Below are positions 1 through 39,508 of a stretch of DNA of 39,508 nt, in pieces. The DNA comes from a virus: positions 1 to 39,508 of the IMG/VR virus record IMGVR_UViG_3300009124_000037, one strand, 5' to 3'. Below the pieces are notes generated by a model. The model made no database searches. It saw nothing but the letters and a program-made list of their open reading frames with translations, and had not been told where the DNA came from. Within the stretch, counting starts at the first letter, position 1. Every line of letters begins with the position of its first letter. The position numbers and the translations under genes were made by a program.

Positions 1-1520
1 CAAGCACTGTCGACATACTGTGATGCCACGTTGAGTACCTTCACATGGTCAAACACTGACAGTTCGTTAGCTGTCTTGCCCTTGATGCCCCACTCGCGGA
101 ACGCATAGTCTTCCACACGCTCTTCACGTGGACCATCGAAGGTCTGGATGATGCGATCATAGTAGTGGCTGAACACTGGTTCGATCCCAGAGCTTACGTT
201 GTCTGCAGACAGACTAATGGTCCCAGTAGGTGCAACTGACAGTAGGTGACTATTGCGGATCCCGTGTTCCTTGATGCTGTCACGGATGTCCTCAGGCAGT
301 GACCGAGCAAACGCACTGTCGAGCATGAGTGTATCGAACAGTGGGAACGGTCCTTTCTCAATCGCCAGGTCAATCGATGCACGGTAGGCACCATCGCGGA
401 TGATCTGCATGATTGTCTTGAAGACGTGTAGGAAACCTGGGGATCCATAGTCATGACCCATGCCCTCGATGGCGTTAGCTACACCCGTGACACCTAGGCC
501 CATACGGCGCTTGCTCTGTGCTTCCAATTGCTGCGCTGGGAGTGGATACACAGCGCGGTCAACCACGTTGTCCATAGCCCTCACAACGTGCCTGATGTCG
601 TCCTGTAGTTGGACATAGTCGAAGGACATAGGTTCACCACTGTGGATACCATTGCCCCTGACGTACTTCACCAGGTTGAATGACCCAAGTAGACATGCGC
701 CGTTTGGTGGCAGCGGCTGCTCACCACATGGGTTGGTCGCTGCGATCTTCTCACAGTACCACAGGTTGTTCTTCTGATTGATTCTATCGATGAACAGGAT
801 GCCTGGCTCGGCCCAGTCCCAGGTTGAGCGCATGATCTGATCCCACAGTGCCTGGGCACTGACAGTCTTATACACACGTCCCTCGAAGGTCAGATCGAAG
901 TCACCACCGTTCTTCACTGCTTCCATGAACTTGTCAGTGACACCGACACTGATGTTAAACCCTGTTAGTGTGGTGCTGTTGTTCTTCGCTGTGACGAACT
1001 CTTCGATGTCTGGGTGGTCAACACGTAAGACACCCATCTGTGCGCCACGGCGGTGACCAGCGGATGCAATGGTCTGACAGACAGCGTCAAAGATACCCAT
1101 GAACGACAGAGGTCCTGATGACTTACTGTCCAGGGACTTGATCAGATCGCCACGGGGGCGCAGGGTGCTAAAGTCATAACCGATGCCACCACCTAGTTGC
1201 ATGGTCTTCGCTGCTTGCTTGGCTGCATCCATGATGCCTTCCATGCTGTCTTCGATGGTCATAGACACAAAGCAGTTGTAAGGGGTCACACGACGTGGGG
1301 ATCCCATGGCTGACTGCACGCGACCAGCTGGTAGAAAACGCTGGTTGTACAGGATGTCTTTGAACGCACGATAATGTGGCTCACTGTCTTTCAGCGCATG
1401 GGCGACACGTGCCATGGCTTGCTTGAAGTCCTCTCCCTCTGCACGGTACTTCATGCGGTGAATCTCTTCAGAAATAGGTAGTGATGGGCCGAAGTGGCCC
1501 TGGTGGTTACTAAATGTCAT
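1..1520 (-). CDS. nrdJ: Class II (B12-dependent) ribonucleotide reductase, 3' end cut by window
   Basis: Reduces ribonucleotides to deoxyribonucleotides with adenosylcobalamin, supplying dNTPs for phage DNA synthesis. The 506 residues visible carry the class II features NPCGEQPLPPNGACLLGS (active-site Cys region), the APTGTISLSADNVSSGIEP loop near the C-terminal half, and a QLGGGIGYDFS segment. ATG at 1520 follows a GAAGG Shine-Dalgarno and overlaps the end of the preceding DUF3310 gene by 11 nt. Roughly the last 60-100 residues lie beyond base 1. It ends the visible replication operon. Class II enzymes are common in marine podoviruses and need no partner subunit, which fits the absence of nrdB here. 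Confidence 0.95.
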   Translation of the reverse strand, partial: MTFSNHQGHFGPSLPISEEIHRMKYRAEGEDFKQAMARVAHALKDSEPHYRAFKDILYNQRFLPAGRVQSAMGSPRRVTPYNCFVSMTIEDSMEGIMDAAKQAAKTMQLGGGIGYDFSTLRPRGDLIKSLDSKSSGPLSFMGIFDAVCQTIASAGHRRGAQMGVLRVDHPDIEEFVTAKNNSTTLTGFNISVGVTDKFMEAVKNGGDFDLTFEGRVYKTVSAQALWDQIMRSTWDWAEPGILFIDRINQKNNLWYCEKIAATNPCGEQPLPPNGACLLGSFNLVKYVRGNGIHSGEPMSFDYVQLQDDIRHVVRAMDNVVDRAVYPLPAQQLEAQSKRRMGLGVTGVANAIEGMGHDYGSPGFLHVFKTIMQIIRDGAYRASIDLAIEKGPFPLFDTLMLDSAFARSLPEDIRDSIKEHGIRNSHLLSVAPTGTISLSADNVSSGIEPVFSHYYDRIIQTFDGPREERVEDYAFREWGIKGKTANELSVFDHVKVLNVASQYVDSA

Positions 1521-1764
1521 TTGGTTGTTTTCCTTCGAGAAGGTTGATGCGCATCTCGCAGTAGCGCATGGCCTTCTTTAGATCAGTGATTTCAGATTGT
1601 ACTTTGTCTTGTCCATCATACAACTTGGACCCAGCGCGGCTGACATACTTGATGACATTGCCTCGCCAGAATTCCATGTCGTTCTTCATGATGAACACTA
1701 TCGGCTCCAGAGGCCACTTGGCGTAGTGACTTGGTCGTTTTACGATCTCATTATCCATCGGCAT
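1510..1764 (-). CDS. DUF3310 family protein
   Basis: Small protein of 84 residues beginning MPMDNEIVKRPSHY. The KRPSHY start, the WPLEPIVFI segment and the WRGNVIKYVSRAG core are typical of DUF3310, a family often found in T7-like and marine phages beside nucleotide-metabolism genes and sometimes annotated as nucleotide kinase without proof. A longer reading from GTG at 1836 exists, but its first 24 residues lie wholly inside the preceding gene. ATG 1764 has AAGG six bases upstream; ATG 1758 is an alternative. It overlaps both neighbours, so translational coupling is likely. Confidence 0.8.
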   Translation of the reverse strand: MPMDNEIVKRPSHYAKWPLEPIVFIMKNDMEFWRGNVIKYVSRAGSKLYDGQDKVQSEITDLKKAMRYCEMRINLLEGKQPNDI

Positions 1765-2179
1765 AATACGCCTTGTGTAAGATCTTTTGTGCTGAGGTCT
1801 GATAGTAGAGCTTGACCCCATTATAGCCCTTGTCACCTGTGTCAGTCAGGAAGCCATGATTGATCAGGCGACGTAGGTGATCACGTACAGTAGATGCTGG
1901 GACCATCGCATTGATAGGCTCACTAGAGAAACACTGGTCAGCTTCTATTGATATGATCCACTCGTTAATCTTGCGTCGACTTGGGCTTTGCTCCTGGTTC
2001 AGGATAACTTCGGTCGCATTATGCGACCTTTTGGCCCAACTGTTGTCACCGTGTAGATATCCACGGTTGATCTGAGCTTCATGCTCGATCATGCGGTTGC
2101 GGATGACGTCCTGAATGAACTCTGGGTATTCAGGTAGCTTGAATGCGTTCTTGACGCATGTTTCCAATGCAGTATTCAT
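1751..2179 (-). CDS. Hypothetical protein with probable C-terminal winged helix
   Basis: Unrecognised 142-residue protein. The C-terminal half, STVRDHLRRLINHGFLTD followed by a charged wing-like turn and KLYYQTS, looks like a winged helix-turn-helix, so DNA binding is an inference. I chose ATG 2179 because it forms an ATGA overlap with the exonuclease stop and has GGAAG eight bases upstream; an in-frame ATG at 2194 would add five residues. It sits between the exonuclease and DUF3310 genes in one tightly packed operon and could regulate or assist replication. Confidence 0.7.
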   Translation of the reverse strand: MNTALETCVKNAFKLPEYPEFIQDVIRNRMIEHEAQINRGYLHGDNSWAKRSHNATEVILNQEQSPSRRKINEWIISIEADQCFSSEPINAMVPASTVRDHLRRLINHGFLTDTGDKGYNGVKLYYQTSAQKILHKAYYADG

Positions 2180-2943
2180 CGTGTTGGCTTCCATAGTTTG
2201 ATTGCGCCCTGGTCAACGTCCCAGTCATCGAACCGTAAGATCCTGGCGAGACGTGCCTGTGTCAGCGCGTAGTCTGCGTTTAGTTTCTGCTTTTGATATG
2301 CCTGGACGACAGTGTCCCAGGTTGGTGATCGAGCCAGTAGCTTCTCAGCTGTCTTGGCCCCAACAGACGGGCACCCTGAGTACCCATCGGTGACGTCACC
2401 TGTCAGTGTCTGTGTATAAAACCACAGGTCAGCATCAGCTTGGCTGATGTTGTGGAACTCACCAGACATAGGTCTGTAGAGCTTCCCTGGTATCGACTTC
2501 ATGTCTTTGTCGTCAGACACCATGATCGTGTTATGACCTGGTGCTGTCCCTAGGATTCCTAGGATGTCATCAGCTTCTAGGAGTGGCTCACGATACCACC
2601 TGTAGGTCTCCTGGATCCACTTGATGAATGCAGGGTAACCCACAGGCTTCCTGACCTTCTTACGGCCCCCTTTATACAGAGGGTCCAGGTCTTTCCTAAA
2701 GTTGTCCCTGTCTGACAGGCAGACAACAAAAGACCCTGTCTCCAGGGTCTCACATGCACTGTCTATAAACTCTCGGAAGATCTCTTTAGCTTGCTTTAGA
2801 TCCGAGGACAGTGACCAGATGTCGTCACCCCAGTCGATCTCCTCTTCGGCAGCTGCACACGCTCTGTACGCATACAGGTCACCATCAATGAGTAGGACTG
2901 TGTTCTCCTCGGGCTTTTGCAAGAATGCTTTGAAGTAACCCAT
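2176..2943 (-). CDS. 5'-3' exonuclease, T7 gp6-like (FEN family)
   Basis: Predicted 5'-3' exonuclease of the FEN/PIN-like family that removes RNA primers and degrades host DNA, as T7 gp6 does. Visible are the N-terminal acidic strand LLIDGDLYAYRA, the central LEADDILGILG and VSDDKDMKSIPG metal-binding segments, and the GDVTDGYSGCPSVGAKTA helix-hairpin-like motif near residues 180-200. Length (255 residues) suits the group. ATG 2943 is preceded by a strong AAAGGAG. The gene overlaps the 129-residue gene upstream by 59 nt and the next gene by an ATGA. Confidence 0.88.
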   Translation of the reverse strand: MGYFKAFLQKPEENTVLLIDGDLYAYRACAAAEEEIDWGDDIWSLSSDLKQAKEIFREFIDSACETLETGSFVVCLSDRDNFRKDLDPLYKGGRKKVRKPVGYPAFIKWIQETYRWYREPLLEADDILGILGTAPGHNTIMVSDDKDMKSIPGKLYRPMSGEFHNISQADADLWFYTQTLTGDVTDGYSGCPSVGAKTAEKLLARSPTWDTVVQAYQKQKLNADYALTQARLARILRFDDWDVDQGAIKLWKPTR

Positions 2944-3274
2944 CTAACTCTCCTTTAGTTTCCATGCCGTGCTCTGTAATGAGCCAGCGGTTACCCCATG
3001 TGTCCTCTCCACAGTTCGTTGTAATCATGCCCTCAGAGGCCGCTATAGCGACGTAGAAGGCACCCTGACGGGCAAACTGACTAGATACTGTGAAGGGACG
3101 ACGCCACGCTCTGTCGAGGACGACATACAGCGTGACAATTGCAGCTAAGTGATCCGTGACTTCAGTGGGTGTCAGCCCAAGTTCGTCCCACGGTATGTTC
3201 TGCGGTAATGGGGATTTTAGTTTCGAAATAGCGGCCTGTTTCTTGCGCCATTCGTCTAGCGATATCACCGACAT
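2885..3274 (-). CDS. Hypothetical protein between DNA polymerase and exonuclease
   Basis: Unrecognised 129-residue protein, no membrane segment. It starts inside the 3' end of the polymerase gene (113-nt overlap) and runs 59 nt into the exonuclease gene. The segment NRWLITEHGMETKGELDGLL near the C-terminus resembles a small helical or winged-helix region, but this is weak. The start MSVISLDEWRKK has GAGG directly beside the ATG rather than at ideal spacing, so a different start is possible. T7 also carries small genes between gp5 and gp6, so the position is ordinary. Confidence 0.6.
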   Translation of the reverse strand: MSVISLDEWRKKQAAISKLKSPLPQNIPWDELGLTPTEVTDHLAAIVTLYVVLDRAWRRPFTVSSQFARQGAFYVAIAASEGMITTNCGEDTWGNRWLITEHGMETKGELDGLLQSILAKARGEHSPTH

Positions 3275-4931
3275 CCTCGGCTATCTCCTGTGTTCGACAG
3301 GCAACCTGGATCTCGTCATGTATCCAGCCGACAATGTATGCATCGTCGTGATGTTGCCTGATGATTTCTTGATAAGTCAGCTCCACCCACTTCTTGCAGA
3401 TGATTGCCCCAGCGCTTTGTAGAAGCTGACTGAGTAACTTGTGCTCTGACCTGATGAATAGTTTCCTACCATCGAGACCAATCAAGTGGCCCCTCTTTTC
3501 GTGTGCTGCTTTAAGTCTTCGGAGCAGTGTTCCAAACGCTGGGATGTTCTTGTTGAAGTTCTCCTTCAGCTGCTTGCCGTGCTTTGCACCCTTGCCAGCG
3601 ATCTTGCCAATGAGCATGTCGCCACCGCCGTACATGGTCGCATAAATAAAGGTCTTCGCCTGGTCTCTGGTTGCCAACCCAGCAGCCTTTTGGTTGTGCG
3701 TATGGATGTCACCTTCCAGGATCTGCTTGGCGTACTCACCACCGTCGTTCAGGTAGTGGGCAAGGCACCGTAGCTCTAGACCGCTAAGGTCACTGCCAGT
3801 CAGCCACCACCCGTCTGGCACCGTGAATAACTCACGACACTCTTTGCCATACGGTAGACTGGTTTTTGGCACCTGGGCTAGGTTGGGACCTCGATGTGAT
3901 GCGCGGCCCGAGACCGTGCCCCCAGACACAATCGTGTGTCTGATCTTACCGAAGCTGTCGACCTTCTTCAGCCAAGCCTGTGGACCCTCAGCCAACTGAC
4001 CGACACGCTTGTCAATCATGAAGTACTCAGCCAGCTTCTTAGCTTCAGGGTACGGGAGCTTACCCAGGATCGTCTCGTCAATCTGAGCGTGACCAGTGCC
4101 TGTGAACTTAGTTGGCTTCCAGGCATACTTCTGGCGTAAACAGAACTCAATGTGACGTCGGCTACTTGGATTAAAGACAACCTGTTTACGCTTGGTAAAT
4201 GGTACGCCCTCTTCGTAGCCCAGGGTCTTGTTGTTACGCTTGGGGATAAACTCCTCTGTCGTCTCCCAAGGCGGGAACAGTTCGTCTAGTCCCTGGCGTA
4301 TCTGCTCACGTTTCTGCGCAAGTAATGCATATAGCTCAGATGCCTTTCTTTCGTCGAAAGTCCATCCGTTGTTACCAATCTCGTTACAGATCTGTGCTAA
4401 CGAATGTTCTAACTCGATAGACTGCCCACTGAACCCACGTGACATGCAGTGCTCATAGAGAACCTTGGTTACCTGGGTATCCTGGACACAGTAGTCCAAC
4501 ATCTCCTGGCTGTAGTTATCCCAGCCGCCATCATAGTCATCCTTGTAGTCACCCAGGCGTAAACCCCAGGCTTTCAGACTATGGGATCCTGTCATCTTCT
4601 TAGGGAAACGGTCAGGGTCCTTAGCGTGGCGTATGCTGTCTTTCTCTGCTAGGTTGGCTTCAACCAGACGCGACAGTACGAGTGTATCCGTGATCTTACC
4701 TAAGATCTCAAATCCAGGATACACCTTCTGGAGTGCAGGGATGTCATACGCAATGATGTTATGACCAATGACCTCTTCAGCATTCATCAGTGTGAACATA
4801 GCTGCCTTGATCTCGTCGGGGCCGTAGGTTTGCACCTCGTCGGTCTCAACGTGTCTCAGCACAATGCAGTGAATCTTGCTAATGGTGTCTAGTAGTCCGT
4901 CGCTCTCCAGGTCCCAGACCCAGCGGGTCAA
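3162..4931 (-). CDS. polA: Family A DNA polymerase, T7 gp5-like
   Basis: Replicative polymerase of 589 residues with an N-terminal 3'-5' exonuclease (WDLESDGLLD, HNIIAYDIPAL and YCVQDTQVT, the three DEDD motifs) and a C-terminal polymerase domain: motif A DLSGLELR at about 381, O-helix TRDQAKTFIYATMYG at 421-435, and motif C HDE at 538-540. Tyr430 aligns with T7 Tyr526 (E. coli Phe762 position). The start is TTG at 4931, overlapping the preceding stop as TTGA; no ATG is available before the first exonuclease motif, so the TTG is well supported. Family members use host thioredoxin or similar as clamp; no clamp gene is visible here. Confidence 0.95.
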   Translation of the reverse strand: MTRWVWDLESDGLLDTISKIHCIVLRHVETDEVQTYGPDEIKAAMFTLMNAEEVIGHNIIAYDIPALQKVYPGFEILGKITDTLVLSRLVEANLAEKDSIRHAKDPDRFPKKMTGSHSLKAWGLRLGDYKDDYDGGWDNYSQEMLDYCVQDTQVTKVLYEHCMSRGFSGQSIELEHSLAQICNEIGNNGWTFDERKASELYALLAQKREQIRQGLDELFPPWETTEEFIPKRNNKTLGYEEGVPFTKRKQVVFNPSSRRHIEFCLRQKYAWKPTKFTGTGHAQIDETILGKLPYPEAKKLAEYFMIDKRVGQLAEGPQAWLKKVDSFGKIRHTIVSGGTVSGRASHRGPNLAQVPKTSLPYGKECRELFTVPDGWWLTGSDLSGLELRCLAHYLNDGGEYAKQILEGDIHTHNQKAAGLATRDQAKTFIYATMYGGGDMLIGKIAGKGAKHGKQLKENFNKNIPAFGTLLRRLKAAHEKRGHLIGLDGRKLFIRSEHKLLSQLLQSAGAIICKKWVELTYQEIIRQHHDDAYIVGWIHDEIQVACRTQEIAEDVGDIARRMAQETGRYFETKIPITAEHTVGRTWADTH

Positions 4932-5149
4932 GGAGTGATTGCCTTCACACGGTCAGCCAGGTTAACTAGCTGTCTCCACATGTCGTCAGTGATATGACCA
5001 CTGAACAACGGGCGGCGATCCTTAGCACTGATAGCCTCTCCAGCAATCAATGCAAATGTCTTATGCTCTTCCGAGATCTCAAAGGTCACATGTGCAACCT
5101 CAAATAGCTCCTTGTCGGAGTCGGGGTATCGTCCCCGCCACTTCTTCAT
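4928..5149 (-). CDS. Small hypothetical protein before DNA polymerase
   Basis: A 73-residue protein starting MKKWRGRYPDSDKELF, mixed charge, no membrane segment or motif that I recognise. ATG 5149 overlaps the MazG stop as ATGA with GGAG eight bases upstream, and its own stop overlaps the polymerase TTG start. This double coupling suggests it sets the translation level of the polymerase. Function unknown. Confidence 0.7.
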   Translation of the reverse strand: MKKWRGRYPDSDKELFEVAHVTFEISEEHKTFALIAGEAISAKDRRPLFSGHITDDMWRQLVNLADRVKAITP

Positions 5150-5511
5150 CTGTTATCTCCAGATCCCTTGATCACGCCGCGCTTCTGACGTGACTTGAGC
5201 TTCTCGATGTTAATATGTCCAAGCTCGTTCATGCTGATGCCCAGGTCACGTGCCAGGGCGGCGATGTACCAGAGCACGTCGCCAAGCTCGTCAGCGATCT
5301 GTGCTCGATCCTTGTCTGACACCTTCTGCTCGGGGCCGAAGTTAATCTCATGATCACGCATGAGCTTCTTAATCTTGCCCAGGACTTCACCAGCCTCATT
5401 GGCTAGGCCCAGTGCAGGGTAGACCACTTTGTGCCGATACAGTGCAAATTGTGCTGTGTCTGCTTGGTAGTCGTTTAAGGTTAGCGGGTAGATAAACTTC
5501 TCAGAAACCAT
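5146..5511 (-). CDS. MazG-like nucleotide pyrophosphohydrolase
   Basis: Predicted all-alpha NTP pyrophosphohydrolase of 121 residues. The MazG signature is present: NEAGE at 38-42 and DELGD at 74-78, giving the paired E-x2-E and E-x2-D magnesium ligands. Phage MazG proteins are proposed to hydrolyse (d)NTPs or to lower (p)ppGpp during infection; which applies here is unknown. ATG 5511 follows GGAG in the end of the previous gene (11-nt overlap). It sits with other nucleotide-metabolism genes of the replication operon. Confidence 0.85.
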   Translation of the reverse strand: MVSEKFIYPLTLNDYQADTAQFALYRHKVVYPALGLANEAGEVLGKIKKLMRDHEINFGPEQKVSDKDRAQIADELGDVLWYIAALARDLGISMNELGHINIEKLKSRQKRGVIKGSGDNR

Positions 5512-5725
5512 GGGTGCTCTCCTCTGGTTTTAGTTTTGGTCTGATTGATCTGCTGAGTTTGATGCGCTGGCAGTAAACTGCAGCGTCTCGATAGGTCTCG
5601 TAAAGAGGCTGATGGATCTCCATAGCCTGTTCACATTGCTTGTATGTGGGGAACAGTATCTGTGCTGACAGGTAACCGTACTGAGCACTGGTGTACTCAA
5701 TGAATAAAACTGTAAACCACTGCAT
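5501..5725 (-). CDS. Small hypothetical protein after primase-helicase
   Basis: A 74-residue protein with a hydrophobic N-terminus (MQWFTVLFIEYTSAQYGYL) and a basic C-terminus (KLSRSIRPKLK). The N-terminal stretch may be a weak signal or membrane-associating helix, but aromatic and polar residues make this uncertain. ATG 5725 lies two bases after the primase-helicase stop, so reinitiation or coupling is likely. Function not recognised. Confidence 0.65.
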   Translation of the reverse strand: MQWFTVLFIEYTSAQYGYLSAQILFPTYKQCEQAMEIHQPLYETYRDAAVYCQRIKLSRSIRPKLKPEESTHGF

Positions 5726-5727
5726 GA

Positions 5728-7347
5728 TTAGAACGGGACGTCTTCGAACTCGTTGAAGTCATTGGTCTCAGTCAGTCTCCCTGTTTCCAGGTCGTACCTA
5801 AGGACACCAGCCGCACCGACCTCGCCAGTGTGCCTGTTCTTTAAAACCACAATGTTACGCTTGCCTGAGGTTGGATCCTCAGCATCGACGTTGAGGCCAA
5901 TACAGGTGTCTGCCAGCTGCGCTATCGCGTGTGATCCACGCAGCTGACTGAGGCTAACCTGAGCACCCCCTTCGTGTCCCTTGTCCCCTTGTGGGCGACG
6001 TAGGTGAGACACTAGAATTAGGCAGATGCCCAGCGCTTGTACCTCGACACGTAACCTGGTCATGATGTCATCAACCAGGCGTCTCTCGTCATTCACTCCA
6101 CTGGTTAGGCCTGAGATAAGGATCGAGATGTGGTCCAGGCAAATTACCTGGCATCCCAGTGCCTTGTTCATGTAGCGAATGCGATTGACGATGACGTCTA
6201 GATCCGTAGATCCAAAATGATCGAACAGGTAGAATTCACCAGCCTTGCGCATGTCATCAAACGCTTCAACAATTGCGTCCTCTGACGTGCCCTCAACTGA
6301 CACAGTGATGTTCTTGTTCATGTGAAGCCCTACAAGGCCCTGTGCGGTACGCTTGGTGCTCTCTTCAAGCATCATCATACCAATTGGGAACCCTGACTGC
6401 TGCACGTGATACATCAGCTCTCTGACGAAGGTAGATTTGCCGACCCCCGAGCCAGCGGCAATGGTGACCAGTGACCCCAGCCGTAAGCCCTTCGTGATAT
6501 CGTTGAGCTTGCTGTAAGGGTAACTAATGGGAGAGACAGCATCCCCCACACCAATGACCTCTCGGAGATCGGCTGCTGCCACGATCCCATCAGGCCGATG
6601 TAGTTTAGCCTGGAAGATCGCTTGTATGACTGTCTGGGCATCTCCTTTCACAAGTGCCTCATTGGCGTCCTTATGTTCCCCGAGGTTTGCAATCTTACAC
6701 AAACCGATGGGTAAAGCCTCTGCACATTCAATGGCAGCTTCTCGACCAGGCTCGTCATTGTCGAACATAAGAACAACAGAGTCGAAACTGGTCACATAAT
6801 CGTAGTTACTTAGTAGAGCCTTCTTTGCAGCCTTAGCCCCATTAGGCAGACTGACAGTAGGCCACTTGTGGTTCTGCATCTGTGAGACTGACATAGCATC
6901 TATCTCACCTTCGCAGATCACCAGGATCTTACCGTTAGACCACAAGTGTGATCCAAACAGCGTCATGTCTCGCCCGTTACCTACAACGGAAAAGTCTTTA
7001 TCTTTTGTTCGCACCTTCTGTGCGACAGGGCGTCCTTTCTTGTCTCGGTAGGTCGCCAATTGGACGGTCTGACCATTGTACTTACCAACCGTGTAGCCAA
7101 ACTTGCGACAGGTTTCCTCGGTCAGCTTGCGCGTCCGTAGTGCCTGGAAAGTGCCGTTGACTAAGGGTAAATCAGGACGCTCCTGAGGGGTCCACTGTGG
7201 GGCCTCTCCGTCGCCGCCAGCCCATGCCCCGCATCCGAAGCAATAGACGTGCCCATCGCTGTACATCGCACCGTTGTCCCGTGATCCACATTGGTCACAC
7301 GGGACGTGCTGTACGAACTCGCTCTCAACTTGTTCGATTGCTTGCAT
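5728..7347 (-). CDS. Primase-helicase, T7 gp4-like
   Basis: Bifunctional replication protein of 539 residues. The N-terminal zinc-ribbon has Cys17, Cys20, Cys36 and Cys39. The TOPRIM domain shows ICEGEIDAMS (Glu146) and MFDNDEPG (Asp196, Asp198). The C-terminal RecA-like helicase has Walker A AAGSGVGKST at 297-306, then EESTKRTAQGL and LDHISILISG, where the aspartate is the Walker B candidate. The acidic C-terminus (TNDFNEFEDVPF) resembles the T7 gp4 tail that docks the polymerase. ATG 7347 is the only sensible start before the zinc ribbon. Confidence 0.94.
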   Translation of the reverse strand: MQAIEQVESEFVQHVPCDQCGSRDNGAMYSDGHVYCFGCGAWAGGDGEAPQWTPQERPDLPLVNGTFQALRTRKLTEETCRKFGYTVGKYNGQTVQLATYRDKKGRPVAQKVRTKDKDFSVVGNGRDMTLFGSHLWSNGKILVICEGEIDAMSVSQMQNHKWPTVSLPNGAKAAKKALLSNYDYVTSFDSVVLMFDNDEPGREAAIECAEALPIGLCKIANLGEHKDANEALVKGDAQTVIQAIFQAKLHRPDGIVAAADLREVIGVGDAVSPISYPYSKLNDITKGLRLGSLVTIAAGSGVGKSTFVRELMYHVQQSGFPIGMMMLEESTKRTAQGLVGLHMNKNITVSVEGTSEDAIVEAFDDMRKAGEFYLFDHFGSTDLDVIVNRIRYMNKALGCQVICLDHISILISGLTSGVNDERRLVDDIMTRLRVEVQALGICLILVSHLRRPQGDKGHEGGAQVSLSQLRGSHAIAQLADTCIGLNVDAEDPTSGKRNIVVLKNRHTGEVGAAGVLRYDLETGRLTETNDFNEFEDVPF

Positions 7348-7351
7348 GGTG

Positions 7352-7732
7352 TTACGCCGCCGCCTTGGAATTGACGTAATTCTTGACCTTAGTCAGTAAG
7401 GCTTTCGCCTCTTTGCGAGAGGTCTCCAGGCTTGCCAGGGCAATTTGGATCTCTTCAACTTTACCATCAGTCTTCTTTAGCCAATCTTCCAGACCTTTGA
7501 CCCATACCTGGTCCTCTTCGTTACCAGCGGGTCCAAAGAACTGTTCACGTACTTGTGTGACCCAGCCCCAGCGCTCGATGCCTAGTGCCGCTGCCACCGT
7601 CTGGTCAGTCTCTGCCTTTTGGTACCGTTGGTTTTTACGGTCATACACCACCTGAAGCATCTCAAAGATCTCGTATGATTGCTTAGGTGTTGGTTTTGGA
7701 AGTCCTGGTGGTGTTGTGCTCTTGTTAGCCAT
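7352..7732 (-). CDS. Hypothetical protein before primase-helicase
   Basis: A 126-residue protein, charged, with a C-terminal helical region (EEIQIALASLETSRKEAKAL) that looks like a coiled coil. Start ATG 7732 (MANKSTTPPGLPK) has AAGGAG seven bases upstream; a longer frame running to 7798 would translate through the terminator at 7752-7776 and is rejected. The terminator just upstream sets this gene and the primase-helicase apart from the endonuclease transcript. No family recognised. Confidence 0.7.
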   Translation of the reverse strand: MANKSTTPPGLPKPTPKQSYEIFEMLQVVYDRKNQRYQKAETDQTVAAALGIERWGWVTQVREQFFGPAGNEEDQVWVKGLEDWLKKTDGKVEEIQIALASLETSRKEAKALLTKVKNYVNSKAAA

Positions 7733-7751
7733 TTGTCTACTCCTTGGAATC

Positions 7752-7776
7752 AAAAAGGGGCGACCTAAGCCGCCCC
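7752..7776 (-). terminator. Intrinsic terminator after endonuclease I
   Basis: On the minus strand GGGGCGGCTTAGGTCGCCCC is followed at once by TTTTTG. The stem GGGGCG/CGCCCC is six GC pairs with a small loop and U-tract, a standard Rho-independent terminator. It lies between endonuclease I and the 126-residue gene, so it would lower expression of the downstream replication genes unless read through by the phage polymerase. Confidence 0.8.
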
Positions 7777-7817
7777 CTCGCTCTCTCCTTGGTGTCAAAA
7801 TACTAATGCCTCTTGTA

Positions 7818-7833
7818 TTACGCTGTGGCGTAA
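7818..7833. repeat. Short perfect inverted repeat downstream of endonuclease I
   Basis: TTACGCTGTGGCGTAA is a six-base-pair stem with a four-base loop just past the endonuclease I stop. A further TTACGC copy lies at 7844-7849. It might be an RNA processing hairpin or protein site; nothing in the sequence decides between them. Confidence 0.4.
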
Positions 7834-7844
7834 CTTTCTTTGAT

Positions 7845-8291
7845 TTACGCTACGCCGAAATTAGAGTGGCTTTTGTATTCTGATCCTTTCCTAGCTTCTT
7901 CAAGCCAGTCATCAGGTATTAACTTTGACGCATACCTGAAGCCGTGCTTCTCGCAGTACATCGCGTATGTGGTGGGAGAACCTTTGTACAAACGCGCGTT
8001 CTGGTTCGAGAAGACAAAGCGAATGTCGATGTCTGGGAACTGTTGTTTTATCAACAGGTGTTTCTGACGGTCTTGAACCGCCCAGATGCCCTTCGTCTCG
8101 ACAAAGAAAAAGCCCCCTGGTTTAGGGAGCTTAAAGTCAGGCGTGTATTTTGCCTGACGTGCTGGGACTAGGTAAGAGATCTTGTCCGTTTCGAACTGTA
8201 GTTTGATCCCTGCCTCAATGATTTGGTCGCCTACTCGCTTCTCCAGTCCCGATCTAAAGCCAAGCCGATAGGCAGCTTTAGAAGTCCTCAA
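7845..8291 (-). CDS. Endonuclease I, T7 gp3-like Holliday junction resolvase
   Basis: Junction-resolving nuclease of 148 residues used for host DNA breakdown and for trimming replication intermediates before packaging. The T7 active site is conserved: Glu17 (SGLEKRV), Asp52 (YTPDFKLP), Glu65 and Lys67 (FVETKGIW). The only start near the expected position is TTG at 8291, inside the last codons of the SSB gene (14-nt overlap), without a strong Shine-Dalgarno; coupling to SSB translation is likely. Confidence 0.93.
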   Translation of the reverse strand: MRTSKAAYRLGFRSGLEKRVGDQIIEAGIKLQFETDKISYLVPARQAKYTPDFKLPKPGGFFFVETKGIWAVQDRQKHLLIKQQFPDIDIRFVFSNQNARLYKGSPTTYAMYCEKHGFRYASKLIPDDWLEEARKGSEYKSHSNFGVA

Positions 8292-8820
8292 GCTCGTCGT
8301 TCAGATCGTCAGATGGCGCGAAGGCTCCTGATGATCCAACCTCGTAGCCATCGACAGCATCAAAGTCACCAGCACCATCTCCAGATCCACCCGAGACTGG
8401 GTTTATGACCTGGACAGCTGCTAGGCGTAGACTAATGCCTTTCTTACCACCAGCGGTGTAGGCATCAATCTGACCTGATGCACGAAGCTCAGTGCCAGAG
8501 TACATGACAGGTACCTGATCTATTGGGATCGGGTTACCTTTAGCATCGAAGTACTTTGGTTGATACTTTGACTGGATCTTAAAGACATATTCACCAGTCT
8601 CATCATCGACATCATAAGGTGTATGGACTGTGTCTTTTGCACCAAAGTTCTCACCTTTGACAGTGTCGATTAGATTGGTCATGTGCTTCGCGTCTTTTGG
8701 CGCAAGACGTAATGACAACTTGTATTTACCTTCAGTGTCGAAGGCAGTGTCTGGTCGACCAGGCTGAAGCCACGGGTATTGTGCTGTTCCAGCTGGTGAT
8801 ACAAACTTAGCTTTACTCAT
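8278..8820 (-). CDS. Single-stranded DNA-binding protein, T7 gp2.5-like
   Basis: A 180-residue protein whose layout fits T7 gp2.5: a beta-rich DNA-binding core (KFVSPAGTAQYPWLQPGRPD, later YSGTELRASGQID), then a Gly/Ser-rich linker and a strongly acidic tail (DDLNDELEDF) ending in Phe, the residue class that in T7 contacts polymerase and helicase. ATG 8820 (MSKAKFVSP) has AGGAG upstream and is preferred to an in-frame ATG at 8853. It is the first gene after the promoter at 8875. Confidence 0.85.
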   Translation of the reverse strand: MSKAKFVSPAGTAQYPWLQPGRPDTAFDTEGKYKLSLRLAPKDAKHMTNLIDTVKGENFGAKDTVHTPYDVDDETGEYVFKIQSKYQPKYFDAKGNPIPIDQVPVMYSGTELRASGQIDAYTAGGKKGISLRLAAVQVINPVSGGSGDGAGDFDAVDGYEVGSSGAFAPSDDLNDELEDF

Positions 8821-8853
8821 GTGGATGAGTCTCCTGTATTTTATAGTTTCCAA

Positions 8854-8872
8854 CTTATGATCACGCCCTTGG
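8854..8872 (-). other. Hairpin at the 5' end of the SSB transcript
   Basis: Directly after the CTATA of the upstream promoter the minus strand reads GATCACCAAGGGCGTGATC, a six-base-pair perfect inverted repeat with a seven-base loop. A transcript starting at the promoter would begin with this hairpin, which could protect the mRNA 5' end. Position is exact to within a few bases, as the start site is inferred. Confidence 0.45.
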
Positions 8873-8874
8873 TG

Positions 8875-8895
8875 ATCTATAGGGGTCTCTTAGTT
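8875..8895 (-). promoter_or_regulatory. Candidate phage RNA polymerase promoter for replication genes
   Basis: Minus strand CTAAGAGACCCCTATAGAT, immediately after the RNA polymerase stop codon. The same 19 bases occur before the RNA polymerase gene (11376) and a close variant before the integrase region (13073). The CTATAG end matches the initiation part of T7-family promoters. It would drive SSB, endonuclease I and the genes beyond. Confidence 0.8.
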
Positions 8896-11354
8896 CAGCT
8901 GAAGCAATATTCGCTGTCTAAGACTGCTCGGACGTCTAGTGCGCCCTTCTGTGGGATTGGTGGTAAATCCATGTCTGGATCTGCCAGTCGGTTTCTGCAT
9001 TCGTACTCGAAGTTCTCGAAGATGCAGTTGTCCTCATACATGTCGACTATCGCGTTGCGTATGCAGTGGTAGAAAGTCCATGTCTGGGATGCTGTGGTGG
9101 CAAAGCTATCGTGGATCATAAAGAAGTCCTCGATGCCCTGCTCTAGTCCATGAATGATCGACAGGTGCATGTGGGCTGCGTCCATTGAATGAATAACATT
9201 AGCAGCTATACCAGCCCGAGACTTACGGGTGTCATACAGCTGCCCTGCGCTGTGTATGGTCAGACGTGAAGGTTTCTTTACCTTTGCCTCTCTGTCGAAC
9301 AGGAAGATCCTAACACGCGCCTCTGTGGACTTGGTGTACCTTTGGATAGCTGGGAAACCACTCGGTGTTGTCCAACGTACTGACCTATTCTGACGGGCCA
9401 GTGCATCGGCGTAGGCTTGAAAGAAGTCCATACCCAGGGCCACCGAAGAGATGACTTTACGCACCGCCGCATAATTAAACTTAGCGAGGTGACGTGCATA
9501 CCGCTCCTGTTCTCTATAGTCACCGAAAGGATGCTCGGGGATCTGACCATAGTTTACGTCGCGCTGTAGTGGCTGCATGAGATCCTCAATGATCTGGTCA
9601 CCAAAGCCACGCTCGACGCTGGAATAACCGAAGGTCATTACATTTCTTTTACAAGTGGATCTTGTGATGCCGAAGCCTAACCAGAACTGGCTATCCTCAG
9701 ATCCATCAGCTTTTAGATCTTCTTTCACTTGGTCGGCGACTACCTGGTAGACATCATTACACTTGTCACTTGGTACCAGGTTAACCATCGAGGCATCCTT
9801 CTCGTTCCTCATAGCTAGGCTATAGTGTTGAACCCCAGAGTTTGTACCATCCATACTGATCGGTAAATAACACTTGGGATCCTCGCTATAGTAGGCAAAG
9901 ACAGCTGCCAGGAACTGAAATGGTTTATCAGCGATTGACCACAAGTCTATGGTTTTCCTGGGGTCTTCGTTGACCAGGCGTAGCCATTCGTCATTGTCAA
10001 TGACCCACTGAATCCTGTCTTCTAGTGACGCCTTCGAGATCTTATCGAAGTCACCTGTGTTGGCTAAGTGTATCGCAAGCCAGCCTCGGTCTTCCTCAGC
10101 AACCTCTCGGCCCCTTGCAAACTCAAACAGTGCTTTCACATGGTCATCTCTGTGATACGAAAAGGCACTGCATGGGTACATTCGGCCTCGAAAGTCGAAT
10201 GACCACCCTAGCCAGAACTGGTCAACCTCAGACAGGCTTTTTGCAATCTTAATGTCATCTTGCATGACAACCAGGTTAGCTACCGACTCCCGTCTTTTCC
10301 TGTGCCAGTCCTTTTGGTCCCTCTTCAGCTGACGCTGTGTTCTTTCCTCTAGGTCTTCAAAGTCTTCTGGTAACCTGGGAAAGATCGGTGGTTCCAATTC
10401 TGGAAACTTACCAAATCTTAGGCGTTCCTGACAGCAATATTCTACAGCCTCTAAGACCCGTCTATTGATGCGCAGAGGGGTGGCCTGGAGTGCATTAATA
10501 GCTTTGACATACAGAGGCTCTATTTCCTTCTCAAAGTCCCTCTCTACGGCTCTCTTTTGCTCCCCTGTGGCCCTTCTGACGAGGGGAACTAAAGATGACA
10601 AAAGTTCATCTTGGTAGACACCAGTATCAAATGCAGTCCAGGGCTTTGGTGGAACTACAAGAGGACCAAAGGCTGGCTCGGCCCAGCTTGCGTCAAACGC
10701 TCGTTGCTTAATGAGTGCTTCAGCTTCTGGTGTCAGACCAATAGTCCTAAGTGTCTTTAGTTTTCGTTGTTCAGTAACAACTTCAAAGATCTCTGAACAC
10801 TCTAAGACAGCATTGATTATCGGTGAGGCCACATGAGCCTTCATAGTGTAATCCCACTTGTCTAACTTAAAGCCAGCACGGTTAGCTATGATACGTGCAG
10901 CCTTAATCCTGTAGCGTTCACTAGAGTGGTCTCTGGTTACCTGGTCCACCAGGCGTTTCCACAGCTTGTTGTCGTAGGATTTAAGTTCTTTAGACCAGAT
11001 CTCCTGTTCTACTCGCATACCGATGTTCGTACAGGTAGACGTCAGGTTGTGATTACGGCAGACACTTTCGTAACAGGCGTTCAGACCTATGAAGGCTAAA
11101 GTATTAGGATCCTGGTCTTGAAGTATGTCATACCACAGGCTCTTCTTACCAGTGCCACTGCTGAACCTTTTCTCGTCTTCTTTAAGTGCTAAAGATATGC
11201 CTTTAGCTACCTTTGGTAGAGCTTCAGTAATAAGCCTGTGTGGAACTTCTCGTTGACTGGGTGTTAGTTTCTCTTGGCGACGTGTGTATCTCTCCTGACC
11301 CCTTTGGATCATTTGTTGCTCGAGTTCTTTCTGAAGTTCGATGACTTTAGTCAT
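8895..11354 (-). CDS. T7-type single-subunit RNA polymerase
   Basis: DNA-dependent RNA polymerase of 819 residues (T7: 883) that transcribes phage genes from its own promoters. Motifs: ISMDGTNSGVQHYS (motif A, catalytic Asp), ITRSTCKRNVMTFGYSS (motif B with the essential Lys and Tyr, like T7 Lys631 and Tyr639), and FFMIHDSFATT (motif C, Asp749). ATG 11354 has AAGGGAG about ten bases upstream, only about 24 bases from the predicted start of the 11376 promoter, implying positive autoregulation. The terminator at 11443 separates it from the integrase. Confidence 0.96.
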   Translation of the reverse strand: MTKVIELQKELEQQMIQRGQERYTRRQEKLTPSQREVPHRLITEALPKVAKGISLALKEDEKRFSSGTGKKSLWYDILQDQDPNTLAFIGLNACYESVCRNHNLTSTCTNIGMRVEQEIWSKELKSYDNKLWKRLVDQVTRDHSSERYRIKAARIIANRAGFKLDKWDYTMKAHVASPIINAVLECSEIFEVVTEQRKLKTLRTIGLTPEAEALIKQRAFDASWAEPAFGPLVVPPKPWTAFDTGVYQDELLSSLVPLVRRATGEQKRAVERDFEKEIEPLYVKAINALQATPLRINRRVLEAVEYCCQERLRFGKFPELEPPIFPRLPEDFEDLEERTQRQLKRDQKDWHRKRRESVANLVVMQDDIKIAKSLSEVDQFWLGWSFDFRGRMYPCSAFSYHRDDHVKALFEFARGREVAEEDRGWLAIHLANTGDFDKISKASLEDRIQWVIDNDEWLRLVNEDPRKTIDLWSIADKPFQFLAAVFAYYSEDPKCYLPISMDGTNSGVQHYSLAMRNEKDASMVNLVPSDKCNDVYQVVADQVKEDLKADGSEDSQFWLGFGITRSTCKRNVMTFGYSSVERGFGDQIIEDLMQPLQRDVNYGQIPEHPFGDYREQERYARHLAKFNYAAVRKVISSVALGMDFFQAYADALARQNRSVRWTTPSGFPAIQRYTKSTEARVRIFLFDREAKVKKPSRLTIHSAGQLYDTRKSRAGIAANVIHSMDAAHMHLSIIHGLEQGIEDFFMIHDSFATTASQTWTFYHCIRNAIVDMYEDNCIFENFEYECRNRLADPDMDLPPIPQKGALDVRAVLDSEYCFS

Positions 11355-11375
11355 TCTTGTAGTACTCCCTTGGTT

Positions 11376-11396
11376 ATCTATAGGGGTCTCTTAGTA
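11376..11396 (-). promoter_or_regulatory. Candidate phage RNA polymerase promoter for its own gene
   Basis: Minus strand CTAAGAGACCCCTATAGAT, identical over 19 bases to the element at 8875. It lies between the integrase terminator and the RNA polymerase gene. Transcription from here would give a very short leader carrying the AAGGGAG ribosome site, so the polymerase would amplify its own expression. Confidence 0.8.
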
Positions 11397-11442
11397 CCCC
11401 TGCCTGTAAGTCATTGTTTTTATTAGTGTCGTACTAGAGTAC

Positions 11443-11464
11443 AAAAGGGGCCTATTTGGCCCCC
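11443..11464 (-). terminator. Intrinsic terminator overlapping the integrase stop codon
   Basis: Minus strand GGGGCCAAATAGGCCCC then TTTTG. The stem is six GC pairs; the integrase TAG stop codon lies in the loop and upper stem, so translation to the stop would cover the hairpin. It separates integrase transcription from the RNA polymerase unit. Confidence 0.8.
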
Positions 11465-12294
11465 ATACGTCTCGCTATTTCGTCTGCCATTTGAGGCGTC
11501 CGATGGACGTATTTAGAGGTCGTCGCCAGGTCACGGTGGCCCAACTGTTGAGCTACGGCAACGGTAGGTAACTTTAGGTCGTTAACCATACGTGTTGCAG
11601 CCGTGTGGCGTAGCGTGTGAAAGACAAACTCTTCGTCCCGAGGTGCAATGTTGTCACGCGCCTTAGCCCACGTTCTGTAGAAGCTAATGCGGATGAAGTG
11701 CTTATTAGGCTCGAACTCTAGTGCCATCAGTGCAGCGAAGGTTTTACCAGCGCAGATGACATCGCGGTCATCACCGTTCTTGGTCTTCTTCAGATGTACA
11801 CAGCACTGATCGGTAGAGACATCAACCATGTCTGGAGTGATCGATAGGATCTCACCTAGACGCATTCCTGTGTTCACGGCAATGGTGCACATGTGGCGCA
11901 TCCACCAGTACTTACCGTTTCCATACTCAGCTAGAAATGCATCTAGTTGGACTACCTCTTCTTCAGACAGGTAACGTACACGACTGGTGTTCACACGTTC
12001 AAACTTTATCTTGGGTAGCTTGTCGATCAATTCGAGATCGAATGCATACTTCAGGCAAGTGCTGATAGCCGCCTTGTAATGATTGATCGTATTATCGGAC
12101 AGCTTGTCATCATCACGTAAGCTGACGCAGAACTGATGGATATCTAAAGCTGTCACGTCGGATATATCTTTGAACCCAATGTTCTTAAATGCAGCAAACC
12201 GATGCATCTTCACGATGCTTTCTTGAACGTGCTTTGGTGTCTTGTTGTACCAGATGTTGCGGCTTTCGCTGTTAATGAAATCAGTAAAGTTCAT
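11452..12294 (-). CDS. int: Tyrosine recombinase (phage integrase)
   Basis: Site-specific recombinase of 280 residues. An N-terminal SAM-like core-binding domain is followed by a catalytic domain with Arg145 (NTGMRLGE), a Lys near 170-172, His226 and Arg229 (HTLRH), His253 (LGHRD) and the nucleophile Tyr262 (SKYVH). All catalytic positions are intact. ATG 12294 has GGGGAG upstream. It lies about 650 bp from a tRNA-derived attP at 12948-13010, which it presumably recombines with the host tRNA gene. It has no large N-terminal arm-binding domain that I can clearly see, though the first 60 residues may serve. Confidence 0.93.
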   Translation of the reverse strand: MNFTDFINSESRNIWYNKTPKHVQESIVKMHRFAAFKNIGFKDISDVTALDIHQFCVSLRDDDKLSDNTINHYKAAISTCLKYAFDLELIDKLPKIKFERVNTSRVRYLSEEEVVQLDAFLAEYGNGKYWWMRHMCTIAVNTGMRLGEILSITPDMVDVSTDQCCVHLKKTKNGDDRDVICAGKTFAALMALEFEPNKHFIRISFYRTWAKARDNIAPRDEEFVFHTLRHTAATRMVNDLKLPTVAVAQQLGHRDLATTSKYVHRTPQMADEIARRMGAK

Positions 12295-12311
12295 TGTTCT
12301 TACTCCCCAGT

Positions 12312-12449
12312 TTAGAACGGTGGCTCTTCGCCAGTGTGTGATGGTTTCCAGGGGACGTGATCTCGGTAGTCAGGTGCTTCCCTGGTCGGCTTAGGCAACG
12401 GTGGAAACAGCTGCCTAAGAAAGTCGTCTAGATTGTCATCCGAATACAT
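12312..12449 (-). CDS. Small hypothetical protein before integrase
   Basis: A 45-residue peptide (start MYSDDNLDDFLRQLFPPLPK), Pro-rich and acidic at its start. It overlaps the 28-residue membrane peptide by 14 nt and ends 17 nt before the integrase start. A longer version from TTG 12512 (66 residues) would read through the membrane peptide in another frame and is less likely. Size and position fit an excisionase-like gene, but I see no helix-turn-helix, so this is only a possibility. Confidence 0.45.
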   Translation of the reverse strand: MYSDDNLDDFLRQLFPPLPKPTREAPDYRDHVPWKPSHTGEEPPF

Positions 12450-12522
12450 GCGCTGCACCCAGACCGACGTAGAGCATGACAAACAGTGCCAGGCATCCGA
12501 TGAGGTCTCCAAGCCAGTTCAT
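12436..12522 (-). CDS. 28-residue membrane micropeptide
   Basis: Begins MNWLGDLIGCLALFVMLY and is almost entirely one hydrophobic helix ending HVFG. ATG 12522 lies in the junction GAGGTGGCAGCATGA: GAGG is seven bases upstream and the ATGA overlaps the stop of the gene before. The same 15 bases join the two preceding genes. One transmembrane helix is predicted by eye; function unknown. Confidence 0.5.
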   Translation of the reverse strand: MNWLGDLIGCLALFVMLYVGLGAAHVFG

Positions 12523-12533
12523 GCTGCCACCTC
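12519..12533 (-). repeat. Duplicated coupling junction, copy 2
   Basis: GAGGTGGCAGCATGA on the minus strand: the codons for EVAA, a Shine-Dalgarno-like GAGG, and an overlapping stop/start. It is identical to the copy at 12665-12679. Suggests duplication of a gene end/start unit. Confidence 0.75.
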
Positions 12534-12668
12534 GTCGATCTTCTTCCACAGGTTTTTAATCACGCGGCGGCTAGTGACGTCGTCTTCTAAACCATAGACG
12601 TACAAAGCCCACTGGATCGTGTGCAGCTGCTTTTCAGTAAGTGTCAGTGTGTATATTTTACGGCTCAT
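12519..12668 (-). CDS. 49-residue hypothetical protein
   Basis: Starts MSRKIYTLTLTEKQLHTIQW and ends in KKIDEVAA. It is helical and charged with no recognised motif. It is coupled on both sides: its ATG lies in GAGGTGGCAGCATGA at the end of the 76-residue gene, and its own last codons form a second copy of that junction for the 28-residue membrane peptide. Clean Shine-Dalgarno spacing and coupling support it as a real gene despite its size. Confidence 0.6.
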   Translation of the reverse strand: MSRKIYTLTLTEKQLHTIQWALYVYGLEDDVTSRRVIKNLWKKIDEVAA

Positions 12669-12679
12669 GCTGCCACCTC
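12665..12679 (-). repeat. Duplicated coupling junction, copy 1
   Basis: GAGGTGGCAGCATGA, the same 15 bases as at 12519-12533. It encodes the last residues EVAA of the 76-residue protein and supplies ribosome site and start for the 49-residue gene. Confidence 0.75.
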
Positions 12680-12895
12680 AGCGTTAAGCTTGCGGTGCCA
12701 CTCAAGTAGTGCTGCCTGGGATCCGTCAGTCTTGACAATCTTGCCATCAGCAGTCGTGTACTCGCCGTACATGTTGTATTCGTATAGGAAGGTGCTGCGG
12801 CAATCTTCAGTGCTATTGCCAGTGTAAACGTCTTCCCACTCATGGGTCGCGGGATCACGTACAAACAGTGTAAATACAGGTGTGATATTAGTCAT
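12665..12895 (-). CDS. 76-residue hypothetical protein, first gene after attP
   Basis: Starts MTNITPVFTLFVRDPATHEW and ends LNAEVAA; a mixed alpha/beta composition with several aromatic residues and no known motif. ATG 12895 has AAGGAG eight bases upstream, but that site can pair inside a hairpin (12900-12923). It opens the small-gene and integrase cluster and is first to be transcribed from the promoter at 13073. Function unknown; a role in integration or early takeover is inference from position only. Confidence 0.65.
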   Translation of the reverse strand: MTNITPVFTLFVRDPATHEWEDVYTGNSTEDCRSTFLYEYNMYGEYTTADGKIVKTDGSQAALLEWHRKLNAEVAA

Positions 12896-12899
12896 CGAT

Positions 12900-12923
12900 C
12901 AGTCTCCTTACAGTTAAGGACTG
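12900..12923 (-). promoter_or_regulatory. Hairpin that can hide the ribosome site of the 76-residue gene
   Basis: Minus strand CAGTCCTTA, loop ACTG, then TAAGGAGACTG. The arms pair over nine positions with a two-base bulge, and the pairing covers AAGG of the Shine-Dalgarno for ATG 12895. This could limit translation, or be a DNA site for a dimeric protein. Confidence 0.4.
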
Positions 12924-12936
12924 ATGCTTTTCCGAT

Positions 12937-12945
12937 GATATCTGG
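12937..12945. repeat. Flanking direct repeat GATATCTGG, left copy
   Basis: GATATCTGG occurs here and at 13011-13019, one copy on each side of the tRNA-derived core, 74 bases apart. Candidate integrase or accessory-protein site. Confidence 0.5.
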
Positions 12946-12947
12946 GT

Positions 12948-13010
12948 TGGTAGCGGAGGAGGGACTTGAACCCCCGACACGCGGATTATGATTCCGCTGC
13001 TCTAACCACC
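12948..13010 (-). other. attP: attP core: 3' part of a tRNA-Met(CAU)-like gene
   Basis: On the minus strand this reads as a tRNA from the end of the D-arm (GGTGGTTAGAGC) through an anticodon stem-loop GCGGAATCATAATCCGC with anticodon CAT, variable loop, T-arm GGGGGTTCAAGTCCCTC and acceptor 3' strand CTCCGCT, then ACCA with an encoded CCA. The 5' acceptor strand and the 5' side of the D-stem are absent: upstream bases cannot form GCTC or AGCGGAG. A tRNA 3' half beside an integrase is the classic attP arrangement that restores the host tRNA on integration. Host tRNA-Met as the target is an inference from the anticodon and stem sequences. Confidence 0.85.
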
Positions 13011-13019
13011 GATATCTGG
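13011..13019. repeat. Flanking direct repeat GATATCTGG, right copy
   Basis: Second copy of GATATCTGG bordering the tRNA-like core. It follows ACCGAT (13008-13013), the motif repeated at 13107-13136. Confidence 0.5.
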
Positions 13020-13032
13020 ACGCATCGTCCGT

Positions 13033-13062
13033 ACCCTAGATATGGGCATCGGAACCCTAGAT
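13033..13062. repeat. Two direct repeats ACCCTAGAT, 21 bp apart
   Basis: ACCCTAGAT lies at 13033-13041 and 13054-13062, exactly 21 bases start to start, or two helical turns. The copies lie between the attP core and the phage-type promoter and overlap a possible -35 box. Candidate operators or integrase arm sites. Confidence 0.5.
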
Positions 13063-13067
13063 GTCAA
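13039..13067 (-). promoter_or_regulatory. Possible host sigma70 promoter with poor -10
   Basis: A perfect TTGACA (13062-13067, minus strand) is followed after 17 bases by CATATC (13039-13044), only three matches to TATAAT. The -35 box abuts the ACCCTAGAT repeats. If real it would be a host-driven, possibly regulated, promoter for the small genes and integrase. Confidence 0.3.
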
Positions 13068-13072
13068 TGGTT

Positions 13073-13096
13073 TTCTATATAGGGGTCCTTTAGTAG
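13073..13096 (-). promoter_or_regulatory. Candidate phage RNA polymerase promoter before attP and integrase
   Basis: Minus strand CTACTAAAGGACCCCTATAT, sharing CTAARRGACCCCTATA with the elements at 8875 and 11376 but carrying CTATATAG rather than CTATAG at the initiation end. A transcript from here would cross attP and the four small genes to the integrase terminator. Confidence 0.7.
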
Positions 13097-13106
13097 AGCA
13101 AAAAAC

Positions 13107-13136
13107 ACCGATCCAAACCGATGTTGGACCGATGTT
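13107..13136. repeat. Phased direct repeats ACCGATGTT
   Basis: ACCGATGTT at 13117-13125 and 13128-13136 are 11 bases apart, and a shorter ACCGAT lies ten bases away at 13107-13112. A further ACCGAT borders the tRNA core at 13008. Helical phasing of about one turn is typical of integrase arm-type or regulator binding sites. Confidence 0.55.
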
Positions 13137-13153
13137 ATCTAGTTGGCTGTTGA

Positions 13154-13240
13154 TTACCTAAGTTTATAGATGACGACAGCCAGCATTCCTATTGTGATCA
13201 ATTCAGGGATCGACACAGGAAATCCAGCCACGATAGACAT
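13154..13240 (-). CDS. 28-residue membrane micropeptide after amidase
   Basis: Starts MSIVAGFPVSIPELITIGML, contains one hydrophobic helix and ends in YKLR. ATG 13240 has GGAAGG about seven bases upstream, a strong site. It is the last gene of the lysis cassette, 29 bases after the amidase stop and just before the attP region. A role in lysis is inferred from position alone. It fills most of the gap between the amidase and the repeats. Confidence 0.55.
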   Translation of the reverse strand: MSIVAGFPVSIPELITIGMLAVVIYKLR

Positions 13241-13269
13241 AGGATCACCTTCCTTTCTACTGAGGGGAA

Positions 13270-13698
13270 TTACTTGAAGTAGTTCGAGACGTTGAACCCA
13301 GGACATGCCTTTGGTGCATACTGGTTGTGACCCGAGATCTTATTGATCGGGTAGGTGTTCATTAGATCCGCAATGAGTTGCTGTAATGACGCCATTTGTT
13401 CTGGCGTGAAGTTCTCACTGAATCGATCATTGGATGTAGAGCCGAAGCCGCCAAACAAAGCGATACCACAAGTGTTCTTATTGCGGCCCTTTGTGTGGGC
13501 GCCATTCTCTTCCATAGACCGACCCTCAGTGATCGTACCGTCTCTGTCGATGGTGTAGTGATATCCGATATTTCGCCACTTGCGATCCTCTACGTGCCAC
13601 CTCTTTAGCTCCGCTGTTTTCTCAGCAGCTGTCTTGTCTTTCCACCAGCCAGGACGTGTGGCTGTACAGTGAATGATGATCTCGTTAACTGGGCGCAT
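13270..13698 (-). CDS. N-acetylmuramoyl-L-alanine amidase (endolysin), T7 gp3.5-like
   Basis: Zinc amidase of 142 residues that cuts the MurNAc-L-Ala bond of peptidoglycan. Zinc ligands His10 (IIIHCTAT), His124 (SGHNQYAPKACPGF) and Cys132 and catalytic Tyr46 (GYHYTIDRDG) match T7 lysozyme. ATG 13698 follows AAGGAAG. The N-terminus is shorter than in T7, where that tail helps bind and inhibit RNA polymerase, so the regulatory role may be absent. It lies in the late lysis cassette rather than near the early genes, as gp3.5 does in T7. No signal peptide, so it needs a holin. Confidence 0.93.
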   Translation of the reverse strand: MRPVNEIIIHCTATRPGWWKDKTAAEKTAELKRWHVEDRKWRNIGYHYTIDRDGTITEGRSMEENGAHTKGRNKNTCGIALFGGFGSTSNDRFSENFTPEQMASLQQLIADLMNTYPINKISGHNQYAPKACPGFNVSNYFK

Positions 13699-13792
13699 TG
13701 GGCTTCTTCCTTTTGTAATCCCAGAGGCGATAGACGTTGACGATGGTGTTGATGCTGACCATCGCGAACAGACTGAACCATTGCCAATCCAT
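13685..13792 (-). CDS. 35-residue membrane protein of lysis cassette
   Basis: Starts MDWQWFSLFAMVSINTIVNV, one hydrophobic helix, then a basic tail (YRLWDYKRKKP). ATG 13792 has GGAGGAGAAC upstream and overlaps the spanin stop as TAATG; its end overlaps the amidase start by 14 nt. One transmembrane helix with a positive cytoplasmic tail could suit a small holin or holin partner; unproved. Confidence 0.6.
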   Translation of the reverse strand: MDWQWFSLFAMVSINTIVNVYRLWDYKRKKPNAPS

Positions 13793-14154
13793 TACGTTCT
13801 CCTCCGAAGGCTGGTGATCATTGACATCAGGCCCCTGCCCATCTCGCTGGGTGAGGGCGCAAGCCATCCCAGGATCAGCGCGATGATGACCCAGGGTGGT
13901 ATGTCAGTGTTCTTAATGTTGATACTTTCGACGTCTCGGGTCGTGACCGTGTCTTCGATCTCAGTGACCTCGATGTCGCCGTCTTCTGTCCTGATGTTGG
14001 ACTGGTCGTTTACGACTTGCTGGTTTGCTTCCTTGGCGACTTGCGTGCCAACAGCGGTCACAGATGGACCACCGCCCCCACTAAAGAGGAAGGGGATTGA
14101 ACCACAGGATGCTAGTGTAAAACTCATGACGACCAGGATGACCCTGGTAATCAC
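13792..14154 (-). CDS. Candidate one-piece spanin (lipoprotein with C-terminal membrane helix)
   Basis: A 120-residue protein. The start is GTG 14154 in a GTGA overlap with the preceding stop. The N-terminus ITRVILVVMSFTLASCGS is a lipoprotein signal with lipobox LASC; after a periplasmic region rich in acidic residues and beta-branched residues (EVTEIEDTVTTRDVESINIK) comes a C-terminal membrane segment WVIIALILGWLA. Outer-membrane lipid anchor plus inner-membrane helix in one chain is the u-spanin plan of phage T1 gp11. Position beside amidase and holin candidates agrees. A longer reading from TTG 14304 is rejected. Confidence 0.7.
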   Translation of the reverse strand: MITRVILVVMSFTLASCGSIPFLFSGGGGPSVTAVGTQVAKEANQQVVNDQSNIRTEDGDIEVTEIEDTVTTRDVESINIKNTDIPPWVIIALILGWLAPSPSEMGRGLMSMITSLRRRT

Positions 14155-14360
14155 TTCTTGACGCCACTGAACCCAAAGTATGAGCCAACGACAGCTGAGA
14201 GAGACCCATACATCATCATGAGCACGGCACTTGCCTCGTTCATCCTGGCAGGGTCGTGGATGACAGCCAGTGTACTGATGATCATCATACCCAGCGCTGC
14301 CCAAGTCATGCGGCGTTTGTTAGTCTGGTAGGTGAGCTTATCGGGGATCAATTCGTTCAT
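14151..14360 (-). CDS. Holin candidate, two membrane segments
   Basis: A 69-residue protein starting MNELIPDKLTYQTNKRRM, with hydrophobic stretches WAALGMMIISTLAVI and AVLMMMYGSLSAVVGSYFGF separated by a short polar loop, then GVKK. ATG 14360 makes an ATGA overlap with the previous stop; an in-frame GTG at 14390 would add ten residues. Two membrane helices, small size and position in front of spanin and amidase fit a holin. Other small membrane proteins nearby could share or hold that role. Confidence 0.6.
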   Translation of the reverse strand: MNELIPDKLTYQTNKRRMTWAALGMMIISTLAVIHDPARMNEASAVLMMMYGSLSAVVGSYFGFSGVKK

Positions 14361-14800
14361 AGCTGAATGTATCCTTTCATTTGTAGCCACAGGCCAAACC
14401 CACCGACCACCGTGATGATGATCAGTAAGATTGCAGCTATGGTCATCATTAGCTCACGCTGTTCCTCAGCCTCGATGGCTGCTTGTTTCTCAGCTTCCTT
14501 GCGCTGAGCAATGACCTCTCGTCTGATCTTGAGGAGATCCTGGTAAGCACTGAAGCCCTTATTGTTGACAATGAACTCTCGAAGTTCGGCTTCAGCTGTC
14601 TTAGCGTTCTGCGCCTGGGTCCAGGTGACCATGGCTTCTTCATTGGCACTGGCGAACATGCCGTTCTTCTTCTTAGCGTGCGCCTTCTTGGCACTGTCAG
14701 TAGCATCGAAGAACCCTGCGATCTCTTTAGACAGGTTGTGTAATTGCTTACCCGCAGCCACTCCAGTCTTGATCGCCGCCAACGCTGTTAGCGGATCCAT
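14357..14800 (-). CDS. Hypothetical protein with long helix and C-terminal membrane segment
   Basis: A 147-residue protein. Residues about 20-115 are charged and helical (RREVIAQRKEAEKQAAIEAE), likely a coiled coil, followed by a membrane segment (MTIAAILLIIITVVGGFGLW) near the C-terminus. ATG 14800 has AGGAG upstream. Tail-anchored coiled-coil proteins at this position recur in marine podoviruses; whether it acts in lysis or in the virion is unknown. Confidence 0.65.
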   Translation of the reverse strand: MDPLTALAAIKTGVAAGKQLHNLSKEIAGFFDATDSAKKAHAKKKNGMFASANEEAMVTWTQAQNAKTAEAELREFIVNNKGFSAYQDLLKIRREVIAQRKEAEKQAAIEAEEQRELMMTIAAILLIIITVVGGFGLWLQMKGYIQL

Positions 14801-14825
14801 TGATTACTCCTAAGGTCTGCTCTCC

Positions 14826-15101
14826 TTAGGGTTCTCGTCGTGTAGCCATCCTCTCGACAGCGTCACGTATTGCTTTGATGTTCTCGTCGATACGCGCCAG
14901 GGAAACCTGTTGAGACTGCACGACAGCCTCTAGTTCACTGACGGTTATCTCTAAGACCATGATGTCTTGCATGTTTCTCTCTATGTCTGACATCATCATG
15001 CTTACAGTCCAAACTATGGCCCCTGCTTGTATCAGAAGACCAAAGATTAACTGTAGCGGCACTGACTTAGACAGGTGCCACGTGTTGTCCTTGTCGGTCA
15101 T
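14826..15101 (-). CDS. Small membrane protein with coiled coil
   Basis: A 91-residue protein: a short polar start, the motif LSKSVPLQLIFGLLIQAG leading into one membrane helix (to MMMSD), then a heptad-like region (LEITVSELEAVVQSQQVSLA) and a basic end. ATG 15101 has AAGGA upstream. The LSKSVPL start with a single helix and coiled coil is shared by many small phage proteins beside lysis genes. It could be a holin-like or pinholin-like protein. Confidence 0.6.
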   Translation of the reverse strand: MTDKDNTWHLSKSVPLQLIFGLLIQAGAIVWTVSMMMSDIERNMQDIMVLEITVSELEAVVQSQQVSLARIDENIKAIRDAVERMATRREP

Positions 15102-15110
15102 GGTTTTTCC

Positions 15111-15539
15111 TTAGGAGGGTCTAGAGTAATCTGTTACATCATTTGGGTCATTATAGATGGGCCAAACAACATTAAAAGGAAACCCTGCTTGTTCTGGTAA
15201 ATCACGCAATGCTTGGCGATAATCTATCTGAGCTTGGGTCATTGTGCGGTCACTTACAGCCCACCAATCAGTTTCCCTTATCACCCTGTTTCTTGTTTCT
15301 CTTACTTGATTGCAGATAACAAAGTAAAAACCAGCAACGGTAAATTCGTTGCCGTCATACATGTATCGAAATATATGGAAATCAGAGGGAACTGTTGGGT
15401 TGTCATAAACAGTAATCTCACCTTCGTTTATTTCTGTATATGTTTTATCCCCAACCATTAGTTTACCATCGACAAAAGAATGCTCTTCTTCGCCATAGTA
15501 GATACATGCATCTGTTTCTGTTTTTGTGATTAGTTTCAT
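15111..15539 (-). CDS. Tail fibre assembly chaperone-like protein
   Basis: A 142-residue protein whose C-terminal part shows the pattern ETDWWAVSDRTMTQAQIDYR followed by QALRDLPEQAGFPFNVVWP, typical of phage tail assembly chaperones (Pfam Phage_tail_APC type). The N-terminal part is a small beta domain. It follows the 521-residue fibre-like gene, the usual place for a dedicated folding helper. The DNA here and in the fibre gene is visibly AT-richer than the rest of the window, suggesting the pair came in together. ATG 15539 has AGGGA upstream. Confidence 0.7.
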   Translation of the reverse strand: MKLITKTETDACIYYGEEEHSFVDGKLMVGDKTYTEINEGEITVYDNPTVPSDFHIFRYMYDGNEFTVAGFYFVICNQVRETRNRVIRETDWWAVSDRTMTQAQIDYRQALRDLPEQAGFPFNVVWPIYNDPNDVTDYSRPS

Positions 15540-15553
15540 GATAATTTCCCTAC

Positions 15554-17119
15554 CTATCTTATAATAATCGAACTGCTTGTAAGACCAATAAATAAGGCTT
15601 CAGATATAGAGGCAGATGTTATAATGTCGCCTGTAGATAATTTAACTGTGTATGGTTTTCCTGATACGAAACCAGACAATCCTGAAACAGTTGAACCTGT
15701 TAAAGCGACTTCACCAGATGAACCTGAAGAGATGTTTTCATTGGCGATACCAATGTAAGAGTTATTCACAAAACCAGCTACTTCAGCAGATAAAAAGCCA
15801 GGCCACGCATAGTTACTATTGGTATAAACCCCTGGAAGTACTGCCTTGCCGCCCGAAAGGTCTATATGATCACTTATATGGCCCGAAAATTGTTCTTCGT
15901 CACCAAAAAGAATAGGATTACTATCATTCCATTTTACGTTACCGCTACTTGCCATTTGAGGTTCAGCAACATGTAATTCAGGGTCATTACCATCAATTGT
16001 ATATATTGCCCCTGCTGCTGGATCAGCTCTAAAGTTATAAGTGTATTTAGAAAAAGAAGGGTTGTATGTCATGTTTTGCAAAGACCCCCCTGTTTTGGAG
16101 GCTGTGTTGCCAGAACTTCGATACCATATATTAGTGCTAGAGTCTTCAATTAGGTAATCATCGTTTACCCACTCAACTCCATATTCACCCGAGTATGAGC
16201 TAGATGTATTAATTGTGTACGACAAATTGGTGCCACTTTTAGTACCAATAGCCATACAACCGTTGTTTGAACTGTTACGGAAAGCAACAGCAAATCTACC
16301 AGAGTTTTGATTTACACGGCATCTTGGGTAATTCGCTTGGCCACTTGTAGTGTACTCTGTGCCAAGGCTTAAAGATGTCCCTGAAACACTAGCTGCTCTC
16401 CAAGCAGTTTGGTACGATCCACCATTGTATTTACTATAGCAAAATAAAACAGTCCCATCACCCCAACTGTCTAGACTTTTATTTCTTACCCAGTCATACC
16501 TTTGGTTTGTGACTGTAGTAGCATTTCCAGCAGTAACTGTGTTTCCACTGACGCTTAATACCGCCGCTTGTGTTGTCCCAGGCCAAGAAGTTCCATATGA
16601 CCATTGTACAACCCACTTATCGCTACCAGCGTAGGTCATCCAGAATTCACAAGGCACGTTGCTGCCCATATAATACTGCTGAGTCATAGTGCCAAAACTC
16701 AAAGTACCATTTGCTTGCCGTGAGCCAGCAATATGATGCACGTATCTATTACCGTTAGCCGCACCTAATAAACAAACTAAGACTTTACTTGCGTCAGCAT
16801 TATAAACTGCACAGCATCTAGAGCCTCCATAGTTACCACCTAAGTAAGCACTAGAACTTGTTGTAATACGTTGGTAATTACCGCTTATTGTCGCATAGTT
16901 ATCATAAGTTAGTGAGGCAAGAGGTTTTATTTGACCATTGCTGTCAACACCAACTGGGTCACCTTTTGTAATTGCTGCTGATGCTGTTAGTTCAATAGTG
17001 CTACCACCGCCAACACCCCCAGCACCAATCGCTGCCGCTGTGGTAGCATCAATGCTTGTAATGTTTGTCAGTCCTTGACTGTTACTGATGACCTGTGTGC
17101 CACCTACTTGTATAGCCAT
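15554..17119 (-). CDS. Tail fibre or receptor-binding protein
   Basis: A 521-residue protein rich in Ser, Gly, Thr, Asn and Tyr, beta-rich and low in Lys. The N-terminus (MAIQVGGTQVISNSQGLTNI) is a short phage-fibre motif often seen at the start of marine tail proteins. The middle has repeated aromatic strands suggesting a beta-propeller or lectin-like fold, e.g. GNRYVHHIAGSRQ; the C-terminal part GKPYTVKLSTGDIITSAS resembles a beta tip. ATG 17119 has GGAAGG upstream. AT-rich composition suggests recent exchange. Host receptor binding is an inference. Confidence 0.65.
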   Translation of the reverse strand: MAIQVGGTQVISNSQGLTNITSIDATTAAAIGAGGVGGGSTIELTASAAITKGDPVGVDSNGQIKPLASLTYDNYATISGNYQRITTSSSAYLGGNYGGSRCCAVYNADASKVLVCLLGAANGNRYVHHIAGSRQANGTLSFGTMTQQYYMGSNVPCEFWMTYAGSDKWVVQWSYGTSWPGTTQAAVLSVSGNTVTAGNATTVTNQRYDWVRNKSLDSWGDGTVLFCYSKYNGGSYQTAWRAASVSGTSLSLGTEYTTSGQANYPRCRVNQNSGRFAVAFRNSSNNGCMAIGTKSGTNLSYTINTSSSYSGEYGVEWVNDDYLIEDSSTNIWYRSSGNTASKTGGSLQNMTYNPSFSKYTYNFRADPAAGAIYTIDGNDPELHVAEPQMASSGNVKWNDSNPILFGDEEQFSGHISDHIDLSGGKAVLPGVYTNSNYAWPGFLSAEVAGFVNNSYIGIANENISSGSSGEVALTGSTVSGLSGFVSGKPYTVKLSTGDIITSASISEALFIGLTSSSIIIR

Positions 17120-17137
17120 CTTCGTGTCCTTCCACTA

Positions 17138-20100
17138 TTAGCCATTAAGTTGTTTCTTCAGAGCATCAATTTGCTCTTGCTGTTCTTTGATTGCCTCAAC
17201 CAAGTGACCAATCATGCCGATGTAGTTGACAGACTTCATGCCTGTGTCTTCATCTGTGTTCACAAGGTCGGGCAGAATGGGTTCGACTTGTTGAGCAATG
17301 AAGCCATGACCGCGTGTGCCTGTGTCTTTCCAATCGAAGGTTACACCCTCAAGTTGGGTTACATCTGTCAGTGCATTTGTGATTGGCTTGATGTTGTCTT
17401 TTAGGCGTTCATCTGAGGTACTGTTTAGGTCACCAGACACTAGGACGTGAGGCGAACTGTTCTTTACTTCTAGTCGCTCTGTGCCTCCTACAACGACACG
17501 CCATTGGTCACCTGAGTGGAACTGCATGTATGTGTCGGTGTCACCGTGGTGGAATATCTGGTCTACACCGTAGATATCGTTGTTATTCATATCTAGGTGC
17601 TGGTACATTTCTCCATATGTGGCACCAATAGCATACTTTACTACACCATTATAATAAAACGACGAACCTGCGTTTTCTGTCCACTGAATATGCCAGTCGC
17701 TATTTTCGTCATCGTAGATACCTGCAACATTGCCATCAGTCATAAATGACCAGCGACCTTCGTTTGAACTATTGCGGATTTGCAAGCCGCCCCAACTTGA
17801 AGTGCTAGATGATATTTGCAGCAAGTCTGCACGGTCTGTGCTTTCAGATAGAACTACGCCTGATCCGAATGTTGCAGATGTAAAGGATGGAGTGGATGAG
17901 CCGTTGAACGTGATAGTTTCGTTCGAACTTTGGTCTGTCGTAAAGTTACCCCCGCCAGATAAGTTTGTACCCGCGCTAAGTGTGATAGTTGCGTTGTTAG
18001 CGGCAGACGGAATAGCCAGAGCCTTAGACGCTAGGCCTGTGACATGACCGTAAGTATCAAGAGTGACATCTTGGATGACCACATTGTTGCTATTGTTTAC
18101 AGATGCCTGTGAAGATGTATCTGCGTGACTAACAGTTACTGTACCTGATGTGCCACCGCCAGTAAGACCAGACCCAGCAGTAACACCTTGGATGTCACCT
18201 GTTGCACCTGTTGTAATTGCTGTGACGTGACCCAAAGCATCAACAGTAATCTGGTCAATCTTTGTACCGTCCGCTGTTGAACCGTATGTACCTGAAAGTG
18301 TAGAGGTGTCAGCGTGGCTCAAAGTTACGTTACCTGTACCACCGCCTGTAAGTCCAGTACCAGCTGTGATTGTTTGGTCAGCAGTAGCACCATTTTCTAC
18401 GTTAAGTAGCGCCCTAGCCGCTGCCGCTGTGTATGAACGACCATAAGTGTCTGATCCGTTTGTACCAGTAAACAGCCCCATACCAGAGCTGGCACCTGAT
18501 GTAGAGAATGTACCAGAACCATTGAAGTAGGTGGCAAATAGATAACCGTTGCCCTGACGTACCGCTACTGTGTTCGCAGTTGTGCCTGTGCTTGCGTTGT
18601 AGCCGTCAAGCAAGTCTGCATCTGCTGCTTTAGCAGAGATACCCAAGAAACGCGCGTCTGCTTCTGTTTCTGTGTAGTAGCGACCATCGTGAGTGTGACT
18701 ATCGTTTGCCACTGTCACGTTGATTGACGTAGTGCCAGAGCCGCTTGCATCGCCTGTCAACGTAATTGTCTGGTTGCCTGTCAAGAATGCGCTTGCGTGG
18801 CTACCGTCTAGTGTATCCGCGTCTAAACCTGAACCAGAGCCATCAACGGTCTTGATTGCTGTTAGTATCTCTGCCGCAGTTTGGTCTGCCGTAGCACCAC
18901 TTTCGATGCCGTTTAGCTTTGTGTGGTCAGCATCAGTAAATACGTTGCTGTCTGTCGCACTTTCTACAAGTGACCTAATCTCTGACGCAGTCTGGTCTGC
19001 CGTAGCACCCGCCTCTATACCCGCAAGTTTAGTCTCTTCAGCAGTCGTGTAGGATGCTGTAGTACCCGCAAGTGTCGCAGAGTAAGCCTGTACGTCAGTG
19101 CCAATTGCCAAACCTAGGTTGGTACGCGCGTCTGATGCGTTGTCTAGGTCAGACAGGTTGTTTGCTGCTGTCAGTGTCCCTGATAGAGACGCATATGCTG
19201 CCACCCATGCAGACCCATCGTACACCTTCATGATGTCAGAGGTGGTGTTGAAGTATAGGGCACCAGCGACAAGAGCATCACCATCGTTGTCTGTGGATGG
19301 GTCGTTTGCTTTCTGCCCGAGGTAGCGGTCATCAAAGTTATCTAGGGCCGCTAAGGCTGCATCTTTAGACGCCTGTGCGCTAGAGGCACTTGAGGCGGCG
19401 GCTGTAGCACTTGTTGATGCCGCTGATGCACTGTTAGCTGAGGCAGTCGCGGAGTTGGCTGAGTTTGTTGCACTGGTTGCTGCTGCCGTAGCACTGTTAG
19501 AAGCATTAGTTGCCTGAGTGGATGCTGTCGTTGCACTTCCAGAGGCCGCGTTGGCACTGCTAGAGGCGTTAGATGCAGAAGTTGCTGCATTGGTCTCGCT
19601 GGTCGCTGCTGCGGTTTCAGAAGAGGCTGCCGCTGTTTCTGAGGCTGCTGCTGCTGTCGCTGAGTTAGACGCCGCAGTGGCACTGGTTGCTGCGTTTGTG
19701 GCAGAGTTACCAGCATTCGTCTCAGACGTGCTTGCCGCCGAGGCACTATTCGATGCTGAGGTTGCAGAGTTAGATGCATTAGTCTCTGAGGTTGCGGCAT
19801 CTGATGCTGAAGTAGCCGCGTTTGTAGCACTTGTAGATGCTGCTGATGCACTACCAGCGGCTGCTGTTGCAGAGTTGGCAGAGGATGTTGCTGAAGTAGC
19901 AGAGTTACTTGCTGATGTTGCAGACGCTGTTGCGCTGTTGGCTGCGTTAGTTTCTGAAGATGCGGCTGCGGTTTCGGACGCTGCTGCTGCTGTTTCACTG
20001 GCTGAAGCATTCGTTTCAGAGGTTGAGGCATTCGTGGCACTTGTAGCCGCCTGTGTGGCACTAGTTGCAGCGTTAGTCGCTTGTGTGGTCGCTGTTGTTG

Positions 20101-20716
20101 CACTTGTAGACGCTGATGTAGCACTTGATGCTGCATTGGTCTCTGAAGTTGCTGCTGCTGTTTCGGATGCAGCTGCTGCTGTCTCACTAGCAGATGCCGC
20201 TGTTTCTGAAGCTGCTGCTGCGGTTTCACTAGCGGCTGCGGCTGTCTCGGATGCTGCTGCTGCTGTCTCACTAGACGCTGCATTAGTTTCTGAGGTTGCG
20301 GCATTCGTGGCACTTGTAGATGCCTCAGTGGCTTTCGTAGTTGCTACGTTTGATGACTGGGTTGCAGAAACCTGACTATTACCAGCAGCGGTGGCACTTG
20401 CAGCAGCTGCGGTTTCGCTTGCGGCGGCTGCTGTTGCTGAGGCGGCAGCATTTGTCTCTGACGTTCCAACACTTGCAGCGCTGGCTGCTGCTGCTGTTGC
20501 GCTGTCAGCTGCCTCTCCCGCTTTTAGTACAGCAGAAGCCTGGGCGGTGTTTGCGGATGCAAGACTAGTCCCTGCTTGGGTGGCTGATTGTGCGGCGGCG
20601 GCTGCGGATGCAGCAGCGGCATTTTCCGAGGCTTCTGCTGCGGCTTTGGAACTAGCTACAGATTCAACATTAGTAGGTGTTGTACCCGTTCCACTAAAGA
20701 AACTTGATTTTGCCAT
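17138..20716 (-). CDS. Long tail fibre with S74 intramolecular chaperone
   Basis: A 1192-residue protein. Residues about 20-460 are almost wholly Ala, Ser, Thr, Glu and Asn in imperfect seven-residue repeats (ASETAAAASETAAA), expected to form a long trimeric coiled coil or helix shaft. Next come beta repeats with TAAEETKLAGIEAGATADQT-type units and GLTGGGTGNVTLSHADTS. The C-terminal 92 residues are an S74 peptidase-type chaperone: SDERLKDNIKP with the Ser1101/Lys1106 pair, then GFIAQQVEPILPDLV and a terminal helix. In this family the chaperone cuts itself off before the Ser after folding the trimer. Follows the adaptor gene. Confidence 0.88.
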   Translation of the reverse strand: MAKSSFFSGTGTTPTNVESVASSKAAAEASENAAAASAAAAAQSATQAGTSLASANTAQASAVLKAGEAADSATAAAASAASVGTSETNAAASATAAAASETAAAASATAAGNSQVSATQSSNVATTKATEASTSATNAATSETNAASSETAAAASETAAAASETAAAASETAASASETAAAASETAAATSETNAASSATSASTSATTATTQATNAATSATQAATSATNASTSETNASASETAAAASETAAASSETNAANSATASATSASNSATSATSSANSATAAAGSASAASTSATNAATSASDAATSETNASNSATSASNSASAASTSETNAGNSATNAATSATAASNSATAAAASETAAASSETAAATSETNAATSASNASSSANAASGSATTASTQATNASNSATAAATSATNSANSATASANSASAASTSATAAASSASSAQASKDAALAALDNFDDRYLGQKANDPSTDNDGDALVAGALYFNTTSDIMKVYDGSAWVAAYASLSGTLTAANNLSDLDNASDARTNLGLAIGTDVQAYSATLAGTTASYTTAEETKLAGIEAGATADQTASEIRSLVESATDSNVFTDADHTKLNGIESGATADQTAAEILTAIKTVDGSGSGLDADTLDGSHASAFLTGNQTITLTGDASGSGTTSINVTVANDSHTHDGRYYTETEADARFLGISAKAADADLLDGYNASTGTTANTVAVRQGNGYLFATYFNGSGTFSTSGASSGMGLFTGTNGSDTYGRSYTAAAARALLNVENGATADQTITAGTGLTGGGTGNVTLSHADTSTLSGTYGSTADGTKIDQITVDALGHVTAITTGATGDIQGVTAGSGLTGGGTSGTVTVSHADTSSQASVNNSNNVVIQDVTLDTYGHVTGLASKALAIPSAANNATITLSAGTNLSGGGNFTTDQSSNETITFNGSSTPSFTSATFGSGVVLSESTDRADLLQISSSTSSWGGLQIRNSSNEGRWSFMTDGNVAGIYDDENSDWHIQWTENAGSSFYYNGVVKYAIGATYGEMYQHLDMNNNDIYGVDQIFHHGDTDTYMQFHSGDQWRVVVGGTERLEVKNSSPHVLVSGDLNSTSDERLKDNIKPITNALTDVTQLEGVTFDWKDTGTRGHGFIAQQVEPILPDLVNTDEDTGMKSVNYIGMIGHLVEAIKEQQEQIDALKKQLNG
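19350..20690 (-). repeat. Degenerate heptad-coding repeat array in fibre shaft
   Basis: About 1.3 kb of imperfect 21-bp and related units such as GAAACAGCAGCAGC coding Ala/Ser/Thr/Glu heptads. The low complexity opens long antisense and out-of-frame readings. Such DNA is prone to slippage and recombination that change fibre length. Confidence 0.8.
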
Positions 20717-20738
20717 CGTTAATTAGCCTCTGCTTTTA

Positions 20739-21347
20739 TTAGTCAATGAAGTTATTCGCTGGGCGAATAGTCTGTAGAGATCCCGCTTGTTCAGCTTCAT
20801 TCGATTGCTCCTGAACTTCAGTCAGGAACTGACCAGACTTCTGCTCAAACAATGGCCCACGCTCGTCTAGGAAATAGTCGGATGCATAAGACAGAGCCGC
20901 ATATGTCACCAGGTCTGAGGCAATGACTGTCAGAGAATTCTCAGACGCATCTGTCGTTAGATCTGCAAATTGACCATAGTAATCGATAGACACGGTACCG
21001 CTTGACGGTTCAGGATATAGTAGAATGTCCTCACCCTGGCGGCAGAAGTACTTAGGTGTTCCAGTTTCCCCAAGCTCCTTGAACTGCTTCATCTCACGTA
21101 ATGTGACGCGGGATAGGGTGAACTGACCACTATAGATGTCCATGATCTCAATGAGATCCGCAGGTACAATGATAGATGCAACCTGTGCACTGATAGTGTA
21201 GTTCTGCGTTTTCTCCATGCTCGGGATCCGCAGTGTACGCTGGATGCGGGTGATTGCCTGGTCAATAAAGGTGTCAGCCAGGGCGTCATCACAGTCCGTG
21301 CGATTTAGTAGGGCTTTAAAGTGCGCCCTGATTTGACCTTTGTTCAT
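20739..21347 (-). CDS. Head-tail adaptor (connector) protein
   Basis: A 202-residue protein with an N-terminal helical bundle (KGQIRAHFKALLNRTDCDDA, FIDQAITRIQRTLRIPSMEK), a beta section (PADLIEIMDIYSG, LYPEPSSGTVSIDYYGQFAD) and a C-terminal helical part. This order is that of podovirus adaptor or tail-tubular-A-like proteins that attach under the portal. It lies after the capsid and before the fibre. ATG 21347 has AAGG upstream. Confidence 0.7.
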   Translation of the reverse strand: MNKGQIRAHFKALLNRTDCDDALADTFIDQAITRIQRTLRIPSMEKTQNYTISAQVASIIVPADLIEIMDIYSGQFTLSRVTLREMKQFKELGETGTPKYFCRQGEDILLYPEPSSGTVSIDYYGQFADLTTDASENSLTVIASDLVTYAALSYASDYFLDERGPLFEQKSGQFLTEVQEQSNEAEQAGSLQTIRPANNFID

Positions 21348-21350
21348 TTC

Positions 21351-21509
21351 TTATGACCTTCTCATGATCGCCATGTTGTCGATTAGGTTAGGATACGGAC
21401 GACCAGCTCTCTTAGCCTTTGCTCTGGCTTTGGCTTTCTGGGCGTCTGTCATCTTCTTACGTTTTGCTTTGGGCTTAGGGTTTGACTGGTTCCAGGGTGT
21501 CTTAGACAT
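21351..21509 (-). CDS. Small basic protein
   Basis: A 52-residue peptide starting MSKTPWNQSNPKPKAKRKKM; about a third Lys or Arg (KAKARAKAKRAGRPYPN). It starts two bases after the Cys4 peptide stop and ends just before the adaptor. Nucleic-acid binding or a virion role is possible from charge alone. A GTG start at 21536 would give 61 residues but would read through the Cys4 peptide. Confidence 0.55.
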   Translation of the reverse strand: MSKTPWNQSNPKPKAKRKKMTDAQKAKARAKAKRAGRPYPNLIDNMAIMRRS

Positions 21510-21510
21510 G

Positions 21511-21606
21511 TCACTTGGATCCCTTTTTGCACTCACCAGCTAGACGGCATGTGCCTGGTGTTTTACATCCTGGGCATGGTTTGAAAGTGCCTTTGTCGCT
21601 GTACAT
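21511..21606 (-). CDS. 31-residue four-cysteine peptide
   Basis: Starts MYSDKGTFKPCPGCKTPGTC and ends GECKKGSK, with Cys at 11, 14, 20 and 26. CPGC plus two further Cys is a plausible single zinc site. ATG 21606 has AAGGA eight bases upstream, and the stop lies two bases before the ATG of the basic protein. It lies between the 103-residue and basic genes and is too short for routine gene finding. Confidence 0.5.
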   Translation of the reverse strand: MYSDKGTFKPCPGCKTPGTCRLAGECKKGSK

Positions 21607-21609
21607 AAG

Positions 21610-21921
21610 TCAGATCCTTTTCTCAGTTGCCATGAAGCCATCCAGGTTCTGATCTCTGAGACGTTTGACAATCTCAGGTCCTGTAGCTTCCCATATGTTG
21701 AAACCCTCGCGGAGCCATTGCTCGACGACGACGGTTGGTATTGAGGCCACGCGCATGAACTCACCCTCGCGCTGGTCTTTAGATGCATTCCGACTGTCTT
21801 TTAGATCGTCTAGGAATGACTGTGATATTTCTTGTGTGTGCTTACGAACGACGTCATCGCCTTGCTGTATGAAGTCCGTATTGACGCCCAGTAGATCGAC
21901 GCCTGTTTTCTTAGTATTCAT
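21610..21921 (-). CDS. Hypothetical protein after major capsid
   Basis: A 103-residue protein starting MNTKKTGVDLLGVNTDF, with an acidic and basic helical middle and the segment VASIPTVVVEQWLREGFNIW. Similar short proteins follow the capsid gene in other marine podoviruses, where they are annotated only as hypothetical. ATG 21921 has AAGGGGAA upstream. It is the first gene after the large terminator. Confidence 0.65.
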   Translation of the reverse strand: MNTKKTGVDLLGVNTDFIQQGDDVVRKHTQEISQSFLDDLKDSRNASKDQREGEFMRVASIPTVVVEQWLREGFNIWEATGPEIVKRLRDQNLDGFMATEKRI

Positions 21922-21933
21922 GAGTTCCCCTTA

Positions 21934-22009
21934 GAAAAACAAAAAGAGGGACACCCAAGTCGTCCAGGGTAAGGAGAGCGGAAACCCCAGGACGACGAGG
22001 ATGCCCCTC
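21934..22009 (-). terminator. Large intrinsic terminator after major capsid
   Basis: On the minus strand GAGGGGCATCC, TC, GTCGTCC form one arm and GGACGAC, TT, GGGTGTCCCTC the other, about 20 pairs in all, followed by TTTTTGTTTTT. Its place just after the capsid gene equals that of T-phi in T7, which reduces transcription of genes after gene 10. Confidence 0.85.
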
Positions 22010-22017
22010 ATCTGTGT

Positions 22018-22043
22018 CCTAGGCCCCTTGGGTGGGACCTAGG
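22018..22043 (-). terminator. Hairpin before the main terminator
   Basis: Minus strand CCTAGG, T, CCC, then GGG, G, CCTAGG forms nine pairs around a six-base loop. It has no U-tract, so it may be a second hairpin that helps termination or guards the capsid mRNA 3' end. Confidence 0.55.
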
Positions 22044-22059
22044 TATCTTGTGTTAGATC

Positions 22060-23185
22060 CTATGAAAGACCAGTGATCATACCACCGTCAGCATAGTTCA
22101 TATGCTTCAATGAGTATTCGCCGACGATGAAGTGTTTGTCGGAGTCACCGTTCTTCGCCAACAATGTACGTGAGAACGGACGTAGTACGCATGAACGCCA
22201 CATTGACGGATCAATTAGGAATGCGTGTGTAGTCAACTGGTGGCGGTTTAGAACCACTTTGTATTCGCCGTATGGAGACACGTACAGGTCAATCACGTTG
22301 ACCAAGTTGCGTCCTTGGGCGATCTCACGGTTACGTCCAGAGGCCGCTGCAAAGTTTGCAACGATCTGAGCGTCAGCTGGTTTGATCATAAGAACTGATG
22401 GATCAGAACCGTTGTTGAAGCAGTCTTCACCAAGCTCTAGGACTTTCGCCTCAGTTAGAGCGTCAGTTGCGTTGGCACCAGCGTCGACAGATGTTGAGAT
22501 CTGTTGTGTCGCTGAGTCCATCTCACGCGCTACTGAGCTTGAGCCAGAAGCCGCTGCGTTGTCGACACCGACATAAGCACGCTCTAGGTCGCGCTTGATC
22601 TCTTTAAGTGCCTTACCAAGTTGGTCATTAATGTTCGCCTAAGGTCGTTAATCTTAGACCGCCCGAAGGCTGCTTATGCTTTCACATAAGATCAGACTAT
22701 GTCATGTCAGTTAGTTACTGACCGATGCGCTTCCACTCACTTGAGTGTACTTCCTTACGGAATAGTCGTTGCACGTTCCTCTTGCGAGGCTTCGCTCAAA
22801 GTTACCATATCTTTCGACTTAGGCTTCCTTTGAATTCACATCGTTTATACTACGCTACCAATTTTAACGCAGTTTCCTTCGCACGACCATATGTTGCAAT
22901 CGCATCAGCAGTTGCAGACACCTGGAACGCTTTGTGTAGGATCTGGGTGTTGTTTGTACGCTCTACAGCATCTGTAAGAGTTGCCATAGTTGCGTCGGCC
23001 CCTTCCACCTGTGCGTTATCCGCAGCAGCTGCAAGTGAGTCTTCAAGCCAACTGAATGTACGAGCAGAGACTTTCTCTGAGCGCATCATTGTGAACATTG
23101 GCGTATCTGTTGGTGTGATATCTGAAATGATGTCAGATACATCTTCTTTCTTACCGACCTGGTCGTAAGTTGTATATGTAGCCAT
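22060..23185 (-). CDS. Major capsid protein, gene split by a group I intron
   Basis: Exon 1 is 23185-22867 and exon 2 is 22625-22060. Joined they give 885 nt, 294 residues and a stop. The protein starts MATYTTYDQVGKKEDVSDII and belongs to the HK97-fold capsid group typified by phage SU10. At the junction exon 1 ends in ...RAKETA plus T of the next codon and exon 2 begins AC CAA CTT, giving RAKETAYQLGKALKEIKRD, the conserved pattern of the family (YGRAKE-AYQL-K). Unspliced reading gives a stop eleven codons before any exon 2 sequence, leaving a 111-residue fragment. ATG 23185 has AAGGA upstream. Scaffold precedes it. Confidence 0.92.
22626..22866 (-). ncRNA. Group I intron in the major capsid gene
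   Basis: A 241-nt intron with no ORF. P1: exon end ACTGCGT pairs with GCGTAGT (22849-22855), U:G at the splice site. P10: TTGGT (22857-22861) pairs with the first five bases of exon 2, ACCAA. P3: GATGTG with CGCATC. P4: TCAAAG with CTTTGA. P6: CCTC-GCAA-GAGG. P7: GACTAT (22762-22767) with ATAGTC (22695-22700), set in the classic GTGCAACGACTA and GACATAGTC contexts. P8: GTCAGT with ACTGAC. Two extra hairpins between P7 and P3 (TTCC-GTAA-GGAA and CACTC-AAGT-GAGTG) suggest subgroup IA. P9: CTTATG with CATAAG. The intron ends in G as required. Confidence 0.93.
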
Positions 23186-23220
23186 TTTGGTTACATCCTT
23201 CTGATTTTAAGAGTTGAGTG

Positions 23221-24294
23221 CTATCGCTCCCAACGTGACATCAGAGCATCAGCAATATCCTCTAGGTCACCAGAACGGCTCGTGTTTGACCGTAGACGTT
23301 TCTGGGCGTCACGTTGACGCTGGACACGGATGTCGGCGTCACTCTTTGGTGCCTTCTTCGTCTTTAGTACTTTACGGGTACCTTCTTTCGTCTTGATCAC
23401 TTTGGCCTTCGCTTTCTTTGTTTCTGCTGTGGCCTTTGTCTGATCATAAAGACGTGCCTTGTTGAGGATCATGATGACCGTAGGGTCAACATACTGATCT
23501 ACTTGTTCCTGGGGTAACCCCTGGCTGACTGCGTATGAACGGATGTTGTTATATAGTTCATCACCCCAGTCGGGCAGTTGTTCTGACAGGACTTTTACGC
23601 AATTCTGAGCCGCCTCTTGCACTTGCTTTTGTTGTTGTGCCTGGGCGTCCTTGTAGAATGCGTCAGCTTCCTCTCGTAGGAACTTAAGATCTTTCTCAGC
23701 TTCTGCGGCTTCACGACGTAATGCAGCAAAATCCTCAGTGGACATCTGTCGACTTGCGACCAGCATGTCTACCTCGGCATATGGCTTCATACGCGCTTCA
23801 GCACGTTCCAGGAGCTTTCGATAGCTGATGTCTGCCTTTGCCAAAGCCTCTTCGGCTTCTTTACGTTTGGCAGCTGTTTCTTGAGACTTACGTGTTAACG
23901 ACGCTTCTTGACCATAAAGGCGCTTGAGATCCTTTAAGGATGCCTGTTTGGCTTCACCGTCGACTTGTATTTCAACCAGAGTATCGTCAGACAACTCAAC
24001 TTCCGTTTCATCATCTTCTTGATCTGTCTCTGGTTCATCCTCGTCTTCAGTGTCATCCGTGTCAGGGTCCTCTTCGGTATCTTCTTCTACTTCTTCAAGG
24101 TCTTCATCATCGTCATAGGTATCTGATGTCTCTTCGTCTGTCTCGCCGACATTTGAGTCATCAGTCGCCTCTAGCTCCTCGTTCTCTTCAGATAGGTCTT
24201 CACCGTCTGACCAACGATCTAGAATGGCTTCGGAGGCATCAAACATGTCGTCTAATGCCCGGGGTTGAGTAGCGTTGTCTTGGACGTTATTCAT
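23221..24294 (-). CDS. Capsid scaffolding protein
   Basis: A 357-residue protein. About residues 25-110 are extremely acidic (DDDEDLEEVEEDTEED), then a long helical coiled-coil region (KRKEAEEALAKADISYRKLL, AALRREAAEAEKDLKFLREE) and a basic C-terminus (KKAKAKVIKTKEGTRKVLK) ending ADALMSRWER. Acidic N-terminus, helical centre and basic capsid-binding C-terminus are the usual plan of phage scaffolds. It lies directly before the capsid gene, as expected. ATG 24294 has AAGGA close upstream. Confidence 0.85.
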   Translation of the reverse strand: MNNVQDNATQPRALDDMFDASEAILDRWSDGEDLSEENEELEATDDSNVGETDEETSDTYDDDEDLEEVEEDTEEDPDTDDTEDEDEPETDQEDDETEVELSDDTLVEIQVDGEAKQASLKDLKRLYGQEASLTRKSQETAAKRKEAEEALAKADISYRKLLERAEARMKPYAEVDMLVASRQMSTEDFAALRREAAEAEKDLKFLREEADAFYKDAQAQQQKQVQEAAQNCVKVLSEQLPDWGDELYNNIRSYAVSQGLPQEQVDQYVDPTVIMILNKARLYDQTKATAETKKAKAKVIKTKEGTRKVLKTKKAPKSDADIRVQRQRDAQKRLRSNTSRSGDLEDIADALMSRWER

Positions 24295-24299
24295 GGTCC

Positions 24300-24560
24300 T
24301 TATGCTTCCTCTTCGCTATTGTCGCGCTTTGTCAGCACCTCGTCGCGGATGGCGACTTGCTGCTTCAATGTGTTCACCACGTCGACTAGGGCGCGATAGT
24401 GGTAATAAGTGATCGAGCGTTCTTTGTTCTCTTCTGGTTTTGAGTTCACAAAGTTCTGGAACGTCTGTTCCACTAGCTTGTTGACCACATTGTTAAAGGC
24501 TGGGGACTTGAGTAATACCTCTGCGTCCTCACCGTGCTGAATGAGTTCTTCTTCAGTCAT
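24300..24560 (-). CDS. Small conserved protein between portal and scaffold
   Basis: An 86-residue protein starting MTEEELIQHGEDAEVLLKSP, acidic and helical, ending in DNSEEEA. Small helical proteins of this kind lie between portal and scaffold in many marine podoviruses; function is unknown, but its position suggests head assembly. ATG 24560 has AGAG upstream. Confidence 0.7.
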   Translation of the reverse strand: MTEEELIQHGEDAEVLLKSPAFNNVVNKLVEQTFQNFVNSKPEENKERSITYYHYRALVDVVNTLKQQVAIRDEVLTKRDNSEEEA

Positions 24561-24597
24561 GCTGCTCTCTTTTGATTGGCCTGGGAGACCCTAAGGT

Positions 24598-26637
24598 CTA
24601 CCCAGTCGGTGAAGCGATAGCGCGGACGTCGTCTGCGGTTCTCGCAATCTTCAGTTCTTCGTTGTCGACGAACTGCTTGTGTTCCAGCTGCGCCTCTTTC
24701 AGATCCATACTGTCTGACTGAATTGCGAACTGGTTCTGAGCTTTCAGCTTTTCTAGCTGTAGCTTCATCTGTGCAATCTGGGCATCCATCTGTGCCTTCA
24801 TCTCGGCAACCTGAGTTTGACGCTCTTGAAGCTCCATTTGCTTCTGTTGCATCTGCATCGCCATTTCCTGTGCTGGATCTGGTTGCTGCTCTGGAAGATC
24901 TGATGGTGGTGTCAGGTAGTCTTTGACATTCTTGATGCCGTTCTGCTCCATGACGTGTGTCATCAGCTTGTACTGGTTTTCTGGCGTGTACATAGATGCC
25001 AAGGTTGGGTCCTGTCCCATCAATGTATGTAGCGCCAAGTACTTCTGTGCTTCCTGTTCTTGTTCGCCATAGCCTAGGTGCATCTCGACAGTGACATCCC
25101 GCTTGGCACCCCAGTCACCAGGGCTGACAGCAACGTAATCACCAGAGATCTCAACGATCTTTGCTTGTGGTTCATTCTCAACGACCAGCTGATAGATCAT
25201 CTGATACAGTGGGCGTAAGAAGTTGTTAGCGAAGTTACGTGCAATGATCTTCTGACGCTGCTGGGACATAGTCGCCAGCTGCTCAACCATAGCTGCTGAG
25301 TTCTGCTTACTGATTGCGTCCTTGTTAAGACCCTGGGACAAACGTGAGACGCCAGTGGTGTCTTCCTTGTCCTCGTCCAGCATTTGAATTGTCTGGAAGA
25401 TAAATGGGTTCAATGGTGCCTGGGCCATCGGAGTGATGGCGTCAGGTCTAGACACATTCACGATACCACCAACACGGTTGTCGATGAGTTCACGTGGGTT
25501 CGTTAGACCACCTTTGACAACCTGGTAACGCGGGTTGTTCGTGATCATTGCGTGATCCAAGATAGATCGTGTCAGAACTGTACGTGCAGTCTGGATAGGT
25601 ACGACCTTGGACCCGAAATTGGAACCGAAGAACGAGTGTGGGATCGGTAGCGGAACAAAGGCACAGAACGGTTTGTACGTGCACTTCTCTTTGTGCAGAA
25701 CGACGTTACCAGCCTTGATTACTTTGTACGTCTCAGCGATTCCAGAGCCATCGAGATCGATGTCCACATAAAGCTCATAAACAGTGATACTTCTAACTTG
25801 ATCCTGGAAACCTTTAGCGTTGAAGCCGCGGTCTTGACCAATGTCTTCATGACGTGCCAGGACCTCTGGATCGGTTTCCATTTCGACGTCTTCGTGATCG
25901 CCAATTTTAGCAATGAGCTTCTCGTCATACCCTGCCTCACGTAGTTCTGAGATTGTCATGGTCGTGCGGTGACCACAGAAACCAACGTCATCTAAAGACT
26001 TGGCTTGTGGTTCAATCACGAACTGTTCAGGTGCAATTGCCTCGATGACGACCTGACTTGTGTCCTGGTAAACACGTAGATCACCAGAGTAGAGACCAAG
26101 TTCGTCTTGCTCTACCTCTTCGATCTCCACATTGTCCTGGGCAACGACAGCGTCGAACTCTTCCTCGGTCAGATCCTGGATTGGCTCTAGGTAGCTTTCT
26201 TCACGCTCGTCCCAGTAGACCTTACAAAGACCAGCACGTGCAATGAGACCATCGTGAATGACTGACTGCATAACCTCAAACAAGTTGTTCTGACGGTTTG
26301 CTACATAGTCACAGTAGGCTGTAGCGATCTCAGCGATACGCACGTCCTCACCAGTCTGCGCGGCAAAACGCACGGTCTTGTAGCCTGTGCTGAATGTCTC
26401 TAGCAGTGCTGCCTTCATGCTCTCGACAGCATCATAGACGTCCATAGAGACATACTTAGAGTTACCGTCGTGCGCTGGGCGTGGGAGCGTGGCGTTATAA
26501 TAGTCGATTACCTTGCGGCGTTCCCTGGAGATCTGGCTGTCGTAATAACCGATAGATCTACGGATGTTATCATCGAGGATCGTGACGAGTTTATCGTCGT
26601 CCACCGCTTTGTAGTCTTTTTTATCCATAGTGATCAT
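24598..26637 (-). CDS. Portal protein
   Basis: A 679-residue protein. Dodecameric portal through which DNA is packaged and ejected. Segments typical of podovirus portals are visible: an N-terminal helical part with SRERRKVIDYYNA, VSMDVYDAVESMKAALLETF, then YCDYVANRQNNLFEVMQSVI and a long stem/wing region. The C-terminus is rich in Gln and Met and forms a coiled-coil barrel (MAMQMQQKQMELQERQTQ). It is longer than T7 gp8 and more like P22-type portals. ATG 26637 overlaps the TerL stop as ATGA. Confidence 0.9.
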   Translation of the reverse strand: MITMDKKDYKAVDDDKLVTILDDNIRRSIGYYDSQISRERRKVIDYYNATLPRPAHDGNSKYVSMDVYDAVESMKAALLETFSTGYKTVRFAAQTGEDVRIAEIATAYCDYVANRQNNLFEVMQSVIHDGLIARAGLCKVYWDEREESYLEPIQDLTEEEFDAVVAQDNVEIEEVEQDELGLYSGDLRVYQDTSQVVIEAIAPEQFVIEPQAKSLDDVGFCGHRTTMTISELREAGYDEKLIAKIGDHEDVEMETDPEVLARHEDIGQDRGFNAKGFQDQVRSITVYELYVDIDLDGSGIAETYKVIKAGNVVLHKEKCTYKPFCAFVPLPIPHSFFGSNFGSKVVPIQTARTVLTRSILDHAMITNNPRYQVVKGGLTNPRELIDNRVGGIVNVSRPDAITPMAQAPLNPFIFQTIQMLDEDKEDTTGVSRLSQGLNKDAISKQNSAAMVEQLATMSQQRQKIIARNFANNFLRPLYQMIYQLVVENEPQAKIVEISGDYVAVSPGDWGAKRDVTVEMHLGYGEQEQEAQKYLALHTLMGQDPTLASMYTPENQYKLMTHVMEQNGIKNVKDYLTPPSDLPEQQPDPAQEMAMQMQQKQMELQERQTQVAEMKAQMDAQIAQMKLQLEKLKAQNQFAIQSDSMDLKEAQLEHKQFVDNEELKIARTADDVRAIASPTG

Positions 26638-28211
26638 ACCATTTCAATGTAATAGTCATCTGCACTCTCTATCGGCTCCCAGGCGCCCTCGTGCACGTGA
26701 TTGGCTAATGCCAACGACATGACACAGTCGTCGTAGCATCCTGGTTCAGCTTCCATAGATCCGCTCTCAGTCACGACATATGTGAGCATTTCGCGGATCG
26801 TTGTTTTGTCATTAAGCTCGATCTCGTCTTCACGGACTGAGGCTCGTAGCTCGTCAATGATTAGAGGCTTTGTTTTTGCTGTCGTACTAAAGCCCAATTT
26901 GATGGTTTCTTTGTCCGTCAGCTTGTCTACTTGAACCTCAGTAAAGAAGTTCGGGTACGCCATATCTTTGGCTAACCTGGTGCACGTCAAAAGACCGTGA
27001 CCGTTGTTCTCAACAATGATGTACGCAGTGTTAAAGAAGTGACCTAGGTGGAACAACACCTGGGCGTAGTAGTCTGGGTGCACGTGGCCTCTCCAGGTCG
27101 CCACTTGGCGTTTCTTACTGTCGAGGACCTGGGCAACACTGTAGTCGCCCCCACGGACGCCCATAGCGACGTCAGCACCGATGACATACTGCTCACCAGG
27201 GTCATGACGTCTGTACATCGTCAGTTCGCCACGGACGTTATTGAGCCACTCCTCGCCCTCTAGGGCTAGGCGCTCCTGTACGTCCTGTGTAGTGCCCATA
27301 GCTTCCTGTAGCTGCTCTGGGTTAAACACGGGCCTACCTGTCGTCAGGAAGGCTTCCTCGGGCTCTGATGGGTACTCCTGTTTGAACAGGTCGAGGCCGT
27401 TCTGTGCAACCTTGCGACGACGGAACATAAGCTGCTCATCATCCAGGTCATACTTGGCTGCAAGATCTTCTTCGTCTGGGGTACGCTCGAAGTTCTCTGG
27501 GACCGTCTCTCGATACTCTGGATCTGCAAACCAAGGGATAAACACAGGTACGAAACCGTTGGTTCCCTCGACTGCACCCTTCCAGAGATCATAGAAGATC
27601 CCGCTGACACCATTGGCTGTACTCTCGACAAATATAGCAGTTCCTGGTGCATTGGGGACAGCTTGGGTCAGCGAGTTCCAGTTGTCGGCGGCGGTGGTCT
27701 TAGACCAGAACGCAAGCTCCGACGCATGAACGTGTGTCAGGGTCTCACCCCGACCAATTGCTTCACCACCAGCTGTAGCAACGACGTAGGAACTATCGAG
27801 TACATCGAAAGACAGTTCGCGGCGGGATGAATACTTTGTGTGTGGCTTCAGGATCTCAGGGCAGTTCTCATGGTAACGCTTGGTCATATCAAATAGCGCA
27901 CGTGTAGAGTCACTGTGGTGGGTAATCACCATTGCCTTTGCAGCTTTGCGCTGGGAAACACTGAAGTACAGATAGCCGCCCACGTAGGTAGACAGACCCT
28001 GTTGTCGGGCCTTCAGAATAATCACTCGGACTTTGCCTTCTGTCTCTAGTTGCTTAGTGACAGCGTCGTTGAGGATCTTCTGGGCTGGTTTCAATTTGAG
28101 GGGCGCAATGTCACCAGCCTTGGTGCGGATCTTTAGTGCGCCTTTTGCGTAGAAGCTGAAGTCAGTATACAGACGCTTACGAACCTCAACTAGCTGCTCC
28201 TTGGTAGCCAT
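26634..28211 (-). CDS. terL: Terminase large subunit
   Basis: Packaging ATPase and nuclease of 525 residues. ATPase part: variant Walker A KARQQGLSTYVGG and the segment THVHASELAFW for Walker B. Nuclease part: YVIGADVAMGVRGGDYSVAQ with the first metal Asp, and CYDDCVMSLALANH near the C-terminus. The start could be ATG 28211 (MATKEQLVEVRKRL), five bases after the TerS stop, or ATG 28238 inside TerS, adding nine residues; I prefer 28211. The Walker A lacking a GKT/S pattern is usual for this TerL group. Confidence 0.92.
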   Translation of the reverse strand: MATKEQLVEVRKRLYTDFSFYAKGALKIRTKAGDIAPLKLKPAQKILNDAVTKQLETEGKVRVIILKARQQGLSTYVGGYLYFSVSQRKAAKAMVITHHSDSTRALFDMTKRYHENCPEILKPHTKYSSRRELSFDVLDSSYVVATAGGEAIGRGETLTHVHASELAFWSKTTAADNWNSLTQAVPNAPGTAIFVESTANGVSGIFYDLWKGAVEGTNGFVPVFIPWFADPEYRETVPENFERTPDEEDLAAKYDLDDEQLMFRRRKVAQNGLDLFKQEYPSEPEEAFLTTGRPVFNPEQLQEAMGTTQDVQERLALEGEEWLNNVRGELTMYRRHDPGEQYVIGADVAMGVRGGDYSVAQVLDSKKRQVATWRGHVHPDYYAQVLFHLGHFFNTAYIIVENNGHGLLTCTRLAKDMAYPNFFTEVQVDKLTDKETIKLGFSTTAKTKPLIIDELRASVREDEIELNDKTTIREMLTYVVTESGSMEAEPGCYDDCVMSLALANHVHEGAWEPIESADDYYIEMV

Positions 28212-28215
28212 AGGC

Positions 28216-28704
28216 TTATTCTGCGTCGTCACCGTCATTGGTATCTAGCAGTGAGCTTAGGAACTCCTCAGCTTTACCGACAGTAATCTCTGACTTGGCG
28301 ACAGGTTTGACCTTGGTGAAGTCCAGGATCAATTTAGCTGCTTGAAGACGATCACGGTTGTGTACTGGTGTACGCATGATTTCCACTGCGGTTTCGAGTG
28401 CTTCCTCTGCGCGTGGGTCTTCGATGTCATACTCTTTCTTCATGATACTTACCGCCCTTTTGGCGTCCTCTTTTGCCTTGTTGACAATGGGTTTGATAGT
28501 TTCCTTACTGTGACCGTCTGGTACGCCCAGTGGCCTTCCCCCCTTGTTCTTTCGCTTTTCCATCATTGCTTTGAACTTGGCGCGTCCCTCGGGTGTCTGA
28601 TGGATTAGCCACAGTGGGTTCTTTTCCTTTGGTCTTGCTCGACCTGGCATCAGTTTTGGCTTTGGGGGTTGCTTCTTTCGAGGCTCGTTTGGCGGGTGAC
28701 CCAT
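28216..28704 (-). CDS. terS: Terminase small subunit candidate
   Basis: A 162-residue protein directly before TerL. A basic, Pro-rich start is followed by NKGGRPLGVPDGHSKETIKP and a helical segment (EEALETAVEIMRTPVHNRDR) of the type found in DNA-recognising small terminase subunits, then an acidic end. ATG 28704 has GGAG eight bases upstream, but the first 67 codons overlap the 129-residue gene in another frame; later starts at 28650 (MPGRARPK) or 28566 would shorten the overlap. It would choose the packaging site on concatemers. Confidence 0.75.
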   Translation of the reverse strand: MGHPPNEPRKKQPPKPKLMPGRARPKEKNPLWLIHQTPEGRAKFKAMMEKRKNKGGRPLGVPDGHSKETIKPIVNKAKEDAKRAVSIMKKEYDIEDPRAEEALETAVEIMRTPVHNRDRLQAAKLILDFTKVKPVAKSEITVGKAEEFLSSLLDTNDGDDAE

Positions 28705-28894
28705 CTGTCGTCTCCACTAGGCTGTTTATGATGGACAGTGTCTCTGGACATTGCTTGCAGAACACTGGTGCGGGGATGGCTGTCGCTATCTCACGCAACA
28801 CAGTGTCCTGTTGTGCTTTGGTTAGGAGCTTTGATGACTTGACGACATCAATAGCCTCTAGGATTGGAACCAGGTCCAATGCAGTCTTTAACAT
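28505..28894 (-). CDS. Basic hypothetical protein overlapping TerS
   Basis: A 129-residue protein. The first 60 residues (MLKTALDLVPILEAIDVVKS) look like a folded helical domain with a CKQC pair; the rest is basic and disordered (GKATGRTRRSQ at the end). ATG 28894 has a strong AAGGAG. About 200 nt overlap the TerS reading in another frame, which is long for a phage. The disordered end may exist only because it is read over the similarly disordered TerS start. Confidence 0.6.
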   Translation of the reverse strand: MLKTALDLVPILEAIDVVKSSKLLTKAQQDTVLREIATAIPAPVFCKQCPETLSIINSLVETTDGSPAKRASKEATPKAKTDARSSKTKGKEPTVANPSDTRGTRQVQSNDGKAKEQGGKATGRTRRSQ

Positions 28895-28913
28895 TTCGCT
28901 CTCCTTGGGGGTC

Positions 28914-31900
28914 TTATGCAGACAGTGCTCCAGGCATCATTGGTTGGTTCAATGCGCCTGGTGGCATTTGCTGCTGCTTGCGCTCTTCCTCGTCATCCAT
29001 AGCCATCTCCAGAGCAACTAATGCTGCCATGACAACCGCTAGTGGGTGCGCATAGAACTGTATGACCGTGTTGTTAGCCTTGCGGAACTCTTGCTGGATC
29101 ATCTTAGATGTCACAGGCATTAGCTTCTTGGCTAACTTTGGGTTGATCAAGTAGACCCATACAGGATCCACAGCAAACTCCGCAGCCATACGAGTGTAGT
29201 CTTTGTATGCTTGCTTTGTTTCCTGTGAATATTCTGGATTGGACATTACCTGACGAATAAACCTTACGGCCCTTCGCTCATTAGGGTTCTTAGGTGAATA
29301 TGCTTCGACGTTCTCCTGTAGATCAACAATCTCTGCATATGCCTTCTTTTGCGTAGGAGACATCTGCTCCCAATTCGCATCCAGTAGTGGCTTAATTGCA
29401 CTGTCGGTAAACGATCCAGGTGCTGTAAAGTCAGAACGACCTAAAATACCAGTGCCTGGTTTAGACGACTGTTTCCTGTTGATGAAGTAAGAGTATATTT
29501 CTTGCTCACTCTTGCCATCCAGTGGCCCTAAAGTGATCGCGTGAGAGATCTCGTGTAGGAGAGTGGTGAGTGCCTCAATGTCAGTGACATAGGTGCCATC
29601 ACCCTTGTCAGCACCAGGTTTCATTGCCCAGATTGTGCCTTCAGTACCCTTACCCTGTTTCTTTGGTCCTTTGCGTTGGAACATGCCACGGAAAGTACCC
29701 ATTGTAGATTGGTCTCGACCTGTGTCCAAATAGAGCAAGGTGTTAAGCTCGTTTTGGGACATAGCCAGCCTAACGACGATACCTAGTTTCTTTGCAAACT
29801 CGACAGCGTCATTAAAGTTGCTGATGCCATCTTCAAGTTCACCACCCTTCAGTCCAATTTGGAACTGAGGACGAATAAGCTCAACGACAGCTTTCTTGTA
29901 TTGCTCCGCAGTTACTTGGGGCTTTTCAGCGGGAATGACATCGGGTCTGGGTCCGTCAGGATTGGCTCCTGGGCTGGTATCACGGAGGATTGGCTCTGAA
30001 GGGCCTTCCGTGCTTGGGCCATCTCCACTAGCTCCTCGATTGCTGTTTTCATATGCTCCCGAGGGATCTGACTGATTATTGACGGTTCCGTCTCCGTCTG
30101 CATCGGGGAGTGCTTCTTGGATTTGGTCATTTGTTATTCCTTCGGCTTCAGCCAACATGATTGCAGCATCTAGATAATCATTATCTGCGCCTCTTCCAGG
30201 GGCAACACCTAAATGCCTAAACAATTGTTTCTCAGGGTACCACATAAGTGCTTGAAAATCAGCTGTTTCGATATTGTAGCCAAGATCACGTAGTTTAGCG
30301 ATTGCAGCCTTTGTGACATCACGCATGTATGAACGCTCACCTGGTCCCGATGGTGTAGCCTGTAGTTGTGGTGACAAGTTGTCTTTCATAGTTCCTGTGG
30401 CTAGTGCCAACTCTGGTTTAGGAACCTTCTGACCTGTGCCTTTCAGACGCTTTGCTTCTTTGTTGTAGAAGCTCTGGTACTTACGCGCAAAGTTGAGAAC
30501 AAAGTCATCTAAGACAGCATCTTTCTTCAAGTCTGCCCTAGTTAGGCCCATGTCCTTGAGTGTTTCTTTTGTCAAACGCTTCTCAAGGGCATCCTGGTTC
30601 TTTGTCTGTAAGGCTTTACGCACACGCGCACGGTTAACATCCAAGTCTTTCTCAGATACAAACGGACGCCCGACCAGACGGTTCCACATGCGCATCCACC
30701 AGATGTCCATCGTTAGTGGATCATAGTTGCCACGGATGTTCTGATAGAAGCCCTGACCAATCTTAGGCCCTGCAATGAATGAACCCTTGACCATCTCATT
30801 GGCACCTTCCGAGGAAGGCACTGTGATGTTGGTACCGTAGCGTTCATTGAAACTTGCTGCCCAGTCTTTTAGCTCTTTCACAGTAAAGTCTTGGTCTAAG
30901 AACTCTTGGATTGGTAGGTTTGTACCTGACGCTTGATAATCGTTGAAGAACTCAAACGCCTCAACCATAGCTGCATTGCGCTTCCCACCCTTCTTCCAGG
31001 TTGTTGTAGGCATCTGACCGTTGTCCATAAAGTGACGGAATACCTCTAACGCATACTGGAAGTTGTCAGCGACAGCCTGTCCATTTGATGTAATTGCTAG
31101 TGCAAAGTCGAATGCTACCTCTGCGTCTGGTGACTGGGTGACACGTGGGTCTACAAGAGACACTACGCGCTTCGCTGCTTTCAGCTTACGGTCATACCAC
31201 CCGATGGCGTTAGCATCACTCTGAAGAGCGTTGACAGCTTCTGTCGCCATGTAGGTCGAAATGATGTCGACGTTTTCAGGTGTATACTCAAACGGTTCAT
31301 CACGGCCTGTCGCTGCCTTCCACTTCTCGTACATGTAGTCGGCTGCTTCAACCAATGTGCGCTTTTGTTTAGGCTTGTATGTGCCTTCACGCATCTTCTG
31401 AATCTCAGCTTCGCTTGGGGACGAGTTCAGGCGTGTAGCATCGATCTCATTTTCTGGTACCTGTAGTGGATTGACGTAAGACTGCAATGCTGGGTTCTGA
31501 GGTGCAGAAGGATCACTTGTAGGATCTACGTCAGGCAACATTGGCTCGTCTGGAGACACACGTGACGCCTGTTGACGTGTCACACGGTCAACGTACGGTT
31601 TAACGTACGTGTCGATGGCTTCCTGAGGTACACCAGCCTCTTCTAGCTTCTGCACTTGTTCCTGGGCAGCTGCTACTGGATCTGAACCTAGGTTGTTTGC
31701 CAGGACATCCAGAGACGTAATCAGACGTCCCTTCTGCACACGGTTCAACTCAGGATCTGCAGTGACACCCTCGACCAACTCAGCGTTCATTGCCTGGTTG
31801 GCCTCAATGCCACGGTTGTAGTTTTCCTGGGTGGTTAACTGTGGGCCAAACGTCTGAGCTTGCACTGGGTTGGCCTCAGTCGTGTCGACGTTAGGTGCCT

Positions 31901-34112
31901 GACCTGGTGCGGCTGCGTTTGCCAGCATTGGGTTACTCAATGAGTTCGGTGGGCGAACCATTGGCACGTAGTCTGGGTTATCCTGTTGGAACTGACGTAC
32001 CGCACGGATCAATGGGCTTAACATCTTGTCTTCAACGATGCCGCCTGTTGCAACACTCTGCTCATAATCTGCTATTGCACGTGTCAGGGCAGGGTTTTTA
32101 TTCTGTGCCTTTAAAATGCGTAGGATACGTGCGACGCCATCACGTGATAGACCTGTTGCGTCTTCCAGTGTGTACTGTGGGCTTCCTGGTGTTGCTGGTG
32201 CACCTTCCTGGACAAGCTGTAGGTTCAACTCACGCTGCTCTGCCTCACGTGCAGTGCGTAGGGCCTCTTCACGCAATTTGGCGTCTTCGTCGGCCTGTAG
32301 TTGCGCTGCGGCTGCGTCACGTAATGACGGTGCAGTAGGTGATGGTAAACCAGGTGTCTCAGCGTTACGACGTACAAACTTGTCGATCTGACTGTAGTTG
32401 CCTGTTAGTTTGTCGATTGCTCGACCACCACCAGATACAGCCATCTGCGCTGGGATGCTTAGACCGCCCGTAGAAACCGCTGCACCACCACTGATGATCG
32501 GGCGTAGTAGGCGTTCTGTGGCTACGGCACTTTTGTCATAGCCAACCTTGCTTCCTAGGATTGAGAACTGGTCTGTAAATGCTGAAAGACCGCCCTGGTA
32601 ACCACTGTTGTGCAACTCAGTCAGCTGATTTAGCTGTAGGATCAAATTGATGGCCTCTTGGCCTTCTCTTGTGTCCCCTGCTAGTGATTTAAGGGCTTCT
32701 AGCTCCTGATTTCCGACAAGATTCTTGGTTTTGTTGCGGCCTTCACGATACGCAGCCTGGGCAAGGATCTTTTCTGACACACTTTCGAACGTATCTGCCT
32801 GGTTTGGCTTCACGCGGGACTTCATGTCAGCAAATCGCTGCTTTAGGGCCTCAGTAAGCTGCACGTGGGCAGTGTCAACGACAGCACGGGCACCTGTAGC
32901 CGACGTTTTATCAATGTCTGTTAGGCTCCAATCAGGGTTTGCGTCTGTGATAGCTTTAAATGTACGCGCCAGGTCTCCAGCTGCTTGCTGTTGGGTGTTG
33001 TCAAGGTCTTCTGGCTTCTTCAGGCTACCTTCGTCGGTGTACAAACTGTTGTTTATTGTGACACCAATTGTACCAACACCACCACCAATGACTGCACCAA
33101 CAAGTGCTGACTCAGCTGCGCCTTCGTTCCACCCACGCTCTGGGTCGTAGATGTTCTGGGCGATCAAGTTGTTGGCTACGGTCTGTGCATACTCTTGTGC
33201 AGCCTCTTCACCTGATGACTGCGCAATGTCAGACACCTTTTTCCAGAACTTAGATCCAACCTCTTTGCGTAAACGCGGTGGTAATAGCTTCAGTGCACGT
33301 GTGATCGGGACGATCTCAGTTGTACCAACCCATGCACCAAGCTCTGCGGCCCGTTTTGCATCTTCTTCAGTTGCACCAGCGAGTTTAGCTTCTTTATAAA
33401 GCTGGCTGGAGTTCATCCCAGCACCAGCCCCTAGAGCAAATGGGCCCTGCGCGATCATACCAGCGACTGTACCGCCGCCTTGGGCTACCTGTGCCCAGAA
33501 ACTCTGATCATTTGGCTGTGGTGCACCAAATACATCTTCAGATGTCTTACGCAGTGCATCACCAGCCTTAAACAGGTCGCGATCCTGTGCGTCAGGCTTT
33601 AGATTTACTTCGCCGCCATTGGTGACAGCACGAAGATACGCCTCGTTACTGGGTAAACCTTTAGGACCTACACCTCGACCAGGGACAGCCCCTGCAATCA
33701 TCTCACGAAGACGGAACTGCTCGTCCTGGTATCTGCGGTTTAGTTCCGCTGGTACTTGACGGTTAGCTTCCTTATAGGCCGCTACGCGTTCCGCATAGTC
33801 TTTCTCTAGTGCCGCAAGATCTTCTTTTGCCTTTTGTACAGTCTCAGAGACGACGTTTGCACCCGCGTTAGGGTTACCAGCACCAGCAATTGCTGCGGCC
33901 TCTGGGAGAGACGCAAATGCCTCTGTGGCACCCTGTGCGAACTGTTGACCGCGTTGTTTTACCAGATCACCAAAACTATCGTATTGAGGGGTCACTGGTG
34001 CGGCAGGGATTGCACCTAGTTTCTTTTTAAGAGCAGCTAGAGCACCTTCTCGTGTAGCTCCAGTGACTTTGTATTTCTTGCCATCTGGAGCCGTAATAAG
34101 GAACTCAGCCAT
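28914..34112 (-). CDS. Giant internal virion protein with C-terminal zincin motif
   Basis: A 1732-residue protein. The start MAEFLITAPDGKKYKVTGAT (ATG 34112, AGGATAAG upstream) is a common opening of large marine podovirus virion proteins. Residues about 300-400 include a Gly-rich hydrophobic patch (SALVGAVIGGGVGTIGVTIN), suitable for membrane insertion. A long helical middle follows, then a conserved-looking block around WWMRMWNRLVGRPF, then an Asp-rich DADGDGTVNN (possible Ca site). HEISH at 1520-1524 (HEXXH) followed by MAAEF (Glu1645 as possible third ligand) suggests a zinc metallopeptidase. Likely the counterpart of T7 gp15/gp16, ejected with the DNA. Host or self cleavage is unproved. 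Confidence 0.75.
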   Translation of the reverse strand: MAEFLITAPDGKKYKVTGATREGALAALKKKLGAIPAAPVTPQYDSFGDLVKQRGQQFAQGATEAFASLPEAAAIAGAGNPNAGANVVSETVQKAKEDLAALEKDYAERVAAYKEANRQVPAELNRRYQDEQFRLREMIAGAVPGRGVGPKGLPSNEAYLRAVTNGGEVNLKPDAQDRDLFKAGDALRKTSEDVFGAPQPNDQSFWAQVAQGGGTVAGMIAQGPFALGAGAGMNSSQLYKEAKLAGATEEDAKRAAELGAWVGTTEIVPITRALKLLPPRLRKEVGSKFWKKVSDIAQSSGEEAAQEYAQTVANNLIAQNIYDPERGWNEGAAESALVGAVIGGGVGTIGVTINNSLYTDEGSLKKPEDLDNTQQQAAGDLARTFKAITDANPDWSLTDIDKTSATGARAVVDTAHVQLTEALKQRFADMKSRVKPNQADTFESVSEKILAQAAYREGRNKTKNLVGNQELEALKSLAGDTREGQEAINLILQLNQLTELHNSGYQGGLSAFTDQFSILGSKVGYDKSAVATERLLRPIISGGAAVSTGGLSIPAQMAVSGGGRAIDKLTGNYSQIDKFVRRNAETPGLPSPTAPSLRDAAAAQLQADEDAKLREEALRTAREAEQRELNLQLVQEGAPATPGSPQYTLEDATGLSRDGVARILRILKAQNKNPALTRAIADYEQSVATGGIVEDKMLSPLIRAVRQFQQDNPDYVPMVRPPNSLSNPMLANAAAPGQAPNVDTTEANPVQAQTFGPQLTTQENYNRGIEANQAMNAELVEGVTADPELNRVQKGRLITSLDVLANNLGSDPVAAAQEQVQKLEEAGVPQEAIDTYVKPYVDRVTRQQASRVSPDEPMLPDVDPTSDPSAPQNPALQSYVNPLQVPENEIDATRLNSSPSEAEIQKMREGTYKPKQKRTLVEAADYMYEKWKAATGRDEPFEYTPENVDIISTYMATEAVNALQSDANAIGWYDRKLKAAKRVVSLVDPRVTQSPDAEVAFDFALAITSNGQAVADNFQYALEVFRHFMDNGQMPTTTWKKGGKRNAAMVEAFEFFNDYQASGTNLPIQEFLDQDFTVKELKDWAASFNERYGTNITVPSSEGANEMVKGSFIAGPKIGQGFYQNIRGNYDPLTMDIWWMRMWNRLVGRPFVSEKDLDVNRARVRKALQTKNQDALEKRLTKETLKDMGLTRADLKKDAVLDDFVLNFARKYQSFYNKEAKRLKGTGQKVPKPELALATGTMKDNLSPQLQATPSGPGERSYMRDVTKAAIAKLRDLGYNIETADFQALMWYPEKQLFRHLGVAPGRGADNDYLDAAIMLAEAEGITNDQIQEALPDADGDGTVNNQSDPSGAYENSNRGASGDGPSTEGPSEPILRDTSPGANPDGPRPDVIPAEKPQVTAEQYKKAVVELIRPQFQIGLKGGELEDGISNFNDAVEFAKKLGIVVRLAMSQNELNTLLYLDTGRDQSTMGTFRGMFQRKGPKKQGKGTEGTIWAMKPGADKGDGTYVTDIEALTTLLHEISHAITLGPLDGKSEQEIYSYFINRKQSSKPGTGILGRSDFTAPGSFTDSAIKPLLDANWEQMSPTQKKAYAEIVDLQENVEAYSPKNPNERRAVRFIRQVMSNPEYSQETKQAYKDYTRMAAEFAVDPVWVYLINPKLAKKLMPVTSKMIQQEFRKANNTVIQFYAHPLAVVMAALVALEMAMDDEEERKQQQMPPGALNQPMMPGALSA

Positions 34113-34122
34113 ATGTCTTATC

Positions 34123-35034
34123 CTAGTTGTTAGTCGTGGATGGTACTTCCTCGATGGTGTACCCATCGTCATCAACTGTTGGTTCAGTTGTTGTCGTAGG
34201 TGCTGTCGTCGGGGTGTAAGGTGCGCCCCCCGCAGCTGCGCGGATCTTCTTAGCAATTTCCAGGCGTTTCTGAATCTGTGGAATCCAAGAACCTTCGTTA
34301 TCCAGCGCGATGTCTGGGAACGGAGACATAAACAAGGCCATCTCTTGGTTCGAGATTGCACCCTTAGTATGGGCTGTCTTAGTTAACGTCTGGTCAACCT
34401 TAAACTCTTGTAGCAGCTGTCTCAGGTATGCACGTTTCGAACCGTCGTCTGTACCTGTCCACCAGTCCGAAATACCTAATCTGTCCAGCCATTTCCCAGC
34501 CGTGCCATCAATGAGGCCAGTTAGACCACCCTCTTGCAGACCTTGTAGGATCGTTTCCATTGTTTCGATCTGGTAGTCAGCCTGTGTAATAGCTTCTTGA
34601 TCTGGCTTGTCGCCTTCTTTACCAGCCCCTGTCGAGTTCATCTTACGCATCAGATCCTGACGACGCTGCTCTTCAAGCACACGGTCTTGCTCGATTGCCA
34701 TACGTTCCATGTCGGCCTGGCGGTTGTAGTCCTGGATGCCACCATAGGTATCCATGCCAGCTGAGTAAGCTGATAGAGCACCATCACGTGCACCACCCAT
34801 CATGGCCCCGCCGATACGCATGAGGCCCTCAGTGCCCATGTTGATCCGATTGTCAGGGATCATAGGAAAGTTCATGCCACGGGATTGTCTTGCGTTTGAC
34901 GTGTACTTTGACAGCTGTGCAGCTGAGACTGGGGGCGTGTATGGACGCTGCGCCAGAACAGGCTGCTGACCATAAGTCACGGGGATCTGGCCCCCTTGGC
35001 TTAGTGCTCCTTGGGGGAAACTAAAATTAACCAT
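34123..35034 (-). CDS. Internal virion protein candidate
   Basis: A 303-residue protein starting MVNFSFPQGALSQGGQIPV. A Gly/Ala/Met patch (LMRIGGAMMGGARDGALSAY) leads to a charged helical region (ADMERMAIEQDRVLEEQRRQ) and a Thr/Pro-rich end (TPTTAPTTTTEPT). It lies between the tail core protein and the giant virion protein, the place of gp14/gp15 in T7. ATG 35034 has AGGAG upstream. Function in ejection is inferred from order only. Confidence 0.6.
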   Translation of the reverse strand: MVNFSFPQGALSQGGQIPVTYGQQPVLAQRPYTPPVSAAQLSKYTSNARQSRGMNFPMIPDNRINMGTEGLMRIGGAMMGGARDGALSAYSAGMDTYGGIQDYNRQADMERMAIEQDRVLEEQRRQDLMRKMNSTGAGKEGDKPDQEAITQADYQIETMETILQGLQEGGLTGLIDGTAGKWLDRLGISDWWTGTDDGSKRAYLRQLLQEFKVDQTLTKTAHTKGAISNQEMALFMSPFPDIALDNEGSWIPQIQKRLEIAKKIRAAAGGAPYTPTTAPTTTTEPTVDDDGYTIEEVPSTTNN

Positions 35035-35046
35035 AGTTCTTAGCTC

Positions 35047-36114
35047 CTACACAAAGAATGAAAGTGGATTGAACCCACCGCCGCCAAAGAAACCACCGCC
35101 TGAGGATGGCATAGGTGGTCCTTGCATTGGACCAATTATGGAATCTACTAAGCTGCCACCCGCACCCCAGCCAGAACTCATGCCGCCTATTGTTGCGGCT
35201 GTCGGGTTGACCATGTTTGGAACGTAGTTGCCTCGAATGCTTGCGATTGGTGAAACTGCGCTTAGGTAATCAGACGCTGCGCCAAAGCCAAACGTGTTGT
35301 CTACGTTGTACTTCTCGCGTTCTGCATCACGCATACGCTGGTCATAGGTATTGAGGTTGTCAGCTGCACCCAACGACATGTTACCACCAGAGACAGCCAT
35401 ATTGTTACCAAGACGGAACATGTCAGCCATACCAGTGTTTACACCGCTTGCGTTGTTCAAGGCGCTCATCTGCTGTGTGAACTCATTGTTGCTTTGGTTC
35501 AGACTTGCGTCACGTAGGTTGTTGAATACGTCGGATCTGACGTCAGCGCGGCGGTCATCATAGGCACGCTGTGCGAGTGCATCGGCGACGCCAGCGCGGC
35601 TAGAGTTTACGTTGCCAGACCCAGATGCCGCCATGTTGATCCCTGGTAGCGTCTGCTCGTTTAGCTGACGCGTGCTGTCGCGCATCATAGCGTCGACAAT
35701 TGGGTTCATGTTGTCAGTGGCATACTGAGTAGCCGCAGCCATGGTGTCAGGGCGATTGGCAGCTGTAGTGAACTGATTGTATAGATCTGTAGCGTTGCCA
35801 GCGAAGCCACCAGTAGTGTTCATGATGTTCTCGCCACGAGACATGTTGTCACCGCCCATGCCATACAGGGCACGGTTGGCAGCAATTTGCTCCTCGCTTG
35901 GACCGACGTAGTAGTCTTTGTTGAAAGGTCCTCTGGCGATCATGTCGTCATATGCCGACTTTAGACCTGACATACCGCCAGTCACATATGGAAAGGCTGC
36001 ATCATAGTACTGGTTGTTTTTCTTGTTAGCTTCGTCGATAGCTGCACTATCGTCTCGCGCACCCTTGTTGGCAAGCAAGCCGCCAGCGACAGCACCAATG
36101 ATTTGGCCCCACAT
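35047..36114 (-). CDS. Internal virion protein candidate, gp14-like position
   Basis: A 355-residue protein. MWGQIIGAVAGGLLANKGAR gives a Gly-rich hydrophobic N-terminus, a plausible membrane-inserting helix; the rest is rich in Asn, Ala, Met and Gln with helical segments and a Gly/Pro/Phe C-terminus (SGGGFFGGGGFNPLSFFV). T7 gp14, an ejected core protein that enters the outer membrane, has a similar plan. ATG 36114 has GGAG upstream; the in-frame TTG at 36126 is less likely. Confidence 0.65.
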   Translation of the reverse strand: MWGQIIGAVAGGLLANKGARDDSAAIDEANKKNNQYYDAAFPYVTGGMSGLKSAYDDMIARGPFNKDYYVGPSEEQIAANRALYGMGGDNMSRGENIMNTTGGFAGNATDLYNQFTTAANRPDTMAAATQYATDNMNPIVDAMMRDSTRQLNEQTLPGINMAASGSGNVNSSRAGVADALAQRAYDDRRADVRSDVFNNLRDASLNQSNNEFTQQMSALNNASGVNTGMADMFRLGNNMAVSGGNMSLGAADNLNTYDQRMRDAEREKYNVDNTFGFGAASDYLSAVSPIASIRGNYVPNMVNPTAATIGGMSSGWGAGGSLVDSIIGPMQGPPMPSSGGGFFGGGGFNPLSFFV

Positions 36115-36149
36115 AGGCTTCTCCAATCGTGTTTTATTATTAGTTGTTT

Positions 36150-36428
36150 TTACACCTGGACCCAGGCTGTCCCGTTGTAGACAACTAGTCCCTCGTAGCT
36201 GTTGCCCAGGGGATCCCAGGGGGACACGGCGTAGCGCACCATGCCCTTTCTCTTTGTTTCAGGTTCATTGTCAGCAACCTGGATTGTAGCATCAGCAATT
36301 TGGTTTATTGACGCCTCAATACGCTGTAGCTCTTCCTGTATATACATCTGTATAGACGCATCCATGTTAGGTAGCTGCCGACGTGTGTAGCGTGATACCA
36401 GGACGTTAGTTTTACTTTCTAGTGCCAT
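36150..36428 (-). CDS. Small conserved tail-region protein
   Basis: A 92-residue protein. A helical N-terminal part (QMYIQEELQRIEASINQIAD) is followed by KRKGMVRYAVSPWDPLG and GLVVYNGTAWVQV, a short beta motif that recurs in marine phages near tail genes. It lies between the nozzle-like protein and the virion proteins. A structural role at the tail tip or fibre base is possible. Confidence 0.65.
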   Translation of the reverse strand: MALESKTNVLVSRYTRRQLPNMDASIQMYIQEELQRIEASINQIADATIQVADNEPETKRKGMVRYAVSPWDPLGNSYEGLVVYNGTAWVQV

Positions 36429-36430
36429 AA

Positions 36431-38038
36431 CTAGCGTCTCCCAGTGACAATGATGTCAACATCCATGCCTGACAGGGTCATGTCATTGGTAGTGTCTGCT
36501 GTCACCTTGTAGCTTAGGTAACGACCAGATGCCCGACTATCGAGCTTGTAAGCTGTCTGGATAGTGAAGGCTGTCGGGTCACCGTAGTTAGGCACTGTGT
36601 TAGGTAAGTCAGCCGCACCGAAGTGGAAGTCCACTGAAGTGGCAGCGTCGATACTAGACACCTGAGGGTAAATTGCCTTGATGATCTTATAACCAGACAA
36701 CGGGATCTGGGACTCGTCCAGGTCAATCCCTACGCGCTCCAGGATGATTTCTGTAGATATATCACTCGCGTGCTCTAGGGACAGGGTACCTTTGTCAATG
36801 TTATCCAGGGCAAGCAATCGGCTAGACGCTATACCGTCTCCAGTGCTCTCACGGGATACCATGAGTGGGTACTGGGTATATTGGCTTTCCTGGTTATGAT
36901 AGGTTCCACCAATTGTAGCGTAAGTTGACGTAACAGTGGCGTAGGTCAGTGTGGTGTTCAGGTTACCTGAGGTGCCAGAGATGACGTTAGGTAGATCCAC
37001 GAATGACCAGGTGTTTTCACGATAGTTAAAGACAGCTGCTCGGTTACATGAGTCACTGTCTGTGTAGATCGCCATGTCATCACCTGTGTGATAACAGAAG
37101 TAGATCTCCTCTAAGACATCATTGTGTTGCACAAAGCACTGCTCAGATTTAGACTTATCGAGGCCATTGAAGATGTAATCACGGACGCGGTTGTCACAGA
37201 TAGACTGACGGGTGACACCATCGTGCATGTAGATGTCATTACCATCGAAGACGTAGTGGCGCCCCTCGACTGACACAATGCAGTTCTTGTTGATGACACC
37301 AGCGTCGTCAAAGACCTTACGGAAGTTGAAGATAAAGGTGCCACCTACGAATTCCATGAGCCATACCTGGTCAGAGGAATAGATAAAGAAGTTAGTACCT
37401 AGGGTGACACCATCAACGATGGGCGTCTTCATCTGCACCAGGTCGTTAAACCCAGCGCTGTTTGTTGTGTCTGTCTCGTCCCAAGTGCCAGGGACCTGGT
37501 TGGCAAGCACAATGTCTGAGAAACGGACACGGTTAGGGTACTCAGTGCCAGCCTCGGTTGTGTTCAGTGCAATCAGGAAGTCACCAAAAGATCTCAGGAT
37601 CTTACAGCGGTGGTTCGAGGGCCAGTTAGGCAGTGCACTAAATGTAGACTGGGTCGGCCCACGATAGACGGGCACGAAGTCTGGACGATTGAGATACTCA
37701 ATGTTGGCAAGTGTTGTACCAGTCACGGGGACCGTAGCCACACTGGGGGATGCATTGGTGTAAACCTGGGTGACAGTCCCGTTGGCATACTCGTGTATGT
37801 GAAAGTTCTCGTCAGCCATTAAGATCGTGTCATAGGATCCAGGCTGGGAGATACCCATAGTGAACGCTGGGGTAAATGACAGGGTACTGGCGTTACGGAA
37901 CACGGGGGACCGCTCGACGTTGCCCTCTGTGAACCTGACGTTCTTTGCTCTGGTGTAGGCGTTGAACGGTAAGTTGAAGGGGTCAACATCAGTAATTACA
38001 CCTACGGCACCGAGGTTTCGTATAGGGAGCGTAGGCAT
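36431..38038 (-). CDS. Tail nozzle-like protein (beta-propeller type)
   Basis: A 535-residue protein, beta-rich with regular aromatic strands (WLMEFVGGTFIFNFRKVFDD, GNDIYMHDGVTRQSI, RAAVFNYRENTWSFVDLPN), as in tail tubular B or nozzle proteins that form a propeller at the tail end. The start MPTLPIRNLGAVGVITDVDP, followed by AYTRAKNVRFTEGNVERSP, is typical of this group (first half MPT..., then RNVRF-EG). ATG 38038 has AAGGA upstream at long spacing. It would cap the short tail and hold fibres. Confidence 0.75.
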   Translation of the reverse strand: MPTLPIRNLGAVGVITDVDPFNLPFNAYTRAKNVRFTEGNVERSPVFRNASTLSFTPAFTMGISQPGSYDTILMADENFHIHEYANGTVTQVYTNASPSVATVPVTGTTLANIEYLNRPDFVPVYRGPTQSTFSALPNWPSNHRCKILRSFGDFLIALNTTEAGTEYPNRVRFSDIVLANQVPGTWDETDTTNSAGFNDLVQMKTPIVDGVTLGTNFFIYSSDQVWLMEFVGGTFIFNFRKVFDDAGVINKNCIVSVEGRHYVFDGNDIYMHDGVTRQSICDNRVRDYIFNGLDKSKSEQCFVQHNDVLEEIYFCYHTGDDMAIYTDSDSCNRAAVFNYRENTWSFVDLPNVISGTSGNLNTTLTYATVTSTYATIGGTYHNQESQYTQYPLMVSRESTGDGIASSRLLALDNIDKGTLSLEHASDISTEIILERVGIDLDESQIPLSGYKIIKAIYPQVSSIDAATSVDFHFGAADLPNTVPNYGDPTAFTIQTAYKLDSRASGRYLSYKVTADTTNDMTLSGMDVDIIVTGRR

Positions 38039-38052
38039 ATCTTGTTATGTCC

Positions 38053-39012
38053 TTATGTGGCTGTAGTTCCGTACACTGTGCCATTATTCGTAAGTGTAAC
38101 GGTTGTACCTGAGATGGCTGCACCACCTGTTTGGCTACCAGCGTTCTGACCCCAGAAACCACCAGCGAGCGATGAGTTACCTGTGGGGGCCTGACCACCA
38201 GTCAGCGCGCGCCCACCAGCAGAACCAGCTCTGTAGTAGGTTACCGTGTCAGCGACATTGTAGTTAGGCGAGTTGGGGTCATTACAGATGTACTGGATGT
38301 ACCCTTGGTTACCCCCGTCCCCACCGCCACCAGCGTATCCACGTGTGGTCGCATAGGTGTTTGCTGGAACGGATGACGGACTACCAACACGGTAGACGGT
38401 ACACAAAGATACAGACGGGAAGTCACCTAATGCCGTAACAGCACCGTATACTGTGGATGTACCACCAAGGGGGCCTGACTGACCCGCACCACCACCACCG
38501 TAGGGCGCATTGTTACCCGCGCCACCACCAGCGATAAATGCACCAGAGGCATTGGTAATGCTGATGTTATTCGCACTGTTCGCTATAGCGTCACCACCGT
38601 CTGAACCAGGGGGACCACCCATACCGATGATGTTACCGTTGTTCGTGATAGACACAAGGAGACCTGAGAGTGAACTGGGGATCGTGAGGCCAGCTGTAGA
38701 GACGGTGTTCGAGTAGATCCAGACTCCAGTGTCCACAGTCACATTGACTGGGGTTGCCTGGTCCCAACCTTCTGCAATCAGGTAGGCCTCTAGGTCTAGC
38801 TCAAGTTGATCTGAGGTGATGTCAAAGTTGACAGCATTGGATGCACCATAGAAATCACTGAAGGCTATGGCACCTGAGGCGGGTACCTGAGTGACTGAGC
38901 TTGGAACTAGGCCAGCTGCTCGGTAATACTCAGACAAACTAGTGGGTGCTGTACCAGTGAATTCGCCCTCGATATCTGACAGTGCAATTGCACCACTGGT
39001 CTGTAGGGCCAT
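38053..39012 (-). CDS. Gly-rich tail adhesin
   Basis: A 319-residue protein. The start MALQTSGAIALSDIEGEFTG and a repeat-like ASGAIAFSDFYGAS are a short motif found at the front of many marine phage tail proteins. The C-terminal half has dense Gly runs (GGGAGNNAPYGGGGAGQSGP, YAGGGGDGGNQGY) as in polyglycine-sandwich adhesins such as the T4-like gp38. A role in contact with the host surface is likely; exact receptor unknown. ATG 39012; the 39028 stop of the preceding gene is close. Confidence 0.65.
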   Translation of the reverse strand: MALQTSGAIALSDIEGEFTGTAPTSLSEYYRAAGLVPSSVTQVPASGAIAFSDFYGASNAVNFDITSDQLELDLEAYLIAEGWDQATPVNVTVDTGVWIYSNTVSTAGLTIPSSLSGLLVSITNNGNIIGMGGPPGSDGGDAIANSANNISITNASGAFIAGGGAGNNAPYGGGGAGQSGPLGGTSTVYGAVTALGDFPSVSLCTVYRVGSPSSVPANTYATTRGYAGGGGDGGNQGYIQYICNDPNSPNYNVADTVTYYRAGSAGGRALTGGQAPTGNSSLAGGFWGQNAGSQTGGAAISGTTVTLTNNGTVYGTTAT

Positions 39013-39027
39013 ATCTTAGGTTCCTTC

Positions 39028-39508
39028 TTATGTGGTCGTATCGAAGCCAGTGACGTCATCAAGTAGACGTAGGTGACCTGAGGGTGTCAGTGACATGATA
39101 GTGGTACCAGAGCTAGTGACCTTGAAGTCCAAGCGCCCGTCTGTGCCCTCTTCAATCGTGAAGGCTCCCAGGGAAATTGCAGTGACAGTGGTGGTCCCTG
39201 TGAGCGTAGGGTTGCTGATAGTCGGGGACGTCGTGGATGCCTTCGCATCTAGCTGGGTCTGTAGGGCACTGGTGACACCATCGACGTAGTTAAGTTCAGC
39301 CTGGGTGGCTGTAAGACCATCCAGCTTGTTCAAGTCGGCAGTGGATCCTGTGAAGCCATCGAGGACATTGAGTTCAGCTGGGGTCGCGTTGACCGCTGCG
39401 TCTACGTTGGGAAAAGTACTCTTGATAGTACTCTTGATGAGGCGTAGGTGATCGTCTGCCTGACCTAGGCCATCAGTGGACGCAGGGTTACTTGCGTTCA
39501 GGCTATTG
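39028..39508 (-). CDS. Tail fibre-like protein, 5' end cut by window
   Basis: The reading frame stays open to base 39508, so the start is outside. At the right end it reads ASTDGLGQADDHLRLIKSTI, a motif seen in marine phage tail proteins, then short repeats of AELNVLDG, ADLNKLDG and AELNYVDG, a tail-fibre type repeat, and a beta C-terminus (FTIEEGTDGRLDFKVTSSGT). At least 159 residues are visible. A shorter reading from TTG 39333 is artificial. It is the first visible gene of the structural block. Confidence 0.7.
   Translation of the reverse strand, partial: NSLNASNPASTDGLGQADDHLRLIKSTIKSTFPNVDAAVNATPAELNVLDGFTGSTADLNKLDGLTATQAELNYVDGVTSALQTQLDAKASTTSPTISNPTLTGTTTVTAISLGAFTIEEGTDGRLDFKVTSSGTTIMSLTPSGHLRLLDDVTGFDTTT

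Follow-up and report, generated by a model that had tools for sequence, protein, structure and literature searches.

Ejection proteins are usually regarded as DNA conduits, and at the locus described here a probable ejection protein ends in what appears to be a zinc metallopeptidase. The window (the whole stretch of DNA that was analysed, 39,508 nucleotides) is a 39.5-kb podovirus record with a scaffold gene, and a gene in it had been predicted to encode a 1732-residue protein with the motif HEISH at residues 1520-1524. The open reading frame, on the minus strand, confirms both the length and the motif, which occurs once. Translation from an ATG at 34112 to a stop codon at 28914-28916 gives the 1732 aa; a longer, GTG-initiated frame extends to 34361, and this is an unlikely start because the MAEFLITAPDGKKYKV start is common to several relatives. 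The features discussed below are collected in Table 1.

Table 1. Features of the giant protein and of its neighbourhood, in window coordinates.
Feature	Position	Strand	Basis or remark
Giant ejection-type protein P0001, 1732 aa	28914..34112	-	ORF and relatives in IMG/VR
Exchangeable N-terminal domain, residues 40-352 (phrog_10691)	33057..33995	-	E 8e-50
Central all-helical module, residues 890-1340, candidate HhH-GPD DNA glycosylase/lyase-like payload	30093..31445	-	Conservation, AF2, VIA-align
K1117/G1128/D1136/R1141 in GPKIGQGFYQNIRGNYDPLTMDIWWMR	30690..30764	-	Invariant residues, HhH-GPD-type spacing
Disordered Gly/Pro/Ser/Asp-rich linker from centre to zincin, residues 1341-1400	29913..30092	-	dS dip, identity jump, low pLDDT
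Zincin metallopeptidase domain, residues about 1410-1685	29058..29885	-	AF2 model and VIA-align
HEISH (H1520, E1521, H1524; residues 1520-1524)	29541..29555	-	Two predicted zinc ligands and general base; once per relative ORF reaching the site
Y1639-x5-E1645-x3-D1649	29166..29198	-	Conservation; predicted third zinc ligand E1645, supporting D1649, candidate catalytic Tyr1639
C-terminal tail, residues 1686-1732: hydrophobic helix, acidic run, doubled PGAL(S/N) motif	28917..29057	-	
303-aa upstream neighbour, in the place of T7 gp15	34123..35034	-	Synteny
359-aa protein, phrog_4287 'DNA ejection protein', in the place of T7 gp14	35047..36126	-	E 3e-10, synteny in relatives
535-aa virion structural protein (phrog_3287)	36431..38038	-	E 2e-99; 49-75% identity in relatives
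Single-subunit RNA polymerase gene	8895-11354		Separate from the giant
Portal	24598-26637		
Terminase	26634-28238		

The neighbourhood of the gene bears directly on its role. The 303-, 359- and 535-aa proteins of Table 1 stand upstream of it. Downstream lie a 129-aa protein, the terminase small subunit and TerL, and the 535-, 359-, 303- and 129-aa neighbours recur in most relatives whose loci extend that far; the 535-aa phrog_3287 protein is possibly the nozzle or tail tube. From this position and synteny we infer, with good confidence, that the giant protein is packaged and ejected, and its place as the large third protein of an ejection trio supports the earlier comparison with T7 gp16. The absence of a transglycosylase motif, also part of the original prediction, agrees with a Pfam scan of the whole 1732-aa protein, in which neither a transglycosylase nor any other family was found above cut-off. 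Orthologues of the 303-aa protein in three relatives (L037, L054 and L066) do carry an SLT transglycosylase. No host is proposed, because a scan of genome contigs with the giant protein gave a single distant MAG match. Elsewhere in the window, a Group I intron (RF00028, 68 bits; 22673-22876, minus strand) lies inside the major capsid protein gene and contains no endonuclease ORF; the 241-nt insert is present in L002 and L003 and absent in L024, L031 and L051. An ORF at 11452-12294 (minus strand) reads as tyrosine-recombinase-like by its sequence, in a genome that otherwise looks lytic.

To follow the HEISH motif, relatives were collected with six peptide patterns, none of which overlaps it, giving about 180 relatives in IMG/VR from which 78 distinct loci were retained. 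HExxH occurs exactly once in 76 of the 79 relative ORF pieces, and the other three (L022, L046 and the first half of the frameshifted L063) stop upstream of the site. The same motif is found in 1 of 444 other ORFs of at least 250 aa from these loci, taken as a control, and the chance expectation from composition is 0.002 for the giant protein. An aligned C-terminal set comprises 58 distinct sequences with 20-94% identity to the window protein; its rows were chosen for HExxH, so that the 58/58 seen there holds by construction and 76/79 is the unbiased figure. Within this set 57 sequences have Glu at the E1645 position, the sole exception being the frameshifted L063; 56 have Asp at D1649 and 57 have Tyr at Y1639. 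The full Y-x5-E-x3-D motif is present in 53 of 54 full-length relatives (in L041, Glu replaces Asp) and holds down to about 20% identity. Close relatives show a dN/dS of 0.05-0.19 for the zincin domain. The zincin alleles as such diverge to about 20-40% identity. A distant Glu ligand, which had been considered plausible, can thus be assigned to E1645, and the proposed comparison of the His and Glu positions across relatives reveals conservation rather than loss.

AlphaFold2 (AF2) modelling of residues 1381-1732 from 49 sequences gave a pLDDT of 84 and a pTM of 0.78, with most of the domain above 90 and values of about 96-98 at both active-site helices. The secondary structure is that of a zincin core (sheet plus active-site helix): in model numbering, strands 65-72, 96-100 and 112-122 come before two helices, 131-148 with HEISH and 263-276 with E1645 and D1649. 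The structural comparison that had been suggested therefore places HEISH where a zincin-like fold has its active-site helix, and not in an unrelated helix. A Foldseek search of the PDB gave as its best match anthrax lethal factor, at a non-significant E of 0.034. When the Foldseek candidates were aligned with VIA-align, the rows were nearly all zincins and the best were of M34 type: the lethal-factor catalytic domain came first (Z 8.1, 152-153 residues, 3.8 A, a Z of 8 being the edge of specificity), and PPEP-1, -2 and -3 followed at Z 7.0-7.4, with 138-145 residues aligned of about 185-208. Sequence profiles contribute little: Pfam peptidase profiles, the MPTase models included, gave no match above cut-off, a PDB sequence search with the zincin profile returned nothing useful, and scans of this domain and of the centre with Pfam, PHROGs and NCBIfam gave weak scattered matches at most. 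Because a VIA-align Z of 8 is found together with conserved ligands, the C-terminal domain is very likely a gluzincin-type zincin, and H1520, H1524 and E1645 most probably bind zinc in an active peptidase. What is new is a family of zincins that no Pfam profile matches above cut-off, together with the Y-x5-E-x3-D signature and the C-terminal tail. The prospect of a chance HEISH in an unrelated helix is practically nil, being ruled out by conservation, fold and third ligand. A role as wall hydrolase was also set aside, the wall enzymes lying in neighbouring proteins of relatives; to our knowledge, zincin-fold HExxH enzymes are not a usual type of wall hydrolase.

Directly C-terminal of the zincin, residues 1683-1708 (28989-29066, minus strand) include the 19-residue stretch of highest hydrophobicity in the giant (mean Kyte-Doolittle 1.94), which is kept in relatives and is a possible membrane helix. 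At the extreme C-terminus, a P/G-G-[AVIM]-L-[STNQ] motif is doubled in most relatives, and it also occurs close to the N-terminus of the neighbouring 303-aa protein (34123-35034), in each protein at more than 10 times the shuffled frequency. This PGAL-type motif may possibly be a docking peptide common to the two proteins, or else the tail may serve as a cleavage site.

The best conserved part of the giant is the central module, with 48-95% identity to relatives. K1117, G1128, D1136 and R1141 in GPKIGQGFYQNIRGNYDPLTMDIWWMR are invariant in 48/48 sequences and are kept in Limnohabitans phage DC33, in ctEw122 and in a Porticoccaceae MAG. Their spacing is K1117-(11)-G1128, K1117-(19)-D1136 and D1136-(5)-R1141, and K-11-G, K-19-D, D-5-R spacing is characteristic of HhH-GPD glycosylases/AP lyases (endonuclease III, OGG1); the endonuclease III-type sequences compared here have K-11-G, K-18-D and D-5-R. 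The AF2 model of the centre (pLDDT 83) is all-helical, with D1136 capping a helix. VIA-align placed two archaeal AGOG 8-oxoguanine glycosylases at the top of 967 chains, with weak scores (Z 6.3 with 197/248 aligned and Z 6.2 with 189/242), lower than noise commonly produces with helical models, followed by unrelated helical hairpins of about 80 residues at Z 6.1 and lower. The PF00730 (HhH-GPD) and PF09171 (AGOG) profiles did not match the centre, hhalign against endonuclease III/MutY-type sequences was negative, and a PDB search with the central profile returned coiled fragments only. To judge from motif spacing, fold rank and the OGG2 match of its replacement described below, the centre looks like an HhH-GPD DNA glycosylase/lyase-type domain, a reading that we keep as a working hypothesis. 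The view of the zincin as the enzymatic part of the protein is consequently modified: the zincin itself is supported, but it is probably not alone, since the better conserved centre looks to be of glycosylase/lyase type.

Identity to relatives along the giant jumps at a few places between background and more than 90%. The zincin is present in 54/54 full-length relatives, whereas the centre is present in 49 and missing in five (L023, L024, L049, L051 and L052), where a module of about 500 aa (A4; at 8927-10459 in L051) replaces it. This replacement contains GEGVGIDNKVVSFTLLVAGYDDVMVLDRVQMR, is unalignable with the centre and is negative against it in hhalign; in L049 and L051 the zincin is nevertheless 91-93% identical to that of the window. 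A profile of the replacement module built from 42 relatives had as its two best PDB matches the OGG2 N-glycosylase/DNA lyase of M. jannaschii (3fhf, E 0.022; 3knt, E 0.062), the alignment spanning the Lys/Asp motif. The strongest support for a DNA glycosylase/lyase-like payload is that one slot is filled by either of two unrelated modules, each of which suggests the same class of enzyme. The A4 module is also widespread in other giant phage proteins (L188-L266), many of which have HExxH elsewhere in the chain, and in L049 an FtsK gamma DNA-binding domain stands immediately ahead of it. Between centre and zincin, the linker at residues 1341-1400 has a dS of 0.02 in L005 and L002 against 0.3-0.7 in the flanks, is the place where identity to L049 and L051 climbs from background to 93-95%, and has low pLDDT in the AF2 models. 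It looks like a recombination seam and is also a candidate processing site. The N-terminal 33 residues look like a second exchange seam; the domain behind them (residues 40-352) is missing in most close relatives and, over residues 45-337 of the giant, is shared with the polyvalent protein of Ruegeria phage 45A6, at 43.5% identity.

What, then, would the zincin cut? The explanation that we favour as a whole, by a little more than an even chance, is a polyvalent ejection protein in the place of gp16 with the zincin as its processing protease. In a T7-like podovirus the giant would be the third, large ejection protein. A short leader, which is conserved, and an exchangeable N-terminal domain would open the chain; the DNA-acting centre, also exchangeable, would follow, and after a disordered linker would come the constant zincin and a membrane-type tail. 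Zinc would be held by H1520, H1524 and E1645, with water activated by E1521, and the zincin would cleave disordered linkers of the giant or of its ejection partners, either inside the head or during entry; cleavage at the linker would release the DNA-acting module. Processing of the giant or its partners is favoured because the zincin is never replaced by an unrelated module, follows a linker and keeps all catalytic residues. On this reading the payload of the polyvalent ejection protein acts on DNA and can be swapped, and the zincin is the processing module that stays constant.

Taken on its own, the choice of self or partner processing over attack on the host is evenly poised. The strong divergence of the zincin alleles could also reflect host targets, and the main rival, which we consider unlikely, is an injected effector that early in the infection cleaves an envelope protein, a defence protein or a transcription factor of the host. 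Alleles that vary strongly while the catalytic residues stay are what host-specific targets would lead one to expect; the nearest solved folds are enzymes acting on foreign proteins, and related giants carry other effector-type domains, e.g. ART-PolyVal. An effector-like independence of the zincin domain is, however, not seen among the relatives, nothing in the analysis indicates a host target, and the zincin is retained when the payload is exchanged; that the centre is swapped while the zincin stays speaks for processing of the giant or its partners no less than for host targets. Bacteriophage N4 provides a counterexample to processing, since its virion RNA polymerase has a zincin and yet is packaged uncut, and the zincin-containing region is required for encapsidation of the uncut protein (PMC5512222). 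A 2025 structure of the N4 protein places a conserved HExxH in domain C1, with no tested activity cited (PMC12633501). Both observations favour a structural zincin, needed for packaging the giant into the head and with little or no peptidase activity. We regard this as improbable, as the catalytic Glu of HExxH, dispensable for a purely structural part, is never lost in any relative.

There is also a broader reading, one that we offer tentatively and hold to be somewhat more doubtful than probable: short-tailed phages may inject a polyvalent protein with an HhH-GPD-type DNA glycosylase/AP lyase payload, swapped between AGOG-like and OGG2-like families, unrelated in sequence, via a conserved linker and released or activated by the constant zincin of the same chain. 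Substrates of the payload would be the entering phage DNA, for repair, or else host or modified DNA at the time of entry. The largest ejection protein here combines a never-lost peptidase with a centre for which either of two unrelated modules can stand, each suggestive of a DNA glycosylase, and such an exchangeable, possibly glycosylase-like centre is new. If this is true, podoviruses bring into the cell at entry both a DNA-acting enzyme and the protease that processes it, and the targets of zincins in giant phage proteins become directly testable via one Glu.

Comparison with known systems separates what is shared from what is peculiar to this protein. The M34-type zincins (PPEP-1/2/3 and the lethal-factor catalytic domain) are the best structural matches (Z 7.0-8.1 over 139-156 residues), and in them, as here, a Tyr precedes the Glu ligand. 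They differ in being secreted enzymes, the giant being a phage ejection protein; identity over the structure is 11-18%, and the giant's zincin has a large insert between HExxH and Glu. AGOG and OGG2 resemble the centre in the K-11-G, K-19-D and D-5-R spacing and possibly in the helical fold, for which Z is 6.3 at best; the centre matches neither PF00730 nor PF09171. T7 gp16 resembles the giant in its large size and its place in the gp14-gp15-gp16 order; unlike gp16, the giant lacks an N-terminal SLT transglycosylase, which some relatives have in the gp15-like neighbour, and a transglycosylase swap between gp16 and gp15 is known in other podoviruses (PMC8954989). The N4 virion RNA polymerase gp50 is likewise a giant ejected podovirus protein with an HExxH domain in its C-terminal half. 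The giant, unlike gp50, has no RNA polymerase module in the chain, the third ligand lies in EFAVD rather than in the ALNEFMAW of N4, and hhalign of the zincin against N4 C1 gave a probability of 28%, aligned at HExxH only.

A further parallel is with the polyvalent proteins of phages, of which the zincin MPTase is the commonest domain, the N4 virion RNA polymerase included (Iyer et al. 2017, PMC5512222). Proposed MPTase roles are self-processing (P1 DdrB), action after injection and host targets; DdrB undergoes cleavage ahead of packaging, for which its own C-terminal zincin has been proposed as the agent (PMC5512222). In distant isolates (DC33 and the podoviruses ctEw122 and ctQRb9) the proteins run to 2.8-3.2 kaa, and each of them combines the central module with LPD22, ART-PolyVal and a single HExxH; the polyvalent protein of Ruegeria phage 45A6 also has one HExxH. 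DC33 (PQ492659.1) is filed under Inoviridae, probably a taxonomy error; its 39-kb gene set resembles that of a tailed podovirus. The window giant has no named polyvalent Pfam domains above cut-off, and it conforms to the phage polyvalent type by its multidomain build, its place beside virion genes and its centre-sharing relatives with ART-PolyVal and LPD22. Like polyvalent MPTase proteins, it joins an HExxH helix and a later Glu helix within a multidomain chain encoded beside virion genes. A zincin in a giant ejection-type protein is thus a recurring and already described arrangement, within which the ExxxD ligand motif and the order of centre, C-terminal zincin and PGAL tail are peculiar to the giant.
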